A stretch of 64,000 bases of DNA from Limihaloglobus sulfuriphilus (GTDB lineage Bacteria > Planctomycetota > Phycisphaerae > Sedimentisphaerales > Sedimentisphaeraceae), in assembly GCF_001999965.1 (NCBI RefSeq), contig NZ_CP019646.1, forward strand, positions 3,286,001 to 3,350,000. The letters run 5' to 3'. The position numbers and the translations under genes are program-made. Each line of letters opens with the position of its first letter. The first letter of the stretch is position 1. The notes under the pieces are model-generated. The model was given only the letters and a program-made list of their open reading frames with translations, was not told the DNA's origin and ran no database searches. Of this stretch, positions 1-64,000 are shown one piece after another.

Positions 1-1
1 G

Positions 2-871
2 CGGCGAAGCCCCGTTGACCGGATAATTGATTTCGACAAACTTGGGCTCAAACGCCTTGAGTGCGAGCCGGCAGACTATGAACTGCCGGATAATGACGCC
101 TTGGCGATGGAGCTTGCCGGCTACGAATGGGTGATAAACTTTGTCGGCGAAAAAGGCGGGCGGTTTGAACAGAATCTGATATATACTCTTTACCAGACGA
201 CCTCGTCGGAAGTCGTAACCCTCTCTGTCTCTGCCCCTCGGGATTACAGCGGGCATATAAGCCGGTTTCACATTGAAGAATTTTACTGCGAGAAGGGCCC
301 GTCGATTGAGGCGCTCTCTACAGGTGAGAAACTGAGCCTGGATATGGACGCGCCGGTTATACGGCCCGCCGCCGGAGATGCGGACCGCGGCAGGGAAATA
401 CTGACCAAAGCAGGCTGTGAAAATCCCGAAAACGCGGTCATTCTGGCACCCGGCAGCGGCAAAGCGGAGAAAAACTGGGCGATTGAGAATTATATCGAAC
501 TTGCCGCCATGTTATACGCCAAAGGGTATAGGCCTCTCTGGCTTATCGGCCCCAATGAGCACGGGCTGGTAGAGCGGATAAAATCATCCGGCGACAAAAA
601 CCCGATTCTTCGCGGCATATCACTCGATCAGCTCGCGGCCGTCATTGCCGCCGCGGCAGGTTATATCGGAAACGAGGCCGGCACAACCCAGCTCAGCGCG
701 ATGCTCGGGGCGCCCACGCTTGCCGTTTTTGGTGAAACAAACCGTATTCACTACGGTCCCCAGGGAGCAAGAACCGTTGTAAGTGTACAGCCTCGCAATA
801 GTTTCAGCTCTCATTGTCCCGAACAGACAGCCGCGGTTTTAGACGCATTTTTTACAATTTTAAGCGAATAA
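2..871 (+). CDS. Glycosyltransferase family 9 (heptosyltransferase-like), 5' end missing
   Basis: The frame is open to the left edge, so the N-terminal part lies outside the window; the first in-window TTG/ATG codons near 101-107 are unlikely starts. The C-terminal half carries GT9 hallmarks: APGSGKAEKNW (nucleotide-sugar-binding loop) and YIGNEAGTTQLSAMLGAPTLAVFGETN, matching the family pattern of a conserved acidic/Gly segment followed by GAPT.aLFG. Family members transfer heptose or similar sugars from an ADP-sugar to the lipopolysaccharide core at the inner membrane face. The acceptor cannot be read from the sequence. No gene follows closely; the next gene begins after a repeat-rich 145-bp gap and looks unrelated. 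Confidence 0.85.
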   Translation, partial: RRSPVDRIIDFDKLGLKRLECEPADYELPDNDALAMELAGYEWVINFVGEKGGRFEQNLIYTLYQTTSSEVVTLSVSAPRDYSGHISRFHIEEFYCEKGPSIEALSTGEKLSLDMDAPVIRPAAGDADRGREILTKAGCENPENAVILAPGSGKAEKNWAIENYIELAAMLYAKGYRPLWLIGPNEHGLVERIKSSGDKNPILRGISLDQLAAVIAAAAGYIGNEAGTTQLSAMLGAPTLAVFGETNRIHYGPQGARTVVSVQPRNSFSSHCPEQTAAVLDAFFTILSE

Positions 872-908
872 ATTTTAGCGGCATAAAGAAAAACTAGCCG
901 TTATATGC

Positions 909-1004
909 AAATTTACCGGTAAATTTCGAAATAGACTTTAAAAATTACCGGTAAATTTTGAAGTTAATGTTAAAAATTACTGGTAATTTTTGAAATAGAT
1001 GGTA
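909..1004. repeat. Three tandem 32-bp repeats, each centred on a TTACCGGTAA palindrome
   Basis: Units are 909-940, 941-972 and 973-1004. The ten-base cores lie at 913-922, 945-954 and 977-986 (third core TTACTGGTAA), exactly 32 bp apart, about three helical turns. The first is a perfect 18-bp palindrome (909-926). The array ends 12 bp before the ATPase start codon, so it overlaps its probable promoter and leader. It resembles a multi-site operator, perhaps autoregulatory; that role is inference. Confidence 0.85.
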
Positions 1005-1016
1005 AAATAATCCAGT

Positions 1017-2156
1017 ATGATAAAGAGAACTGCACAAAAAATAATAGAAGAAAGTCTGTACAAGGGCAAAGTAATTACCATATACGGTGCCAGACGGGTT
1101 GGCAAAACCACACTTTCCAAAGCAATCCTTGAAAGCCAGCGGGCTGCCGGCAAACGGGTAAATTATCTCAATTGTGAGTCATCAAATGTAAAAAACCGGC
1201 TGGAAACAACTAATGAGCTTCAATTAAAAGATTTTCTTGGTGATTATGAGCTGGTTGTTCTCGATGAAGCGCAAAATATCGAAAGGGTTGGTCATATATT
1301 AAAACTCCTGGTGGATACATACCCTGATATTCAGATTATTGCGACAGGGTCAAGCAGTTTTGAGTTATCAAATCAGGTTGGCGAACCGCTTGTAGGCAGA
1401 GGCAGGGAGTTCAAACTTCTGCCGTTCTCAACAGGTGAGTTAGCGGCAGATATGGGCATGATTGATCTCTCAGGCAGGCTGGAGAGTCTGCTCCGCTTCG
1501 GCAGTTATCCCACTGTTTTCGGCGTTTCAGAAACCGATGCAAAAGAAGAGCTTAATGATATAGCCGGCAAATACCTATACAAAGACATTCTGGCATTTGA
1601 AAATCTTCGTAATTCCGATTTGCTGCTGGATCTGCTCAAGCTGATAGCTCTACAAGTCGGAAATGAAGTGTCTTTGCATGAGATAGGCACAATATTAGGT
1701 CTGGCCGGCACAACAGTCAAACGCTATATTGACCTGCTGGAGAAGTGCTTCATTATCTTTCGGCTGCCGGCTTTGAGCAGGAATCTGCGTAAAGAGATAG
1801 CCAAGTCGCGTAAGATATATTTCTACGATCTGGGTATCCGAAATGCGCTGATCCAGAACTTCAACACGCTTGATATTCGTAACGATGTCGGCGCCCTCTG
1901 GGAAAATTTTTGCATTGTAGAACGGATGAAACGAAACGAGATTCGACGGTTCCGTCCAAATACCTACTTTTGGAGGCTCTACTCCGGCCCCGAGGTTGAC
2001 TATATAGAGGAACACGGCGGCCGGCTCGACGGTTTCGAGTTCAAATACGGCACCACGGGCAAATTCCGCCCGCCAAGACGTTTTATTGAAACGTATGAAA
2101 ACAGCACGGTAAACCTGGTCAACCCAGATAACTGGTATGAATTTACGCTTAAGTGA
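1017..2156 (+). CDS. ATP-binding protein, AAA_14/DUF4143 family
   Basis: 379 aa. An N-terminal P-loop ATPase domain has Walker A GARRVGKTT (residues 24-32) and Walker B LVVLDEA (79-85), followed by the family-typical sensor-like segment IIATGSSSFEL and RGREFKLLPFSTGEL. The C-terminal half matches DUF4143: winged-helix-like region with GTTVKRYIDLLEKCFIIFRLPA and then YFWR..SGPEVDYIEEH. These proteins are common in mobile or accessory gene pools; their cellular role is not settled. The gene sits alone behind a three-unit palindromic repeat that may bind its product or a cognate regulator. The stop overlaps the first in-frame GTG of the sulfatase reading frame, but the sulfatase probably starts further in. 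Confidence 0.85.
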   Translation: MIKRTAQKIIEESLYKGKVITIYGARRVGKTTLSKAILESQRAAGKRVNYLNCESSNVKNRLETTNELQLKDFLGDYELVVLDEAQNIERVGHILKLLVDTYPDIQIIATGSSSFELSNQVGEPLVGRGREFKLLPFSTGELAADMGMIDLSGRLESLLRFGSYPTVFGVSETDAKEELNDIAGKYLYKDILAFENLRNSDLLLDLLKLIALQVGNEVSLHEIGTILGLAGTTVKRYIDLLEKCFIIFRLPALSRNLRKEIAKSRKIYFYDLGIRNALIQNFNTLDIRNDVGALWENFCIVERMKRNEIRRFRPNTYFWRLYSGPEVDYIEEHGGRLDGFEFKYGTTGKFRPPRRFIETYENSTVNLVNPDNWYEFTLK

Positions 2157-2176
2157 AAATAGTTTCGGAGGCTTAT

Positions 2177-3688
2177 ATGGACAGACGCAAATTTATTAAA
2201 CTTTCAGTGGTTTCGGCGGCGGGTTTTGCAGGCTTCAGCCGTGCTTCATCTTTGGCGGCAGATTCGACGCGGAAACGCCCCAATATCCTGCATATCCTCA
2301 TCGATGACCTGGGTTTTGCAGATGTGGGCTATAACGGCGGCGGGTTTTGCGAAACGCCAAACATCGACCGGCTCGCTACACAGGGGATGCGGTTTACCAA
2401 CGGATACGCCCCGGCGCCGATATGTTCGCCGTCTCGCGCGGCATTTCTGACGGGCAAGACGCCCGCCCGGCTGAATTTTGAGTTTGTAACCAAGTTTGAG
2501 GGCAACAGTTATGACTGGGATCAGGCCTGGCGTAGGCAGTGGGACGGATTTGAGATGGTACCCCCGCCGTTTACGCTGAACCTGCCGATAGAGGAGGTTA
2601 CGATTGCCGACGCGATGAAAACCGCCGGCTACGCGACCGGTATCGCCGGCAAATGGCACGTCGCGGCGCATCACGGCAGCTATAACGGCTGGAGCCGGAC
2701 ACACGGGCCCCGGAAGCAGGGCTTTGACTGGGGTTTTGAGACGGTTGGCTCGCACCCTTACGGCTGGAAAAAGAGCGAAAAAGGCAAATTCGGCCCCTAT
2801 GAGCCCGGCAGTTTCCCCGAAGATGACCTCACCGCGGAATCAATCGGGTTTATGGAAGAGAACGCAAAGAACACAGGCAAGCCGTTTTTCCTGTTTGTCA
2901 GCCACCACTACGTGCATACCCCGCTGGGGACAAAATGCAAATGGCTGGCGGATAAATACCGCGCCAAGGCAAAGGCACTCGGCAGAGATTACAGCGATGA
3001 CCAGATCACATATGCCGCCTTTGTCGAGACAATGGATCACTACGTCGGCCGGCTGCTCGACGCGCTGGAGAGGCTCGGAATCGCCGATGACACCCTCGTG
3101 TTCTTCACCTCGGACAACGGCGGCCACCCATCCCACGCGTTTAACGCCCCCCTTCGCGGCAGTAAATGGAACCTTTACGAAGCGGGGGTAAGGGTGCCCA
3201 CGATTGCCCGTCTGCCCGGTGTTATCGCTGCCAACAGTATATGTGATACGCCGGTTATGCATACCGACTGCCTGCCGACGTACTGCCAAATAGCCGGTGC
3301 AAAGCCGCCCGCCGCCGAGGATATCGACGGGCGGGATATTATGCCCCTGATGCGGGGGAGCAGCTCAGAGGAGCTCGAAAACCGCTGTCTGTACTGGCAT
3401 TTCCCCTATTATCATCCGGAAGGGTGGAAAAATTACAGCAAACGACCTGAAGAGATCGGGGTCAATGACGGCTATATCAGCCGGACACGGCCGCAGTCAT
3501 CAATACGCTCAGGCGATTATAAGCTGATCTACTTTCACGACAGTGAAAATTGTGAGCTGTATAATCTTGATAAAGATATCAATGAACAAAACGAGCTGAG
3601 CGGCGAAATGCCGGAGAAAACGAGGCTGTTGAAAGAGCAGCTGTTAGACTACCTTAACAAGGTAAACGCAAGGCTGCCGCGAAAGTAG
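2177..3688 (+). CDS. Secreted S1-family sulfatase
   Basis: 503 aa from ATG 2177, chosen over the GTG at 2153 because CGGAGG (2166-2171) sits 5 bp upstream and the protein then opens with a Tat-like leader (DRRKFIKL...). Metal-binding DD at residues 43-44 and the formylglycine motif CSPSR with Cys83 identify a type I sulfatase, which needs a formylglycine-generating enzyme (FGE or anSME) encoded elsewhere. Later motifs GIAGKWH and FFTSDNGGH are also as expected for the family. It hydrolyses sulfate esters, probably on marine polysaccharides or glycosaminoglycans, in the periplasm or outside. The substrate cannot be told. A second sulfatase follows 153 bp downstream. Confidence 0.93.
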   Translation: MDRRKFIKLSVVSAAGFAGFSRASSLAADSTRKRPNILHILIDDLGFADVGYNGGGFCETPNIDRLATQGMRFTNGYAPAPICSPSRAAFLTGKTPARLNFEFVTKFEGNSYDWDQAWRRQWDGFEMVPPPFTLNLPIEEVTIADAMKTAGYATGIAGKWHVAAHHGSYNGWSRTHGPRKQGFDWGFETVGSHPYGWKKSEKGKFGPYEPGSFPEDDLTAESIGFMEENAKNTGKPFFLFVSHHYVHTPLGTKCKWLADKYRAKAKALGRDYSDDQITYAAFVETMDHYVGRLLDALERLGIADDTLVFFTSDNGGHPSHAFNAPLRGSKWNLYEAGVRVPTIARLPGVIAANSICDTPVMHTDCLPTYCQIAGAKPPAAEDIDGRDIMPLMRGSSSEELENRCLYWHFPYYHPEGWKNYSKRPEEIGVNDGYISRTRPQSSIRSGDYKLIYFHDSENCELYNLDKDINEQNELSGEMPEKTRLLKEQLLDYLNKVNARLPRK

Positions 3689-3841
3689 TTCCGCAGCGGT
3701 ATTTTCTGCTTGCATCTTAAACGATGTGAGTTTAGAGTTAACCACAGAAACGAAAAAAATATATAAACTGTTACTGTAAATATTGAGAAACAATCCCCAA
3801 TTCAGCTTCTCATCAACCAATGTTTTACCGGAGAGAATATT

Positions 3842-5317
3842 TTGAATACCAGACGCAACTTCTTGAAATTAGCAGGCTCCTGTATTGCCGGCCTTCCCTT
3901 TGTTTCTTCCTGCGGGACGAATTACACCCTCAGCAAAGAAAAACGGCCCAATATCATAATTATCTATATAGATGATCTGGCTCTGGGAGATGTCGGCGCG
4001 TTTGGCTGTCCAGATTTCTCAACAAAAAATATCGATGCCCTTGCCGCCAGCGGAATAAAGTTAACCAACGCCTATACAATCAATGTTCCCTGCAGTCCCA
4101 GCCGCAGCGGGATGATGATGGGCATGTACACCCAAAGATTCGGCAAAAATGATCTCTCACGCGGCGTGCCGATACCCGATGACAAACCGACCATGGCCGA
4201 AACGCTCAGAGACGCCGGTTACATTACAGGGTTTGTAGGAACCGAAAAATGGGATATTGGCAGATGGGATCAGGGTGCGCTTGACCGTGGATTTATGGAG
4301 ATGGGGATGCATCCCCCCCGTGTCGAGGGCCATGAATATTTCGGAGGCGGCTCTTCATATATTGGCGTAGATGGTTCCTATCTCACAGAGGTCGAAGGCC
4401 GCTACGCAGTTGAATTCATTGAACGCCGCGGCAGACAGGACAAACCCTTTTTTCTGTATTTCACACCTTTGGCGGTACACATTCCAAACACCGAAGTAAG
4501 CAAAAAATATCTAAAACGGCTTTACCCCGACCATACCGGCGATAAATACTCAAAGCGGCAATATCTCGGGGCAACTCTCTTGGCTCTGGATGACCAGATT
4601 GGATTGGTTCTGGAGAAAATACGCGAGCTGGGCATACAGGAAGAAACGCTTATCATGTTCAGCAGCGACAATGGCGGAGACCCGAAAGCCGGCAGCCGGC
4701 CCTCGCCGTATCGAGGCGGCAAGGGAGGAGCCAATATGCAGTGGGAGGGCAATTTCAGAATGCCGACGATTGTGAGTTTTCCCGGAACACTGCCTGCTGG
4801 CAAATCATACAAAGGCATGGCAAGCACAATCGATTTTTATGCGACAGCGGCAGCAGCGGCCGCCGCGAAACTTCCGGATCATTGTGAAGGCAAAGACCTG
4901 TTACCTCTTTTGCTTGGCGATAAGAAGCCAAATCCTGATGAATCGCTGTTTTGGCATACACACAAAGTCCAGGCTGCCAGGTGGAGAGACTGGCGGATAC
5001 TCAAGTACCGCGACGAAAAAAACTGGCGGCTTTATGACATCGAAAAAGATCCCGCGGAAACCAGCGATATATCAGATAAATATCCAGACGTTGTAAAAAA
5101 GATGTCCAGACAATACAGCGACTGGATTGGACAGATGCCCGAGCCGCTTGCTCCGGTAAAACCTCCACAGGAATTGTTAGAACACACCGTAAACGGCAAC
5201 CATGCACGAAGGCCGTTTGGCCGCGGCTGGATGAATGTTGAGCAGTGGGACAAAATCAAGGATGATCCTGTTCAATGGAGTGAGTTTCATGTACGCCGCA
5301 GAATGATGCAACAGTAA
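3842..5317 (+). CDS. Secreted or lipid-anchored S1-family sulfatase
   Basis: 491 aa with TTG start at 3842, supported by GGAGAG at 3830-3835. The leader has twin arginines (TRRNFLK) and ends near VSSC24, a possible lipobox, so the protein may be a Tat-exported lipoprotein. The formylglycine motif is CSPSR with Cys84; IDDL at 43-46 holds the metal-binding DD, and FSSDNGGD is the conserved later motif. It is clearly diverged from the sulfatase upstream, for example GTEKWD in place of GKWH, suggesting a different substrate. A run of alanines (AAAAAAA, around residue 340) is unusual but in frame. Both sulfatases may be cotranscribed. Confidence 0.92.
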   Translation: MNTRRNFLKLAGSCIAGLPFVSSCGTNYTLSKEKRPNIIIIYIDDLALGDVGAFGCPDFSTKNIDALAASGIKLTNAYTINVPCSPSRSGMMMGMYTQRFGKNDLSRGVPIPDDKPTMAETLRDAGYITGFVGTEKWDIGRWDQGALDRGFMEMGMHPPRVEGHEYFGGGSSYIGVDGSYLTEVEGRYAVEFIERRGRQDKPFFLYFTPLAVHIPNTEVSKKYLKRLYPDHTGDKYSKRQYLGATLLALDDQIGLVLEKIRELGIQEETLIMFSSDNGGDPKAGSRPSPYRGGKGGANMQWEGNFRMPTIVSFPGTLPAGKSYKGMASTIDFYATAAAAAAAKLPDHCEGKDLLPLLLGDKKPNPDESLFWHTHKVQAARWRDWRILKYRDEKNWRLYDIEKDPAETSDISDKYPDVVKKMSRQYSDWIGQMPEPLAPVKPPQELLEHTVNGNHARRPFGRGWMNVEQWDKIKDDPVQWSEFHVRRRMMQQ

Positions 5318-5425
5318 GACTCTCTTAGATACGTCCCGATGTATAGGTGTGCTCTGCCAGGCCGTGCAGCGGTAATATCATTCCGCGAAAAATGCCGCAC
5401 ACAAAACACAGGCTCTGTATTTTAA

Positions 5426-5453
5426 TTGACATAACAGGCTGAAAGGCTAATAT
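5426..5453 (+). promoter_or_regulatory. Likely sigma70 promoter of icd
   Basis: TTGACA at 5426-5431, then TAATAT at 5448-5453 with a 16-bp spacer (or TATTAT at 5451 with 19 bp), about 90 bp before the chosen icd start. No alternative consensus of this quality was seen in the gap 5318-5541. Confidence 0.5.
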
Positions 5454-5493
5454 TATTTATCTCTGTTAAACCCCGTTTTTATAAAGGCTGTAA

Positions 5494-7770
<2,277 letters not shown>

Positions 7771-7810
7771 CACCCGTCAAGCAGCTTAACTGGTTTTATA
7801 GACTTAGTGT

Positions 7811-8144
7811 ATGAATGATGAAGAAAAACTGATTCCTCTGCATGGAAAAATGGCATGATCATTCTTTGCTGCGACAGGAACTGGTTGACCGCAGGTGCCG
7901 AACTGCCGATGAAGTGGCTATGTGGGTCAAAGATACCGCGAAACGGTCTGCACAGAACACCGCGTCCAACCCGTCCGCTATGTCCAGTGCCTACGCAATG
8001 ATAAGCGCAAATGCCGCACTGGTTCTGATAAATGTAGCCTGCGGACTGCTGAACCGCCAAATCTCAGCACTTGCCAACGAGTTCGAACAAAAAGGCGGTT
8101 TCTCAGAGCGGATGTACCGTGTCAGATCAAACAGGAGAAAATAA
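7811..8144 (+). pseudogene. Remnant of a four-helix-bundle protein with C-terminal suffix domain
   Basis: The longest open piece, 7842-8144, reads HSLLRQELVDRRCRTADEVAMWVK then ANAALVLINVACGLLNRQISALANEFEQKGGFSERMYRVRSNRRK, which I recognise as the C-terminal suffix of four-helix-bundle (S23-like) proteins. In another frame, 7811-7858 encodes MNDEEKLIPLHGKMA and then stops, like the N-terminus of the same family. The central helical bundle, roughly 90-100 residues, is absent. The simplest reading is a gene that lost its middle by an internal out-of-frame deletion. Family members often sit beside or within variable loci. Confidence 0.6.
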
Positions 8145-8453
8145 AGCTGAAAATCAGAGCCACGCACGTGAGTAAGTGGTTAGGCTGGTATTGAATAACG
8201 GTTATCCGCAGTTTACACGGATTATGCCCTGCGGTTGATTTCGTTTCGCTGATATTTTCAAAAATTACTAGCTTTTTTTATAAATTCCAACTCTTCATCG
8301 TAGAATTTCGGGTTTTTTTTGCTTGAAATATTATTAAATATCTTGTAATTATGTGGCTAAGTGCAGAAGTAGAGGATTTACTGATGTATAAAAACCAATT
8401 TTGTAATGTTGCGAAGCACGGTTAATGTTATTATTGAATTATAAGGATTGAAT
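8145..8453. other. Non-coding gap before the STAND gene
   Basis: No ORF or RNA gene was recognised. From about 8230 the sequence turns visibly AT-rich, in step with the following gene, so the boundary of the transferred island may lie near here. AAGGA at 8443-8447 is the ribosome binding site of the next gene. A weak promoter candidate is TTGAAA at 8323-8328. Confidence 0.5.
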
Positions 8454-11400
8454 ATGGAACTGGGTTTAGTTCATTTAAGCGATTTGCATTTTTCAAAAGA
8501 TTTTAATGCCAGTACACAACCGTTGGTCTCTGCCATCAAAGGAGTTAGTCATAATATTGACCACTGTTTAATTATCATATCTGGAGATATAGTAAACTGC
8601 GGGGATATTAACGGCTATGAATCTGCTAAGTTTTTTATTAACGAATTAGAGCAAAATTTATCACCTTTCTTTAAGAAGTTATATACATTTGCTGTACCTG
8701 GTAATCATGATTGTTTTTTAGAAAATGAAGGATCAATTAGATCGTTGATATTAAAATCTTTATCCTATAACAAAAAAATAGAGAAAGATCAACTTGACCA
8801 TTTGTTGATGTCTCAAAAACATTTTTTTGATTTTTGCAATGCCCTTTCGGGGTATAGTACTTTTGGCGGTTGGGATTCCTCATCACTTTCTTACTCTATT
8901 AAATATGATATTGGAGATTTTCAATTGGATCTTACACTATTAAATACCTCTTGGTGTTCTAATGTGGAAGATCAACCAGGTAAAATGTTTTTTCCATCAT
9001 CTTTTTTGGATACAAACTCTATTACAAGTGAAGAGATTGGAATGAGAGTACTTGCTCTTCATCATCCCTTTAACTGGATGCATCCTGATAATGCTAGAGA
9101 ACTTGATATCAAATATGCTAATTGCGATCTGATACTGGCAGGTCATGAACATGTACATAGAACATTAACAGTTTCTGACGGAGAATACTCCAGAAATATT
9201 ATAGATGGTGGAAAACTTTTTAATGATAACAGATATCACAGTTTCAATTTTATTTGCATTGATTTAACGAAAAAAACTGTACACAAATCAATTCAGTTTA
9301 AGTTTGATGATGATATTTTTAAAAAAGATAGAGACATTGAACTTCAGACTTCATTGAACACAAAAGGCAAGCTGGTATTTTCGCAAGAGTTTTCAAAGGT
9401 ACTTAAAGATGTAGGAACTGCATTCACACATCCACATAAAAAAGAAGTCCAATTCAATGACTTGTTTGTATTTCCTAGTATCAAAGCAAGTGATACATAT
9501 GAGTTTGATGGGTCTTCAAATGCAATTGAAACTTATGAATCATACTTAGATATACTGACTTCAGGGTGTAAACATGTTATTATAGGTGCAGAGAAATCCG
9601 GGAAAACCTCTTTAGCAAAATACCTTTGCTCTAAAATGATTGAAGAAGAAAAATATCCCTTGCTAGTAGAAGCTAAAAGCGCTTTTATGTGCACGCCTTC
9701 AAACCTTGAGGAATTAATATCTAAAGAAGTTAAAGATAAGTATGAAGGAGAATGTAGCCACGAAATGTTTATGCAATTGTCAAGAGATAAAGGTGTGCTA
9801 ATAATCGACTCATTTAATGGATATGAAGAGTCAAAAAACGAAGCGAGAATTGCACAGAACCTACAGCTCCTTGAAAAATATTTTTCAAACATCATTTTAC
9901 TGATGTCAGAAGAGAATCATTTGAGTCTTTCAAGTTCTAAATATTTAGAGAAAATTTTAATTGAATATACAAAGAGTAGGTTACTTCCGTTCAGTAGAAA
10001 GAAGAGGCACCTGTTAATTGAAAAGTGGTTTTCACTAAATGAAAACGGCTTTGAGAATGAAAGAAAGGACATTACCTTTCTCCGTCAAATCGAACATATG
10101 GTAGATGACTCTTTAGGCTTTGATCTGGTGCCAAGTTATCCACTATTCATACTAACTATAATCCAGACTTTTGAGGTCTCGAAACCAAACGACATACCCA
10201 CTTTTGCATCGTTTGGTCATATATACCAAGCTCTTATAACTAAGAGTTTATTTATTGCTACGGGTTCTCCTCAACCTATTGACTCTTACTATACTTACTT
10301 GTCAGAGTTAGCGTATCACATGTATAGCACTGCAAAAACAAAACTTATAATTGAGGAGTATGAAATATGGCATAAGAAATATAACGACAAGTATTTATCT
10401 GATTTAAGTTTTGACAGGTTGACAAGAAATTTAACAACTGCAAAAATTTTCGAGGAAGATTGTGGTCGAATTAGTTTTAAATACAAATATTTTTATTGCT
10501 ACTTTGTCGCAAGTTATTTTGCTAAACATGTAAATAGTAAAGAGATTCAGAATTCAATTAGCAAGATGGTTACAATGCTTTACAATGAGCAGGTTGCTAA
10601 TATAGTTGTCTTTTTATGTCACCTGACAGATAATATATATTTGTTAGAACAGATTTTTTTGGCAACAGACAAAATTTTTGAAACTCATGAAGAGTGTAAT
10701 TTGCAAGAGGATATTAAGTTTATCACAGACCCTTTAACTCCTTTGGCTATAGCAATACCTGAAGGTGACACGGATGAAAACTATCATGATACATTAGAAG
10801 TCCAGGATCAAATTGAAGATCAACTGCTTGATAAGCAATCGGATTACCCTACTGTAGAAGATTCTGCAAATCCAAGCGAAGATGTTGAAGCTTCTGATAT
10901 AAATGCATCATTTAAGTCGATTCAAATCCTGGGGCAAATATTAAAAAATTTCGAAGGTAAACTTGAAGGTAATTTAAAAGAAAAAGTTGCAAGGACTTGT
11001 TTTTCTCTTTCATTTAGGACAATATCCTCTTTTTTAACATTTGTTGATTCCAATAGAGAAGATTTAATCAGTGTTTTTCAAGATAAGATAAAAGAGAACT
11101 CTCCAGACCTTATGGCATCGACTATTTATCACAAAGCAAATGAGTCGTTATATGATTTATGTCAATTTATGATTTATGCTATAATCAAACACACATCAAA
11201 TTCAGTTGGAATACCTATTCTTAAGCCTTTATTTAGGAAAATATTTGATAAGTCAATTGATATTCCTCACCGTTTTTTGGAGCTTTCGATTAAGTTAGAC
11301 CACTATGGCAATTTTCCAATGGGTGAAGTTGAATCGATATTCAAAGATAAGAAGTTTTCGTACTTTCACAAAAGGCTTGCAAAGCAGTTTATCTGGATGA

Positions 11401-11531
11401 ATTTATATGTATTTCCTGTTAAAATTACAACTAGACAGAAAATTGAAGAAGTCACTAAACTGGATGCTACCTCATCTAAAATCACTAAAGCAAGTTATAA
11501 AGTTAGACAATTACCCAAACCAAAACGCTAA
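8454..11531 (+). CDS. Metallophosphoesterase-STAND/NACHT-like NTPase fusion, candidate anti-phage protein
   Basis: 1025 aa from ATG 8454 (AAGGA 6 bp upstream). The N-terminal domain is a calcineurin-like metallophosphoesterase with every metal-site motif: SDLHF (D10, H12), GDIVNCGD (about 45-52), GNHD (about 83-86), ALHHPFNW (about 203) and GHEHVH (about 229-234). A P-loop follows, GAEKSGKTS at 378-386, with a Walker B-like GVLIIDS near 447. The remaining roughly 570 residues are mostly helical in composition without a repeat family I can name and probably form the sensor. This effector-NTPase-sensor order is the logic of prokaryotic STAND immunity proteins, where ligand binding triggers oligomerisation. 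Base composition is far more AT-rich than neighbouring genes, a sign of transfer. Targets (nucleic acid or nucleotide) are unknown; the defence role is inference. Confidence 0.8.
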   Translation: MELGLVHLSDLHFSKDFNASTQPLVSAIKGVSHNIDHCLIIISGDIVNCGDINGYESAKFFINELEQNLSPFFKKLYTFAVPGNHDCFLENEGSIRSLILKSLSYNKKIEKDQLDHLLMSQKHFFDFCNALSGYSTFGGWDSSSLSYSIKYDIGDFQLDLTLLNTSWCSNVEDQPGKMFFPSSFLDTNSITSEEIGMRVLALHHPFNWMHPDNARELDIKYANCDLILAGHEHVHRTLTVSDGEYSRNIIDGGKLFNDNRYHSFNFICIDLTKKTVHKSIQFKFDDDIFKKDRDIELQTSLNTKGKLVFSQEFSKVLKDVGTAFTHPHKKEVQFNDLFVFPSIKASDTYEFDGSSNAIETYESYLDILTSGCKHVIIGAEKSGKTSLAKYLCSKMIEEEKYPLLVEAKSAFMCTPSNLEELISKEVKDKYEGECSHEMFMQLSRDKGVLIIDSFNGYEESKNEARIAQNLQLLEKYFSNIILLMSEENHLSLSSSKYLEKILIEYTKSRLLPFSRKKRHLLIEKWFSLNENGFENERKDITFLRQIEHMVDDSLGFDLVPSYPLFILTIIQTFEVSKPNDIPTFASFGHIYQALITKSLFIATGSPQPIDSYYTYLSELAYHMYSTAKTKLIIEEYEIWHKKYNDKYLSDLSFDRLTRNLTTAKIFEEDCGRISFKYKYFYCYFVASYFAKHVNSKEIQNSISKMVTMLYNEQVANIVVFLCHLTDNIYLLEQIFLATDKIFETHEECNLQEDIKFITDPLTPLAIAIPEGDTDENYHDTLEVQDQIEDQLLDKQSDYPTVEDSANPSEDVEASDINASFKSIQILGQILKNFEGKLEGNLKEKVARTCFSLSFRTISSFLTFVDSNREDLISVFQDKIKENSPDLMASTIYHKANESLYDLCQFMIYAIIKHTSNSVGIPILKPLFRKIFDKSIDIPHRFLELSIKLDHYGNFPMGEVESIFKDKKFSYFHKRLAKQFIWMNLYVFPVKITTRQKIEEVTKLDATSSKITKASYKVRQLPKPKR

Positions 11532-11732
11532 GTAAAAGCTGTATAAGCTATTTTCTTTTGACCCTCAATAAAACTCGGAGATTGGTTTCTCTATGAAGTG
11601 TTTGGGGGCGGCGAAGAATTTTTCGCTAGATGCCCAGTATATTGCCATTTGGTCGCATCTCAGTGTAAGTTTCATAATCGGCTGTGAGGTTATGTTTGTG
11701 CGTTTGTCGGCTACCGGCTGGTTGCCTTTAAT

Positions 11733-13262
11733 TTATAGCTTTCTGTCTAATTTTCGGTAGCCTACGGCTTCGGCTACGTGGCAGTCTTTGATATCCTTCG
11801 AGTTGTCGAGGTCGGCTATTGTGCGTGCCATTTTGCAGATTTTGTCGTGAGCGCGGGCGCTTAGTGCCAGGTCGTTCATCGCGGCTCGGAGTACCATTTC
11901 GCCGGCCTTATCGAGCGGGCAGAACTTCTCTATCATCGAGTGGCTCATGCGGGCGTTTGTCATTCTGGCGTCTGAGCCGAACCGCTCAAATTGTATCTGC
12001 CGTGCGGCGGTTACATCTTTGCGTATTTGTGTGGAGGTTTGTCCCTTCTCGGCGCTTCGCAGGCGGCGGTAGTCCACCGCGGGCACATCTACATGTATAT
12101 CGATCCTGTCCAGCAGCGGGCCTGATATTCGCGATAGGTACTGCTCTATTTGCCGCGGCGAACAGCGGCATTTTTTCTGTGTAGAACCGTAATAGCCGCA
12201 TTTACAGGGGTTTGCGGAGGCTACCATCATAAAAGAGGCGGGGAAAGTCAATGTTGTCTTGGCACGGGCAATTGTAACGGAAGAATCCTCTAACGGCTGG
12301 CGTATCGTCTCGAGCACATTTCGCTGAAACTCCGGGAACTCGTCGAGAAAGAGTATTCCGTGATGAGCCAGGCTCAGCTCGCCGGGTTTTGGGTGTGTGC
12401 CGCCGCCGATAAGTGCCGGCGCACTGGCGGTATGGTGCGGCGAGCGGAACGGCCGCGTAGCTACGAGGGCCTTGCCGCGTCTGAGCAGACCGACCGATGA
12501 GTATATCCGCGTAGTTTCGAGCGATTCCTCCAGCGAGAGCGGCGGCAGTATTGTTGCTATCCGCTTGGCAAGCATGGTTTTACCGGATCCGGGCGGGCCC
12601 ATCATGATAACGTTATGGCCGCCTGCCGCGGCGATTATCAGTGCCCGTTTGACGGCTTCCTGGCCCTTGACATCGGCGAAGTCTATCGGGTATTGTGATG
12701 CGGTGTCGAACATTGTTCCCAGGTCAACTACCGTCGGCTCCAGCTCCAAAATGCCGGAGAGCACGCCGATTGCCTGGCTCAGGGTTGCGACACCGTAAAC
12801 GTCTATGCCCTTGACAACGGCTGCTTCGGCGGCGTTTTCCTGGGGTACTATGATCCGGTCAAATCCCTTTTCGCGTGCCGCCATAGCCATGCTCAAAACA
12901 CCGTTTACCGGCCGGACACGCCCGTCAAGTGCAAGCTCGCCGACCAGGATTTCACGTTTTAGGCTGTCGCACTCGAATTTCTTCGCCGCTCTCATCAGGC
13001 CCACGGCGATGGGCAGGTCGAACGAGGGTCCTTCTTTGCGGACATCCGCCGGCGCGAGATTTACCAGTATCTGGCCGTCAGGGTAGCTGTAACCGGAGTT
13101 GATTACAGCACTTCTGACACGTTCGAGACTTTCCTTTACCGCGGCGTCGGGCAGGCCGACAATCATCGGCCTCTCATTTGTTCCGTTAGAGATATGCACC
13201 TCGACCTCGCAGGCCAGGCCGTCAATTCCAATTAGTGTAACACTGTTGAGCCTTGCAAGCAT
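11733..13262 (-). CDS. comM: ComM/YifB-family Mg-chelatase-like AAA+ ATPase
   Basis: 509 aa, normal length. The N-terminus MLARLNSVTLIGIDGLACEVEVHISNG and VGLPDAAVKESLERVRSAV are the YifB/ComM signature, followed by a LonC-like domain, Walker A GPPGSGKTM, the RPFRSPHHTAS segment and a zinc-binding set CKCGYYGSTQKKCRC. In naturally transformable bacteria ComM is a hexameric helicase that drives branch migration during integration of donor DNA. The gene converges with the STAND gene and is divergent from the beta-helix gene. No other competence gene is in the window. Confidence 0.93.
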   Translation of the reverse strand: MLARLNSVTLIGIDGLACEVEVHISNGTNERPMIVGLPDAAVKESLERVRSAVINSGYSYPDGQILVNLAPADVRKEGPSFDLPIAVGLMRAAKKFECDSLKREILVGELALDGRVRPVNGVLSMAMAAREKGFDRIIVPQENAAEAAVVKGIDVYGVATLSQAIGVLSGILELEPTVVDLGTMFDTASQYPIDFADVKGQEAVKRALIIAAAGGHNVIMMGPPGSGKTMLAKRIATILPPLSLEESLETTRIYSSVGLLRRGKALVATRPFRSPHHTASAPALIGGGTHPKPGELSLAHHGILFLDEFPEFQRNVLETIRQPLEDSSVTIARAKTTLTFPASFMMVASANPCKCGYYGSTQKKCRCSPRQIEQYLSRISGPLLDRIDIHVDVPAVDYRRLRSAEKGQTSTQIRKDVTAARQIQFERFGSDARMTNARMSHSMIEKFCPLDKAGEMVLRAAMNDLALSARAHDKICKMARTIADLDNSKDIKDCHVAEAVGYRKLDRKL

Positions 13263-13560
13263 CCGGCACTCCTGAGATAAAGTTATAATTCTAAGAGCAT
13301 TATAAACGAAAAATTAATAGTTAAAAGTGAAAAAATTTAATGATAATTAAAATTCAATTAAACATAAGTTTTTTATAAACAGTCGTTTACCTGTCTTCGA
13401 AAAAATCTGACACTCGAGATATGAGTTTTTTTAAAAACTCTATAGAAAAGCTGTGTTTTCTAATTTATAATAGAATTGTGAGTAGATAATCTCCTGTTGG
13501 CATACATCATACCACAACATGATAATTAATTTTGTATGTAAATTTAAAGGAGGGCAAATC
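13263..13560. promoter_or_regulatory. Divergent AT-rich region between comM and the beta-helix gene
   Basis: No gene is visible. TATAAT lies at 13466-13471 with a weak -35 (TAGAAA, 13443-13448), plausible for the rightward gene. AAAGGAGG at 13546-13553 is a strong ribosome binding site that fixes the ATG at 13561. Confidence 0.45.
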
Positions 13561-16500
13561 ATGAAACGAGCAAATCTATTTCAAATCTTGAGTTTTACTC
13601 TGTTGATAATAGCATCATTACTCTGTGCCGGTACTATTACAGTAAAAAAGGACGGCAGCGGTGATTTCACCACGATATCTGATGCAGTCATGTCTGCGGC
13701 GGCGGGTGACAATGTATATGTCTATCCCGGCACATACAACGAGCAGGTTTACCTCACTGACGGGATAAACCTGCTGGGGCATTCTCCCCATTCCACAATC
13801 ATAGACGCTCAGCAGATGTATGATTATGTCATCCATTATGACGGATACGAAATGGGCTCGGTAATCTCTGGTTTTAGAATTACCGGCTCTGCCACAGCCG
13901 GCAGCGGTGGCGGCGGCTGGGACTATGGCGGTATCCATGTTGAAGGCGGTTCGGTGATCATTCGAAACAATATTATCGAAGGCAACTACGCGGGAATCTC
14001 CGTGCTGAGCGGGGCAAATCCACAGATCATAAACAACACGATAAACGGAAACTTCAACGGTATTATTTTTGAAGGGGCTGCAGCAATTCCGGCACCGGAA
14101 TATATGGTGCTGATCATATACGCTTCAGACAAAAACTCAGCCGCAGAATACCAGGGCATTCTGTCAGACAGCGGTATTGCCGCTAATGTTATCCAAATGG
14201 GCGACATTACAACAACCAACCTGGCAAGCTACCGGCTGATAATGGTCACAGACGATACAGGCGGCGGCTACAATTGGGGAACACAGGCACAGGTAGATGC
14301 AATCAACAACTCAAACCGCCCTGTTCTGGGTATCGGAAACGGCGGAGCGGCACTTTTCCAGGAACTCGGGATATCCATAAACTATGGCAATTCTGCTTTC
14401 GCAAACACCAACAGGATGCATGTAGTAGAAACCGGCAACCCGGTATTCCACGAGCCGTATGATATAGAGATACTTAAAGACGGAGATATAATTGTTTACG
14501 ACCGTATTTATACCTCTAATGTCCTGGCTGTTTATGAAGGCAGTATGGACTCGGAAGTTGTTAAACTCTGCAGTCTCTCGCCAACTTCTCCGCAACACTA
14601 TCCGCTTACAGGCGAAGAGGGGCACTACTTGTGGGGGTTCCGAGATACTCCCGACCATCTCACCGAAACCGGGCGAAAACTGCTGGTTAATCTTGTACGT
14701 TCGAGAACAACAATATGTGACTATTACCTGCCGGCACCTATACTTACCCCACTGTACTCGGAGCCCGCTACCAATCCGGAATACAACCGTTACTACTTCA
14801 GAGTAGAAAACTGGTACCAGTACGGCGATGAGCTCTTTGAAGTATCCCCCGACCTTCCGCCCTGCGGTTCCAACCCTGATGGATCAAGGACTTGGGTAGA
14901 ATTTTATGACATGCAGCAGCAGTATGTATATGGGTATTGCGCTCTCAGCCAGGCCGCTGACCTGCTTCTTTTACATGTTACCCTCCCTGCTGATGCACCC
15001 GAAGATGTGATGATGAGGATATGGGACCGACGCTGCGACAGTGAAGCATGGTCAAACCTGGTATTTCCTCGTGATGATCCCTACTACAGCCACACTATAA
15101 TGAACAATATCATCACCAATAACAGCCACGCGGGAATTTTCTACTACAATTTCCTTAACGAGGGGCAGATACTCTATAATGATGTATGGGCAAATACCTA
15201 CAACTATTTCAATAATGACGGAGGTCAGCAGTTTAGCCCCCAACCTGCAACCGGCGAGATCAGCGAAGACCCGCTGTTTGAAGACACTCTCAACTACCGG
15301 CTGACAGACGAATCCCCATGCACAGACACAGGCAACCCAGATACGATATATAACGATCCGGACGGCTCGCGTAACGACATGGGCGTATGGGGCGGTCCGG
15401 AATCCACCGGCATAGGAACCCATCCCGGCAGCGGTTTTATATTCACAGAGGTTGGAAATCTGCCCACCGCTTTCATCGAACAGGCACAAGCGAACGAAGA
15501 CCATGGACTTACCAATGTCAGCTATCAGGACCACATTGATTTTGCAATTCCGCAGTACCACGACTCGCCCTTTGGCGGATCACTGCGTATAAACGGTGTC
15601 TTCGGCGATGTCGATGTAGCGGACGGCCTGATGTATTACAAGATACTATATGCCATGTGGCCCGATGAGGACACGCCGCCCGAGCCGGAGGATTATCAAC
15701 CGGTAACAACAGGCCTCTACAAGATTCTCACTATCCCTCAGTGGGACGGCTCTGTTATATACCAGAGGACGCACCTGGGGCCCAAGGTTGTTTACGGCGT
15801 AGAGAACCTGTATGAATATACCCACACCGGGGCCTGGTCAAGCCTTGATTTGCGTTGCATATGGCATACTTCCAGTCTGCCAAATGGGAAATATACACTT
15901 ACCTACAAGGCATACAAACCAAGTGAAATGTACCTGATGACACTTGAAGAGATGACACTCTTCCCCAATGACATGGATCATCTCACGCTGCTGGTAAACA
16001 ATACCGGCGTATATACCGAGATAAACGATGTCCGCTATGACCCGTCTTCGCCTTACTGGGATGAGATAACAGACGGAATACTACAGGAGTGCGGGATTAT
16101 AACACTTCAGGATAACCAGGAAAACCTCAGGCTCAACATCTCAGCGACCCATCCGGACGGTTACCTGCGGCACTGGGTGCTCGATGCTTACTACGGCAAG
16201 AACAACTATGCCGGCGTGATAGCATCGGATACATATCCCGGCACATCTCCTCCGGACAACTGGCACGGCGTATTGAATCAGATATACAACACATCCGACT
16301 CTCCCGCCTTTACCGATTGGGTACGCTGCGCATACCAGTTCCGCCTGCGGGCATATACCCGTGCTACAAACGGCCAGGGCTATCTTTACGGAACTCCGCC
16401 AATATACTACAGCAATTCGTTCAGCGACCATTACTTCGTAGAGTTCGACTGTTCATGGTGCGGCGGGGCAGATATCAACAAAAGCGGAAGGGTTGACCTG

Positions 16501-16566
16501 ACCGACTTGATGCTGGTTGCATCGCAATGGCTGCAGGAATGCAGCGGTGAGAATTGCGGTGAGTAA
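13561..16566 (+). CDS. Secreted parallel beta-helix protein with inserted domain and C-terminal dockerin-like repeat
   Basis: 1001 aa from ATG 13561. A signal peptide (KRANLFQILSFTLLIIASLLCAG) precedes a pectin-esterase-like opening (GDFTTISDAVMSAAAGDNVYVYPGTYNEQVYL) and beta-helix coils with IIRNNIIEGNYAGISVLSG and PQIINNTINGNFNGI. The helix is then interrupted by roughly 330 residues starting at YMVLIIYASDKNSAAEYQGILSD, which resemble an alpha/beta domain, before coils resume (IMNNIITNNSHAGIFYYN). The C-terminus GGADINKSGRVDLTDLMLVASQWL is a single dockerin-type calcium loop. A polysaccharide-binding or lyase role is possible, but no catalytic residues can be assigned. Confidence 0.75.
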   Translation: MKRANLFQILSFTLLIIASLLCAGTITVKKDGSGDFTTISDAVMSAAAGDNVYVYPGTYNEQVYLTDGINLLGHSPHSTIIDAQQMYDYVIHYDGYEMGSVISGFRITGSATAGSGGGGWDYGGIHVEGGSVIIRNNIIEGNYAGISVLSGANPQIINNTINGNFNGIIFEGAAAIPAPEYMVLIIYASDKNSAAEYQGILSDSGIAANVIQMGDITTTNLASYRLIMVTDDTGGGYNWGTQAQVDAINNSNRPVLGIGNGGAALFQELGISINYGNSAFANTNRMHVVETGNPVFHEPYDIEILKDGDIIVYDRIYTSNVLAVYEGSMDSEVVKLCSLSPTSPQHYPLTGEEGHYLWGFRDTPDHLTETGRKLLVNLVRSRTTICDYYLPAPILTPLYSEPATNPEYNRYYFRVENWYQYGDELFEVSPDLPPCGSNPDGSRTWVEFYDMQQQYVYGYCALSQAADLLLLHVTLPADAPEDVMMRIWDRRCDSEAWSNLVFPRDDPYYSHTIMNNIITNNSHAGIFYYNFLNEGQILYNDVWANTYNYFNNDGGQQFSPQPATGEISEDPLFEDTLNYRLTDESPCTDTGNPDTIYNDPDGSRNDMGVWGGPESTGIGTHPGSGFIFTEVGNLPTAFIEQAQANEDHGLTNVSYQDHIDFAIPQYHDSPFGGSLRINGVFGDVDVADGLMYYKILYAMWPDEDTPPEPEDYQPVTTGLYKILTIPQWDGSVIYQRTHLGPKVVYGVENLYEYTHTGAWSSLDLRCIWHTSSLPNGKYTLTYKAYKPSEMYLMTLEEMTLFPNDMDHLTLLVNNTGVYTEINDVRYDPSSPYWDEITDGILQECGIITLQDNQENLRLNISATHPDGYLRHWVLDAYYGKNNYAGVIASDTYPGTSPPDNWHGVLNQIYNTSDSPAFTDWVRCAYQFRLRAYTRATNGQGYLYGTPPIYYSNSFSDHYFVEFDCSWCGGADINKSGRVDLTDLMLVASQWLQECSGENCGE

Positions 16567-17321
16567 CCAGATGGAAGAAATATAAGGATCAAACTTTTTA
16601 TTTGTAAAAGATTTAATCACAAATATATAAAAAAATATTCCATTTTCCATAAATTAACCACTGGCAAATCAGCTGTCCCGACTTCGGCGGTAAATTCACG
16701 TAAGTCCTTGCAAATAAAGAACTGGAGTTTTTCTGTAGGCACTACAAAACCCCTGTTAGCGGAAAAAACGGCTTGCCGGCAGATCAGCTCAGCAGGTATT
16801 CTTTCACGATAAGGATTGATAAGAACCGGGTTTAGAATAATTAGATGGTGCCAATTTACAGCTCCCGGGATATCCTGCTGCGTTCTAAACAGAGAAGTGC
16901 GCCTGATTTCATTCAAGCTGTATAAAAAAACATTAAAATCGTATGCGAACTTTGAGCCGGATATAAAAAATATGAACTGGCTAAGGTAGTGCATGTTTAT
17001 GACTTTAAAAGGCTTACACTTGTTTGTTTTCTTGTAAATGTCTTCTTTGTATATAAATTTTATTTTTACTTGACATGGGAACGAGCGTACTATAGTATTT
17101 TTATATGATTAGTATAGTACGTTGTAAAACTTGATACACATTTCAGAATAACTCGCATGTCAGCTTTGAAAAGATCAGTGTTTGTGTTTAGATATAAATG
17201 ATATTGTTTTAGTCTCATATAAAATTAAACATTTTCAGGAGTATGCCTATGAAACATTCTTTATTGAGGGTTTAGGGTTAATTTCAATGTTGTGAATAAA
17301 TTAAGAAAGAGAGAGATTAAA
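16567..17321. other. Long gap between the beta-helix and PEP-CTERM genes
   Basis: About 750 bp without a supportable gene. A 125-codon minus-strand frame (16617-16994) has no ribosome binding site and no recognisable family, so I do not call it. The right part holds a promoter and an inverted repeat (next entry). Confidence 0.5.
17070..17121 (+). promoter_or_regulatory. Promoter with overlapping operator-like inverted repeat
   Basis: TTGACA at 17070-17075 is followed by TATAGT at 17091 (15-bp spacer) or TAGTAT at 17093 (17-bp spacer). The arms CGTACTATA (17086-17094) and TATAGTACG (17113-17121) form a 9-bp perfect inverted repeat that covers the -10 and probable start site, as a repressor site would. 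The regulated gene is presumably the PEP-CTERM gene starting at 17322, which leaves a long leader of about 200 nt. Confidence 0.55.
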
Positions 17322-17957
17322 ATGAAAACTCTAAAGAAAACTTATTTGAATTACTTATCTATTGTGTCAGCCGTTTTGCTCATCGTCTTTTTGACAAACG
17401 CAGCGATGGCTGATGATCTTAATGCCCCCGATTATAGAGGCGATCCGCTTTCGGTGAATGTTCATTACACCGGAGAGGCCTCAAGCGGGTTTGTGAGTCT
17501 GGTCAACTTCTCTTCTGTTGATGACACTGATCCTTCAACATTTTTGTATGATATTTTTCCTTCAGAGATCATCTCCGGCGAAAACGGGCGATATATTTTT
17601 GAAGTCCCGAATTTCGTTGACGAGATGCCGATAAAATATCTTCGTATCCAGCTCACCTGGCAAAATGTTACGACTCCTCCCCTTGGTGTTAACAGCGAGG
17701 GGGTTGAGGGAACATCTCCGGTACCCGGTGTTGTGACCTTTGCTTCTAATCCTCTGGTCTTCACTCAGCCGGACGGCGGTTATCAGTACTTTGACCTGGA
17801 GTACCGCCCCAACCCTGATTATGAAACAATATCGGTCCAGCTGGCCCAGGACGCAGTGCTGGTACAGGCGGTCATTGACTCGGTATCCGTTCCGGAACCG
17901 GCATCACTTGGACTGTTGCTTGTAGGATCTCTGTTTGCGGTGAGAACCAAACTTTAA
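17322..17957 (+). CDS. PEP-CTERM sorting domain protein
   Basis: 211 aa from ATG 17322, preferred over GTG 17292 because the leader then begins KTLKKTYLNYLSIVSAVLL. A signal peptide ends near AMADD. The mature part is a beta-rich domain without a family I recognise. The C-terminus VPEPASLGLLLVGSLFAVRTKL is a PEP motif, hydrophobic helix and basic tail, the signal cut by exosortase in exopolysaccharide-producing bacteria. No exosortase gene lies in the window. Confidence 0.8.
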   Translation: MKTLKKTYLNYLSIVSAVLLIVFLTNAAMADDLNAPDYRGDPLSVNVHYTGEASSGFVSLVNFSSVDDTDPSTFLYDIFPSEIISGENGRYIFEVPNFVDEMPIKYLRIQLTWQNVTTPPLGVNSEGVEGTSPVPGVVTFASNPLVFTQPDGGYQYFDLEYRPNPDYETISVQLAQDAVLVQAVIDSVSVPEPASLGLLLVGSLFAVRTKL

Positions 17958-17977
17958 GTCAAAAGGAATAGGTTGTA

Positions 17978-18010
17978 CAGGCCTGGCCGCAGGTATGACT
18001 TCGGCCGGGC
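17978..18010. terminator. Hairpin between convergent genes
   Basis: CCTGGCCG pairs with CGGCCGGG across an eleven-base loop, then a pyrimidine-rich tail. It lies between the convergent PEP-CTERM and CvpA-like genes and could end either transcript. The T-tract is poor. Confidence 0.4.
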
Positions 18011-18070
18011 TTATGCTTATTCTACTTTGAGATAAATAAAACGGCTATTGTGCCGCGGCGCAGAGCGGAA

Positions 18071-18664
18071 TTATTTGCCTGGGGCTTTTGTGTTGTTATT
18101 GGGCTCTGACGGAGCATCTCTTAGATTATCATAACCCTCACCCTTGAGCCAGTTGAAAACCACCCCGAGCCGGGCATCGTTGTCCTGTATTGAAAACTTC
18201 TCGACAATGCCGCACGCTGCTTTTACGGATAGCTCTGAGCTTCTGGTGACTGCGGATTTATCAAAACCGGATAAAAACGGTGTGTGTTCGATTGCGGGTG
18301 TAATGCATAAGACAAACACGACAAAATTGACGGCAAAGAATACAGTCAGAAAATACAGCGCAAAACCGCCGCAAAGCTCTATCGCCGCTCCAAGATAAAG
18401 GCTGCCTTCAGAGCCGATAACGGATTTGGCGATAAGAAAGAGGATTGTGTAAATAATAACGGCAAAGACAAAAAACACCGCCGCCCTGGTCCACCCATTC
18501 GGGATCGCATCCGGCTGCCATTTGCCCAGTGCCGCCGTAACCACCAGCGAGCAGTAGATGGCAATAACAACATTAAAAAGGGCTGCCCATGCGTAGAGAA
18601 AGCCGGCCTTTTTGAAATACAGTGCCGCGGCCAGAGCAATAACGGCTGAAATCCAGAATACCAT
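18071..18664 (-). CDS. CvpA-like integral membrane protein
   Basis: 197 aa with four hydrophobic segments (near 2-20, 28-48, 60-85 and 95-125) followed by a soluble tail of about 70 residues. The layout and small-residue-rich helices recall the CvpA family, linked to colicin V production and envelope homeostasis. GAGG before the ATG supports the start. It begins 9 bp after the stop of the GspE-like gene, so the two are likely one operon, and the protein may help anchor or work with that ATPase. The family call is tentative. Confidence 0.5.
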   Translation of the reverse strand: MVFWISAVIALAAALYFKKAGFLYAWAALFNVVIAIYCSLVVTAALGKWQPDAIPNGWTRAAVFFVFAVIIYTILFLIAKSVIGSEGSLYLGAAIELCGGFALYFLTVFFAVNFVVFVLCITPAIEHTPFLSGFDKSAVTRSSELSVKAACGIVEKFSIQDNDARLGVVFNWLKGEGYDNLRDAPSEPNNNTKAPGK

Positions 18665-18673
18665 CTTAATACC

Positions 18674-20245
18674 TCACAATACACTCTTTACTTCGTCCAG
18701 GCTGGTTAAGCCCAAAACAACTGCTTTTAGAGCCTCTTTTCGAAGCCTTGATTTTATTATTCCGCTGCCGAGCTCTCTGCACTCTTCTATTGAGTTTATC
18801 GGGCCGGAGAAAAGTGTTTTTCGTATTTCCTCGTTCATTTTCAGGACATCAAATATAGCCACGCGGCCGTCATAGCCCGTATCGCGGCATTTTTCGCATC
18901 CTGCCGCTTCCATTACGCCATCGGTGGAGAGGTTGTGGTCGAGAAACCACTGTCTTTTTCGCGGCGAAAGCCGTGCGGGCTTTTTGCAGTTATCACACAA
19001 TCTCCTGACAAGCCGCTGGGATATTATCAGCGAGAGCCCCTCGGATATGAGCATCGGTTTTATGCCCAGCTCAATGAGCCTCAGCATCGCCGAGAGGTTG
19101 TCGTTGCTGTGCAGTGTTGCTAACACCATGTGTCCGGTGTGCGAGGCCTGCAGCGCCATGGCGGCGGTCTCGGCGTCCCTGATCTCTCCAACACATATGA
19201 CATCCGGGTCCTGCCGGAGTATATTGCGCAGGGTGTTGGCAAAGGTTATTTCTGCCCGTTTGTTCACCTCTATCTGGCTCACCAGCGGCAGGGAGTACTC
19301 AACCGGATCCTCGACGGTGATTATGTTGCGGGCGGAAGCGTCGATTGACGATAGCATTGCATAAAGCGATGTCGTCTTGCCGCTGCCGGTAGGGCCGCAC
19401 ATGAGAATCATGCCCGACTGTCTGGCAAGGGTGTCTCTGACCAGGTTTATGTTTTTTCTGGAAAGCCCGACCTGATCGAGCCTTATAAAACCGGCGGCAT
19501 TGTTGAGTATTCGGATAGAAAGTTTTTCACCGTGTATAACACCCGCGCTGGCAACACGGAAAGAGGCGGTTCCCCAGTCAAGACGGGCTGTAAATGCTCC
19601 ATCCTGGGCGCGGCGTTTCTCCGATATATCCATGCCCGATAGTGCCTTTATGCTGTTGACAACCGCGACGCATTGATCCGCCGCGATCTCGGAGGCAAGG
19701 CGCAGTTTGCCGTCAACCCTGTACCTTACGGCAAAGATATCGTCAGCGACGGGGTCAATTAGTATATCGCTGGCACGCTCATCAAGGGCTTCTGCGATTA
19801 TCTTTTCAGCCAGAGAAATCGTTTTGGTAGCCAGTTTTGAGTCTTTACCCTCGCTGCCGTAAATTTCTTCGAAGCTCAGGCCCGCCGAATCGAGCAGGAC
19901 GATTGAGCATCTGCCGCGATATTTTCTTATTTGGCCGTGTTTTTTGAGGATGTCGCCCTTGAAGAAATTTTTTAGTGTTGCTGTAAATCCCCAGTTCCTG
20001 CTTTCGGCCTGTTTGAACAGCTCAGTGGTGTACAATATAAAAAGTATTACCGGGGCGGCAAAAAGAGATGCAAGCATAAGTGCGGTGCTTCCGCGTTTTG
20101 GAAACAGAGCCGAGCGGCTCCAGTCACGGGTGAGACGAACGCAGATATAAAACCACACCACAAGCAGTATAACACGCAAGGGGTGAGAAACCAGCACTCC
20201 ATCATATTCAAAGCCCATCGGACCTGCCAAAAACATCTCACGCAT
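18674..20245 (-). CDS. GspE/PilB-type secretion ATPase with N-terminal membrane segments
   Basis: 523 aa from ATG 20245 (GAGG 6 bp upstream; an ATG at 20257 adds four residues). The catalytic core is complete: N2-type domain DERASDILIDPVADDIFAVRYRVDGKL, Walker A GPTGSGKTTS, Asp box EDPVEY, Walker B VGEIRD, His box ASHTGHMVLATLHSND and the zinc tetracysteine C..C with C..C (LCDNCKK, CEKCRDTGY). These ATPases power type II secretion or type IV pilus assembly. Unusually the first ~90 residues hold two hydrophobic stretches (RVILLVVWFYICV and FAAPVILFILYT) in place of the usual soluble N1 domain. No other secretion-apparatus gene is adjacent except a distant pseudopilin at 54-55 kb. Confidence 0.88.
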   Translation of the reverse strand: MREMFLAGPMGFEYDGVLVSHPLRVILLVVWFYICVRLTRDWSRSALFPKRGSTALMLASLFAAPVILFILYTTELFKQAESRNWGFTATLKNFFKGDILKKHGQIRKYRGRCSIVLLDSAGLSFEEIYGSEGKDSKLATKTISLAEKIIAEALDERASDILIDPVADDIFAVRYRVDGKLRLASEIAADQCVAVVNSIKALSGMDISEKRRAQDGAFTARLDWGTASFRVASAGVIHGEKLSIRILNNAAGFIRLDQVGLSRKNINLVRDTLARQSGMILMCGPTGSGKTTSLYAMLSSIDASARNIITVEDPVEYSLPLVSQIEVNKRAEITFANTLRNILRQDPDVICVGEIRDAETAAMALQASHTGHMVLATLHSNDNLSAMLRLIELGIKPMLISEGLSLIISQRLVRRLCDNCKKPARLSPRKRQWFLDHNLSTDGVMEAAGCEKCRDTGYDGRVAIFDVLKMNEEIRKTLFSGPINSIEECRELGSGIIKSRLRKEALKAVVLGLTSLDEVKSVL

Positions 20246-20410
20246 TCCAAACCTCATTCGTTACTCTTTTAAGCCGTACTCAGATAAGCATCTAAACCAA
20301 TATACCACTTTAGCATGTGTCTTGCAAGATATAACTAAAAACCTCCGGTTAAACGATGCGGGGCCGGGATTTTGCTCCAGATTTGGGGTTCTTGCGTTAC
20401 GGGCAACAGA

Positions 20411-21862
20411 TTAATCGCCCGCCGCGGCTGAATCGGAGTTATATGCGAAGCCTTTTGAACGTTCAAAGGCAGCTTTGGCAATGTGATAATTCCACTGCGC
20501 TTCTACCAGTACGCTTTCGGCCCTGGACAGGGCGGTTTGCGAGTCGAGCAGGTCGGTGGCGGTGCTTTTGCCGACCTGGTACCGCTCACGCGCCAGCCGC
20601 ATGCTTTCCCGGGCGTCTTTTACCAGGGTTTGCGATGCCTTCATCTCCTCGAACGCTTCTGTGAAATGTGAATAGCTTGTCCATATCTCCTGGCGTATTG
20701 TGATTATCAGCCGGCGGATCAGGGCTTCTTCCCTTGCCAGTTCGCGTCGAAGACGGTTCAACTGACTGCTTCGTTCAAAACCGGTGAACAGCGGCAGCTC
20801 TACGCCGATTCCGGCAGACCAGTCTTTGTCGTGCGGCCAGAACTCTGAATCGCGGAGCCCGTAACTGCCAATAGCCCGCAATACCGGCCCAAAATCACTT
20901 TTCGCCGCGGCAACATCGCTTTGTGAGCCTGTGATTCGATGAAGGGCGGCTTTGAGCTCAGACCGCTGCATCATAGCTGATTTGAATGATTCGTTTAAAT
21001 CGACAGTTTCCGGCGGAATAATCCGCGGCAGGGCATCAACAATCTCCAGCTCCAGCTCTGGGGGAAGTCCCATTGCGGTATTGAGATTTCCCTTGCCGAT
21101 ACGCACGAGATTCTCCGCACGCACGACAGACAAACGCCGCTCTGCCACCTCTACCCGCATTCGCAGCACATCCGCCTCGACCGCTACCCCGACATCCTTT
21201 CGCTGTTGTGCCAGAGACAGGTGGTCTTGGGCCCGTGTTTGATTCTCCCGGGCGATTTTCAATGCTTCATACGCTGACAGCAGGCTGTAATACGCCTGCT
21301 GCACCATCAGTGTGATGTCCTGTTCAACTGTTTCCAGCTCGTATTTCGATGCGTTTGCGTTGGCTTTGGCAGAGGCGAGCTGCGCACGCCGCCGGCCGCT
21401 GTCAAAGAGCAGCCACTGGGCGGAGAGTCCGCCGCTGTAATCATTTGTCGGGCCTATGACACTGGTCTGGGGCCCCGCTGCCCCGCCTAATCCGCCGGGT
21501 AGAAAGGCATGTGACTGGAATCGCCGGTAGTCGGCGGCCAGGTTCACATGCGGGTAGTAGCCGGATTTGGCTCCCTGGACGGCGTAGTTTGCCGCGGCCA
21601 GGCCCTCCCGCGAAGCCTGAAGCAGGGGGTTTTGTGCCTGGGCGATCCGGATGCACGCATCAAGGGTTAAATCTTTATCCGCCGCGGCGGTGTTTGCCTG
21701 TTCGGGTTTTTCTGCCGCGCCTTCCAGCGACACCGGAACAGACGGCGGCATATACTGGTTAATAGAAGGTGAACGCTCGTAATGCCGCTCGGTGCAGCCG
21801 GCGGCCAATGCAAAAACCGCTGATACTATAAATATAACACTTGTATTTCGTTTGACATTCAT
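20411..21862 (-). CDS. Outer membrane efflux lipoprotein, TolC/NodT family
   Basis: 483 aa from ATG 21862, chosen over 21895 because CGAGG lies just upstream and the signal then reads KRNTSVIFIVSAVFALAAGC, a lipobox with Cys near residue 22. Two OEP repeats follow with long coiled-coil helices rich in Ala, Glu and Arg (for example LARERYQVGKSTATDLLDSQTALSRAESVLVEAQWNYHIAKAAFERSKG). It is the outer-membrane channel of a tripartite pump, placed 25 bp after the RND gene in the order tetR-MFP-RND-OMF. Confidence 0.92.
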   Translation of the reverse strand: MNVKRNTSVIFIVSAVFALAAGCTERHYERSPSINQYMPPSVPVSLEGAAEKPEQANTAAADKDLTLDACIRIAQAQNPLLQASREGLAAANYAVQGAKSGYYPHVNLAADYRRFQSHAFLPGGLGGAAGPQTSVIGPTNDYSGGLSAQWLLFDSGRRRAQLASAKANANASKYELETVEQDITLMVQQAYYSLLSAYEALKIARENQTRAQDHLSLAQQRKDVGVAVEADVLRMRVEVAERRLSVVRAENLVRIGKGNLNTAMGLPPELELEIVDALPRIIPPETVDLNESFKSAMMQRSELKAALHRITGSQSDVAAAKSDFGPVLRAIGSYGLRDSEFWPHDKDWSAGIGVELPLFTGFERSSQLNRLRRELAREEALIRRLIITIRQEIWTSYSHFTEAFEEMKASQTLVKDARESMRLARERYQVGKSTATDLLDSQTALSRAESVLVEAQWNYHIAKAAFERSKGFAYNSDSAAAGD

Positions 21863-21887
21863 TGTATTACCTCGGAATGTAAAAATT

Positions 21888-24800
21888 TCAGACATCTGTT
21901 CCGGAGACCTCCGGCTGAAAAATGCGTTTTAAAAACTCTGCCGCTGAATCCATAGACGCATATACAACCGGAATCACCACCATCGTCAGAAATGTCCCAA
22001 TCAGCAGACCGGTGGCCGCGGCAATTCCCAACGGACTCATTCGCTCTAACCCGACAGCCATTTCGAACACCAGCGGCGTCAGCCCCAGCACGGTAGAGAC
22101 GGTTGTCATCAGAATCGGGCGAATTCTAAGCTGAACCGACTGTATAATTGCCTCGTCGCGTTCCATTCCATGCTGACGTGCATGAATGATAAACCCCAGC
22201 AAAAGAATACTGTTGTTTACAACCGTTCCGCCCAGCAGGATCAGTCCCATCATCGCCGGCTGACACATGGGCTTGTTGAACAGCAGCATACCCCACAATG
22301 CACCGGCCGCCGCAAGCGGGATCGCCGCGAGAATCGTGATCGGGTGCTGCATTGATTTAAATGTTGCCATCAAAAGAATATACAGCAAGACCAGCCCTGT
22401 AAGCAATGCACGAAACATGCTTTTCTGTGCACGCATCATATCCGAAATCGTGCCGGAGACCTCGATTTTGTAACCTTGCGGCGGATTTATTTTTGAAATT
22501 CGCTGCTTAGCCATCGCCGCGACATGCTTTATTGTGTAAACACGGTTGACGGCTGTAATATCCAGAGTGTTTTGCAGATGCTCGCGAGTAACAAAGGGCT
22601 GATCTCGCCTTGTTTGAATTTCAGCCATTGCCCGCAGCGGCATAGGGCCGGAAGATGTGCTGATGTAGGCCTGCTCAAGCTGAGCGGGGTACTCTATTGC
22701 CGGCTGCTCATACTGAACCAGAATGGGGATATCAAGCATGCCATTGAGCCGCATCATGGAGGCCGGAACGCCTTTGACGGCGGTTTTCAGCTCCCGTGCC
22801 ACCTGTTCCGGCCAGGTTTGGTACAGACGGGCAAGTGCAGGGTCAACTTCTATAACGTGTTCAACCTTATCGAAGTACCAGCTCCGCCGCACATCTGCCA
22901 GCCCGGGCAGCCCGTCCATCGCCTCGAGGCATTCCCGTGCCAATGATGAGACGATCTTTGAATCGGGCCCGCTGACAATTATATTCAGGGGGGCTTTTGT
23001 TGTCGCCATAGGGGTTGCGCCGTATTCATTGATTCTGCTGGAGCGGACGCCGGGTATTGCCGCCAGCTTCTCACGCCAGGAATCCTGGATCTGCCAGATG
23101 GTTTCACTGCGCTGCGTGCGGTCAACCAGATGAACCGTGATTTTTGCCGTCTGGGCTGTGGTGCCCCCGCCGCCGAAACTGATTTGCCCCGGCTCAGAGC
23201 CAACCACAGAGGATATGGTTTTGACACCCGTTGTGTCAAAAATAACCGATTCTACCTGCGTCAGGACGGTTTCTACTTCTTCGGGCGAGTATTCGGTCGG
23301 CGTTTCAAACTCTACCATGCTGATACCCGTATCCATCGGCGGCATCAACTCGCCTCCGATCAGGGGTACAACAATTCGGGCAGTGGCAACAAGAAATATC
23401 ACTCCGGCAAGCAGGGTAAGGGCTTTGTGCCGCAGCGCCCACCGAAGTGTGTTGACGTATATAAAGGCAAGGGCGCTGACTCCGCTGTCCATTTTGCCGA
23501 AAAAACGTTCTATGATATTTTTTCCGGCGTTGCGCCGTCTTAACAGCCAGGACGCGGCCAGTGGCACAATCGTCAGTGCGCTGAGCAGAGACGCTGCCAA
23601 TGTTGTTATAATCATCAGGTTCAGAGGCCGCATGACCTGCTGTGTGTATCCGCCGGTAAATGCCACCGGCACCAGAACCACTACAGTTGTGAGCATCCCG
23701 GCGGTTATCTCAAGCCCCACCTCGCCGGTGCCGGCCAGAGCGGCCTCGGCGGCATCGGGTTTCTCCATCTGCTGCCAATGGCGGTAAATGTTTTCCAGAA
23801 CAACCACTGATGCGTCAACGACCATTCCAACCGCGATGATAAGACCCGAAAGCGTTACCATATTGAGCGTGAAGGGCGAAAGTTTCAGCACCATAAGGCT
23901 GGCCAGGAAGCTAAACGGTATGCTGACAGCCACAACCGCTGCCGCCCGGGCATCAGCCAGAAACACAAAAATAACGATAACAGTTATTATCATCGCCTGA
24001 AAGAGGCTCTGTTCCATGCCCCGCAAGTTGACATCAATAAGCGGCTGCTGATCGTCTGTAATTTCAAATATAATATCAGGATAGCGTGCCTGGAGCTTTG
24101 GCAGAAAGTCTTTGATGGTGCGAATTGCCTTTACGGTTGGGCTGTTGTCCGGCCGCATTATATTTACCGCAATAGCGGGCTTGCCGTTTCCATGATAGAT
24201 GCTTCGCGGCTGCTCGACTGAAAGGCTCACCTCCGCCACATCACGGACACGGAGCTGCCCCTGGCCGGTAAGTCTCAGCGGCAAATCACGGATCTGGTCG
24301 AGATTTTCGAATTCTCCGACTACCTTTACAAGATGTTCCCGCCGGCTGGAATACATCGTTCCCGCCGGAGCAGAGACGTTCTGGCTTGCCAGAGCCGAAA
24401 CGACATCCGTCAGGCTCAAACCATGTACTGCCAGGCTGTCCCGTTTGATTCGCACCTGCACCTGGGGCTGGTGACCTCCGAATATATCCACATCGGCAAT
24501 TCCCGGCAGAGCGAGAAGCTGATCTTTGATCTGGTTTTGGGCCAGAAGGCGGATTTGTGAGAGCTCCTGACGGCTTTGGGGTCTGGGTGAAAGCGCCAGC
24601 GTAACCAGAGGTCGGGTTGCGTCGGTAACCTTGAAGATTCGAGGCTCCAGTATGTCCGCCGGCAAATCGGCACGTACACGGCCGATAGCGTTTTGAACAT
24701 CCTGAACAGCCTCTCCAACCGATGTTTCGTAGTTGAACTCCGCATTGATGCTCGAAACCTCGTCTCGAGTGGTGCTGGCAATCTTAACAAGGCCGTTGAG

Positions 24801-25019
24801 CGTGTTCAGCTCCTTTTCCAGCACGCGTGTAACTTTGTCGGCAACATCGCCGGCAGCGGCGCCCGGTCTGACTGTAATAACCGCTACCTGGGGCGGAACC
24901 GTATTGGGGAATAAGTCCTTTGGGGTGCTTATAAGAGATACAATACCCATAGTCGCCACTACCAAAACAACGGCAATGACTGCATACGGATTGCGAAGTG
25001 AAAATCTGGTCAGATTCAT
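21888..25019 (-). CDS. RND-family efflux transporter, inner membrane pump subunit
   Basis: 1043 aa, full length for the AcrB/MexB superfamily. It opens with MNLTRFSLRNPYAVIAVVLVV (TM1), followed by the porter domain and a TM4 motif NVTLSGLIIAVGMVVDASVVVLENI. Only one of the two TM4 aspartates typical of drug pumps is present (VVDAS), a pattern I associate with metal-type and divergent RND proteins. The C-terminal half repeats the fold, ending in GGTVVNNSILLLGF and a last TM bundle. The substrate cannot be predicted. Its ATG overlaps the MFP stop by four bases, indicating translational coupling. With the MFP gene disrupted, pump function is probably lost or altered. Confidence 0.95.
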   Translation of the reverse strand: MNLTRFSLRNPYAVIAVVLVVATMGIVSLISTPKDLFPNTVPPQVAVITVRPGAAAGDVADKVTRVLEKELNTLNGLVKIASTTRDEVSSINAEFNYETSVGEAVQDVQNAIGRVRADLPADILEPRIFKVTDATRPLVTLALSPRPQSRQELSQIRLLAQNQIKDQLLALPGIADVDIFGGHQPQVQVRIKRDSLAVHGLSLTDVVSALASQNVSAPAGTMYSSRREHLVKVVGEFENLDQIRDLPLRLTGQGQLRVRDVAEVSLSVEQPRSIYHGNGKPAIAVNIMRPDNSPTVKAIRTIKDFLPKLQARYPDIIFEITDDQQPLIDVNLRGMEQSLFQAMIITVIVIFVFLADARAAAVVAVSIPFSFLASLMVLKLSPFTLNMVTLSGLIIAVGMVVDASVVVLENIYRHWQQMEKPDAAEAALAGTGEVGLEITAGMLTTVVVLVPVAFTGGYTQQVMRPLNLMIITTLAASLLSALTIVPLAASWLLRRRNAGKNIIERFFGKMDSGVSALAFIYVNTLRWALRHKALTLLAGVIFLVATARIVVPLIGGELMPPMDTGISMVEFETPTEYSPEEVETVLTQVESVIFDTTGVKTISSVVGSEPGQISFGGGGTTAQTAKITVHLVDRTQRSETIWQIQDSWREKLAAIPGVRSSRINEYGATPMATTKAPLNIIVSGPDSKIVSSLARECLEAMDGLPGLADVRRSWYFDKVEHVIEVDPALARLYQTWPEQVARELKTAVKGVPASMMRLNGMLDIPILVQYEQPAIEYPAQLEQAYISTSSGPMPLRAMAEIQTRRDQPFVTREHLQNTLDITAVNRVYTIKHVAAMAKQRISKINPPQGYKIEVSGTISDMMRAQKSMFRALLTGLVLLYILLMATFKSMQHPITILAAIPLAAAGALWGMLLFNKPMCQPAMMGLILLGGTVVNNSILLLGFIIHARQHGMERDEAIIQSVQLRIRPILMTTVSTVLGLTPLVFEMAVGLERMSPLGIAAATGLLIGTFLTMVVIPVVYASMDSAAEFLKRIFQPEVSGTDV

Positions 25020-25823
25020 TGGCGAACCTCCACGGCCAGCCCTGAGCTTAGCTCTGACCAGCCTAAAAAGGTACTGACTACAACCTGTTCACCGGCATCT
25101 AAGCCTTCCACGGCGGTTTGGTCCTGTTGGTTTCCGATAATTTCAACAGGTATTGCTTTGAGTTTATCATTGTCAACGACAAATACATACGTGTCTGCTT
25201 CCGGCGATTCAACAACCGCGGCTGACGGAACAACGACGACATTTTCCCGGCGGGCCAGTGTCAAAGAAACGCGTACATAAGCCCCGCTGACGATACTGTT
25301 ATCTGAATCGTTATCCAGGACGGCTTCTGCCCGCATCATCCTCGCGTTGTTCAAAGACGGATAAAGCGTATTGACTGCGGCCTTGCGGATGTTTCCATCC
25401 GGTGCGGCATAGCTCAAGGACATACCCGTCTGTATTTTGGGCACATCCTGCTGGGGCACATCGAATGCCAGCCTGAGCCGGCTTTGGTCTTGTATCGTCA
25501 GGATCGTTTTTCCCGGGGCGGCCTGATCGCCGGGGTCTGCGTCTCGTTCAGAAACAACGCCATCAAAAGGACTTGTGATAGAGCAGTAGCTCAGGCGGGT
25601 TTGCATCTCTCCAAGCCGCCGCTTCAGTGATTCGGCCTGATGTTCCAGGGCTTTTGTTTTATGCAGGGCAGATTCTAGCCGTCCGTTAAACTGATTCACC
25701 TGTTCACGTGCCGCGTCTGCCTCTGAGACGGTTGCCGCGCCGCCTTCCTGCAGGCTGGTAATTCGCTGGGATTCGCGGTTCCAGTAATCCAGCGAGGTTT
25801 TAAGCGATTCCACCGTCGCTTCG

Positions 25824-25827
25824 TTAG
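25824..25827. repeat. Left target-site duplication of the IS
   Basis: TTAG immediately outside the left terminal repeat; the same four bases follow the right end at 27813-27816. A 5-bp reading (GTTAG) is possible if the element's last base is assigned differently. Confidence 0.8.
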
Positions 25828-27812
25828 CCCCAATTTCTCACTTAGGTCTCGAAACCGGTAAAAATAAAAATATTTTCGATGTTTCTGGCCTTTGAGGGGT
25901 GTTTTGATTCTGGATTTGGCTTTGGTACAGACCTGCCCTATTGCATAGGTGAATTTCTATGCGATAATTTGGGTATGTATTTGAAAAAGCACAGGCGTAA
26001 AAAGAACGGTAAATGCAACACCTATTACAGTATTGCTGAGAAGCGGAAGGTCTCCGGTAATCGGCATGTGGAGAAGGTGGTTCTTTACCTTGGTGAGATC
26101 AGCGGCTCTCAAAAGAAGGCCTGGCAGAGATCAATTGAGATAATCAACGAAGATAACAAACCTGTACACAAAACCCTTTTTGCTTTTGATCAGGACAACC
26201 AGAGCTGTCACGATGTTGATACGATACCGGTTAACATCTCAAAGATGAGACTGGAACGACCGCGTAGGTTTGGCGATTGCTGGCTGGCTTCTGAGATGTG
26301 GGATCAGCTTGGTTTTGACCGCTTCTGGTCAGAGCGGATTGATACAGACAGATCGCCGGTCGCATTCTCAAAAGTCCTCAAGTTGCTTACGGTGAGCAGG
26401 CTGATAAAACCTTCTGCCGAATACTTTGTCCATCAGCACTGGTTCAGCCAGAGTGCTATGGACGCCATCCTTGATTGTGATTTTGAGATTGCCGAGAAAA
26501 ACAGGCTCTACCGTTGTCTTGACCGTATCCTTCCATACAAAGACGAACTTTGCAAATACCTTAAAGACACCTGGCAAGGAATGTTCAACCTTGAGTACGA
26601 CATCCTGCTCTATGATATCACCAGCACGTATTTCGAGGGGCTATGCAAGCAGAATCCCAAGTCAGAATTCGGCCACAGCAAAGACAGACGCAGTGATTGC
26701 AGACAGGTGCTGATAGCCCTTGTTGTTACGCCGGAGGGCTTTCCTCTTGACTACGAAGTACTTCAGGGAAATACATCTGAAAAGACGACATTAAGACCCC
26801 TGCTCAACAAGATAGAAACAATGTACGGCAAGGCCAACAGGGTCTGGCTGATGGACAGGGGCATACCAACGGAAGCTACGCTCAAGTTCATGCGTAAGAA
26901 CAATATAAGCTATCTTGTTGGCACACCCCGCAGACAGCTCGATGATTATAGCAGTGAACTTTCTGAAAAGGACTGGGAGCAGGTAAACAGCAGTGTTCAT
27001 GTGAAATACATCGAAAAAGAGGGCGAATGCTATGTCCTTGCCAGGAGCAGGGATCGTATGCAAAAGGAGAGGGCCATGCGTAAAAGAAAACTGCGTAAAT
27101 ATCTTGACGGACTTGAAAAACTCAAGGGATATCGCAATTATGAACGTTTTTATAAACGCCTTGGGGCTTTGCAATCGCAGGCCGGTAACGCTTATAGATG
27201 TATGGAGCTCGATATTCCGGGGCAAAAGGAGCGGATTGAAGCCGGCGAATTCAGGTATCACATAAACCGGCAGAAATACCGTGATATGATCTATCGTGAC
27301 GGCAAGTACTTTTTGCGGACCAATCAGAAGGGCAAGGATGGTAAGGCACTCTGGAATGAGTATATGCTGCAGTGCAACGTTGAGCAGTCTTTCAGAGAAC
27401 TCAAGAGTGATCTTGGCATTCGCCCTGTATATCACCATAAAGAAGAGCGTGTTGATGCCCATATCTTTGTGGCGTTTATAAGTTATTGCCTGCAGGTGAC
27501 ATTGCGGCATAAGCTGCGGGTGAGTGCCTGCGGCCTGACCGCACAGGCTGCCCTGGAAACGATGAGCCGTATCCAGATGCTTGATGTGACATTTGAAACA
27601 CTTGACGGTCGGTACCTCTTGATGGAGAGGTACACCGAGCCCGAGGCAGATCAGCGTCTGATACTGCACCACCTGAACATGGATCTGCCGCTGCAGAAGC
27701 CACCCAAAATATACAGCAGCCAGGTCAAAGATTAAGACCCCCTTTGGCGACACACCAACGCCGCGGGCGCTACCATAAACCCTGTTTTACACCCCTAAGT
27801 GAGAAATTGGGG
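25828..27812 (+). mobile_element. IS element, IS1634-like (IS4 superfamily), 1985 bp
   Basis: Perfect 19-bp terminal inverted repeats, CCCCAATTTCTCACTTAGG at 25828-25846 and its complement at 27794-27812, bound one transposase gene. TTAG flanks both ends. The intact ends, intact transposase and in-frame restoration of the host gene after removal point to a recent insertion. Confidence 0.93.
25975..27735 (+). CDS. IS1634-like DDE transposase
   Basis: 586 aa from ATG 25975 (MYLKKHRRKKNGK); the frame is open back to 25879 but the extra 32 residues are unlike a transposase start. Family motifs are LLYDITSTYFEG (first Asp), VWLMDRGIPTE (second Asp) and CNVEQSFRELKSDLGIRPVYHHKEERVDAHIFVAF (catalytic Glu region with the YREK-like signature). 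It cuts and rejoins the ends of its own element. The coding frame is undamaged, so the element may be active. Confidence 0.92.
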   Translation: MYLKKHRRKKNGKCNTYYSIAEKRKVSGNRHVEKVVLYLGEISGSQKKAWQRSIEIINEDNKPVHKTLFAFDQDNQSCHDVDTIPVNISKMRLERPRRFGDCWLASEMWDQLGFDRFWSERIDTDRSPVAFSKVLKLLTVSRLIKPSAEYFVHQHWFSQSAMDAILDCDFEIAEKNRLYRCLDRILPYKDELCKYLKDTWQGMFNLEYDILLYDITSTYFEGLCKQNPKSEFGHSKDRRSDCRQVLIALVVTPEGFPLDYEVLQGNTSEKTTLRPLLNKIETMYGKANRVWLMDRGIPTEATLKFMRKNNISYLVGTPRRQLDDYSSELSEKDWEQVNSSVHVKYIEKEGECYVLARSRDRMQKERAMRKRKLRKYLDGLEKLKGYRNYERFYKRLGALQSQAGNAYRCMELDIPGQKERIEAGEFRYHINRQKYRDMIYRDGKYFLRTNQKGKDGKALWNEYMLQCNVEQSFRELKSDLGIRPVYHHKEERVDAHIFVAFISYCLQVTLRHKLRVSACGLTAQAALETMSRIQMLDVTFETLDGRYLLMERYTEPEADQRLILHHLNMDLPLQKPPKIYSSQVKD

Positions 27813-27816
27813 TTAG
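27813..27816. repeat. Right target-site duplication of the IS
   Basis: TTAG, matching 25824-25827. Together they mark a single clean insertion into the MFP gene. Confidence 0.8.
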
Positions 27817-28239
27817 CGTCTTGCTCTGCCCGAACCTGGTCTATCTGTGCCTGCATTGAAGCGATAGCCTCCTTTATTTCTCTATCATCAAGTTTGGCAA
27901 GGAGTTGTCCGGCTTTGACGGTATCGTCTTCTTCGACAAAAACAGCTTCCGTAGTTGTTACCAGACGGGCCGAGACCGTTGCGGTCTGGATCGGCTCAAC
28001 AATAGCAAGATAATCCATTATCTGCTCCCAGGTACCGGTGTGTGAGGTGGATGTATGCACTGCAAGCGGGCTGATTTTGTACTGGCCGGCAGCGGCTAAT
28101 GAGGCCTTCTTGCGGTGAACCAGCCGTATCGCAGCAAAGATCACCGCGGCAAGAACTATAACAGCTAAAAGTATTCTCAGTATATGTTTAAATTGAGTCT
28201 TCACTTGTGTTCCTTTTCTGTAAACTATTGTTACATTGT

Positions 28240-28833
28240 TTATTTGATTGCCTTGAGGAATAGCGGCCATGCACTTTTGGCGTGCCTTTGAACGTCGAAA
28301 TCTCCTTCGCTGAGATGCCATAAAATCATAGGCGGCTGAATGAGGCCCAGAAACAGCATCGCCGCCGCGTCGATATCTACTGATTTGGCAATATGGCCGC
28401 CGGCCTGTGCCTGTTTGAGCAAAGCCGCAACTTCTTTAAGATAAGAGCTTATCATCTTGCAGATACGGGTTTTACGTTCGAGGTTGTCGGCGTGGAAGTC
28501 CTGTGAGAAGATTACAACAGGAATGCCGCGGTTCTCGCTGATCAGACGAATATGCCTTAAAAAAAGCTGATGCAGCCGCTCGAGCGGATCGTCAGTCTGC
28601 TCGCAAACGGCAGCGACATTGGCAAGCAGCTTGCTTTCTATACGTTCGTCGATTAGGGTTAAAATGTCATCCTTTTTTTTGACATGCCGGTATAACGCAG
28701 AGGGTACAAGTCCAATGCGCAAAGCGACTTCCGCGACGCTGAGCTGTTTAAGCCCGCCTGTTGAGACGATATCCAGAGCCGCCTGTGCGATCTGTTCTCT
28801 ACGTATTTTGGTTTTAAGTTTTTTCGCTGCCAT
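28240..28833 (-). CDS. TetR/AcrR-family transcriptional regulator
   Basis: 197 aa. The N-terminal helix-turn-helix reads IAQAALDIVSTGGLKQLSVAEVALRIGLVPSALYRHVKKKDDIL (residues about 15-58), and the C-terminal ligand domain is all helical. It is the first gene of the efflux operon, 35 bp before the MFP gene, the usual arrangement for a pump repressor. A palindrome directly upstream (28848-28865) is its likely operator, so it probably represses itself and the pump until an inducer binds. Confidence 0.92.
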   Translation of the reverse strand: MAAKKLKTKIRREQIAQAALDIVSTGGLKQLSVAEVALRIGLVPSALYRHVKKKDDILTLIDERIESKLLANVAAVCEQTDDPLERLHQLFLRHIRLISENRGIPVVIFSQDFHADNLERKTRICKMISSYLKEVAALLKQAQAGGHIAKSVDIDAAAMLFLGLIQPPMILWHLSEGDFDVQRHAKSAWPLFLKAIK

Positions 28834-28847
28834 AGCACCTCTATTTA

Positions 28848-28865
28848 TGTGAATGTGTATTCACA
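28848..28865. promoter_or_regulatory. Probable TetR operator
   Basis: TGTGAAT-N4-ATTCACA, a perfect 7-bp palindrome with a four-base centre, 15 bp upstream of the tetR start codon. The size and position match TetR-family operators. It also lies about 60 bp from the divergent promoter at 28922, so it could influence that transcript. Confidence 0.6.
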
Positions 28866-28921
28866 TTCTAACTGAATGTTCAGGTGTGTCAAAAAAATTT
28901 TAAAAATTTTATTTTTTCTTG

Positions 28922-28950
28922 TTGACTTGTTGTTGCGTATGTGGTAGATT
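28922..28950 (+). promoter_or_regulatory. Strong-looking promoter reading into the gene-free region
   Basis: TTGACT (28922-28927), 17-bp spacer, TAGATT (28945-28950). It is divergent from tetR and the first downstream protein gene is nearly 3 kb away, so its transcript would begin in the non-coding array. Confidence 0.5.
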
Positions 28951-29369
28951 TTAATATGAAGATAGAAGTGAAGAAGAATGCAAGCCTAACAAGCACCATT
29001 TTTCAACACTCAATAAAAGTAATAATTGCTCTTTTAAATACTGAATATTGAGTCAGAAGAAAAATAAGAAGATGTGACTAAGAAAGAAGTGAGCCCCAGA
29101 AAACTCCCTTTAAACAGCCGCGAAAGATTTGCGCCTGGAGTTTTGGTTTTCACCGTTATAAGTTAAACATCCGTGAAGCGGGTTTTTCAACTATTAGTTA
29201 TTCGTTCTTAGTCATTAGTTTATAAAAGACCATCAACAATCTCTTTCTCCCTTTTCCCTAATTTTTCAGAAGAGTACACCGAAGACCTGAACTGTTTGAG
29301 GTTTTCCCGAACTCATCAGACAGAGCCGGCTCTGGGCCGCGGGTCTTCAGGTGTCTCCTGAACCTTATT

Positions 29370-29400
29370 AAGAATTAGGAATTAAGAATTAGGAATTAGG
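29370..29400. repeat. Heptamer short tandem repeat, AGGAATT/AAGAATT type
   Basis: About four consecutive seven-base units alternating AAGAATT and AGGAATT. The same heptamer recurs at 31483-31514, 31604-31627 and, inverted, at 31654-31685. Confidence 0.8.
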
Positions 29401-29452
29401 AAGAAGAGAATTGGACAAAATAATATATTAAAAAGTTAATAAGATAGACCAT

Positions 29453-29486
29453 AACTATTAGTTTTTCACTATTAGTTATTAGTTTA
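29453..29486 (+). repeat. 34-bp repeat, inverted partner at 30034-30067
   Basis: Built from ATTAGTT-type heptamers. Its exact reverse complement occurs at 30034-30067, enclosing a 550-bp segment with both copies of the 90-bp hairpin element in between. A related, rearranged copy lies at 30123-30153. Confidence 0.85.
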
Positions 29487-29490
29487 ATAA

Positions 29491-29580
29491 GACCACTAAC
29501 ACAACTTCTTTCTCCTTTCACAAGGAAAGTCCAGTGAGGTCTTGAGGGCCCAAATTCAAGACCTCCTGACTTTCTTTAAA
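29491..29580 (+). repeat. 90-bp hairpin element, copy 1
   Basis: Begins GACCACTAACACAACTTC and ends TTTCTTTAAA. The inner stem GAGGTCTTGA pairs with TCAAGACCTC and an outer stem GAAAGTC pairs with GACTTTC. It differs from copy 2 by three substitutions and one loop insertion, and the inner stem remains paired in both. Confidence 0.75.
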
Positions 29581-29769
29581 CTACAAAGGACAAAGCAGAG
29601 TTGATTTGTGATACATTTTACAAGTAAATATCGAAGAATAAGAAGAAGTCGAAGAAAAAGCAGCGTTTTTGAGTCCCGAAGAAGCTCATAGACGCAGGTA
29701 GCAAGATATTTCAGCCGCAAGGCTGAAGTGAGTAACTGTTAGTTTTATTTAACAGTTATTAGTTAATAC

Positions 29770-29860
29770 GACCACTAACACAACTTCTTTCTCCTTTCAC
29801 AAGGAAAGTCCAGCGGGGTCTTGAGGGCCCAAAATTCAAGACCTCCGGACTTTCTTTAAA
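29770..29860 (+). repeat. 91-bp hairpin element, copy 2
   Basis: Near-identical to 29491-29580. The inner stem is GGGGTCTTGA with TCAAGACCTC (one G-T pair), and the outer stem gains a pair (AAGTCC with GGACTT). The pattern of change keeps the fold, which argues for selection on an RNA structure. Confidence 0.75.
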
Positions 29861-30033
29861 TGAACAGACCCAACAGCGCAAGATAAGCGCGCATATATAA
29901 GTATCTGTTCAGAAGTGCAAAGGCGGCGTGAAGTTCGTGGATAACATGATTTCCGGCGTAACAGCCGGACGGAGTGTGGTACAGGTCCGTGTGCCCGGGG
30001 AGGTTATTGAGCCGGGCACACGGGTCATCCTTA

Positions 30034-30067
30034 TAAACTAATAACTAATAGTGAAAAACTAATAGTT
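30034..30067 (-). repeat. 34-bp repeat, exact inverse of 29453-29486
   Basis: Perfect reverse complement over 34 bases. Such a long inverted pair could mediate inversion of the segment between them or a long-range stem in a transcript. Confidence 0.85.
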
Positions 30068-30254
30068 GTGGACGCGGCTGACGCCGCGATTTAAACAACT
30101 ATCCGCCGCAGGCGGATTCATCAACTATTAGTTATTAGTTAATAGTTTTTCACTTAATTCAGAACGACTTCTTTCTCCAATCTTCAGACCTGGGGCATGG
30201 TGCGTTGATGTTTAGCGGCATTGGCAGCCCGGCCCGATACCAAAGGAAAAGAGC

Positions 30255-30288
30255 CGGCAGGCTCGTGTTAAGTGAGCCTGCCGTTTTT
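30255..30288 (+). terminator. Strong intrinsic terminator inside the array
   Basis: Ten-base perfect stem CGGCAGGCTC (30255-30264) with GAGCCTGCCG (30274-30283), nine-base loop and TTTTT. It would end a plus-strand transcript started upstream, such as one from 28950, giving an RNA of about 1.3 kb. Confidence 0.75.
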
Positions 30289-30790
30289 CCCTTTAATATG
30301 GCCAGGTCGATGAGTCGTTACCAGTTGAAGATATGGAGAGAGGATAAGTTATATATATGGTTTGAAGAAAAAACGAGAAATGAAGTTAAATTTACGAAAG
30401 GTATGATTGGAACGAAGAAGTTAGAACAAAATACCCAGGCTTAGCCGGGATCACAAGGTTGGAGAGCCTTAGCGGTCCCTGATGAGCTGCTGACAATTGA
30501 ATATGTAATGCGTATTACCGGATGAGCGGCCTTAGAAGAAGCTAAATACAAGGCCGTGGTTAGTCTGGGGGTGCGTATCCTGTATCTGAAATGCGGTATA
30601 TGTATATACCGATTCGGAGCGGGAGCTGATTACACGCGGCGAAGGTGCGGCGGTGGAGCGTATCAGTGCGGACATATAGACATGGCCGCCTCGGATACCT
30701 GCACAGAGAGTGTGTGCGGAAGCATACACAGAGGCGCCGATGTTGTATGCGTAGAGAGACGCATGTTCCGATGTTCTTCGGGGCGTCTCT

Positions 30791-30823
30791 ACTATTGCCT
30801 ATTGCCTAATGCCTATTGCCTGT
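30791..30823. repeat. Heptamer short tandem repeat, CTATTGC type
   Basis: Four to five units, CTATTGC three times and CTAATGC once. A shorter relative, ATTGCCT then GATGCCT, lies near 31531-31548. This heptamer differs in sequence from the AATTAGG and ATTAGTT families but shares the seven-base period. Confidence 0.8.
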
Positions 30824-31888
30824 AACAAAGTACAGCTTCTTTCTCCAATTTCTCAGACCAGAAAAATGAAAGCATGGGGTCTCCTCGCGGGCGGCCACCT
30901 GCCGCGGAGCCCCTTTACGCTTTCATTTACAGATTCTGGTTATGTTAGATATTGGCAGAGAGTTAATGATAAAGATATGGCTTCTGCGGACGGTGGATAG
31001 ACCGCCGTCCGCGGCAGAGCCGGCTTTATCGCAGAGCGTGTAACGGCAAAGAAGTGTAAATTTAAAATATTGGTCGAGAAATTGTTAATTACGGAGAATT
31101 ATTAACGAAGCAGAACAAGATACGAGTAAAGCTCAATCGGTCCTGTATTATCAGGGCTCACAATTGAATAATTAAAAGCTGTTCGGCGCAGAGTTTTCCT
31201 GTGTTGCAGAGCGGGATTTTAACGCCGCATATTTGATGCCGCGATCCGTGCTGCAGGCTGGGATATTGAAACCTGCCCGCCGGGTTTTCCGCGGCTGCTT
31301 ATCCGCCGCGTAAAAGAGATCCGTCCGCGGCGAAGTCTAAGCATCTCTGAGAGATGCCCCGAAGATTCCGCGCAAGAAGACAGCTTATAAGAAACGAACG
31401 ACTTCTTTCTTCGATTTCAGGATACAGGCCTCGGGGGTAGTAGCACGGGCCAACGCGAAGCCCCCGGACCTCCTGATTCTAATTAAGAATTAGGAATTAG
31501 GAATTAAGAATCAGGCGGTGCCCGGCAAAACTATTGCCTGATGCCTGAAATACAGAAGAAAGGTTAAAGATATAATATTTACAAGTTAATAATGAAGTAC
31601 TTAGAGAATTACGAATTAGGAATTAGAACAGCCGTGAGCGAAGCGAACGCCGCAATTCTTAATTCTGCATTCCTAATTCCTGATTATAAGAAAACGTCCG
31701 TAAACCGTTTTTCTTCAACTTTTTTAAACAGACATTACCGGGGCCTGCCGGTTTGGCTCGCCCCGATAAAAGTCTGTCCGAGGTTTTGGAAGACGGAATA
31801 ACTAATAAGATTTTAAGTTGTATCCTGCAGGATAGTCTTGCGGGTCTTACATGAAGAAGAACGTATTAAGTAAAGTGAGGAAAGTATC

Positions 31889-32527
31889 ATGAAGAAGACA
31901 GTTTTTACCTTAGCCCTTGCAGCGGTATTTATCGCAGCATCCCCGGCAGCGGTTGTCGATTTCGGCAATGTCAGCGACTGGGAGAGCAGCACCTTTACCC
32001 TTGGCGGCCTTGAGTTCGGCAGCTTTACCGTCCTCTCAAGCGCAACCGGCGGCGGCTCGGAAGTAGATGCTTCCGGCGTAGCGATCAAAGGTGAAGTTGA
32101 CGGCGACAAAGTACGCCTCTACTTCAGCGGCGGCTGGACGGCAGACCAGGGTGAGACCGTGGATACGCTGATAAACTTTGATGTTACATCATTGTCAGCC
32201 CCCATAGTCGGCAATACCCTGAGACTGGACGCTTACGGCGTAACCGGCACAGGCAGAGCCCTTATCACAGAAAATTCAATAGATGATATGGACAATATAA
32301 TCGCCAACAAGCTGGTTTACAGCCGTCCCTCTGGCGTACAGAACAGAGACACAGCCGACTACAGCCCCGGCCAGATGCATGTAGAGATAACCAAGAATGT
32401 ATTTGTCGGCGGCGGCACCGACGGCCTTGCCCACATAAGCGGCTTCAGCCAGAGCTTTGTGGTTCCCGAGCCTGTAACGCTTGCAATGCTTGCCCTTGGC
32501 GGTCTGGTAATACGCCGCAGACGCTAA
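31889..32527 (+). CDS. PEP-CTERM sorting domain protein
   Basis: 212 aa. GAGGAAAG precedes the ATG. Signal peptide KKTVFTLALAAVFIAASPAA, a beta-rich body of about 165 residues with no known family, and the C-terminal signal VVPEPVTLAMLALGGLVIRRRR. It is a likely exported protein released or anchored by exosortase. It directly follows the hairpin array and is followed by a second, unrelated PEP-CTERM gene after a 500-bp gap. Confidence 0.85.
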   Translation: MKKTVFTLALAAVFIAASPAAVVDFGNVSDWESSTFTLGGLEFGSFTVLSSATGGGSEVDASGVAIKGEVDGDKVRLYFSGGWTADQGETVDTLINFDVTSLSAPIVGNTLRLDAYGVTGTGRALITENSIDDMDNIIANKLVYSRPSGVQNRDTADYSPGQMHVEITKNVFVGGGTDGLAHISGFSQSFVVPEPVTLAMLALGGLVIRRRR

Positions 32528-33028
32528 GAGTACTTCTAAAAAAATGATCCGCGGGGCGGGTCAGTAAATACCTGCCCCGCATAATCCTGACACGACTTAA
32601 ACAGTTCTTTAATACAACTTTAAAAAATGTTATCCGGCTGATGAAAGGCCGGTCAAGTAGAAGAAAGCTCTTTAGAAACTTTATAACGGAATGCAGGTAT
32701 GATGTTCCCAACGGCAAAATAAGAACGTTGTGCGGCATATCCGTTAAGCAAGTGCGGCTGTTTACCCTGCATAAGGCTTAAAAGAAAGGATTCACGTTCC
32801 CGTTAGAGGCATTGCGTTGCCGGAAAGATATGGGAGCGTCAGATGTAAGCCCAAAAGAGTGTGTTGCTCGGGCTTTCATCAGTAAAAGGGCCTTGCCGCC
32901 TGTGCGGGCGGTGGGTACAGAACAGTAAAGCAAAAGAAGACTCACCCGCGGTGTATGTGCAAAAGATTCCGCGTCTGAGTCAAAAACAAAAAGAAGAAGA
33001 AACAATCAGAAACAAAAGGAAGATTACC
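32528..33028. other. Hairpin-rich gap between two PEP-CTERM genes
   Basis: No gene seen. A GC-rich hairpin just after the stop pairs GCGGGGCGGGT with ACCTGCCCCGC (about 32550-32580), and AAGCCC pairs with GGGCTTT near 32847-32876. AAAGGAAG precedes the next ATG. Confidence 0.45.
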
Positions 33029-33607
33029 ATGAAGAAGACACTTATCACATTAGCAGCAGTATTAATCGCAGTATCCGCAGTATCAGCAATCCCTGTAAAA
33101 ACGGCAGCCCTCTCCTCGGCAGGCAATATCGACCTGTTCGCGGACGATACAATGATTGAGCTTAAAGACCCTGAGATGGGCGAGCTCTATCAGGTTGACG
33201 AGAGTGCGGTTATCTCCGGCGTTCTTACGAATAACTGCCTGTACTGGGCACTTGGCCTCGAGGTTGAAGGTTCAGAGATGCCGGTAGCAGTATCGACCGA
33301 AGGCTATGAAGCCTCAGGCGGACTTGAATTTGTCCTTGAAGGCTTTATGCCGGCGTCAGGCGTAGAAGTAAACGCAGCGAGTTCATCATATATCTCTCTG
33401 AGCGACAGCGGCAGCTGGTTCCGTCCTTTAGCGGCCCGCACCGTGTTTGAAGGTCTTGGCCTCTCTGGAGCAGGCATCGTGAATGTTTACGGCTACACCG
33501 ACAACGGCAGTGCCTACCTTGGCAGCTTCGAAGTAGTTCCGGAACCCTCAATGCTTGCACTGTTTGGAATCGGCGGACTGATCCTTAGCCGCCGCCGCAA
33601 GGCATAA
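33029..33607 (+). CDS. PEP-CTERM sorting domain protein
   Basis: 192 aa from ATG 33029; the frame is open back to 32861 but that extension has no signal peptide. The leader KKTLITLAAVLIAVSAVSA is nearly the same type as in the gene upstream. The body is beta-rich with no recognised family. The C-terminus VVPEPSMLALFGIGGLILSRRRKA is a complete PEP-CTERM signal. The pair probably arose in a cluster of secreted surface proteins. Confidence 0.85.
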   Translation: MKKTLITLAAVLIAVSAVSAIPVKTAALSSAGNIDLFADDTMIELKDPEMGELYQVDESAVISGVLTNNCLYWALGLEVEGSEMPVAVSTEGYEASGGLEFVLEGFMPASGVEVNAASSSYISLSDSGSWFRPLAARTVFEGLGLSGAGIVNVYGYTDNGSAYLGSFEVVPEPSMLALFGIGGLILSRRRKA

Positions 33608-33989
33608 GCAGAATAACAAAAGGCCGCGAGAGCCTTTTAAGATAAAACCACGGCCCGCCGGGGAGCCGAAAATCCCCGGCCTCTGTTTTAGAGAGTAGAG
33701 AGTGGAAAGTAGAAGGCGGAGAGCAGAAGAATTGAGATTGCAGATTTAGAGATTATCAGCCTGGAAGAAGACCTTTTACAAAAGAAGAAAAACGTAAACG
33801 AGCAAAATACCAATCGGTAACAAAAATCGATAAGATTGTCTTCTTCTTCAAATAGAAAGCCCCCGACGCACACGGGGGCTTTTTTTGAAAGTAAAAAGAC
33901 TTCTTGATATTTCTATTAGAAAGAATATAATAAATACAGTTGTTAATTTAGAACCCAGTTAATTTTAATTATAAATCGGAGATAAAAAT
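33608..33989. other. Gap with stacked terminators before asd
   Basis: No gene is visible. It holds three hairpins: AAAAGGC with GCCTTTT (33618-33638), GCCGGGGA with TCCCCGGC (33657-33680) and the strong one at 33856-33886. Confidence 0.5.
33856..33886 (+). terminator. Strong intrinsic terminator
   Basis: AAAGCCCCC (33856-33864) pairs with GGGGGCTTT (33874-33882), followed by more T. It separates the PEP-CTERM transcripts from asd. Confidence 0.85.
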
Positions 33990-34991
33990 ATGTCTTGTAA
34001 TATAGCTATTGCCGGTGTAACCGGAGCAGTAGGCCAGGAATTTTTGAGAATCCTTGAAGAGCGTGATTTTCCTTTCAGCTCTGTTAAAATGCTTGCCAGC
34101 GCGCGTTCGCACGGCAAGAAACTGACCTTTAAGGGCAGAGAATATACAGTAGAAGAAATGACTGACAAAAGTTTTGACGGCGTGGATATAGCGTTGTTTT
34201 CAGCGGGAGGCAGCCGCAGCCGCGAATTCGCCGACGCTGTTAAGAAAGCCGGCGCGGTCATGGTTGACAATTCCTCTGCGTTCCGTATGGACCCCGACAC
34301 CCCTCTGGTTGTACCAGAGGTCAACCCCGAGGCCATAAAAGATCACAAAGGTATTATAGCAAACCCGAACTGTTCAACAATCATTGCGCTTGTTCCGATA
34401 TGGCCTCTGCACAATGCCAATCCCGTAAAACGTATGGTGGTAAGCACATACCAGGCCGCCAGCGGCGCCGGCCAGGCGGCAATGGACGAGCTTGCTCTTC
34501 AGTCAAAGGATATCCTTGCCGGCCGCGAGGCCAGGTGCGAGGCGTTCCCGTATCAGATAGCGTTTAATTTGTTCTGCCATAACTCAGACCTCAAGCCCAA
34601 CGGGTATAATGAGGAGGAAATGAAGATGGTTAACGAGACACGCAAGATATTCAGCTGTCCGGATATAGCTATAACCTGCACCTGTGTGCGGGTTCCGGTA
34701 ATGCGGGCGCACAGCGAGAGCATAAATCTCGAGTTTGACTCGCCCATCACAGCCGACGAGGTTCGTGAGCTGTTGAGCACTGCTCCGGGAGTTACAGTTC
34801 TCGATGACCGTGAAAATAACCGTTTCCCGATGCCAATAGATGCTGACGGCAAAGACGATGTTTATGTAGGTCATATCCGCCAGGATGAGTCCATCCCTGA
34901 TAACCGCGGCATAAATCTATGGGTTTGCGGCGATCAGATACGAAAGGGCGCGGCACTCAACGCTGTTCAGATCGCAGAGAGGCTTGTTTAG
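33990..34991 (+). CDS. asd: Aspartate-semialdehyde dehydrogenase
   Basis: 333 aa, normal length. The NADP-binding loop is VTGAVGQEF, the catalytic cysteine lies in ANPNCSTI, and VDNSSAFRMD and QAASGAGQAA are family signatures. It reduces aspartyl phosphate to aspartate semialdehyde in the shared path to lysine, diaminopimelate, threonine and methionine. truA follows by 72 bp. Confidence 0.96.
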   Translation: MSCNIAIAGVTGAVGQEFLRILEERDFPFSSVKMLASARSHGKKLTFKGREYTVEEMTDKSFDGVDIALFSAGGSRSREFADAVKKAGAVMVDNSSAFRMDPDTPLVVPEVNPEAIKDHKGIIANPNCSTIIALVPIWPLHNANPVKRMVVSTYQAASGAGQAAMDELALQSKDILAGREARCEAFPYQIAFNLFCHNSDLKPNGYNEEEMKMVNETRKIFSCPDIAITCTCVRVPVMRAHSESINLEFDSPITADEVRELLSTAPGVTVLDDRENNRFPMPIDADGKDDVYVGHIRQDESIPDNRGINLWVCGDQIRKGAALNAVQIAERLV

Positions 34992-35063
34992 GCGTTAGCT
35001 CAATAATCCGCAAGCAGGAACAGCGCGTGTCTGAGAGTATTTTCAGTCATCAGTGTTTGATTT

Positions 35064-35804
35064 ATGGCAGAGCTGAATATCAAACTTACCGTTGCCTATG
35101 ATGGGACGGCCTATCATGGCTGGGCGAACCAGCCGGGTCTCAAGACGATACACGGCACTCTTGTGGAGTGTTTTAGCAGACTTTTCGGGCGTAAAGTCGG
35201 AATCTGCGGAGCCAGCCGCACAGATGCCGGAGTTCACGCTCTGGGGCAGACGGCAAATATATGCATTGATACGCCGATACCGGTGGCAAATATGCAGTCT
35301 GCCATGAATTCCTATCTGCCCAAAGATATAGCGGTTACTTCTGTTGAAGTTGCGCCCCGGGGGTTTGATCCTATCAACCACGCGACGGGTAAACATTACC
35401 GATATACGCTCAATACCGCTAAGGTAAGGCCTGTACATTCAATAAACTACTGCTGGCATTACCCTTATACGCTTGATACGGATAAGATGGACAGAGCCGG
35501 CCGGCTTATGAGATGTACTCATGATTTCAGGACTTTTGCCTCGGCAAAGGATCACCGCAGAGATTCTATCCGCACTCTTTCACGTGTTGATGTCAGGCGT
35601 GAGGGTGATTGGATATATATTGACGTGGAGGGCAACCGTTTTATGTACAACATGGTTCGCAATATTGCCGGCACACTGGTGGATATAGGTAGGGGCAGAT
35701 GGGTGCCGGAGGATATAACCGAAATGCTTGAAGCCCGTGACAGGCGATGTGCCGGCCAGCTGGCTCCGCCGCAGGGGCTTTGTCTGGTCAAGGTCTATTA
35801 CTGA
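35064..35804 (+). CDS. truA: tRNA pseudouridine synthase A
   Basis: 246 aa. The catalytic aspartate is in GASRTDAGVHALGQ, and KHYRYTL and RMVRNIAGTLVDIGRG-like MVRNIAGTLVDIGRG are typical. It makes pseudouridine at positions 38-40 of tRNA anticodon arms. The start is supported by homology more than by its weak ribosome binding site. Confidence 0.95.
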   Translation: MAELNIKLTVAYDGTAYHGWANQPGLKTIHGTLVECFSRLFGRKVGICGASRTDAGVHALGQTANICIDTPIPVANMQSAMNSYLPKDIAVTSVEVAPRGFDPINHATGKHYRYTLNTAKVRPVHSINYCWHYPYTLDTDKMDRAGRLMRCTHDFRTFASAKDHRRDSIRTLSRVDVRREGDWIYIDVEGNRFMYNMVRNIAGTLVDIGRGRWVPEDITEMLEARDRRCAGQLAPPQGLCLVKVYY

Positions 35805-35939
35805 TTTGCGGGCGATGCTTTTGCAGGGAGTTTGTTTTTAATAAACTTTGTTGCATTTTTAATTATCTATATTATAATAATATACTGAAGTAATTTATAA
35901 AAGAACAGGCTTAAATCATTCCTGGAGAAGACAGACGGG

Positions 35940-37478
35940 ATGACAGTACACACAATTAATGATGCTGATTTTATCAAGTTTTTATCTCCGCACGTTCGGA
36001 GTCTTATAAACATATCGCGTTACCTTGCCAACCACAGCGAACCGCGTACAATTATTACCAGGCCGCTGCTGATGAAGTTTCTTGCCCAGGCTACAAAAGC
36101 CGAAGAGCTTCTAGATATGTACGGGGCAAGCCGCAACCGCAACTGGAGTGAATTCCGCATGCTCGTGGCTACTATCAAACGTTTTTCGGATGTCAGCTAT
36201 GAGCTTATTCATATCCGCAAATCTCTGCCCCATTACCGTCTTTTGACAGGGGTAGAGGAGTTCGGCAGGGCAACAGATGACATAATTCGTTTTACCGGCC
36301 GGGTTTTGACAAACGCCGCCAAGGCTCTTGCTGAGTATTCAGATGCTTTGGGTTTCACGATTTCTCCGCGCCAGTACCGGGATGAAGATTATTACGAAAA
36401 TCTTATAATAGGCCGTCTGGCGAAAAACTTTGAAAACCTTAAGAATGCTGATGTTGCTAAAGAAGTGGCACTCCTTTCAACGAAATTTCTGGGCCTTGCG
36501 GCCAACTTTGACCTTCGGAATATAATAGAGGCTCAAAGCCCCAAGGATTATGATTCGTATATGTACAGCCCAATCAGCGAGGAGAACTTTCTTTTTCTCG
36601 AGCAGAGCTTTCACCGGCTCCAGTCGCTCTACGACACGCGTGTCTCGAGGACAAACACCGAGAACGAAGACAAGGACTTGATTGTTCTCCGCGGCCATAT
36701 CAGTGTTGTAATGCATATTCTCAGAGTTGCCAGCAGTTTAACTCACTTTTACGAGCGTCATCTCGGTACGCAGAGATCACTTCTTGCCCCGACGGGCGAT
36801 TCGCTTGTAACATCGATAACTCTGCTTTTATACATAAATTCATACAGCGTCTATTATCTCAAGCATTTTGTTCTCAGCGCCCGTCTTCTTTGCCAGGAAA
36901 TGCTCAGGAGATACGCACAAGACACAGAGATAGAACTTCCGATACCTGTTTTCAGGGGTTTTCATGTTCGTCCGACGGTTCTTGTATCGGCCATAGTTAA
37001 GCACTACGGCAGTAAAGTTACAGCCGAGTACGACGGTGTGGAATACGATCCTGAGACGCCGCTTTCGATGTTTTCTCTCAACGAGTTTGTAAACCAGAAA
37101 AAGCGTGATCATATCAGCCATATAATCAATGACCTTGAAGAGGTCAATAAGGTTTATAAGGATGGTGAGCTGGAGAATAAATGCAGGGATATGCTTTATC
37201 AGCTCTATTCCGAGAATAAAATAGTTATTTATTCTCAGCCGCTCCAGCTGTCAAAAATGCTCAGTGACGACTTAACACTGCGGCAGAACCTGACAGAAGA
37301 GATCAAACGCCAGATGCAGATTGGCTGTCTTGATGTGGTAAAAGAGTACAAGGTAAAGTTTAAGGGCGACCAGCGTGTTCTCGATGATATAAAACTGCTT
37401 GCTGAGTGCGGTTATGGAGAGGATCCGATGGGGCACAATATACCGCTGCCTGACCGTTTGAGATATCTGAGGAGGTAA
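35940..37478 (+). CDS. Unknown 512-aa protein with an HPr-like domain
   Basis: 512 aa, soluble, largely helical. The first ~320 residues match no family I know. Residues about 337-385 read VFRGFHVRPTVLVSAIVKHYGSKVTAEYDGVEYDPETPLSMFSL, which follows HPr (GLHARPA..., a central strand pair, then the S46-type region) closely, including the phosphoacceptor histidine. A further ~120 helical residues follow. A phosphotransfer or phospho-sensing role in carbon or nitrogen regulation is possible. The CYTH gene starts only 8 bp after the stop, so they are probably cotranslated. Confidence 0.65.
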   Translation: MTVHTINDADFIKFLSPHVRSLINISRYLANHSEPRTIITRPLLMKFLAQATKAEELLDMYGASRNRNWSEFRMLVATIKRFSDVSYELIHIRKSLPHYRLLTGVEEFGRATDDIIRFTGRVLTNAAKALAEYSDALGFTISPRQYRDEDYYENLIIGRLAKNFENLKNADVAKEVALLSTKFLGLAANFDLRNIIEAQSPKDYDSYMYSPISEENFLFLEQSFHRLQSLYDTRVSRTNTENEDKDLIVLRGHISVVMHILRVASSLTHFYERHLGTQRSLLAPTGDSLVTSITLLLYINSYSVYYLKHFVLSARLLCQEMLRRYAQDTEIELPIPVFRGFHVRPTVLVSAIVKHYGSKVTAEYDGVEYDPETPLSMFSLNEFVNQKKRDHISHIINDLEEVNKVYKDGELENKCRDMLYQLYSENKIVIYSQPLQLSKMLSDDLTLRQNLTEEIKRQMQIGCLDVVKEYKVKFKGDQRVLDDIKLLAECGYGEDPMGHNIPLPDRLRYLRR

Positions 37479-37486
37479 TCGGGCAG

Positions 37487-38053
37487 ATGGCTGTTGAAAT
37501 AGAAGCTAAAGTAGCGGTTGAGGGGTTTGACTCACTCATTAAGACTCTCAAAAAGGTGGGCGGCGTCAATAAAGGTAAGATATTCATAAAGGATTATTAC
37601 TTTGATTCTGCCGGCATCTTAACAGAAAATGATTCATGCCTTCGGCTTAGAACCGAGAGCGAATACCCGTCTAAAAGGTTAATTCAATATGTTTTGTGTT
37701 ACAAGGGAGCCAAGCTCGGCGGAGAATATAAGAGCCGCCGGGAAATTGAAACTTCTGTAGGTTCAGCTGAAAACACCGCCGCGATACTTGACAGACTCGG
37801 CTGGAAGGAATCACTGGTAATAGAGAAAATCCGCGATCAATGGTATTTCGAAGATACCCTGATCTGCCTTGACACCCTTGGTTTGATAGGGCAGTACGTC
37901 GAGATAGAGGGCCGCAGCGAGGAATCCGTGACAAGGGTTAAGAAGATTCTCGGCCTTGGCAGCTCAGAATGCGAAAAACGCAGTTATGCCGAGCTGATCA
38001 CGCTTGAGCTGAAATCCCGCTCATCAGATATACACCGGCTGGATTCGGAATAA
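37487..38053 (+). CDS. CYTH-domain protein, class IV adenylate cyclase-like
   Basis: 188 aa. The N-terminal EIEAK motif (residues 4-8) and the alternating charged strands (CLRLRTES, IQYVLCYKG, YKSRREIET, YVEIEG) are those of the CYTH/CyaB tunnel fold, which binds triphosphates with divalent metals. Members are class IV adenylate cyclases or thiamine-triphosphatase-like hydrolases; which applies cannot be told. GAGG before ATG 37487 and close coupling to the HPr-like gene suggest one functional unit, perhaps cAMP signalling. Confidence 0.82.
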   Translation: MAVEIEAKVAVEGFDSLIKTLKKVGGVNKGKIFIKDYYFDSAGILTENDSCLRLRTESEYPSKRLIQYVLCYKGAKLGGEYKSRREIETSVGSAENTAAILDRLGWKESLVIEKIRDQWYFEDTLICLDTLGLIGQYVEIEGRSEESVTRVKKILGLGSSECEKRSYAELITLELKSRSSDIHRLDSE

Positions 38054-38124
38054 ATAGCCGGGTATCTGAAAATATAATTGCTGTAATTGCTTATACGGGA
38101 CTCTTTTAGCTGTGTTAGGCAGTG

Positions 38125-41037
38125 TTACTGATTGATGAACCTTACATTATCAATCCATGCCCTGTCCTGGCCTTTTGAGCCTGAACCGTCTTTCTGGTAT
38201 TTCCACTTGAGCACGTGGTTTCCAGGCAGTATCGGGAACTGAGCCGTTGTCCAGTCAACTTCGCCTGACCATTCGCCCTTGAGTGTGTCGTCAATATAGA
38301 ATACCAGTTTATCGTACTTAGCCTCTGAAGAAACCATAAAGTCAAAAGATATAACAGAGGCTGTTACTTCGGTCTCCAGCTCAATGACAGCCTGGCAGCG
38401 ATCTCTGAATGCGAGTTTTTGAGGAGTTTTGAGGCAAATATCGCCGCTGGAAGAATTCTCGTTATCAAAAACCCAGGCGTATTTCTGTTCCTTGTCGCCA
38501 TAAACATCAAGACCGTAATTGTTCCAGCCTGAATAGTCCAGGTATTCTTCTTCAAAATCAAAAGAAGATGTATCATAGAACTGGCTGAACATGGTTATCA
38601 TATCAAGCCATGCGGCATCCGCTCCGACCGAATTGGCATGATCCTTTGAGTATTGCCATGTAAATACGTGCGGGCCCGGCGTCAGTGCGAAGACATATTC
38701 CTGCCAGTCTATTTCGCCGCTGTTTTCCAGGAGCAGTTTCTCATCTATGTAGAATTTCAGGAAGTCTTGGTCTTGCTCACACGAGACTTTATTGAAGAAG
38801 CTGATGGCGTTGAACGCAGCATCGACTTCTATCGAGATGCTTGTCGATTCGTTATCTTCAATTGATGCGGACTTGGCGCTGAAGTCTCCCGCGTAAGAGG
38901 CATTTCGGGTTGTAACCCACGGCCAGTCAGCGTCCGGGTTGTACCAGTTCCATTTTGTGAGATCACCCGACTCGAAGGACTCAATAAACGCCAGCTCTTT
39001 TTGCCAGTATGTGTTGATCAGGGCGTAGTCCTTATTGTCAACAATACCGGAAGAATCAATATCCGCGCCTGAGCAGAAGTCGTCGAGCTCTGAACACGTG
39101 TCCAGCCATCTGGAGAATACTTCAAGCAGGTCAAGCATATCAATGTGGTAATCCCCGTTTATATCTATGTTTACAGGAGAGGATATAATTGATACGGAAT
39201 ATTGCTCGATAAAATCACCAGGCTCTTCGGTAGCCACTTTCAAGTAGTATTTCCCCTCATCGAGGATGCAGTCAATGCTGGCAAGAGAGGCTACCGGCTT
39301 GGAGGTTGTTTTTATAGGTGTTGAGCTTCCGTCTGCGTTGAAAAGCTCAAGCCGTATATTTTTGTCTTCATAGTTGGCGGTTTCTATTTCAACCAGAGAT
39401 ATCCAGTTTATGTTGAATTCTATGTAATCAACGTCGTCTTCGGGGTAGAGGCTCCTGAATTGTGAAGGCCCGTTTGTCTGAGCCTTTGAAGCCTCCGCTA
39501 GACTGTCATCGTCTTCATACATGTCCGGGTGGGGTCCGTTTATCTGGAGTTCGAAATCAACTCCCCACTGGTTGCCGGTCTGTGTGCTGTCAGAAAGGCT
39601 TTTGCCGACGTGGACAAGGGTGTAGGCGGGGTTGTATCCTTCGGCGTTTATCGAAAATGTATAGTCCGTGTTGCTCGGCAGATGCGTTATAGCATATATG
39701 CCTTTATCGTCTGTGATATCGGTATATGTGTTAAGTCCGTCTGTGGCAACGATTTCGATTCCCTTGAGCAAATCGCCCTCAAGCGTTTTGACTCTTCCGC
39801 TGACTATTTCGCCGTTTCCATGGGTGTATATGTTGTACATGCACTCATCAACAATGCTGAACATGTTTATATCGGGCAGCTGGTACCATAGGTCTTCCGC
39901 GCCGTCCCAGCCCATGTTGAGGTGGTGGTACATTACCTCATCATTAAAGCCGTAACCGTCGCATATGATTGCGTGCCCGCCGCCGGCCCCTGAAATTCCC
40001 AGATATACCGGCAGTCCGGCATCGAGGTTAGAGTTTGCCATATGGGGCAGCGGATCTCCGATGTTATTCGGGTAGTTGTTACCGTAAATAGCGTTGGAGT
40101 AACCAAATACATATTCCAAGGCATCTCTGCCGTTCGCTGATAGAGCACCGGAAGCATAGGAAGAGTAGCTCATGTTTACCGCTATGCCCACGTCATAGCA
40201 AAGCGCGCCAACAGCATAGGATTCCATGTTTAGATCGATCGGATCCTGGCTGCAGTCAGGGACATACGGCATCAGGTCCCAGTCATAGGCTCCGCCCTGT
40301 CCGTCGCCGCCGTGTGTGGACAATGTTGTCTGGGCGCCGTTGATCTGGACGGTGAAATCCATTATCCCAACAGGAGAAATGGGCCATTGATGGTAACGCA
40401 TTATCTGTGAAATGGCAGTAGAGACACAGCCGCAGACATAGTTACTGGGGGTAAACCTGTTGTAGAAGTTAATATCGCAGACATCCGCCTGTCCCCATTT
40501 GGACTTGACAAGAGGCTCGACCCAGACATCGGAAATGATTTCCGGGTACCTTGATTTTGTCTGGGTAGATTCGAGGCTCAGGCCGATATATCTGTCCCAT
40601 TTTGTCTGATTCGATTTGGCAGAAGCCGATGTTTTTTTCTGTTCATCTTTGAGCCGCTTAAATCTTGCGGTCAGGTCTTTCTCAAGAATCGCCGTCAGGT
40701 GAGGGTTCGACCCTTCGCGGAAAAACCCCGTAGAAGAGAACGCGATCACTGGCTCAATTTCATCATCGCCGGATAAAATCACGTAACCTTCGCCCTGTAT
40801 ATCGACAATGTGATAAAGGGGCAGATTATTTTTTTCGACAGTTTTGACGTCGCCGGCTAAACCGCCGAACTTACGTCCCATGGGCTTTTCCTGAAACTTT
40901 AACCATCCTGAAGCGGCTGAGATTGCCTGTTTTTTTGTTGTTTCTTTTGCGTAAACACTTGGTAGGAAACAACTTAAAGCCGCTAAAATCAGGAATAGGA
41001 AAAGTCCTCTTTTCCGGAATAAGAATAATGATTGCAT
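38125..41037 (-). CDS. Secreted C10-family (streptopain-like) cysteine peptidase, multidomain
   Basis: 970 aa. A signal peptide (RGLFLFLILAALSCFLPSVYA) and Spi-type propeptide precede the C10 domain. The catalytic Cys lies in NYVCGCVSTAISQIMRYHQWP (about residue 205) and the His in GGGHAIICDGYG (about 350). Then come a carboxypeptidase-regulatory-like beta-sandwich (SGRVKTLEGDLLKGIEI), a pre-peptidase C-terminal (PPC) domain starting MYEDDDSLAEA, two dockerin-type loops (DINGDYHIDMLDL, ADIDSSGIVDNKDY), and two tandem modules of about 130 residues ending in IDNVRF or LDMITMF, possibly binding domains. It digests extracellular protein. No inhibitor gene is adjacent. Confidence 0.85.
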   Translation of the reverse strand: MQSLFLFRKRGLFLFLILAALSCFLPSVYAKETTKKQAISAASGWLKFQEKPMGRKFGGLAGDVKTVEKNNLPLYHIVDIQGEGYVILSGDDEIEPVIAFSSTGFFREGSNPHLTAILEKDLTARFKRLKDEQKKTSASAKSNQTKWDRYIGLSLESTQTKSRYPEIISDVWVEPLVKSKWGQADVCDINFYNRFTPSNYVCGCVSTAISQIMRYHQWPISPVGIMDFTVQINGAQTTLSTHGGDGQGGAYDWDLMPYVPDCSQDPIDLNMESYAVGALCYDVGIAVNMSYSSYASGALSANGRDALEYVFGYSNAIYGNNYPNNIGDPLPHMANSNLDAGLPVYLGISGAGGGHAIICDGYGFNDEVMYHHLNMGWDGAEDLWYQLPDINMFSIVDECMYNIYTHGNGEIVSGRVKTLEGDLLKGIEIVATDGLNTYTDITDDKGIYAITHLPSNTDYTFSINAEGYNPAYTLVHVGKSLSDSTQTGNQWGVDFELQINGPHPDMYEDDDSLAEASKAQTNGPSQFRSLYPEDDVDYIEFNINWISLVEIETANYEDKNIRLELFNADGSSTPIKTTSKPVASLASIDCILDEGKYYLKVATEEPGDFIEQYSVSIISSPVNIDINGDYHIDMLDLLEVFSRWLDTCSELDDFCSGADIDSSGIVDNKDYALINTYWQKELAFIESFESGDLTKWNWYNPDADWPWVTTRNASYAGDFSAKSASIEDNESTSISIEVDAAFNAISFFNKVSCEQDQDFLKFYIDEKLLLENSGEIDWQEYVFALTPGPHVFTWQYSKDHANSVGADAAWLDMITMFSQFYDTSSFDFEEEYLDYSGWNNYGLDVYGDKEQKYAWVFDNENSSSGDICLKTPQKLAFRDRCQAVIELETEVTASVISFDFMVSSEAKYDKLVFYIDDTLKGEWSGEVDWTTAQFPILPGNHVLKWKYQKDGSGSKGQDRAWIDNVRFINQ

Positions 41038-41635
41038 ATGATTCCTGTATTATAGCATTATAAAGAATGTATTATATTAACGTTTAGTGTCTAAATCAAG
41101 TAATTATGTTACATAAAATATAAAAAATATTATGTAAATCTATGTTGCGGGCAGTCATGGCTGTTCAATCTAAATTATAATAATATTACCTGTAAAGACG
41201 AGAACGGTTCAGTTATTTTCTCTTGTTTGTAAGTTTTATAAATGGGGGAACAATAAACCGAACACAAACGAACATGTTGGTTTGTTGTGCGTGCAGACGA
41301 CAGAGGCGATTTGGAGCAGATTCCTGAATTTGTTCAGGGGTTTTGTGGTATGAAATCCAAATCAGCAGAGAGGAAACAGCGTTTATTCCGGTATTATATT
41401 GTGATACAGTGTATTACCAGGGCTCTGCAGGATATCATACGCGGGGATGACATTTTTTTCGGGTAATGGTTGAATTTGAATTCAGTTATGGTTAAATAGT
41501 CTTGTGTCTTGTAATGAGCGGCACATCGCGATTGGACAGCTGAACATTTGTGTTCAAAAAGAGTATAATTTGCAGGACTTTTCAAGAGTCTTTCAAAGTA
41601 TATTATAATAGAGTATTTATTGCTTAGAGGTATAA
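41038..41635. other. Divergent gap between the C10 peptidase and clpC
   Basis: About 600 bp with no gene, hairpin of note or RNA I can recognise. Both flanking genes start here, so it must hold two promoters. I did not see a clear CtsR heptamer-type operator before clpC. Confidence 0.4.
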
Positions 41636-44176
41636 ATGTTTGAGCGATTTACAGATAGGGCGAGAAAAGTAATGGTTCTTGCCAACCAGGAAGCCCAGCG
41701 GTTTAACCACGAATACATCGGCACGGAGCATTTGTTTCTCGGCCTTGTTAAGGAAGGCAGCGGCGTGGGAGCAACAGTTCTGCGGAATCTGGGCATTGAT
41801 ATACGCAAGGTTCGCATTGAAGTCGAGAAGATGGTCAAGAGCGGCCCCAATGTCGTTTCACTTGGAAAACTTCCACAAACACCGCGAGTGAAAAGGGTTA
41901 TAGAATATGCTATAGAAGAGGCACGTTCTCTTAATCATAATTACATCGGTACCGAACATATTCTGCTCGGTCTTCTACGCGAAACCGAGGGTATCGCGGC
42001 ACAGGTCATGCTCAATCTCGGAGTAAATCTCGAGGATGTGCGTGATGAGGTTCTCAACATACTCAGCCCGGGAGTATCTGATAAGGACGTTCCCGGCCCG
42101 TCTATCCGCAAATCAAAACGTGACCAGCGTGAACAGCGCAGCAAGACGCCTGCACTTGACAGTTTCGGCCGTGATTTGACGGTACTTGCCCAGAAGGGCG
42201 AGCTTGATCCTGTTATCGGGCGTTCCCGTGAGATAGACCGTCTGATATTGATATTGTGCCGGCGAACAAAGAACAATCCGGTTCTCATCGGAGAGGCCGG
42301 CGTTGGAAAAACAGCCATTGTAGAGGGGCTTGCCCAGAGGATTATTTCCAAATCCATTCCCGAACTGCTTAAAGACAGGCGGGTTATAGTTCTTGACCTT
42401 GCAATGATGGTAGCGGGCACTAAATACCGCGGCCAGTTTGAAGAACGAATCAAGGCTGTCATACAGGAAGTAACGCGCAGCGGCAATGTGATACTCTTCA
42501 TTGACGAGCTGCATACGCTTGTCGGTGCCGGCGGGGCCGAGGGCGCAATCGACGCGTCTAATGTACTCAAACCGGCACTTGCCCGCGGCGAGCTCCAGTG
42601 CATCGGTGCGACAACAATGGATGAGTACCGAAAATACGTGGAAAAGGACGCAGCGCTTGAGAGGCGTTTCCAGACTATCATTGTAGAGCCTCCCACAAAA
42701 GATGAGGCGGTACAGATACTTAAAGGGCTTAAGGGCCGCTATCAAGACCACCACAAAGTAAAATACAGCGCAGAAGCGCTTTACCAGGCCGTTGAGCTTT
42801 CAAGCCGCTACATAAGCGGCCGCTGTCTGCCGGATAAGGCGATCGATGTGATCGATGAGGCCGGCGCGCAGGCGCACCTTAAAAATATGACCCCGCCGCC
42901 CAATCTTACTGAGCTGGAAGAAAGAATTGAACAGCTCAACCGTGAGAAAAACGCAGCTGTCAGTGCTTCGGATTATGAGCGTGCGGCGGCGCTTCGTGAT
43001 GAATCACAGAAACTTACAGACGAAAAAGAACGCAGGCTCAGCGAATGGAAAGCCCAGTGCAGTGACTTCTGCGGTACGGTAGATACCGAAGATATCGCAG
43101 AGGTTGTAAGCAAAATGACCGGCGTTCCGCTAACGCGGCTGGAGAAGGCCGAAACCCAGCGGCTGCTTGAGCTGGAAAGTGAGCTTCACAGACGTGTCGT
43201 ATCACAAGACGAGGCGGTTACAGCAGTTGCAAAGGCTGTCCGCCGCAGCCGTTCAGGTCTCAAAGACCCCAACAGACCGATCGCCAGCTTTATATTCAGC
43301 GGGCCCAGCGGTGTCGGAAAGACACTTCTGGCAAGGGCATTGGCAGAGTTTATGTTTGGCGATGAGGATGCCCTCATTCAGATTGACATGAGTGAATACA
43401 TGGAGAAGCACAGCGTCAGCAGGCTTGTCGGCGCTCCTCCCGGGTATGTCGGCTATGAAGAGGGCGGCCAGCTCACAGAGCGCATCCGCCGCAAGCCCTA
43501 TGCCGTTCTTCTGCTTGACGAGATAGAGAAGGCGCATCCGGATGTCTCCAACATGCTGCTCCAGATTATGGAAGAGGGCCGTCTCACCGATAACTACGGA
43601 AGACATATAGACTTCAGAAACGTAATACTGATTATGACAAGCAATATCGGTGCTGACCTGATAAGAAATCAGTCCGGTTTCGGGTTCGGAAAACGCACCG
43701 CAGAAGCGAATTTTGATAAGATGAAAGAGCTTCTTGACAAGGAAATCGACCGTCATTTCAGGCCGGAATTTCTCAACAGGCTTGACGGCAAGATCGCTTT
43801 CCGCGGCCTGACGACTGATGACCTGAAGGTTATCGTTGATTATGAGCTGAACAAGGTCTTTAAGCGTCTTATAGAGCATGGACTCGAATTGCGGCTTGAC
43901 CAGGGCGCACGTGATTTCCTCATAGACAAGGGATACAACCCCGAATACGGCGCTCGTCCGCTCAGAAGGGCGATAGAGGCTTATATTGAAGATCCCCTGT
44001 CTGAAAAGAAACTTCGCGGCGACTTCAAAGACAAAAACTACATCGAAATCAGCGTGCTTGATGAGGAGCACTTGAAATTTACAGGCGGCTTTGATGCCGA
44101 GCTGGATAAAAAACAAAAAGAAGCTCAGGCTGCTGACAAGAAAAATAAAGAAGAACCGGAGGCGGCGGTCACCTGA
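41636..44176 (+). CDS. clpC: ATP-dependent Clp protease ATP-binding subunit ClpC
   Basis: 846 aa. Two Clp-N repeats lie at the N-terminus (RARKVMVLANQEAQRFNHEYIGTEHLFLGL and the matching HNYIGTEHILLGL). The first AAA+ domain has GEAGVGKTA, and a UVR-like linker (IEQLNREKNAAVSASDYERAAALRDE) precedes the second AAA+ domain with GPSGVGKT and VLLLDEIEKAHPD. It unfolds substrates for ClpP and in stress responses. The C-terminal tail is Lys/Glu-rich. The next gene starts 41 bp downstream with its own AGGAGG. Confidence 0.96.
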   Translation: MFERFTDRARKVMVLANQEAQRFNHEYIGTEHLFLGLVKEGSGVGATVLRNLGIDIRKVRIEVEKMVKSGPNVVSLGKLPQTPRVKRVIEYAIEEARSLNHNYIGTEHILLGLLRETEGIAAQVMLNLGVNLEDVRDEVLNILSPGVSDKDVPGPSIRKSKRDQREQRSKTPALDSFGRDLTVLAQKGELDPVIGRSREIDRLILILCRRTKNNPVLIGEAGVGKTAIVEGLAQRIISKSIPELLKDRRVIVLDLAMMVAGTKYRGQFEERIKAVIQEVTRSGNVILFIDELHTLVGAGGAEGAIDASNVLKPALARGELQCIGATTMDEYRKYVEKDAALERRFQTIIVEPPTKDEAVQILKGLKGRYQDHHKVKYSAEALYQAVELSSRYISGRCLPDKAIDVIDEAGAQAHLKNMTPPPNLTELEERIEQLNREKNAAVSASDYERAAALRDESQKLTDEKERRLSEWKAQCSDFCGTVDTEDIAEVVSKMTGVPLTRLEKAETQRLLELESELHRRVVSQDEAVTAVAKAVRRSRSGLKDPNRPIASFIFSGPSGVGKTLLARALAEFMFGDEDALIQIDMSEYMEKHSVSRLVGAPPGYVGYEEGGQLTERIRRKPYAVLLLDEIEKAHPDVSNMLLQIMEEGRLTDNYGRHIDFRNVILIMTSNIGADLIRNQSGFGFGKRTAEANFDKMKELLDKEIDRHFRPEFLNRLDGKIAFRGLTTDDLKVIVDYELNKVFKRLIEHGLELRLDQGARDFLIDKGYNPEYGARPLRRAIEAYIEDPLSEKKLRGDFKDKNYIEISVLDEEHLKFTGGFDAELDKKQKEAQAADKKNKEEPEAAVT

Positions 44177-44217
44177 TTCAGAGCCTGGGGCAATTTAAAA
44201 AGACAGGAGGTTTTTAA

Positions 44218-45570
44218 ATGGTCAGTGCAAGATGTTTCAATGCTTTAACCGCATTGGTATTAACGGTTTGCGCGTGTTCTTATGCAGAGTTTACGGTTTT
44301 TGACGTTTTTACCGGACAGGGGCCCCAGTCTCAGCCGTCAATAAGCGGCAGCACAGTGGTCTGGGTAGAGAAGTTCGGCGATTCATCCAGAATTTTCATA
44401 AAGGATGCTGATGACACGCTTAAAGCGCCCGATATGATAGGCCAGTTCCCCGGAGATGCGTACCCGGACTTCGACGGCAGGTTTGTCGTCTGGCACAGTG
44501 ACAATGACCCTGATCATGACATCTGGTGCTGCGACACTTCCGGCATTATAGCCGCTGATCCCTTCGCAGTTGCACCCAGTTCCAATGTTCAGAAGTTTCC
44601 GGCAGTCTCAAACGGCATAATTTCCTGGCAGGAATACGCTTATGTCTCCGAAATATGGAAGGCGAGTATCGTCGATGAGGTATTTGAAGCGAATAAGGTA
44701 TTGATTGAGACCGACCCCAACTGCTACGACCCTGATATCAGTGAAAGTTTGATAGCCTGGGAAGACGCCCGCGACGGGGCTGAAAACCGCGACATCCGCG
44801 GCTATGATTATACCGGCGGCGGCGAGATAATCATCTGCCAGGCAGAGGGAATCCAGGAAAACCCGGCGGTTGACGGGCGAAATGTTGTCTGGGCAGATTC
44901 ACGTGGCGGCAATTCGGACATATATCTGCGTGATATCGACGCGGCGTTGGAGATACCGGTTTGCATATCAGAGGGCGAGCAGAACAACCCCGCGATCTGC
45001 GGCCGCTGGATAGCGTGGCAGGACGCGCGAAACGGAACATATCAGATTTATCTATATGATATTAAAAGTTTTACGACATACCAGCTAAACCCCACGGCAC
45101 AGTCCCAGGAGATGCCCGCTTTGAGCCAAGAGCTGATATGCTGGCAGGAAAACGGCCTTATTAAAGCGGCAGTGCTGCCCGATGCCTCCGAGTTAGAGCT
45201 GACATCACCTGCCGGCGGTGAAACGCTGATTGCCGGATTTGAACATCTGGTTACCTGGGACAGCAGTCTGCCTTCGGGGCATACCATAGATATCGAATAT
45301 TCAGACGACCTCGGGCTTACCTGGCACCGTATAGCCTCGTCTGTGGAAGATACAGGCCAGTGGTTTTGGCAGGATATACCCTCCAGCGGCGGCGAAAAAA
45401 GGATTTTGCGTGTAATTGACGCTGATTCCGATTACAATGCTGACGCAGGCGGTTTGTTTGACGTGTCGGATTGTGACCCGTCTCTGACCGCCGACGCTAA
45501 CGGCGACTGTGTAGTAGATTTAGCTGACTTCTCGGAGCTTGCCGTTCAATGGCAGCAGAAAGGGTACTGA
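44218..45570 (+). CDS. Secreted TolB-like beta-propeller protein with C-terminal dockerin repeat
   Basis: 450 aa, AGGAGG 7 bp before the ATG. A signal peptide is followed by at least five propeller blades, each with a W..D/G..IYL pattern (for example IAWEDARDGAENRDIRGYD, VVWADSRGGNSDIYLRDID, IAWQDARNGTYQIYLYDI). Residues about 320-415 resemble a Ser/Thr-rich anchored (Kre9-like) sandwich (SPAGGETLIAGFEHLVTWDS). The end, ADANGDCVVDLADFSELAVQW, is one dockerin-type loop. The ligand is unknown. Confidence 0.8.
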   Translation: MVSARCFNALTALVLTVCACSYAEFTVFDVFTGQGPQSQPSISGSTVVWVEKFGDSSRIFIKDADDTLKAPDMIGQFPGDAYPDFDGRFVVWHSDNDPDHDIWCCDTSGIIAADPFAVAPSSNVQKFPAVSNGIISWQEYAYVSEIWKASIVDEVFEANKVLIETDPNCYDPDISESLIAWEDARDGAENRDIRGYDYTGGGEIIICQAEGIQENPAVDGRNVVWADSRGGNSDIYLRDIDAALEIPVCISEGEQNNPAICGRWIAWQDARNGTYQIYLYDIKSFTTYQLNPTAQSQEMPALSQELICWQENGLIKAAVLPDASELELTSPAGGETLIAGFEHLVTWDSSLPSGHTIDIEYSDDLGLTWHRIASSVEDTGQWFWQDIPSSGGEKRILRVIDADSDYNADAGGLFDVSDCDPSLTADANGDCVVDLADFSELAVQWQQKGY

Positions 45571-45636
45571 TCTGCCCGCGGTTCAGGGCCGCATCTGCCG
45601 GATGGGATATTATAGATATGCTTATGGAGATACTTT

Positions 45637-46533
45637 TTGAAAAAAAACGGATATGAGTTGTTAAAGCTCACAAGGCCGCGGCATTGGATAAAGAATTTTG
45701 TAGTTCTGCTGCCCTTGTTTTTCAGCTTCAGTTTTACCAGCCCCGCGGCATGGGCGCAGGCTCTGAGCTGCGCGATTGTTTTTTGTCTGGCATCATCAAT
45801 CGTTTACATTGTCAACGATATAGAAGACCGTGACAGGGATTGCCATCACCCTGTAAAGAAGAACCGGCCAATTGCTTCCGGAGCGGTAAGCATTAAAGAG
45901 GCTCTTGCACTGCTGGTTGTCCTGGCTGTTATAACAGTATTGCTCTCGCTGAGCCTGGATTTGGCGACTTTTGTTATAATACTGATGTATCTTCTTTTGC
46001 AGGCGGCATATACGTTTTTTCTCAAAAAACACGCCCTGCTCGATGTTACCTGCATATCGCTGGGGTTTGTGCTTCGGGCGGTTGCCGGAGCCATTGCGAT
46101 AGACGTTTATATAAGCCACTGGCTCTTTATCTGCATGTTCACGCTGTTTCTGTTTATGGGTTTCTGCAAGCGGTACAACGAAATCGCCGTCATAGGCAGC
46201 AATGACCAGGCGCTTCTGCACCGGCAGGCGCTGAATTCCTATGACCCGGCAGTCCTGACGCATTTGATAACACTGGCGGCATCGGTGTTTTTGATATCGT
46301 TTCTGCTCTACAGCACCAGCCCGGAAACTATTGAGCGGTTTGGCGGCGACTACATGGTCTATACCTTTCCGCTGGTTATTATAGCAGTTGGGCGCTTTGC
46401 CATGCTTTCGATACGCGGCACATACAACGACCCCGTAGAGCTGATATACAAAGACATCCTGTTTGCCGGCACATGCGCAGCCTGGAGTGTTTCGATTTTG
46501 ATAATCCTGCTGCTTAAACAAGGTGTTTTTTAG
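45637..46533 (+). CDS. UbiA-family prenyltransferase, decaprenyl-phosphate phosphoribosyltransferase-like
   Basis: 298 aa, TTG start at 45637 with GGAGA 7 bp upstream. Nine or so membrane segments surround the aspartate-rich motif NDIEDRDRDCHHPVKKNRPIASG. The opening LLKLTRPRHWIKNFVVLLPLFF is typical of the DPPR synthase branch, which moves phosphoribose onto a polyprenyl phosphate to make a ribose/arabinose donor. In mycobacteria this feeds arabinogalactan; here it could supply pentose for a surface glycan. It lies in a string with two membrane or secreted glycan-type genes. Confidence 0.82.
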   Translation: MKKNGYELLKLTRPRHWIKNFVVLLPLFFSFSFTSPAAWAQALSCAIVFCLASSIVYIVNDIEDRDRDCHHPVKKNRPIASGAVSIKEALALLVVLAVITVLLSLSLDLATFVIILMYLLLQAAYTFFLKKHALLDVTCISLGFVLRAVAGAIAIDVYISHWLFICMFTLFLFMGFCKRYNEIAVIGSNDQALLHRQALNSYDPAVLTHLITLAASVFLISFLLYSTSPETIERFGGDYMVYTFPLVIIAVGRFAMLSIRGTYNDPVELIYKDILFAGTCAAWSVSILIILLLKQGVF

Positions 46534-46545
46534 GAGAGCAGTAAA

Positions 46546-48432
46546 ATGCTTCGCAAAATTATCATGGTTACTCTGGCTTTGTCAGCTGCGGCAGTTTCTG
46601 CTGAAACCATCACACGTTCTGATGTTATTGACAGAATTGAGGGTATGTGGTTGGGTCAGATAGTTGCAAACATGGCAGGCCGAGCCACGGAAGGGAAGTA
46701 CAGCGGTTCTTATCCAAATCCCGCTGAAAGTGTTCCCTGGGTTTTGAAGGGGCCGGAAGAATCCTGGCCGGCAGACGATGATACTGATATAGAGTACATC
46801 GCACTTGATACGCTTGAGACATGCGGTATTAACCCTTCTGCCGGTCAGCTGGCATCTCAATGGCTTGACCATATCACAAGTTCCGGCATATACATCTCAA
46901 ACCGTCAGGCATGGTATCTTATGGGGGATGGTTTTCTTCCGCCGGAAACCGGCAGCCGCAATTACAATATGCACTGGTACTCGATAGACTGCCAGATAAC
47001 AAATGAAATCATCGGTGCAATAAATCCGGGTTTAGCTCAACATGCAATAGAAACAACCCGCAAATTTGCACTGATGTCTAATGAAGGTTTTCCGGTTCAC
47101 GCGGCTCAGTTTTACAGCTGCATGTACTCCAATGCTTATTTCCAATCGGACATACGAACTCTGATTGATGAGGCTCTTGAGATAATTCCTCATACAAGCC
47201 GCAGTTATCAGGTTGTTCAGGATGTTTTGACCTGGTACGATGAAGATATGCTTGACGGTACACCCGATTGGAGGTCTCTGAGGCAAAAGCTGTATGATTA
47301 TTACGGCAGCGGCCCTTATGCGATGGGACGATATTATAACTGGATTGAATCAACAGTAAATCTCGGGGCGACTGTTATGTCTCTTCTGTATGGCGGCGGA
47401 GATTATAAAGAGACTGTTCAGATAGGGATTCTGGCCGGCTGGGATTGCGATTGCAACCCCGCAACTGCCGGCGGAATTATAGGAATAATCAACGGCAGAA
47501 GCGGCCTGCCCCAAGACCTGTTCGGGCCGGATGTTTGCAGCAATGTTTATTCACAGACATACCGCGTTAATCTTCCGCTATCGGAAACAATTGAAAGCAT
47601 AGCTAACAGAGCGGCTGATATTGCTGAAATCAATATTGTTGCTAACGGCGGAACAGTTACGGTTGCCGAAGATGATTATATTTATGATATACCGCTTCAG
47701 AACTCACTTTCGGGTGATTTTCCCGTTTCTCAGTCTGACGGGCCAAAAGGGCTTGTCGCAGAAGCCTTGACAGAAGGAATAGATGTTTCGCCAGACGCAG
47801 CGAAAAATAACCAGAATCCGGATAATGACCGGTACAATTTGAATTCCATAATTGACGGTGTGGCAACTAATGTACATAACGGGGTAAGGCCCTACTGGAG
47901 CTATGGGAGTGAGGTTGACCGCGACTGGTACAGCCTGAACTTTTCGCAGCCTGTAATCATAAATTCAGTCACCTTTTATGAAGGAGATATTGTATGGGGC
48001 GGCATAAATACCTATGTTGCATCTGACTCTTCACGCGGCGGTTATTTTGAGGATTTAACAGTTGAGTTTCTTGATGATGGGCAATATGTCGAGGTGTCCG
48101 GCCTTATCCAGTCTGAACCGCTCATTCGGACAAAGATGTACCAGATAATCCGCTTTGACTTTGATTCTGTAATTACATCTTCAGTAAGGATTATAGGTAC
48201 CGCAGGAGGCAGTCAGAAATATACAACAATACTCGAATTGGAGGCGGGCGGTTCTGTCGATACGTTTTACGGTGATTTTGATAAAAGCGGATCAGTCGAT
48301 AATCTTGATTTTGCTGTTCTTGCCCTGAACTGGGGCTATGGCGGTTCTGCCGCAGTTGATTACAACGATGACGGTTTTATTGACAGCTTTGAGTTAATTG
48401 TTTTTGCAGAAAACTGGATGTCAACGCGATAG
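46546..48432 (+). CDS. Secreted ADP-ribosylglycohydrolase-like protein with F5/8-type and dockerin domains
   Basis: 628 aa. A signal peptide (KIIMVTLALSAAAVSA) precedes an ADP-ribosylglycohydrolase fold: RIEGMWLGQIVANMAGRATEG, the metal-binding DDDTDIEY and GWDCDCNPATAGGIIGIINGR. Residues about 400-560 resemble an F5/8 type C (discoidin) domain (WYSLNFSQPVIINSVTFYEGD). The C-terminus has two dockerin-type loops (DFDKSGSVDNLDFAVLALNW and DYNDDGFIDSFELIVFAENW). The usual family is cytosolic and removes ADP-ribose from proteins; an exported, surface-binding form suggests another glycosidic substrate. The gene begins 12 bp after the prenyltransferase stop. Confidence 0.8.
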   Translation: MLRKIIMVTLALSAAAVSAETITRSDVIDRIEGMWLGQIVANMAGRATEGKYSGSYPNPAESVPWVLKGPEESWPADDDTDIEYIALDTLETCGINPSAGQLASQWLDHITSSGIYISNRQAWYLMGDGFLPPETGSRNYNMHWYSIDCQITNEIIGAINPGLAQHAIETTRKFALMSNEGFPVHAAQFYSCMYSNAYFQSDIRTLIDEALEIIPHTSRSYQVVQDVLTWYDEDMLDGTPDWRSLRQKLYDYYGSGPYAMGRYYNWIESTVNLGATVMSLLYGGGDYKETVQIGILAGWDCDCNPATAGGIIGIINGRSGLPQDLFGPDVCSNVYSQTYRVNLPLSETIESIANRAADIAEINIVANGGTVTVAEDDYIYDIPLQNSLSGDFPVSQSDGPKGLVAEALTEGIDVSPDAAKNNQNPDNDRYNLNSIIDGVATNVHNGVRPYWSYGSEVDRDWYSLNFSQPVIINSVTFYEGDIVWGGINTYVASDSSRGGYFEDLTVEFLDDGQYVEVSGLIQSEPLIRTKMYQIIRFDFDSVITSSVRIIGTAGGSQKYTTILELEAGGSVDTFYGDFDKSGSVDNLDFAVLALNWGYGGSAAVDYNDDGFIDSFELIVFAENWMSTR

Positions 48433-48438
48433 GAAATT

Positions 48439-49920
48439 ATGAATAAACATATGAAGTACTGGCTTGCCGTTTTTGTGGTTTTTCTCGGCATTTATATTTA
48501 CACACTTGCTCCTGACGTTGTCTGGCAGGATCAGGGAGATTATCAGTACAGAAGCGCTGTGAACGAATATGAGTTCCCCGGAGATGTCGTACGGGCTCAC
48601 CCTCTTTATGTTGTTATAGCCCATGCTGTGGGTCGTTTAACTCCTATGAGTTATGCTTATGCGGCCAATTTTACCAGTGCCTTTTTTGCCGCCATAAGCG
48701 TAGCAAATGTTTTTGTCATTGTATATTTTCTAACCGGCCGGAGCCTTGCCGGAATTCTTGCCGCGGGTCTTTACGGTCTGGCGCATACAACCTGGTTTAA
48801 TGCTGTTCAGGCTCAGACATACAGTATGTCAGCAGCGTGCCTAAGTCTGTCTTATCTTTTGTTTATTATGTACCGCAGATACCCCAGATGTGTTTATCTG
48901 CTGCTGATTGGTTTTGTTTCAGGGCTTGGCATGAGTACGCATATCATGAGCCAGATAGGCTTTGCGGTAATCTTCTGCTCTCTGTTTTATATGATGTGCA
49001 AAGGGCCTCTGCCCTGGAAACACCTTCTCTGGCTGGCTCTGCTTTGGTTTGCCGGTGCTTTTATGCTCTGGCATGTAATGTGGCTGGAGTTTGAGCGTAC
49101 CGGAGAGCTGTTTGCAACTATCGCCTCGGCAGTGTGGGGTAAATGGGGCGGGGCGGTGTTCAATTTCGGACGTGTGTTTCATCTGGCTAAACAGAGCTTT
49201 ATGTTTTTTGTGCTGAATTTTCCAACGCCGCTGGTGCTCCTGGCAGTGCTTGGCGTTGTGCGTGCTAAAGGTATTTTGAAAGACAACGTGATTTTCTGGT
49301 CGCTGTTGGTCTCGCTGGGGCTCTATGTTCTCTTTGCTTTTCGTTATGATATTCCAAATCAGAATAACTTTTTCCTGCCGGCTTATATGCTTGTTGCTAT
49401 ATACGCCGGTCTTGGACTTTCACGGCTGTTTAAGAGGGACACAGTTCTTCTATCGGCGGCAATCATGACACTGTTTGTTCTGGAGATATTAACCTATCCG
49501 GCAATATCGCACATTGCCAGATCACGCCAGATGAGTATCGGCACCCGCCGCACAGTTCCATACCGTGATGAATACAGTTATTACCTGATTCCATGGCAGC
49601 AGAACCAGACGGGGCCGCGGCAGTTGTTTACAGAGCTTTTTGATATCCTGCCCAAAGAAGCGGTTCTGCTGGTTGATTCTACGGTTTATGACCCGCTGAT
49701 GTATGTAATAGCGGCAGAAAATCCCCGTCCCGATATCTTTGTATATAAGCCGTATGCCGCCCCCGACATTATTGAGGTGCACCGGCGTATGGGCTGCCGG
49801 TTTTATGTTGTGAGCAAACACCCTGCCTATATTCCCGATTGGGTTGAGCCGGACGAGCTCGCAGCGGTGGAGCTGCCGGGAGGAGCTCAAATCTACGAGA
49901 TAATAATAGATGAATCCTGA
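48439..49920 (+). CDS. DUF2723-family polytopic membrane protein (glycosyltransferase-like)
   Basis: 493 aa with about ten hydrophobic helices. The N-terminus IYIYTLAPDVVWQDQGDYQYRSAVNEYEFPGDVVRAHPLYVVI carries the acidic first-loop motif of DUF2723, a GT-C-like family related to protein O-mannosyltransferases. It may move a lipid-linked sugar to an exported acceptor. AGGAAA precedes the ATG, 6 bp after the upstream stop, and its end overlaps tilS by 11 bp, so the run from 45.6 to 51.3 kb is probably one operon. Confidence 0.75.
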   Translation: MNKHMKYWLAVFVVFLGIYIYTLAPDVVWQDQGDYQYRSAVNEYEFPGDVVRAHPLYVVIAHAVGRLTPMSYAYAANFTSAFFAAISVANVFVIVYFLTGRSLAGILAAGLYGLAHTTWFNAVQAQTYSMSAACLSLSYLLFIMYRRYPRCVYLLLIGFVSGLGMSTHIMSQIGFAVIFCSLFYMMCKGPLPWKHLLWLALLWFAGAFMLWHVMWLEFERTGELFATIASAVWGKWGGAVFNFGRVFHLAKQSFMFFVLNFPTPLVLLAVLGVVRAKGILKDNVIFWSLLVSLGLYVLFAFRYDIPNQNNFFLPAYMLVAIYAGLGLSRLFKRDTVLLSAAIMTLFVLEILTYPAISHIARSRQMSIGTRRTVPYRDEYSYYLIPWQQNQTGPRQLFTELFDILPKEAVLLVDSTVYDPLMYVIAAENPRPDIFVYKPYAAPDIIEVHRRMGCRFYVVSKHPAYIPDWVEPDELAAVELPGGAQIYEIIIDES

Positions 49921-51331
49921 AAGGTTAGAAACAGCGGTATTAGATTTTATTCAAAGCGGGAAACTTTTTGCCGATGATTGCGAATCGGTACTTCTCGGCG
50001 TTTCCGGCGGGCTGGATTCTGTCTGCATGTTTGAGATAATGCGCCGGCTCTGCAATTGCGGCCGGCTGAAACTGCGGCTTGGGGTGGTGCATGTAAACCA
50101 TAAACTGCGGGGCGAGGCCTCTGACGCAGATGAATCATTTGTCGAGCATTTATGCGCATCTCACGGCGTGGCGTGCTTTTCCTTCGCGTTTGATGTGGAC
50201 GCTTATGCCCGCCAGAAAAAGATATCTCTCGAGACTGCCGGCCGAGACCTGCGTCAGAAGGCTTTCTGTCAGGCAGGTGAGCAGTTCGGGACAAATGTCG
50301 CCGTTCTGGCTCATCACTTCAACGACAATGTCGAAACCGTTCTGCACCGTCTCATTCGCGGCTGCGGGTACGCCGGACTGGGCGGGATAAGTGCCAGAAA
50401 CGTATTTGACAAAGAGTCTCTGGTGTTTGTCAGGCCGCTGCTGGGCATCAAACGCAGGGAGCTGGAAGGATACGCCGCCCAACTCGACCTGCAATGGCGG
50501 CAGGACCACACAAACGCCGAGGCGGTATATACCCGAAACGTGATCCGTCTGCTTTTGATACCTATGCTTGAAAAGGACTTTCCCCTGCTCTCTGATACGT
50601 TAAACAGCCTTTCTGTTTCCGCTCAGAGGTTCAATGATGCCCTGGAAAGAGACGCGGCGGCACTGCAAAAGCGGATAGTAAAAGAGCAGCAGCCGGATCA
50701 GATGATTATTGATACAGCAAAACTTCTGCGGCTGAAAAAGCCCCATCAGGTTGCTCTGCTGCGAATGATATGCCGGCATTTTGAAGACACCGCCGGCGAG
50801 ATAACCCGTGTGCATCTCGACCAGATGCTCCGGCTTGCCGCACGTTCTCAATCGGGCAGGCAGATACGGCTGCCGGGCGGGGTTTACGTTCGCAAGGGGC
50901 AGGGCGATATTATGCTCAGTACCTCCGAGCAGCCTGTTTTTGACTCAGAACCTCTCGAGCTTGAGGTTGGCAGGGTTAATAAATATGGATACAGCAGAAT
51001 CGAAATGACTTTCCTGGATTCCTTTGACTGGAAAACAATACGCAGCCATTCGCCGTATGAGGAATATTTTGACGCCGCGAAAATCACCTGGCCTGTGCGT
51101 CTGCGCCGGCGCAAAAGCGGTGACAGATTCAGGCCGCTGGGCAGCAGATACACAAAAAAGGTCAGCCGGTTTCTCACAGACCAGAAGACAGATTTACAGA
51201 CACGCCGCAAGGTTTTGATATTCGAGGATCAGAAAAATATAATCTGGGTCTCTCCGCTTCGGATAAGCTCAGCGGCGGCAGTATCCGAAAAAACAGAACA
51301 GATACTGAAAATATCGCTTCACTGGCTGTAA
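49910..51331 (+). CDS. tilS: tRNA(Ile)-lysidine synthase
   Basis: 473 aa. The PP-loop is GVSGGLDSVC near residue 30, followed by VVHVNHKLRG, AHHFNDNVETVLHRLIRGCG and ARNVIRLLLIP-like TRNVIRLLLIP, the complete TilS N-domain, then the C-terminal TilS domains (RRRKSGDRFRPLGS). It converts C34 of the AUA-reading tRNA to lysidine, an essential step. It overlaps the preceding gene by 11 bp, an odd pairing of a tRNA enzyme with a membrane glycosyltransferase. Confidence 0.94.
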   Translation: MNPERLETAVLDFIQSGKLFADDCESVLLGVSGGLDSVCMFEIMRRLCNCGRLKLRLGVVHVNHKLRGEASDADESFVEHLCASHGVACFSFAFDVDAYARQKKISLETAGRDLRQKAFCQAGEQFGTNVAVLAHHFNDNVETVLHRLIRGCGYAGLGGISARNVFDKESLVFVRPLLGIKRRELEGYAAQLDLQWRQDHTNAEAVYTRNVIRLLLIPMLEKDFPLLSDTLNSLSVSAQRFNDALERDAAALQKRIVKEQQPDQMIIDTAKLLRLKKPHQVALLRMICRHFEDTAGEITRVHLDQMLRLAARSQSGRQIRLPGGVYVRKGQGDIMLSTSEQPVFDSEPLELEVGRVNKYGYSRIEMTFLDSFDWKTIRSHSPYEEYFDAAKITWPVRLRRRKSGDRFRPLGSRYTKKVSRFLTDQKTDLQTRRKVLIFEDQKNIIWVSPLRISSAAAVSEKTEQILKISLHWL

Positions 51332-51382
51332 GTAAATAAAGACCCCTGCGGGTTGGCGTTATCCTGGTCTGTGTGTTCCACG

Positions 51383-51416
51383 AAAAAAGGCCGGGGTTTT
51401 ATTCCCGGCCTTGTGT
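51383..51416. terminator. Bidirectional terminator between tilS and eno
   Basis: AAGGCCGGG pairs with CCCGGCCTT across an eight-base loop. The A-run on its left becomes a T-run for the minus strand, so it suits eno best, while also ending tilS transcripts. Confidence 0.75.
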
Positions 51417-51438
51417 GTTGTTTGCGTGTAAACGGGGT

Positions 51439-52761
<1,323 letters not shown>

Positions 52762-52933
52762 CTACGTGTTTTTTATAGATTTATATTTTTTACGATTACA
52801 ATGTCCGCGTAATAATGCCGCGGGGTTTGCTTACACACACCTAAAATCATATGTTTTTACTGTGTTAAGTCAAGAAATCATGTAATATTATTGAATTATT
52901 GCCCTGAGCACCGGTTTCGCAGTTTCACACATA

Positions 52934-52965
52934 AAAAAAGGCCCATACAATCAGTATGAGCCTTA
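52934..52965 (-). terminator. Intrinsic terminator of the PEP-CTERM gene
   Basis: On the minus strand AAGGCTCATAC pairs with GTATGGGCCTT, followed by a run of T. It lies about 30 bp past the stop of the gene at 52996. Confidence 0.8.
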
Positions 52966-52995
52966 TCATTCCTAATGGGTTATCGTAAAATTGTC

Positions 52996-53847
52996 TCAGC
53001 TTTTTCTGCGAATCAGCAGACTTCCAAGCCCCAGAATCATCATAGTGGCCGGTTCGGGAACGAGGCTTATGGTTGTGGCAAAACCGTCTTCGGTGATGTT
53101 GTAAGCTGCCCGATTCGTATTGACCACGCCGTCAATTGACACCTTACCGTTGTCAATATACCACGCCCAGACACCACCGGTTGTGCCGCCGCCCTTTTCG
53201 CCAAGGGTCAAAGAGCCGGCATTGCTGGAAGCAAAGTCCAGAGTAAGGCCAAACCCTGTTGCGGGTATCGCATCAATTATAATCTCACCTGTGCCGCCTG
53301 CGAGCATCTTATAATTTACAGAGCCGCTGGCCTGGGCGGCATGAAAGACACCATTGCCCATGCTGACTGTACCTTTAAGGGCTGATGGAGCTCTGAAATC
53401 CGGTGTTTCAACACTGCCGTTAAGGATATTGAGTTCCATATTTTCTTTATACTGCGACCAGAATACCAGCTCAGTGCTGACGTTCAGGTTAACAACCGTT
53501 TGCCAGTCAGAAGTGTCGATTTCAATAAGTGTTGTTACGCCGGAACCTGAAAGACCGCCTCGCATCGCAAGCCCGCTCGGGGATTTGATCTGGCCGCCCT
53601 CTAAACGCACGGCAATATTGTATAAGGCAGGGGGAGTCCAGACATTGTTTGCCTGGGTTATAAGGCCGGTATCACTGCCGTAGGGGACGGCCCCGCCTTC
53701 CCAGTTACCAGCCATATCAATAGCACCAACACCGGCATAACGGCCGCCGGAACCATCAGGCTGTCCGAGGAAGTTAACATAATCAGCAGAGGCAAGACTG
53801 GCAACACCAAAGGCCAGCACTAAAACAAAAACGCTGCATTTCTTCAT
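52996..53847 (-). CDS. PEP-CTERM protein, paralogue 1
   Basis: 283 aa, AAGGAG before the ATG. Signal peptide KKCSVFVLVLAFGVASLASA; the mature body opens with VNFLGQPDGSGGRYAGVGAIDMAGNWEGGAVPYGSDTGLI and is a repetitive beta-rich protein. The C-terminus SLVPEPATMMILGLGSLLIRRKS is a PEP-CTERM signal. It is clearly homologous along its length to the protein at 60061-60909, and its opening NW..G.VP..D pattern recurs in the dockerin protein at 58254. Upstream lies a pair of 21-bp-phased boxes (54000-54033). Confidence 0.85.
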   Translation of the reverse strand: MKKCSVFVLVLAFGVASLASADYVNFLGQPDGSGGRYAGVGAIDMAGNWEGGAVPYGSDTGLITQANNVWTPPALYNIAVRLEGGQIKSPSGLAMRGGLSGSGVTTLIEIDTSDWQTVVNLNVSTELVFWSQYKENMELNILNGSVETPDFRAPSALKGTVSMGNGVFHAAQASGSVNYKMLAGGTGEIIIDAIPATGFGLTLDFASSNAGSLTLGEKGGGTTGGVWAWYIDNGKVSIDGVVNTNRAAYNITEDGFATTISLVPEPATMMILGLGSLLIRRKS

Positions 53848-53999
53848 TTTTTTCTCCTTACGCGTTAACTGTAATTAACTATACAAATTGAAACATGCAT
53901 CTAAAACATGCCCCGACTTTTGATTCAAATGAATTCCACTAACACATTTGAACGTATAGCTTTTCATAATCATGATAGCATGTTTATCATAAGATTTCA

Positions 54000-54033
54000 A
54001 AGTCATTTTGCGTTTTAAACAAGTCATTTTGCG
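54000..54033 (-). promoter_or_regulatory. Paired 13-bp boxes, 21-bp phase (site 1)
   Basis: AAGTCATTTTGCG at 54000-54012 and again at 54021-54033 on the plus strand, so CGCAAAATGACTT reads toward the PEP-CTERM gene, about 155 bp before its start. See the three sister sites. Confidence 0.8.
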
Positions 54034-54057
54034 CAAACTTAGACCTCTTATTCTAAC

Positions 54058-54090
54058 AAAAAAGGCCTTCACAGTTTGTGGAGGCCTTTA
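54058..54090 (-). terminator. Intrinsic terminator of the pseudopilin gene
   Basis: AAAGGCCT pairs with AGGCCTTT around CAC/GTG extensions; on the minus strand it is followed by six T. It lies 30 bp past the stop at 54120. Confidence 0.8.
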
Positions 54091-54119
54091 TGAATGGTAC
54101 TTAAAATGGCTGACTGCCT

Positions 54120-55028
54120 TTATTTTATCCAACTGGGGAATAATGAAGAATCTTCAACATATTTGTTACGCCTGTCAAAATGGTTATACCATTTCAACCC
54201 CCACAATTCTGTGAGTTTGAGTTTGCGGGCGCTGAAATCAGCAAACACCATGTTTGTCCCGTCAGAATGGCGCGGCACGCAAAACTGCCCCATCCCCCAG
54301 TTGTAGTGATTATCCTTAGCCTTGTTCAAACGGGCATTTTCTTCTGTCTCCGGCGGATCGAGCACTGCGCGGCCTATGCCAAAGTCTCTATCTTCTGAAA
54401 GAACGCCGCCTTCGAGCCATCTGCCGTCGCCGAACATGGGAACATTAGAAGCATCAGATACGTTTGAAGTCTTACGCCAGTAAAATTCTACCGGACGGCG
54501 AAGACTGTTGACCGTTCCTGTTGACTTAACAGAGCCTTCTTCCGGATTGGACGCCCAGACGCTCATCGTGTAACTTACAGGAATAGCCTGCAAAAGCATA
54601 CCATTCTGGCTGGGAAGGTCGTTTATTGCCCACGGCCATGCAGCAGAAGTATCTGTCCATCCCATAGTTTCTACGCCGAATTGCTGGCCAATCTCATAAC
54701 CCGGGTTAATTCTGGGGACCGATGGACATACGAGAGAGTCGATATCGTCTCCGCGATAGGGCTTGAGGTCCGCAAGCCAGTAGCCCCAGCCTGAGCCCGG
54801 GTGTTTGTCGGGTCCCCACCCCTGGTGACCTCTGGTGAAAGAATCATCGTTATCTGTCGCATATGCCGCGAATGCCAGACCCTGGCTCCTGAGATTTGAC
54901 AAACAAACCGTTTGCTGTGCCATTCGGCGAACCTTGCCTAATGCCGGCATCAAAATAGCCATAAGCAATGCGATAATCGAAATGACTACAAGTAACTCGA
55001 TCAGTGTGAAACCTTTTTTTGTTTTCAT
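54120..55028 (-). CDS. Type II pseudopilin-like protein with large C-terminal domain
   Basis: 302 aa if it starts at ATG 55028 (KTKKGFTLIELLVV); an in-frame ATG at 55076 would add 16 residues. The prepilin peptidase site is G|FTLIELLVVISIIALLMAILMPAL, with Glu at +5, and the body has the QTVCLSNLRSQGLAFAAYATDNDD segment and a late HSDGTNMVFADFSARKLK, as in the H-X9-DG group that is expanded in planctomycetes and relatives. Such proteins may form pseudopili or surface display structures. It sits between genes for the glycosidase-like and PEP-CTERM proteins. Confidence 0.88.
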   Translation of the reverse strand: MKTKKGFTLIELLVVISIIALLMAILMPALGKVRRMAQQTVCLSNLRSQGLAFAAYATDNDDSFTRGHQGWGPDKHPGSGWGYWLADLKPYRGDDIDSLVCPSVPRINPGYEIGQQFGVETMGWTDTSAAWPWAINDLPSQNGMLLQAIPVSYTMSVWASNPEEGSVKSTGTVNSLRRPVEFYWRKTSNVSDASNVPMFGDGRWLEGGVLSEDRDFGIGRAVLDPPETEENARLNKAKDNHYNWGMGQFCVPRHSDGTNMVFADFSARKLKLTELWGLKWYNHFDRRNKYVEDSSLFPSWIK

Positions 55029-55273
55029 GACATCCAGATCCTTAGAAATAAAAGCTGTAACATTTATTTTATTCATGTTTTACTCTCTTAATTATAACTT
55101 GTTTTACGTGCAATTACAAGCGGCGTCATACTTTGAACCGCCAGCATGGCAATGACGGCACCAACCGGAACGCCCGAAAAACGCTGTCACTGGCAAACAC
55201 AAAACCTTGATATGTATATCCTTATACAATAAAGCAGTTTAAAATTACGTCTTATGGAGCACTTTGCATATTA

Positions 55274-55307
55274 CGCAAAATGACCATCTCGTTACGCAAA
55301 ATGACTT
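55274..55307 (+). promoter_or_regulatory. Paired 13-bp boxes, 21-bp phase (site 2)
   Basis: CGCAAAATGACCA at 55274-55286 and CGCAAAATGACTT at 55295-55307 on the plus strand, 30 bp past the glycosidase-like stop and about 200 bp before the pseudopilin start. Confidence 0.8.
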
Positions 55308-55337
55308 AACCGGCTAAAGCAAAAAATGCCTTAATTC

Positions 55338-57977
55338 TCAATCAGTTCTCAACCATTGCGCAGCGAGCCCAAATACATCGGCGGCTCCGACATCATTGCT
55401 CATGTCAATATCCGCCCCGCCGCACCAGTTATTCTCGGAATAACACGGTGACCCAAGCCAGTTTGAAGCCAGTACGGCATAATCCTGTAAATTTATCAGC
55501 ATATCATTGCCGGCAATATCCGCCGTTGGCTCAAAGCCGATTATGACACTGCCATAAACCCTGATTGAAGGTGCGGTTATCTGAATCCTGCCGGGGACGG
55601 CCTGTGTATTAACCGTTGCGGGTGCAACTTCATGCGGCGAAACAATATCGATCGTAAGTTCTTTACCCTCAAGCCATGAGGGCATCTCGATATCAAACGT
55701 TAATTCGGGTGTATAGTTAACCGCGTCGCTTTCCAGCTCGATGTCGTAATTGACAATATCCACAAAGAGCCTGCCGCCGCAAACATCCTGATACAGAGTC
55801 AATCCAACATTTTCGTCCACATCGGTGTCGCTGGAAGCAAGAACGGGCACCGCGCCGCCAAGAACCGCGTCCATCGCCGCTGAAAACCGGCCGATATCAG
55901 CCGCACGCTGTGAAGCATTATCGGCATTGAAATAGTCCATGCCGATATTGTCTTTGATGTAGTAAACCTTTCCAAAGCCGACATTTAACTGATTTGTTTC
56001 CGGCGCCGTCGCTATGTCGCTCACACCTGTCAGACGCGAGAGGCTAAAGCCTGCGGAATTAACCGCGAAATTTCCGCTTTCCGGCAGACGGTTTCCGCTG
56101 CTGCCGGTAACAATGAGCCTGCCTCCTGCCTGCACCCAGGGAAAGAGAACCTCCGCGGCATCCGAGCCGTCAAAAACCTCTGACTCGGCTATTACCAGAA
56201 CCTTTAAACCGGCAAGAGCTTCCGCATTGAGTTTCCACTCAGGTACAAATCTGTATTGGTAGTGCAGCTGCCCCAGCGCCGTCGCCCAGCCCCAGTTTGC
56301 AAACTGATGTGGCTGGCTGTTGAAGTCTTTCATGCCGCCCGGCAGCATCTGGTTCAAGATAGAAGATGACGAGTAGTATATGCCGACATCCTCAACTGCA
56401 TATCGTTTGTTGAACATAGACTCAACCTCTGAAACAAAGCTGAAAAACATCGCATTCGTCGCGGCATCGCCGGTCTCCCGGTCATTGCCGGGATGAAACA
56501 TAGGCATGGTATGCGTCGCGAGCATTTCATACCACATAATCTGGCAGAGATTACGGTTGGCGCGATATCCGTTTACAGGGTCATGTTTAAGGTAATCCTC
56601 GTAGTGGCTGTTATAGAACCATACATTTACAAAGCGGCTTTTTGAATGCTGCATCGCCAACTTGTAAACAGGTGCGAATCTCCCAAACGGCGGCAGTGTA
56701 ATCCCGCGGGAACCGGCACCTAAACTCCAGCCGGCGGAAAGTTCTGTGCTTACCATATCGAGATTTCCGCGTGTCCAGCCGAGGTTAAACATGGGAATAT
56801 CGTTGCCCATAACCAGAAAATCATCAATACCGTTTTCAGATGCCGCCTGGTGAACCGCGTTATCGTAATTTGTAAGTGCCTCTGTACCAACGCGGCGTTT
56901 GAATATCATGTATGCCTGCCAGAGCGGCTCGTCCTGCCAGCGGCTGTCTTTCCAGGCCGCATGGTCAAGATTCTCTGAGGCCGGATCCCAGCCCCAGCCG
57001 GCAGCGATATCCTTTAATTTTTCACGCACATCAAACGTCATAACATCAGATACGCCCATTGCAGCCAGTTCATTCGCGGTAAAGTTATTTAAAAGGTGCT
57101 GCCTGAAACGCGCGACAGACCACTCGCCGAAGGCACGTTTTACAGGGTTTGCGTTGAAATTGTCCCAGGGGCTGTAATTATCCGTCCACATGCCGTGGAT
57201 TCCTGTCGATGTGGCGTGAAGGGTGGATGCGTAGGTAAAATCAATCCACATTGGACAGGCGGTGTCCTTGCTCTGCCTGAAATGCCCGCAATAATCCCCT
57301 TTGTCAGAAGGAATATAAAGCTGACCGTTCTGGGAATCCTGGGCGGCGAGGTTATATTCGTAATCAAATGGAACCCTGCCGAGAATGTCTTTTGAGCTGC
57401 CGGCATCGTAAACCCTGCTGTTTCGCGGGTCGGTTGGATCGCCGATATGGCCTGTTGCCTCCGTGCCGTCGGGATAGGTCATTGCAGGCCCGCCGTAAAC
57501 AGGGTGGGTACGCGTCCACGGCCGGGCAAACCATTCATCATCAAACCAGTTATGAGTGCCGACCCATACAACCTCGCCGCCGCTGTATGAGGCCCAGCTC
57601 CAGTAGGTATGGCTGACGGTATTATAATCCGGACTTGTGCTTACAGGATCCAGCTCAACTACAAATGTCGGGCTCTGGCCGAATGTTTCAAAGTATGAGA
57701 GGCTCTTGAGCCCTGCCGCGTCTGCCTGGGCCTTGACGTATGGCCGGCCGGTTATCTGCTGTCCGTAAAGGGCCCAGCCGGGATCACTCTTGGTAGCGTT
57801 GAAGGCAACACTGGAATTATAAGCTACCGCTTCGTCGGTATCTATGCTTTCACAAACACGCAGCAGACTGTCCCACCAGAGAGGCTCATCGCAGATATTA
57901 GAATTGTCTTGCTGGGAGCAGAGGCCCTGCAAGTTTACAGCACAGATAACTAAAAGCAATATAAGTGATTGTTTCAT
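55338..57977 (-). CDS. Large secreted glycosidase-like protein with dockerin repeats, paralogue 1
   Basis: 879 aa from ATG 57977 (AGGACC upstream; an ATG at 58037 would add 20 residues before the signal peptide). Signal peptide KQSLILLLVICAVNLQGLC. The long N-terminal region has TIM-barrel-like segments (TGIHGMWTDNYSPWDNF, DFLVMGNDIPMFNLGWTRGNLDMVSTE). It is followed by a GATase-like region (LAGLKVLVIAESEVFDGSDAAEVLFPWVQAGGRLIVTG), a pattern of GH42-like trimerisation domains, and by beta-sandwich and dockerin loops (DIAGNDMLINLQDYAVLASNWL, ADIDMSNDVGAADVFGLAAQWL). The GH family is not certain. A close paralogue begins off the right edge. Confidence 0.7.
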   Translation of the reverse strand: MKQSLILLLVICAVNLQGLCSQQDNSNICDEPLWWDSLLRVCESIDTDEAVAYNSSVAFNATKSDPGWALYGQQITGRPYVKAQADAAGLKSLSYFETFGQSPTFVVELDPVSTSPDYNTVSHTYWSWASYSGGEVVWVGTHNWFDDEWFARPWTRTHPVYGGPAMTYPDGTEATGHIGDPTDPRNSRVYDAGSSKDILGRVPFDYEYNLAAQDSQNGQLYIPSDKGDYCGHFRQSKDTACPMWIDFTYASTLHATSTGIHGMWTDNYSPWDNFNANPVKRAFGEWSVARFRQHLLNNFTANELAAMGVSDVMTFDVREKLKDIAAGWGWDPASENLDHAAWKDSRWQDEPLWQAYMIFKRRVGTEALTNYDNAVHQAASENGIDDFLVMGNDIPMFNLGWTRGNLDMVSTELSAGWSLGAGSRGITLPPFGRFAPVYKLAMQHSKSRFVNVWFYNSHYEDYLKHDPVNGYRANRNLCQIMWYEMLATHTMPMFHPGNDRETGDAATNAMFFSFVSEVESMFNKRYAVEDVGIYYSSSSILNQMLPGGMKDFNSQPHQFANWGWATALGQLHYQYRFVPEWKLNAEALAGLKVLVIAESEVFDGSDAAEVLFPWVQAGGRLIVTGSSGNRLPESGNFAVNSAGFSLSRLTGVSDIATAPETNQLNVGFGKVYYIKDNIGMDYFNADNASQRAADIGRFSAAMDAVLGGAVPVLASSDTDVDENVGLTLYQDVCGGRLFVDIVNYDIELESDAVNYTPELTFDIEMPSWLEGKELTIDIVSPHEVAPATVNTQAVPGRIQITAPSIRVYGSVIIGFEPTADIAGNDMLINLQDYAVLASNWLGSPCYSENNWCGGADIDMSNDVGAADVFGLAAQWLRTD

Positions 57978-58087
57978 TTTGGTCCTGACTTTTAAATTAT
58001 ATGTATCGCCATCCCGCTGAGACGAAAAAATTTCCATTCCGGCCCGAAAACCTTTGTGCAGTATAACAGAAAAAAGGGAGTTTTAAT

Positions 58088-58121
58088 AAGTCATTTAGCG
58101 TTTATTTGATGTCATTTTGCG
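58088..58121 (-). promoter_or_regulatory. Paired 13-bp boxes, 21-bp phase (site 3)
   Basis: AAGTCATTTAGCG at 58088-58100 and ATGTCATTTTGCG at 58109-58121 on the plus strand, about 110 bp before the glycosidase-like start. Each copy carries one change from the consensus. Confidence 0.75.
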
Positions 58122-58191
58122 CAAAAAGGCGAAATATTATTATCTCCCTGAAAAATCCAATTTACAGTGAGTATCTGGAGTCTATACACAA

Positions 58192-58234
58192 AAATAGAAG
58201 GGTCTGTTCTGCAACAGGCCCTTCTATTTTTTTT
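58192..58234. terminator. Intrinsic terminator of the dockerin protein gene
   Basis: AGAAGGGTCTGTT (58197-58209) pairs with AACAGGCCCTTCT (58213-58225). It has T-runs on both strands and lies 30 bp past the stop at 58254. Confidence 0.8.
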
Positions 58235-58253
58235 AAATTATTTCACCGGAAGT

Positions 58254-60014
58254 TTAATTTATCCAGTTTGCCGCCATTTCAGCGAAATCTTTGTAGTTGA
58301 CATCGCAGTCGCCGTTCAGGTCACCTGTCAGCCCGTCGCAGCTGCCGCCGGCAGATACGCCGGTGAGCCAGTTGACTGCCAGAGTTTTGACGTCGTCAAC
58401 GTCAACATCGCAGTCTCCGTCAATATCGCCGCCGCAGCTCTGAACAGATACAGTCGTCATACCGGGGTTCGTAACGTCGTAATCATGAACCACAACGCCG
58501 CCTTCAGCGGAAATCTTACCCGAGGTCACAGCCGCGGCTATCTCGGCATCTATATCTCCGGCAACCATTATAGTTGAATCGCCGGAGATCACAATGCCGT
58601 TGCTGTCGGCAAGCCCGACAAGTCCGCCGATTTCGTTTACAACGATGGTGCCGCCGTTCATATCGATACTGCCGTGGGACAAGGGCGGATATCCGGGGTC
58701 ATCGAGGATTGAGAGCTGAAGAACCTGGCAGTTTATAATTCCGGCGTTCATTTGAATATGGCCGTCGCCGTAGAGGTAGTTGTCGTAGCTGCCGGCACCG
58801 ACTCCAATACCGTTTGCATAAAGAGCGGCACCGTTCATAATCAGAGTGCCTCTTCCGGGAGCTTCAGGCGTGCTGCCGTTGGCGCCGAGGTTCAGATTGC
58901 CCTGCCCCTGGCCCTGCGATTCAGGATCCTCAGGGTCTGGAGTACCTATTATATCGAGCGTAACGCCCTCAGCGATTTCGAGGTAGTCATCAGCGGCAAC
59001 GCCGGACGGCTGCCAGCCGATGGTTACGGCACCCAGCTGGGCATCAGCGTCGATAATGGGATGCTGCCCTAACGGAGCAGCTCCGGTTGTTACGAACACA
59101 TCCCCCGGCCAGGGCACTTCGTTTGACTCATAGTTCCAGTTTTCCTGGAGAGACTGAGTTTCTCCGCCGGCGTCCCACGCCATGTTATATGCATGTTGGC
59201 CGTCAACTTCCGGGTCATAGGCACGTGCTGTAACTATAATCCTGTCGCCGACATTATCAGTCTGTATCACGCCGGAACCGCCATCTGCAAAGATGTAGCC
59301 CTGTGACTGCCACCAGCTTACCGGTTGACCTGAAGCCAGGGAAAGCGTTCCGTTGGCCTGCGAGGAAATATCGATGCCAATTCTCTCGACAGAGCCGGGA
59401 ACAAAGCCGACTATCTGGCTGGCGCTTACTGTGCCGTCATTGATAAACAGCACCCCGGTACCGGCTACCCGCTGCCATGAGCCGCTTCCGGAATCCCATT
59501 CAAACTTGCTGAATGACAAGGTGTAGGCGTTGACAGCGGCCGAAGGGCCGTTCAATTCTGCTATTGTATGGCCGACTTTGTGCTCATACGGAGGTTCGGG
59601 ATTATCCCAAAAGGTAGTGCTCAACTCCAAATAGAGGCAGTTCACCTCGCCGCTGATACGAAATGTTGAAGTACCGCTGACGTAACCAAGAGTACAATTG
59701 GTTGACGTCGTCAGAGAAGCGCCGGACTCAAGATCCAAAGTAGAATCGCCGCTTCCCATAAGCAGCTGGCCTATCTCTACAGCAGCCGGTGAGTATATAG
59801 TTGGATAATCGCCGTCATATATAACCGCCATGTTATCAGTGCCCGGTGCATAGCCGGTATCCCAGTTGGCTGCCAGAGACCAGTCTCCCTCGCCGCCGAG
59901 CCAGTTCACCGGCACAAGCCCCTTCAATTCTGCTGAATACCCGGGGCTTGCAGCCGCAAAGATGCCTGCCGAAAACATTAGCAGGATTAGAAAGCGAAAT
60001 CTGTTTTTGTTCAT
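58254..60014 (-). CDS. Secreted beta-rich protein with two dockerin-type loops
   Basis: 586 aa, CAGGAG before the ATG. Signal peptide FRFLILLMFSAGIFAAASPGYSA. The body starts NWLGGEGDWSLAANWDTGYAPGTDNMAVIYDGDYP, the planctomycetal NW..G..P..D opening, and continues as repetitive beta-strand units (GRGTLIMNGAALYANGIGVGAGSY) that suggest a beta-helix or strand-rich adhesin. The C-terminus has GGDIDGDCDVDVDDVKTLAVNWL and GDLNGDCDVNYKDFAEMAANWI. It starts 46 bp after the PEP-CTERM gene and is probably cotranscribed with it. Function is unknown. Confidence 0.75.
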   Translation of the reverse strand: MNKNRFRFLILLMFSAGIFAAASPGYSAELKGLVPVNWLGGEGDWSLAANWDTGYAPGTDNMAVIYDGDYPTIYSPAAVEIGQLLMGSGDSTLDLESGASLTTSTNCTLGYVSGTSTFRISGEVNCLYLELSTTFWDNPEPPYEHKVGHTIAELNGPSAAVNAYTLSFSKFEWDSGSGSWQRVAGTGVLFINDGTVSASQIVGFVPGSVERIGIDISSQANGTLSLASGQPVSWWQSQGYIFADGGSGVIQTDNVGDRIIVTARAYDPEVDGQHAYNMAWDAGGETQSLQENWNYESNEVPWPGDVFVTTGAAPLGQHPIIDADAQLGAVTIGWQPSGVAADDYLEIAEGVTLDIIGTPDPEDPESQGQGQGNLNLGANGSTPEAPGRGTLIMNGAALYANGIGVGAGSYDNYLYGDGHIQMNAGIINCQVLQLSILDDPGYPPLSHGSIDMNGGTIVVNEIGGLVGLADSNGIVISGDSTIMVAGDIDAEIAAAVTSGKISAEGGVVVHDYDVTNPGMTTVSVQSCGGDIDGDCDVDVDDVKTLAVNWLTGVSAGGSCDGLTGDLNGDCDVNYKDFAEMAANWIN

Positions 60015-60060
60015 TTTTTGATCTCCTGTAAAAAAAAGTCTTAACCCGCGTAATCACAAA

Positions 60061-60909
60061 TCAGCGTTTTCTGCGAATAAGGATGCTTCCAAGACCCAGC
60101 AGCATCATGGTTGCAGGCTCGGGAACAAGCGATATGGAGCTGGAAAGGCCATCCTGCGTGATTAAGTACGCGGCAGGATCAGTCGTAACAACACCGTCTA
60201 TAGAGATCATGCCGTTATTCCTGAACCAGTCCCAGACTCCGCCTGTGGTAACTCCGCCGGTTTTCTGGCCGAGTGTGAAGCTGCCGGTATTGCCGGTTCC
60301 AAAATCCAAATCTACCGCGAAGGTGTCTGGTATTACATCGATGATAATCTGTCCGGAACCGCCTGCCAGCATGTTGTATTCGGCTGTGCCGTTAGCATTT
60401 CCGATGTGTACTATGCCGTTGCCCAGATTGAGCGTTCCCTTGTATATCGCGAACATGGAATCGGCTGTAACGCTGCCGTTTAGTACGTTTAGAATCATAT
60501 GCTCGCCATACTGAGACCAGAAAGTCAGCTCGCCGGTAATGCCTACGTTGGTAACCGTGTTCCAGTCATTAGTATCCACCTCGATCAGCGTAGTTACACC
60601 AGAATTAAAAGCTCCGCCCCGCATCGCAAGGCCGTTAGGGGCTACAAAAGTTCCGCCCTCTAAACGTACACCGAAGTCCTCTAACGCGCCGTCACCGCAC
60701 CAGACGTTGTTTGCGTAGGTTATCAGTCCGGTATCACTTCCGTAGGGAACCGAACCGCTCGCCCAATTGTCACCAAGTTCAACATCGCCGACACCGTCTA
60801 AACGCCCTCCGGAACCGTCTGACTGCCCGACGAAGTTCACATACTCAGCAGATGAAAGAGCGGCAACGCCAAAGATCAACATTAAAACTAAAATCCTGTA
60901 CTTTTCCAT
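60061..60909 (-). CDS. PEP-CTERM protein, paralogue 2
   Basis: 282 aa, AAGGAG before the ATG. It is collinear with the protein at 52996-53847: VNFVGQSDGSGGRLDGVGDVELGDNWASGSVPYGSDTGLI against the matching opening there, and SLVPEPATMMLLGLGSILIRRKR at the end. Both follow a glycosidase-like paralogue, so a two-gene block was duplicated and later separated. The 5' gap to the next gene is about 520 bp. Confidence 0.85.
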   Translation of the reverse strand: MEKYRILVLMLIFGVAALSSAEYVNFVGQSDGSGGRLDGVGDVELGDNWASGSVPYGSDTGLITYANNVWCGDGALEDFGVRLEGGTFVAPNGLAMRGGAFNSGVTTLIEVDTNDWNTVTNVGITGELTFWSQYGEHMILNVLNGSVTADSMFAIYKGTLNLGNGIVHIGNANGTAEYNMLAGGSGQIIIDVIPDTFAVDLDFGTGNTGSFTLGQKTGGVTTGGVWDWFRNNGMISIDGVVTTDPAAYLITQDGLSSSISLVPEPATMMLLGLGSILIRRKR

Positions 60910-61428
60910 AACTTCTTTTCTCCTTTGATAAGGTTAATAAATAATCTTCTTAACATAAGAAAGATTCTCTACATATTTATCTGATTTACTTTCGGTAGGC
61001 TTTACTGCCGGACCGCCGCCATATATTGTTCATAAGCGTAAATCCAAATAAGCCTGGAAGAATTGGAAATCTCTACACAACTTCTAAACCGAGAGATACT
61101 TCAACTTCTTTTACCTCTATAAAATCATGTTCTTCTTTCTAAATGCATCACCAAAATTAAAGTCTAAACTTTATTTCCTGATAACTACTGTTAATATTAT
61201 ATAAAACGAACCGGCTAATTACAACCCGATATCTTTATCCGGCGGTTTCTACTTGAAAATAAAACAAACGCCGCCTCGGGAAATACAAAGTTTCAATTTT
61301 ATAAAGCATTTATCAAAAAGGTTTTAAAAATCAAAGCTCCATTGAAAATAAAAAGTCTAAACGGCATTACTTCTACGCAAAATGACTTGTGTATTTCGCA
61401 AAATGACTTAACAAATTTTTGTTACCCA
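60910..61428. other. Gap between PEP-CTERM paralogue 2 and glycosidase-like paralogue 2
   Basis: No gene is visible in 520 bp. Its right end holds paired boxes (site 4), and the left end the ribosome binding site of the PEP-CTERM gene. The middle is AT-rich without a clear hairpin. Confidence 0.45.
61376..61409 (+). promoter_or_regulatory. Paired 13-bp boxes, 21-bp phase (site 4)
   Basis: CGCAAAATGACTT at 61376-61388 and again at 61397-61409, both perfect, 20 bp past the stop of the glycosidase-like gene. Confidence 0.85.
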
Positions 61429-64000
61429 TCAGTTTCCGTCCAACCATTCCGCCGCAAACCCTAAAACATCGGCTGCTCCGACATCACTGCTCAGATCGAT
61501 GTCCGCGCCGCCGCACCAGTCATTGCCGGCATAGCATGAAGCCTCCAGCCATTTGGACGCCATCACCGCATAATCGGCAAAATCCACCCGCAAATCACCA
61601 TTTATATCTGCTTCTAAATTCAGGCTTATAACAATACTGGCGTAGAAACTTATCGAAGGTGCGGTTATCTGGATCCTGCCCGGAATGGACTCTGCATCAG
61701 CAAACGCCGCATCAACCGCGTCGGGTGATACTGTACTAACTGTAAACTCTTTGCCTTCAAGCCATTGCGGCATCTCCGCATCAAAAGTAAACGGCGGCGT
61801 ATTAGTCATCTTATCGGTTTCCAGCTCAATGTTATAATTGACTATATCGACAAAAAGTTTCCCCCCGCATATATCCTCATAAAGCGTAAGCCCGATATTC
61901 TCGTCAAGATTGCTGTCGCTTGATTCAATAACAGCATCCGTGCCTGCCAGAATTGTGTCCATGTAATTTGAAAAATCACTCAACATGCTTGCCCGCTGCA
62001 AGGCGGCGGCGTTGTAATAATCCATGCCGATATTGTCTTTTATGTAGTAAACTTTTCCTTGGCCTACACTTAGAAGCTGAGAAGCCGGGGCTGAGGAAAT
62101 ATCTGAAACTCCCGTCAGCATAGAGAGGCTGTAACCGGCGGGATTAACCGCAAAGTTGCCTTCTTCGCCGCGGCGGTTTCCGCTGCGTCCCGTAACAATC
62201 AGCCTGCCGCCGGATTCTACCCACGGATAAAGAATCTCCGAGACATCGTCCCCGTCAAAAACCTCTGATTCACCGATTATCAGAACCTTCAGGCCGTCAA
62301 GCGCCTCGGAACTCAGCTTCCATTCCGGCACAAACCTGTACTGAAAATGCAGCTGCCCCAGAGCCGTCGCCCAGCCCCAGTTGGAAAACTGGTGCGGCTG
62401 ATTGTCAAAATCCCTTATACCGCCCGGGAAGTACTGGTTCAGTATTGATGAAGACGAATAATATATACCGACATCTTCCACTGCACAGCGCCGGCTAAAC
62501 AGATTATCTACCTGGGAGACAAATCCGAAAAACTGACTGTTTGTACTTGGGTCTCCCGTTTCCCTTGGATTTGACGGGAGCAGCATAGGCAGAGTGTTTG
62601 ACGAGAGCATTTCCGAATACAGCACACGGCAGACATTTCTGTTAGCACGGTAACCGTTTTCCGTGTCATGTTTTAAATAATCTTCATACCCGCTGTTATA
62701 GAACCATACATTTACAAACCTGCTTCTTGACTGCTGCCGGGCAAGTCTGTAGGCGGGCGATATCCTTCCAAACGGCGGGAGCGTGAAACCGCGGGAGCCG
62801 CTGCCAAGCCCCCAGCCGGCGGATATCTCTGTGCTTACCATGTCCAGGTTTCCGCGTGTCCAGCCAAGGTTGAACAGAGGCACACCATTTCCAAGGACAG
62901 CAAAATCCTCAATACCGTTCTCGCCGGCGGCGGCGTGCACCGCGGCATCATAATTTGTAAGAGCGGCGGTGCCCACCCGGCGTTTGAATATAAGATACGC
63001 CTGCCAGAGCGGTTCATTCTGCCACCTTGAATCTTTCCACGCAGAATGGTTCAAGTCTGTAGAATGAATATCCCAACCCCAGCCGGCGGCTATACTTTTA
63101 AGCCTTTGGCGGATGTCAAATGTCATAACATCTGAGACGCCCATATCCGCTAACTCGCCGGCGGTGAAATTATCTGAAAGGTGATTCCTGAATAGCGCAA
63201 CGGACCACTCTCCAAATGCGTGCTGAACGGGCTTACTGTTGAAATTATCCCACGGGCCGTAATTATCTGTCCACATTCCGTGCAGCCCCAGCCCTGTAGC
63301 GTGCAGCGCAGAGGCGTAGGCATAATCAATCCATGCCGGACAGGCCGTGTCTTTGCCCTGCCTGAGATGCCCGGCATAATCTCCCCTGTCTGAAGGGACA
63401 TAGAGCTGGCCGTTCTGAGCTGCCTGTGAGAGGCTGTTGTACTCATAGTTGACAAATACCCTGCCCAGAATATCCTTTGAACAGCCGGCGTCATAGACCC
63501 TGCTGTTGCGGGGATCGCTGCTGTCGCCAAGATAGCCGGCTGCGGCGGTGCCGTCGGGATAGGTCATAGGGCTGCCGCCGTAAACCGGATGTGTGCGTGT
63601 CCACGGGCGGGCGAATTCTTCATCATCAAACCAGTTGTGAACGCCCACCCATACGATTTCATTGCCGCTGTAGAGCTGCCAGCTCCAGTGATTGCGGCTG
63701 ACAGTGTTATAGTCTGGGCTGGTGCTGACCGGATCCAGCTCGGCTATGTATGTTGCGCATTCACCAAATGTCTCAAAGTATGTTATACTTTTCAAGCCGG
63801 CCTGGTCCGCCTGGGTCTTATTCCATAACCTCTCGGAGAGTTTTTGGCCGTAAAGTCCCCACGTCGGGTCGTTTACAAAACCGTTGAATGCCACTTCCGC
63901 ATTGAGTGCCTCGGCTTCATTCGCGTCGGACGTCTGGGCAATACGCAGCAGTTTGTCCCACCACTTAATGCTGCCGCATACGTCCGCGCCGGCAGGGGGT
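61429..64000 (-). CDS. Large secreted glycosidase-like protein with dockerin repeats, paralogue 2, 5' end off the window
   Basis: The frame is open to the right edge; the GTG at 63894 is internal, since the residues before it (KWWDKLLRIAQTSDANEAEALNAE) align with the N-terminus of the protein at 55338. It shares all landmarks with that paralogue: LGLHGMWTDNYGPWDNF, VLGNGVPLFNLGWTRGNLDMVSTE, the GATase-like segment LDGLKVLIIGESEVFDGDDVSEILYPWVESGGRLIVTG and dockerin loops DINGDLRVDFADYAVMASKWL and ADIDLSSDVGAADVLGFAAEWL. Likely secreted polysaccharide-active enzyme; the substrate is unknown. Confidence 0.72.
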   Translation of the reverse strand, partial: PPAGADVCGSIKWWDKLLRIAQTSDANEAEALNAEVAFNGFVNDPTWGLYGQKLSERLWNKTQADQAGLKSITYFETFGECATYIAELDPVSTSPDYNTVSRNHWSWQLYSGNEIVWVGVHNWFDDEEFARPWTRTHPVYGGSPMTYPDGTAAAGYLGDSSDPRNSRVYDAGCSKDILGRVFVNYEYNSLSQAAQNGQLYVPSDRGDYAGHLRQGKDTACPAWIDYAYASALHATGLGLHGMWTDNYGPWDNFNSKPVQHAFGEWSVALFRNHLSDNFTAGELADMGVSDVMTFDIRQRLKSIAAGWGWDIHSTDLNHSAWKDSRWQNEPLWQAYLIFKRRVGTAALTNYDAAVHAAAGENGIEDFAVLGNGVPLFNLGWTRGNLDMVSTEISAGWGLGSGSRGFTLPPFGRISPAYRLARQQSRSRFVNVWFYNSGYEDYLKHDTENGYRANRNVCRVLYSEMLSSNTLPMLLPSNPRETGDPSTNSQFFGFVSQVDNLFSRRCAVEDVGIYYSSSSILNQYFPGGIRDFDNQPHQFSNWGWATALGQLHFQYRFVPEWKLSSEALDGLKVLIIGESEVFDGDDVSEILYPWVESGGRLIVTGRSGNRRGEEGNFAVNPAGYSLSMLTGVSDISSAPASQLLSVGQGKVYYIKDNIGMDYYNAAALQRASMLSDFSNYMDTILAGTDAVIESSDSNLDENIGLTLYEDICGGKLFVDIVNYNIELETDKMTNTPPFTFDAEMPQWLEGKEFTVSTVSPDAVDAAFADAESIPGRIQITAPSISFYASIVISLNLEADINGDLRVDFADYAVMASKWLEASCYAGNDWCGGADIDLSSDVGAADVLGFAAEWLDGN

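Follow-up and report, generated by a model that had tools for sequence, protein, structure and literature searches.

The known chemistry of the ADP-ribosylglycohydrolase (ADPRH or ARH) fold is ribofuranosidic, and in ARH3, which shares this fold with ARH1 and DraG, Thr76 is a metal ligand. An ADPRH-family enzyme, RusGH, is reportedly part of a ribose-utilization locus, as Glowacki and colleagues are said to have described in 2020. This locus, Rus, comprises BT2803-2809 of Bacteroides thetaiotaomicron and is described in two papers (PMC12596196, PMC10434189), the latter of which also names DUF4969 with Rus genes. For ARH3, one study reports severely reduced activity for the E41A, T76R, D77N, D78N, D34G, F143L, S148A and G150E mutants and coordination of MgII by Thr317 (PMC8319183), and another reports loss of activity for mutants of D77, D78, G115, S148, Y149, H182, D314 and T317 (PMC5727137). 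A literature search whose coverage excludes most subscription journals recognized no paper on exported glycosidases of the ADPRH fold. Rus-type ribose scavenging is in print, and the theme is therefore known; new here are a rebuilt pocket, its breadth, and a glycan-tethered planctomycete branch.

How does the present locus compare with these systems? The window, a stretch of 64,000 nucleotides (positions 3286001-3350000 of the 3.87-Mb single-contig genome of Limihaloglobus sulfuriphilus), carries at 46546..48432 (+) an ATG-started open reading frame for a 628-aa protein of the ADP-ribosylglycohydrolase fold. Like ARH3, DraG, and ARH1, it combines this fold with the catalytic Glu and with equivalents of D77-D78 and D314/D316. 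Unlike them, the family to which it belongs is probably exported, mostly dispenses with the NGxxMR segment, and has Asn at the position of Asp34 of ARH3, Cys or Asn at that of Thr317, and an Asp or a shifted residue at that of Thr76; the 628-aa protein further adds a module of glycan-binding fold and a dockerin-like one. The likeness to Rus lies in cousin loci, which carry ribokinase, a DMT/GRP-type transporter and SusC/SusD and, in Parabacteroides, a nucleoside hydrolase as well, whereas the window locus has no match to ribokinase, transporter or SusC/SusD and its clade is a separate one. We read the protein as a secreted metal-dependent pentofuranosidase, its sugar most likely ribofuranose, that would act on extracellular nucleotide, glycoconjugate or polysaccharide material, a reading to which we give a probability of about 0.45.

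Gene and domain organization

The Pfam profile PF03747 (ADP_ribosyl_GH) matches residues 33-324 (3e-32, 112.9 bits against a cut-off of 26.2). No family was matched in an NCBIfam search of the 628-aa protein, and a single-sequence search of the PDB returned two chains only, both by way of the dockerin-like tail. A phage origin of the gene was rejected, a phage collection having given no match. An AlphaFold2 model was built from 67 sequences (mean pLDDT 92.3, pTM 0.90), L062, L063, L064, L074, L084, L109, and L121 having been left out for stops, X, frame breaks or fragmentation, along with nine further rows. The best matches among 993 aligned chains are to ARH3 (Z 31.9, rmsd 2.6 A, 299 residues of 22-364; 6g1p), with Z values of 27.6 for DraG and 27.2 for ARH1. 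The fold assigned from the letters alone is borne out by the profile and by the confident model. By hhalign, the secreted family aligns to 13 canonical planctomycete ARH-type proteins with a probability of 98.5 (E 1.7e-15), and one of these 13, compared with the PDB, aligns to ARH3 at 4e-27.

Read by eye, residues 1-19 (MLRKIIMVTLALSAAAVSA; 46546..46602, +) form a signal-peptide-like N-terminus, as previously annotated, and export of the protein is predicted from it. The catalytic ARH-fold domain, supported by the match to 6g1p and by hhalign, spans residues 22-366 (46609..47643, +). It is followed by an F5/8-type (CBM32-like) module of galactose-binding fold at residues 401-572 (47746..48261, +). 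Although its Pfam score falls under the cut-off (F5_F8_type_C, 4.4e-5, 24 bits against 28.2), these residues form a galactose-binding-like beta-sandwich in the confident model and match modules of BgaA (4cua, Z 15.9) and CBM32-5 of the C. perfringens GH89 enzyme (4a41, Z 14.2); the discoidin-like part noted earlier is real, and its binding of a glycan is predicted.

The last module, a dockerin-like tail at residues 575-628 (48268..48429, +), is a weaker match. In contrast to a cellulosome-type dockerin protein, it scores under the Dockerin_1 cut-off (E 0.022, 15.4 bits against 22.9), and phmmer aligns it to a dockerin-bearing PDB chain at 0.019. The same genome holds 26 dockerin matches at E<=1e-3 and two cohesin matches over the cut-off within one 2069-aa frame (G000:C1:1003495-1004697; L173, L174), which makes a dockerin-like tail plausible. 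From these matches, a cellulosome-like system in this planctomycete is possible.

The rebuilt active site

The 628-aa protein retains the catalytic Glu and the four metal-site Asp of the fold. In alignments, Glu49 (46690..46692, +) is the equivalent of the catalytic Glu41 of ARH3. Within DDDTD (residues 77-81; 46774..46788, +), D78-D79 correspond to D77-D78 of ARH3; in DCDC (residues 300-303; 47443..47454, +), which lies inside the GWDCDCN motif at residues 298-304, D300 and D302 correspond to D314 and D316.

Conservation was counted over 88 aligned rows, made up of 78 loci and 10 earlier ones. Either DDDTD[IF]E[YWF] or G[MFG][WL][LI]GQ..[GA]N served as the search pattern for the 78, a choice that itself accounts for some of the conservation of DDDTD and of part of the first motif, whereas E49, N119, Q150, E154, D300, and D302 are absent from the patterns. 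Of the rows that have a residue at position 49, 86/86 show Glu. D77, D78, D79, and T80 are kept in 87/87 rows (L030 has X across this region), as is D302; D300 is kept in 86, with one X. N119, Q150, and E154 are invariant (87/87). A second sample, gathered by similarity to the whole domain, takes in a group that has QDD instead of DDD and counts a paralog from the same genome among its members; here Glu is present in all 29 of the 31 rows that cover the position and D-x-D in 31/31. The outcome named beforehand as one that would overturn the annotation, that most secreted homologs lack the catalytic residues, was therefore not seen: the Glu and Asp are kept in every homolog that covers them.

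What has changed is the surrounding pocket. Judged from sequence, with the numbering of the segment transferred from ARH3, canonical Ser148-Tyr149-Gly150 would sit in the stretch GS(Y/F)GNGxxMR. The pattern NGxxMR, sought anywhere in residues 20-420, occurs in 13/13 canonical proteins and in 4/86 secreted ones, the fragmentary L064 having been dropped from all pattern counts. Where the canonical proteins have this adenosine-holding segment, the secreted family carries a segment of its own at residues 147-154 (46984..47007, +), with I147 and the invariant Q150 and E154. The pattern GxDxD[TS] is likewise found in 13/13 canonical and 2/86 secreted proteins, against none and 85/86 for GxDxD[NC]; [AG]DxxG is found in 13/13 and, anywhere in the sequence, 19/86, against none and 85/86 for [AG]NxxG. 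At the position of Thr317, the 628-aa protein has C303 and the family Cys or Asn; at that of Thr76, one alignment places Asp77 and another places Ala76 with Asp77 inserted, in neither case a Thr. The two motifs described as kept are accordingly kept in their acids and altered at the Thr317 position and probably at that of Thr76. With the acids kept, and NGxxMR and Thr317 replaced, the metal-binding acids stay while the parts that hold ADP go.

Ribose genes around cousin loci

Neighborhoods were counted over 78 named loci, whatever the length of the flanks, with blastp 1e-10 as the ribokinase threshold. All counts are lower bounds because the ORF caller keeps the longest frames and misses some GC-rich genes; in several GC-rich loci it missed the ADPRH gene itself. 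A ribokinase-like gene is present in at least 14 of the 78 loci and a DMT/GRP-type (pentose-type) transporter in at least 13, 12 of them alongside ribokinase; SusC is found in at least 11, SusD in at least 9 and a related esterase in at least 9. The cousins with ribokinase, pentose-type transporter or nucleoside hydrolase neighbors belong to several phyla. Fifteen further loci (L034-L048) added one transporter and no ribokinase. By our estimate, chance would place a ribokinase in about one or fewer of 78 such loci (<=21 kb), if genomes of 2-5.6 Mb hold one or two strong ribokinases each. Three of the 14 kinases were tested (L078, L110, L130), and all three exceed the NCBIfam ribokinase cut-off. 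For 11 of the 14 loci, with positions matched to locus ranges by hand, the neighbor was compared with the rest of its genome: in 10/10 searchable genomes, picked for having a ribokinase neighbor, it is the best ribokinase match, and the runners-up score far lower in all but G062, where another strong match exists.

Plasmids show the same association. Six regions were examined among 34 matching records, and four have a gene annotated as ribokinase near ADPRH: a Parabacteroides distasonis plasmid combines rbsK, ADPRH, a nucleoside hydrolase and a GRP sugar transporter, a Flammeovirga plasmid has the order rbsK-transporter-ADPRH, and the plasmids of Mycolicibacterium arabiense and Deinococcus aetherius carry the ribokinase-labelled gene close by. 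The regions from Rhizobium ACO-34A and Cnuibacter have no ribokinase near ADPRH. Of two Chloroflexota loci, L122 has a nucleoside hydrolase neighbor and L127 a PfkB kinase that most resembles fructoselysine kinase. Fusions occur in the QDD group, where one polypeptide joins IU_nuc_hydro to ADPRH (L042:7343-9946, +; 1.2e-29 and 3.4e-28) and another a GH43/GH32N-like propeller to ADPRH (L043:8466-11384, -). DUF4969 was found in none of five Bacteroidota genomes with a ribokinase-linked ADPRH and so provides no link between those loci and the B. thetaiotaomicron protein.

Other cousins lie beside genes for a GH29-type alpha-L-fucosidase and a sulfatase (L080), a GH16 enzyme (L114) or a GH3 enzyme (L115), so the sugar may differ among them. 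An extracellular glycosidic substrate, the first of two substrates proposed in the initial annotation, finds support in the signal-peptide-like start, the CBM32-like module, the polysaccharide and ribose loci, and the fusions to nucleoside hydrolase and GH43-like domains.

Phylogeny and ribose genes of the host genome

A tree was built from 95 rows; L062-L064, any row containing stops or X, and any with fewer than 200 domain residues were excluded. The 12 labelled rows of the window clade lie on one side of a branch that separates them from the other labelled groups (99/96), and two unlabelled planctomycete rows fall among them. Ribokinase-linked rows form two lineages (of 12 and 1) within a separate 51-row clade, set apart from each other by unlabelled rows. 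A single clade (100/100) unites the QDD group with its Rus-locus paralogs. Because the window clade stands apart from the ribokinase-linked lineages, the case for ribose comes from cousins that are about 30% identical.

The host's own best ribokinase (356.6 bits, cut-off 299.65) adjoins a nucleoside hydrolase gene at about 2.005 Mb, some 1.3 Mb from the ADPRH gene, and the genome can therefore, in principle, use free ribose. A second nucleoside hydrolase, at 3.2746 Mb (L142:8496-9950, +), has a signal-peptide-like start and is joined to an FmdE domain.

Discussion

Why would an ADP-ribosylglycohydrolase be sent out of the cell? The kept acids, the replaced ADP-gripping residues, and the ribose-uptake genes of the cousins together suggest that it probably cuts ribose-like sugars outside. 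The protein would be exported and would cleave a pentofuranose glycosidic bond with an ARH-type metal center. Through its CBM32-like module it would stay attached to a glycan, and its dockerin-like tail may anchor it to a cohesin protein that the same cell makes. A predicted exported ARH-fold glycosidase is well supported. Ribose or another pentofuranose is the likely sugar for the cousins and a plausible one for the 628-aa protein, whose clade would have to share their substrate class; the window clade is without ribokinase and separate in the tree, the fusions lie in the more distant QDD group, and the host's own ribokinase is far away.

More tentatively, the reading may be widened: exported proteins of the DDDTD type could be a class of uncatalogued metal-dependent furanosidases, found in at least nine bacterial phyla among the records examined, in which an eraser fold has been rebuilt to cleave the bonds of ribofuranosyl or arabinofuranosyl groups, whether in free nucleotides or in glycans. 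Its planctomycete branch would be glycan-tethered, and the targets there may be envelope sugars produced by the UbiA and GT-C enzymes of the same gene run. We hold this wider version to be possible rather than probable. If these proteins are furanosidases, many entries named "ADP-ribosylglycohydrolase family protein" are misread as ADP-ribosylation machinery and belong to nutrient scavenging; they would form a testable set of enzymes for freeing ribose from nucleotides and glycans in the environment, and would illustrate how a glycoside hydrolase and an eraser fold for protein modifications interconvert.

Could the sugar be one other than ribose? A glycosidase that attacks polysaccharides at some other sugar, for example in a glycan with fucose, galactose or arabinose, and leaves ribose to the cousins would suit the CBM32-like module, the glycoside hydrolase and sulfatase genes beside L080, L114, and L115, and the surroundings of the paralog in the same genome, where an esterase gene lies upstream and genes judged by eye to be rhamnosidase-like and GH5-like are close. 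It would also suit the 15 window-like loci: their called ORFs include no ribokinase match, at least seven of the loci have an FKP (fucose-salvage-type) gene and at least eight have genes of GDP-mannose-dehydratase/epimerase type, several of these loci having short flanks. Housekeeping genes that recur in those flanks (folE-like and parB-like, named by eye) indicate, however, that part of the shared order is common descent. FKP has no match in the host genome, where fucose salvage was accordingly rejected, and the reactions known for the fold are on ribofuranosidic bonds. We regard a non-ribose substrate as doubtful, if a serious competitor.

The nearest neighbors raise a further option, the trimming of envelope glycans, in which UbiA would make a lipid-linked phosphoribose, a GT-C enzyme would transfer the sugar outside, and the ADPRH-fold enzyme would edit the product. 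A UbiA-type gene resembling decaprenyl-phosphate phosphoribosyltransferase (45637..46533, +; NF008977, 256.4 bits, above the equivalog cut-off of 234) ends 12 bp upstream of the ADPRH gene, and a gene for a TMEM260-like GT-C membrane glycosyltransferase (48439..49920, +; PF11028, 1.2e-9) begins 6 bp downstream, all three on one strand. A related GT-C is present in at least three of the 15 window-like loci, within the flanks examined, and UbiA and GT-C are adjacent in G025. Against this, UbiA is located elsewhere in the four other genomes with an ortholog and has no match among the called ORFs of 93 other loci, and the run also holds tilS (named by eye). The arrangement is thus not conserved in relatives and, as a three-gene operon, was rejected; it survives only as a rival. 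A role in lipid-linked arabinose was rejected as well, the genome having no ALO/DprE1-type match. Envelope trimming is, on balance, rather unlikely. An exported eraser of ADP-ribosylation on host or environmental macromolecules, in the manner of ARH1, ARH3 or DraG, would account for the fold in common with ARH3 and the identical acidic residues; yet throughout the family a different segment stands where ARH3 carries Ser148, Tyr149, and Gly150, the residue at the Thr317 position has been exchanged too, probably along with that at Thr76, and ARH3 mutated at Ser148 or Thr317 lost its activity (PMC5727137). This role is unlikely, and the host-derived ADP-ribose bond offered in the initial annotation as a second substrate is not supported, given the replacement of the adenosine-holding segment. 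The replacements around the site, and the occurrence of some ARH-fold chains in large assemblies (8xqw, 8xks, 6sga), might instead speak for a non-catalytic binding protein, but strict conservation of the Glu and Asp in every covering homolog makes this very unlikely.

Additional observations

Upstream in the window, 66 bp before the UbiA-type gene and on the same strand, positions 44218-45570 encode a beta-propeller repeat protein (TIGR04275, 2e-44) with, by eye, a dockerin-like tail. The host genome has a third PF03747 match (G000:C1:1153314-1153562; L003) that covers only a C-terminal part of the profile (215-286) and has DND replacing DCD. Among the relatives, the ADPRH ortholog of G004 is split into two reading frames (L035:8062-10300, -). 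In L036, two direct copies of a 261-bp piece of an ABC-ATPase gene, 91% identical to each other (6501-6761 and 8963-9223), flank the ortholog, a pattern that looks as if the ADPRH gene had been inserted there.
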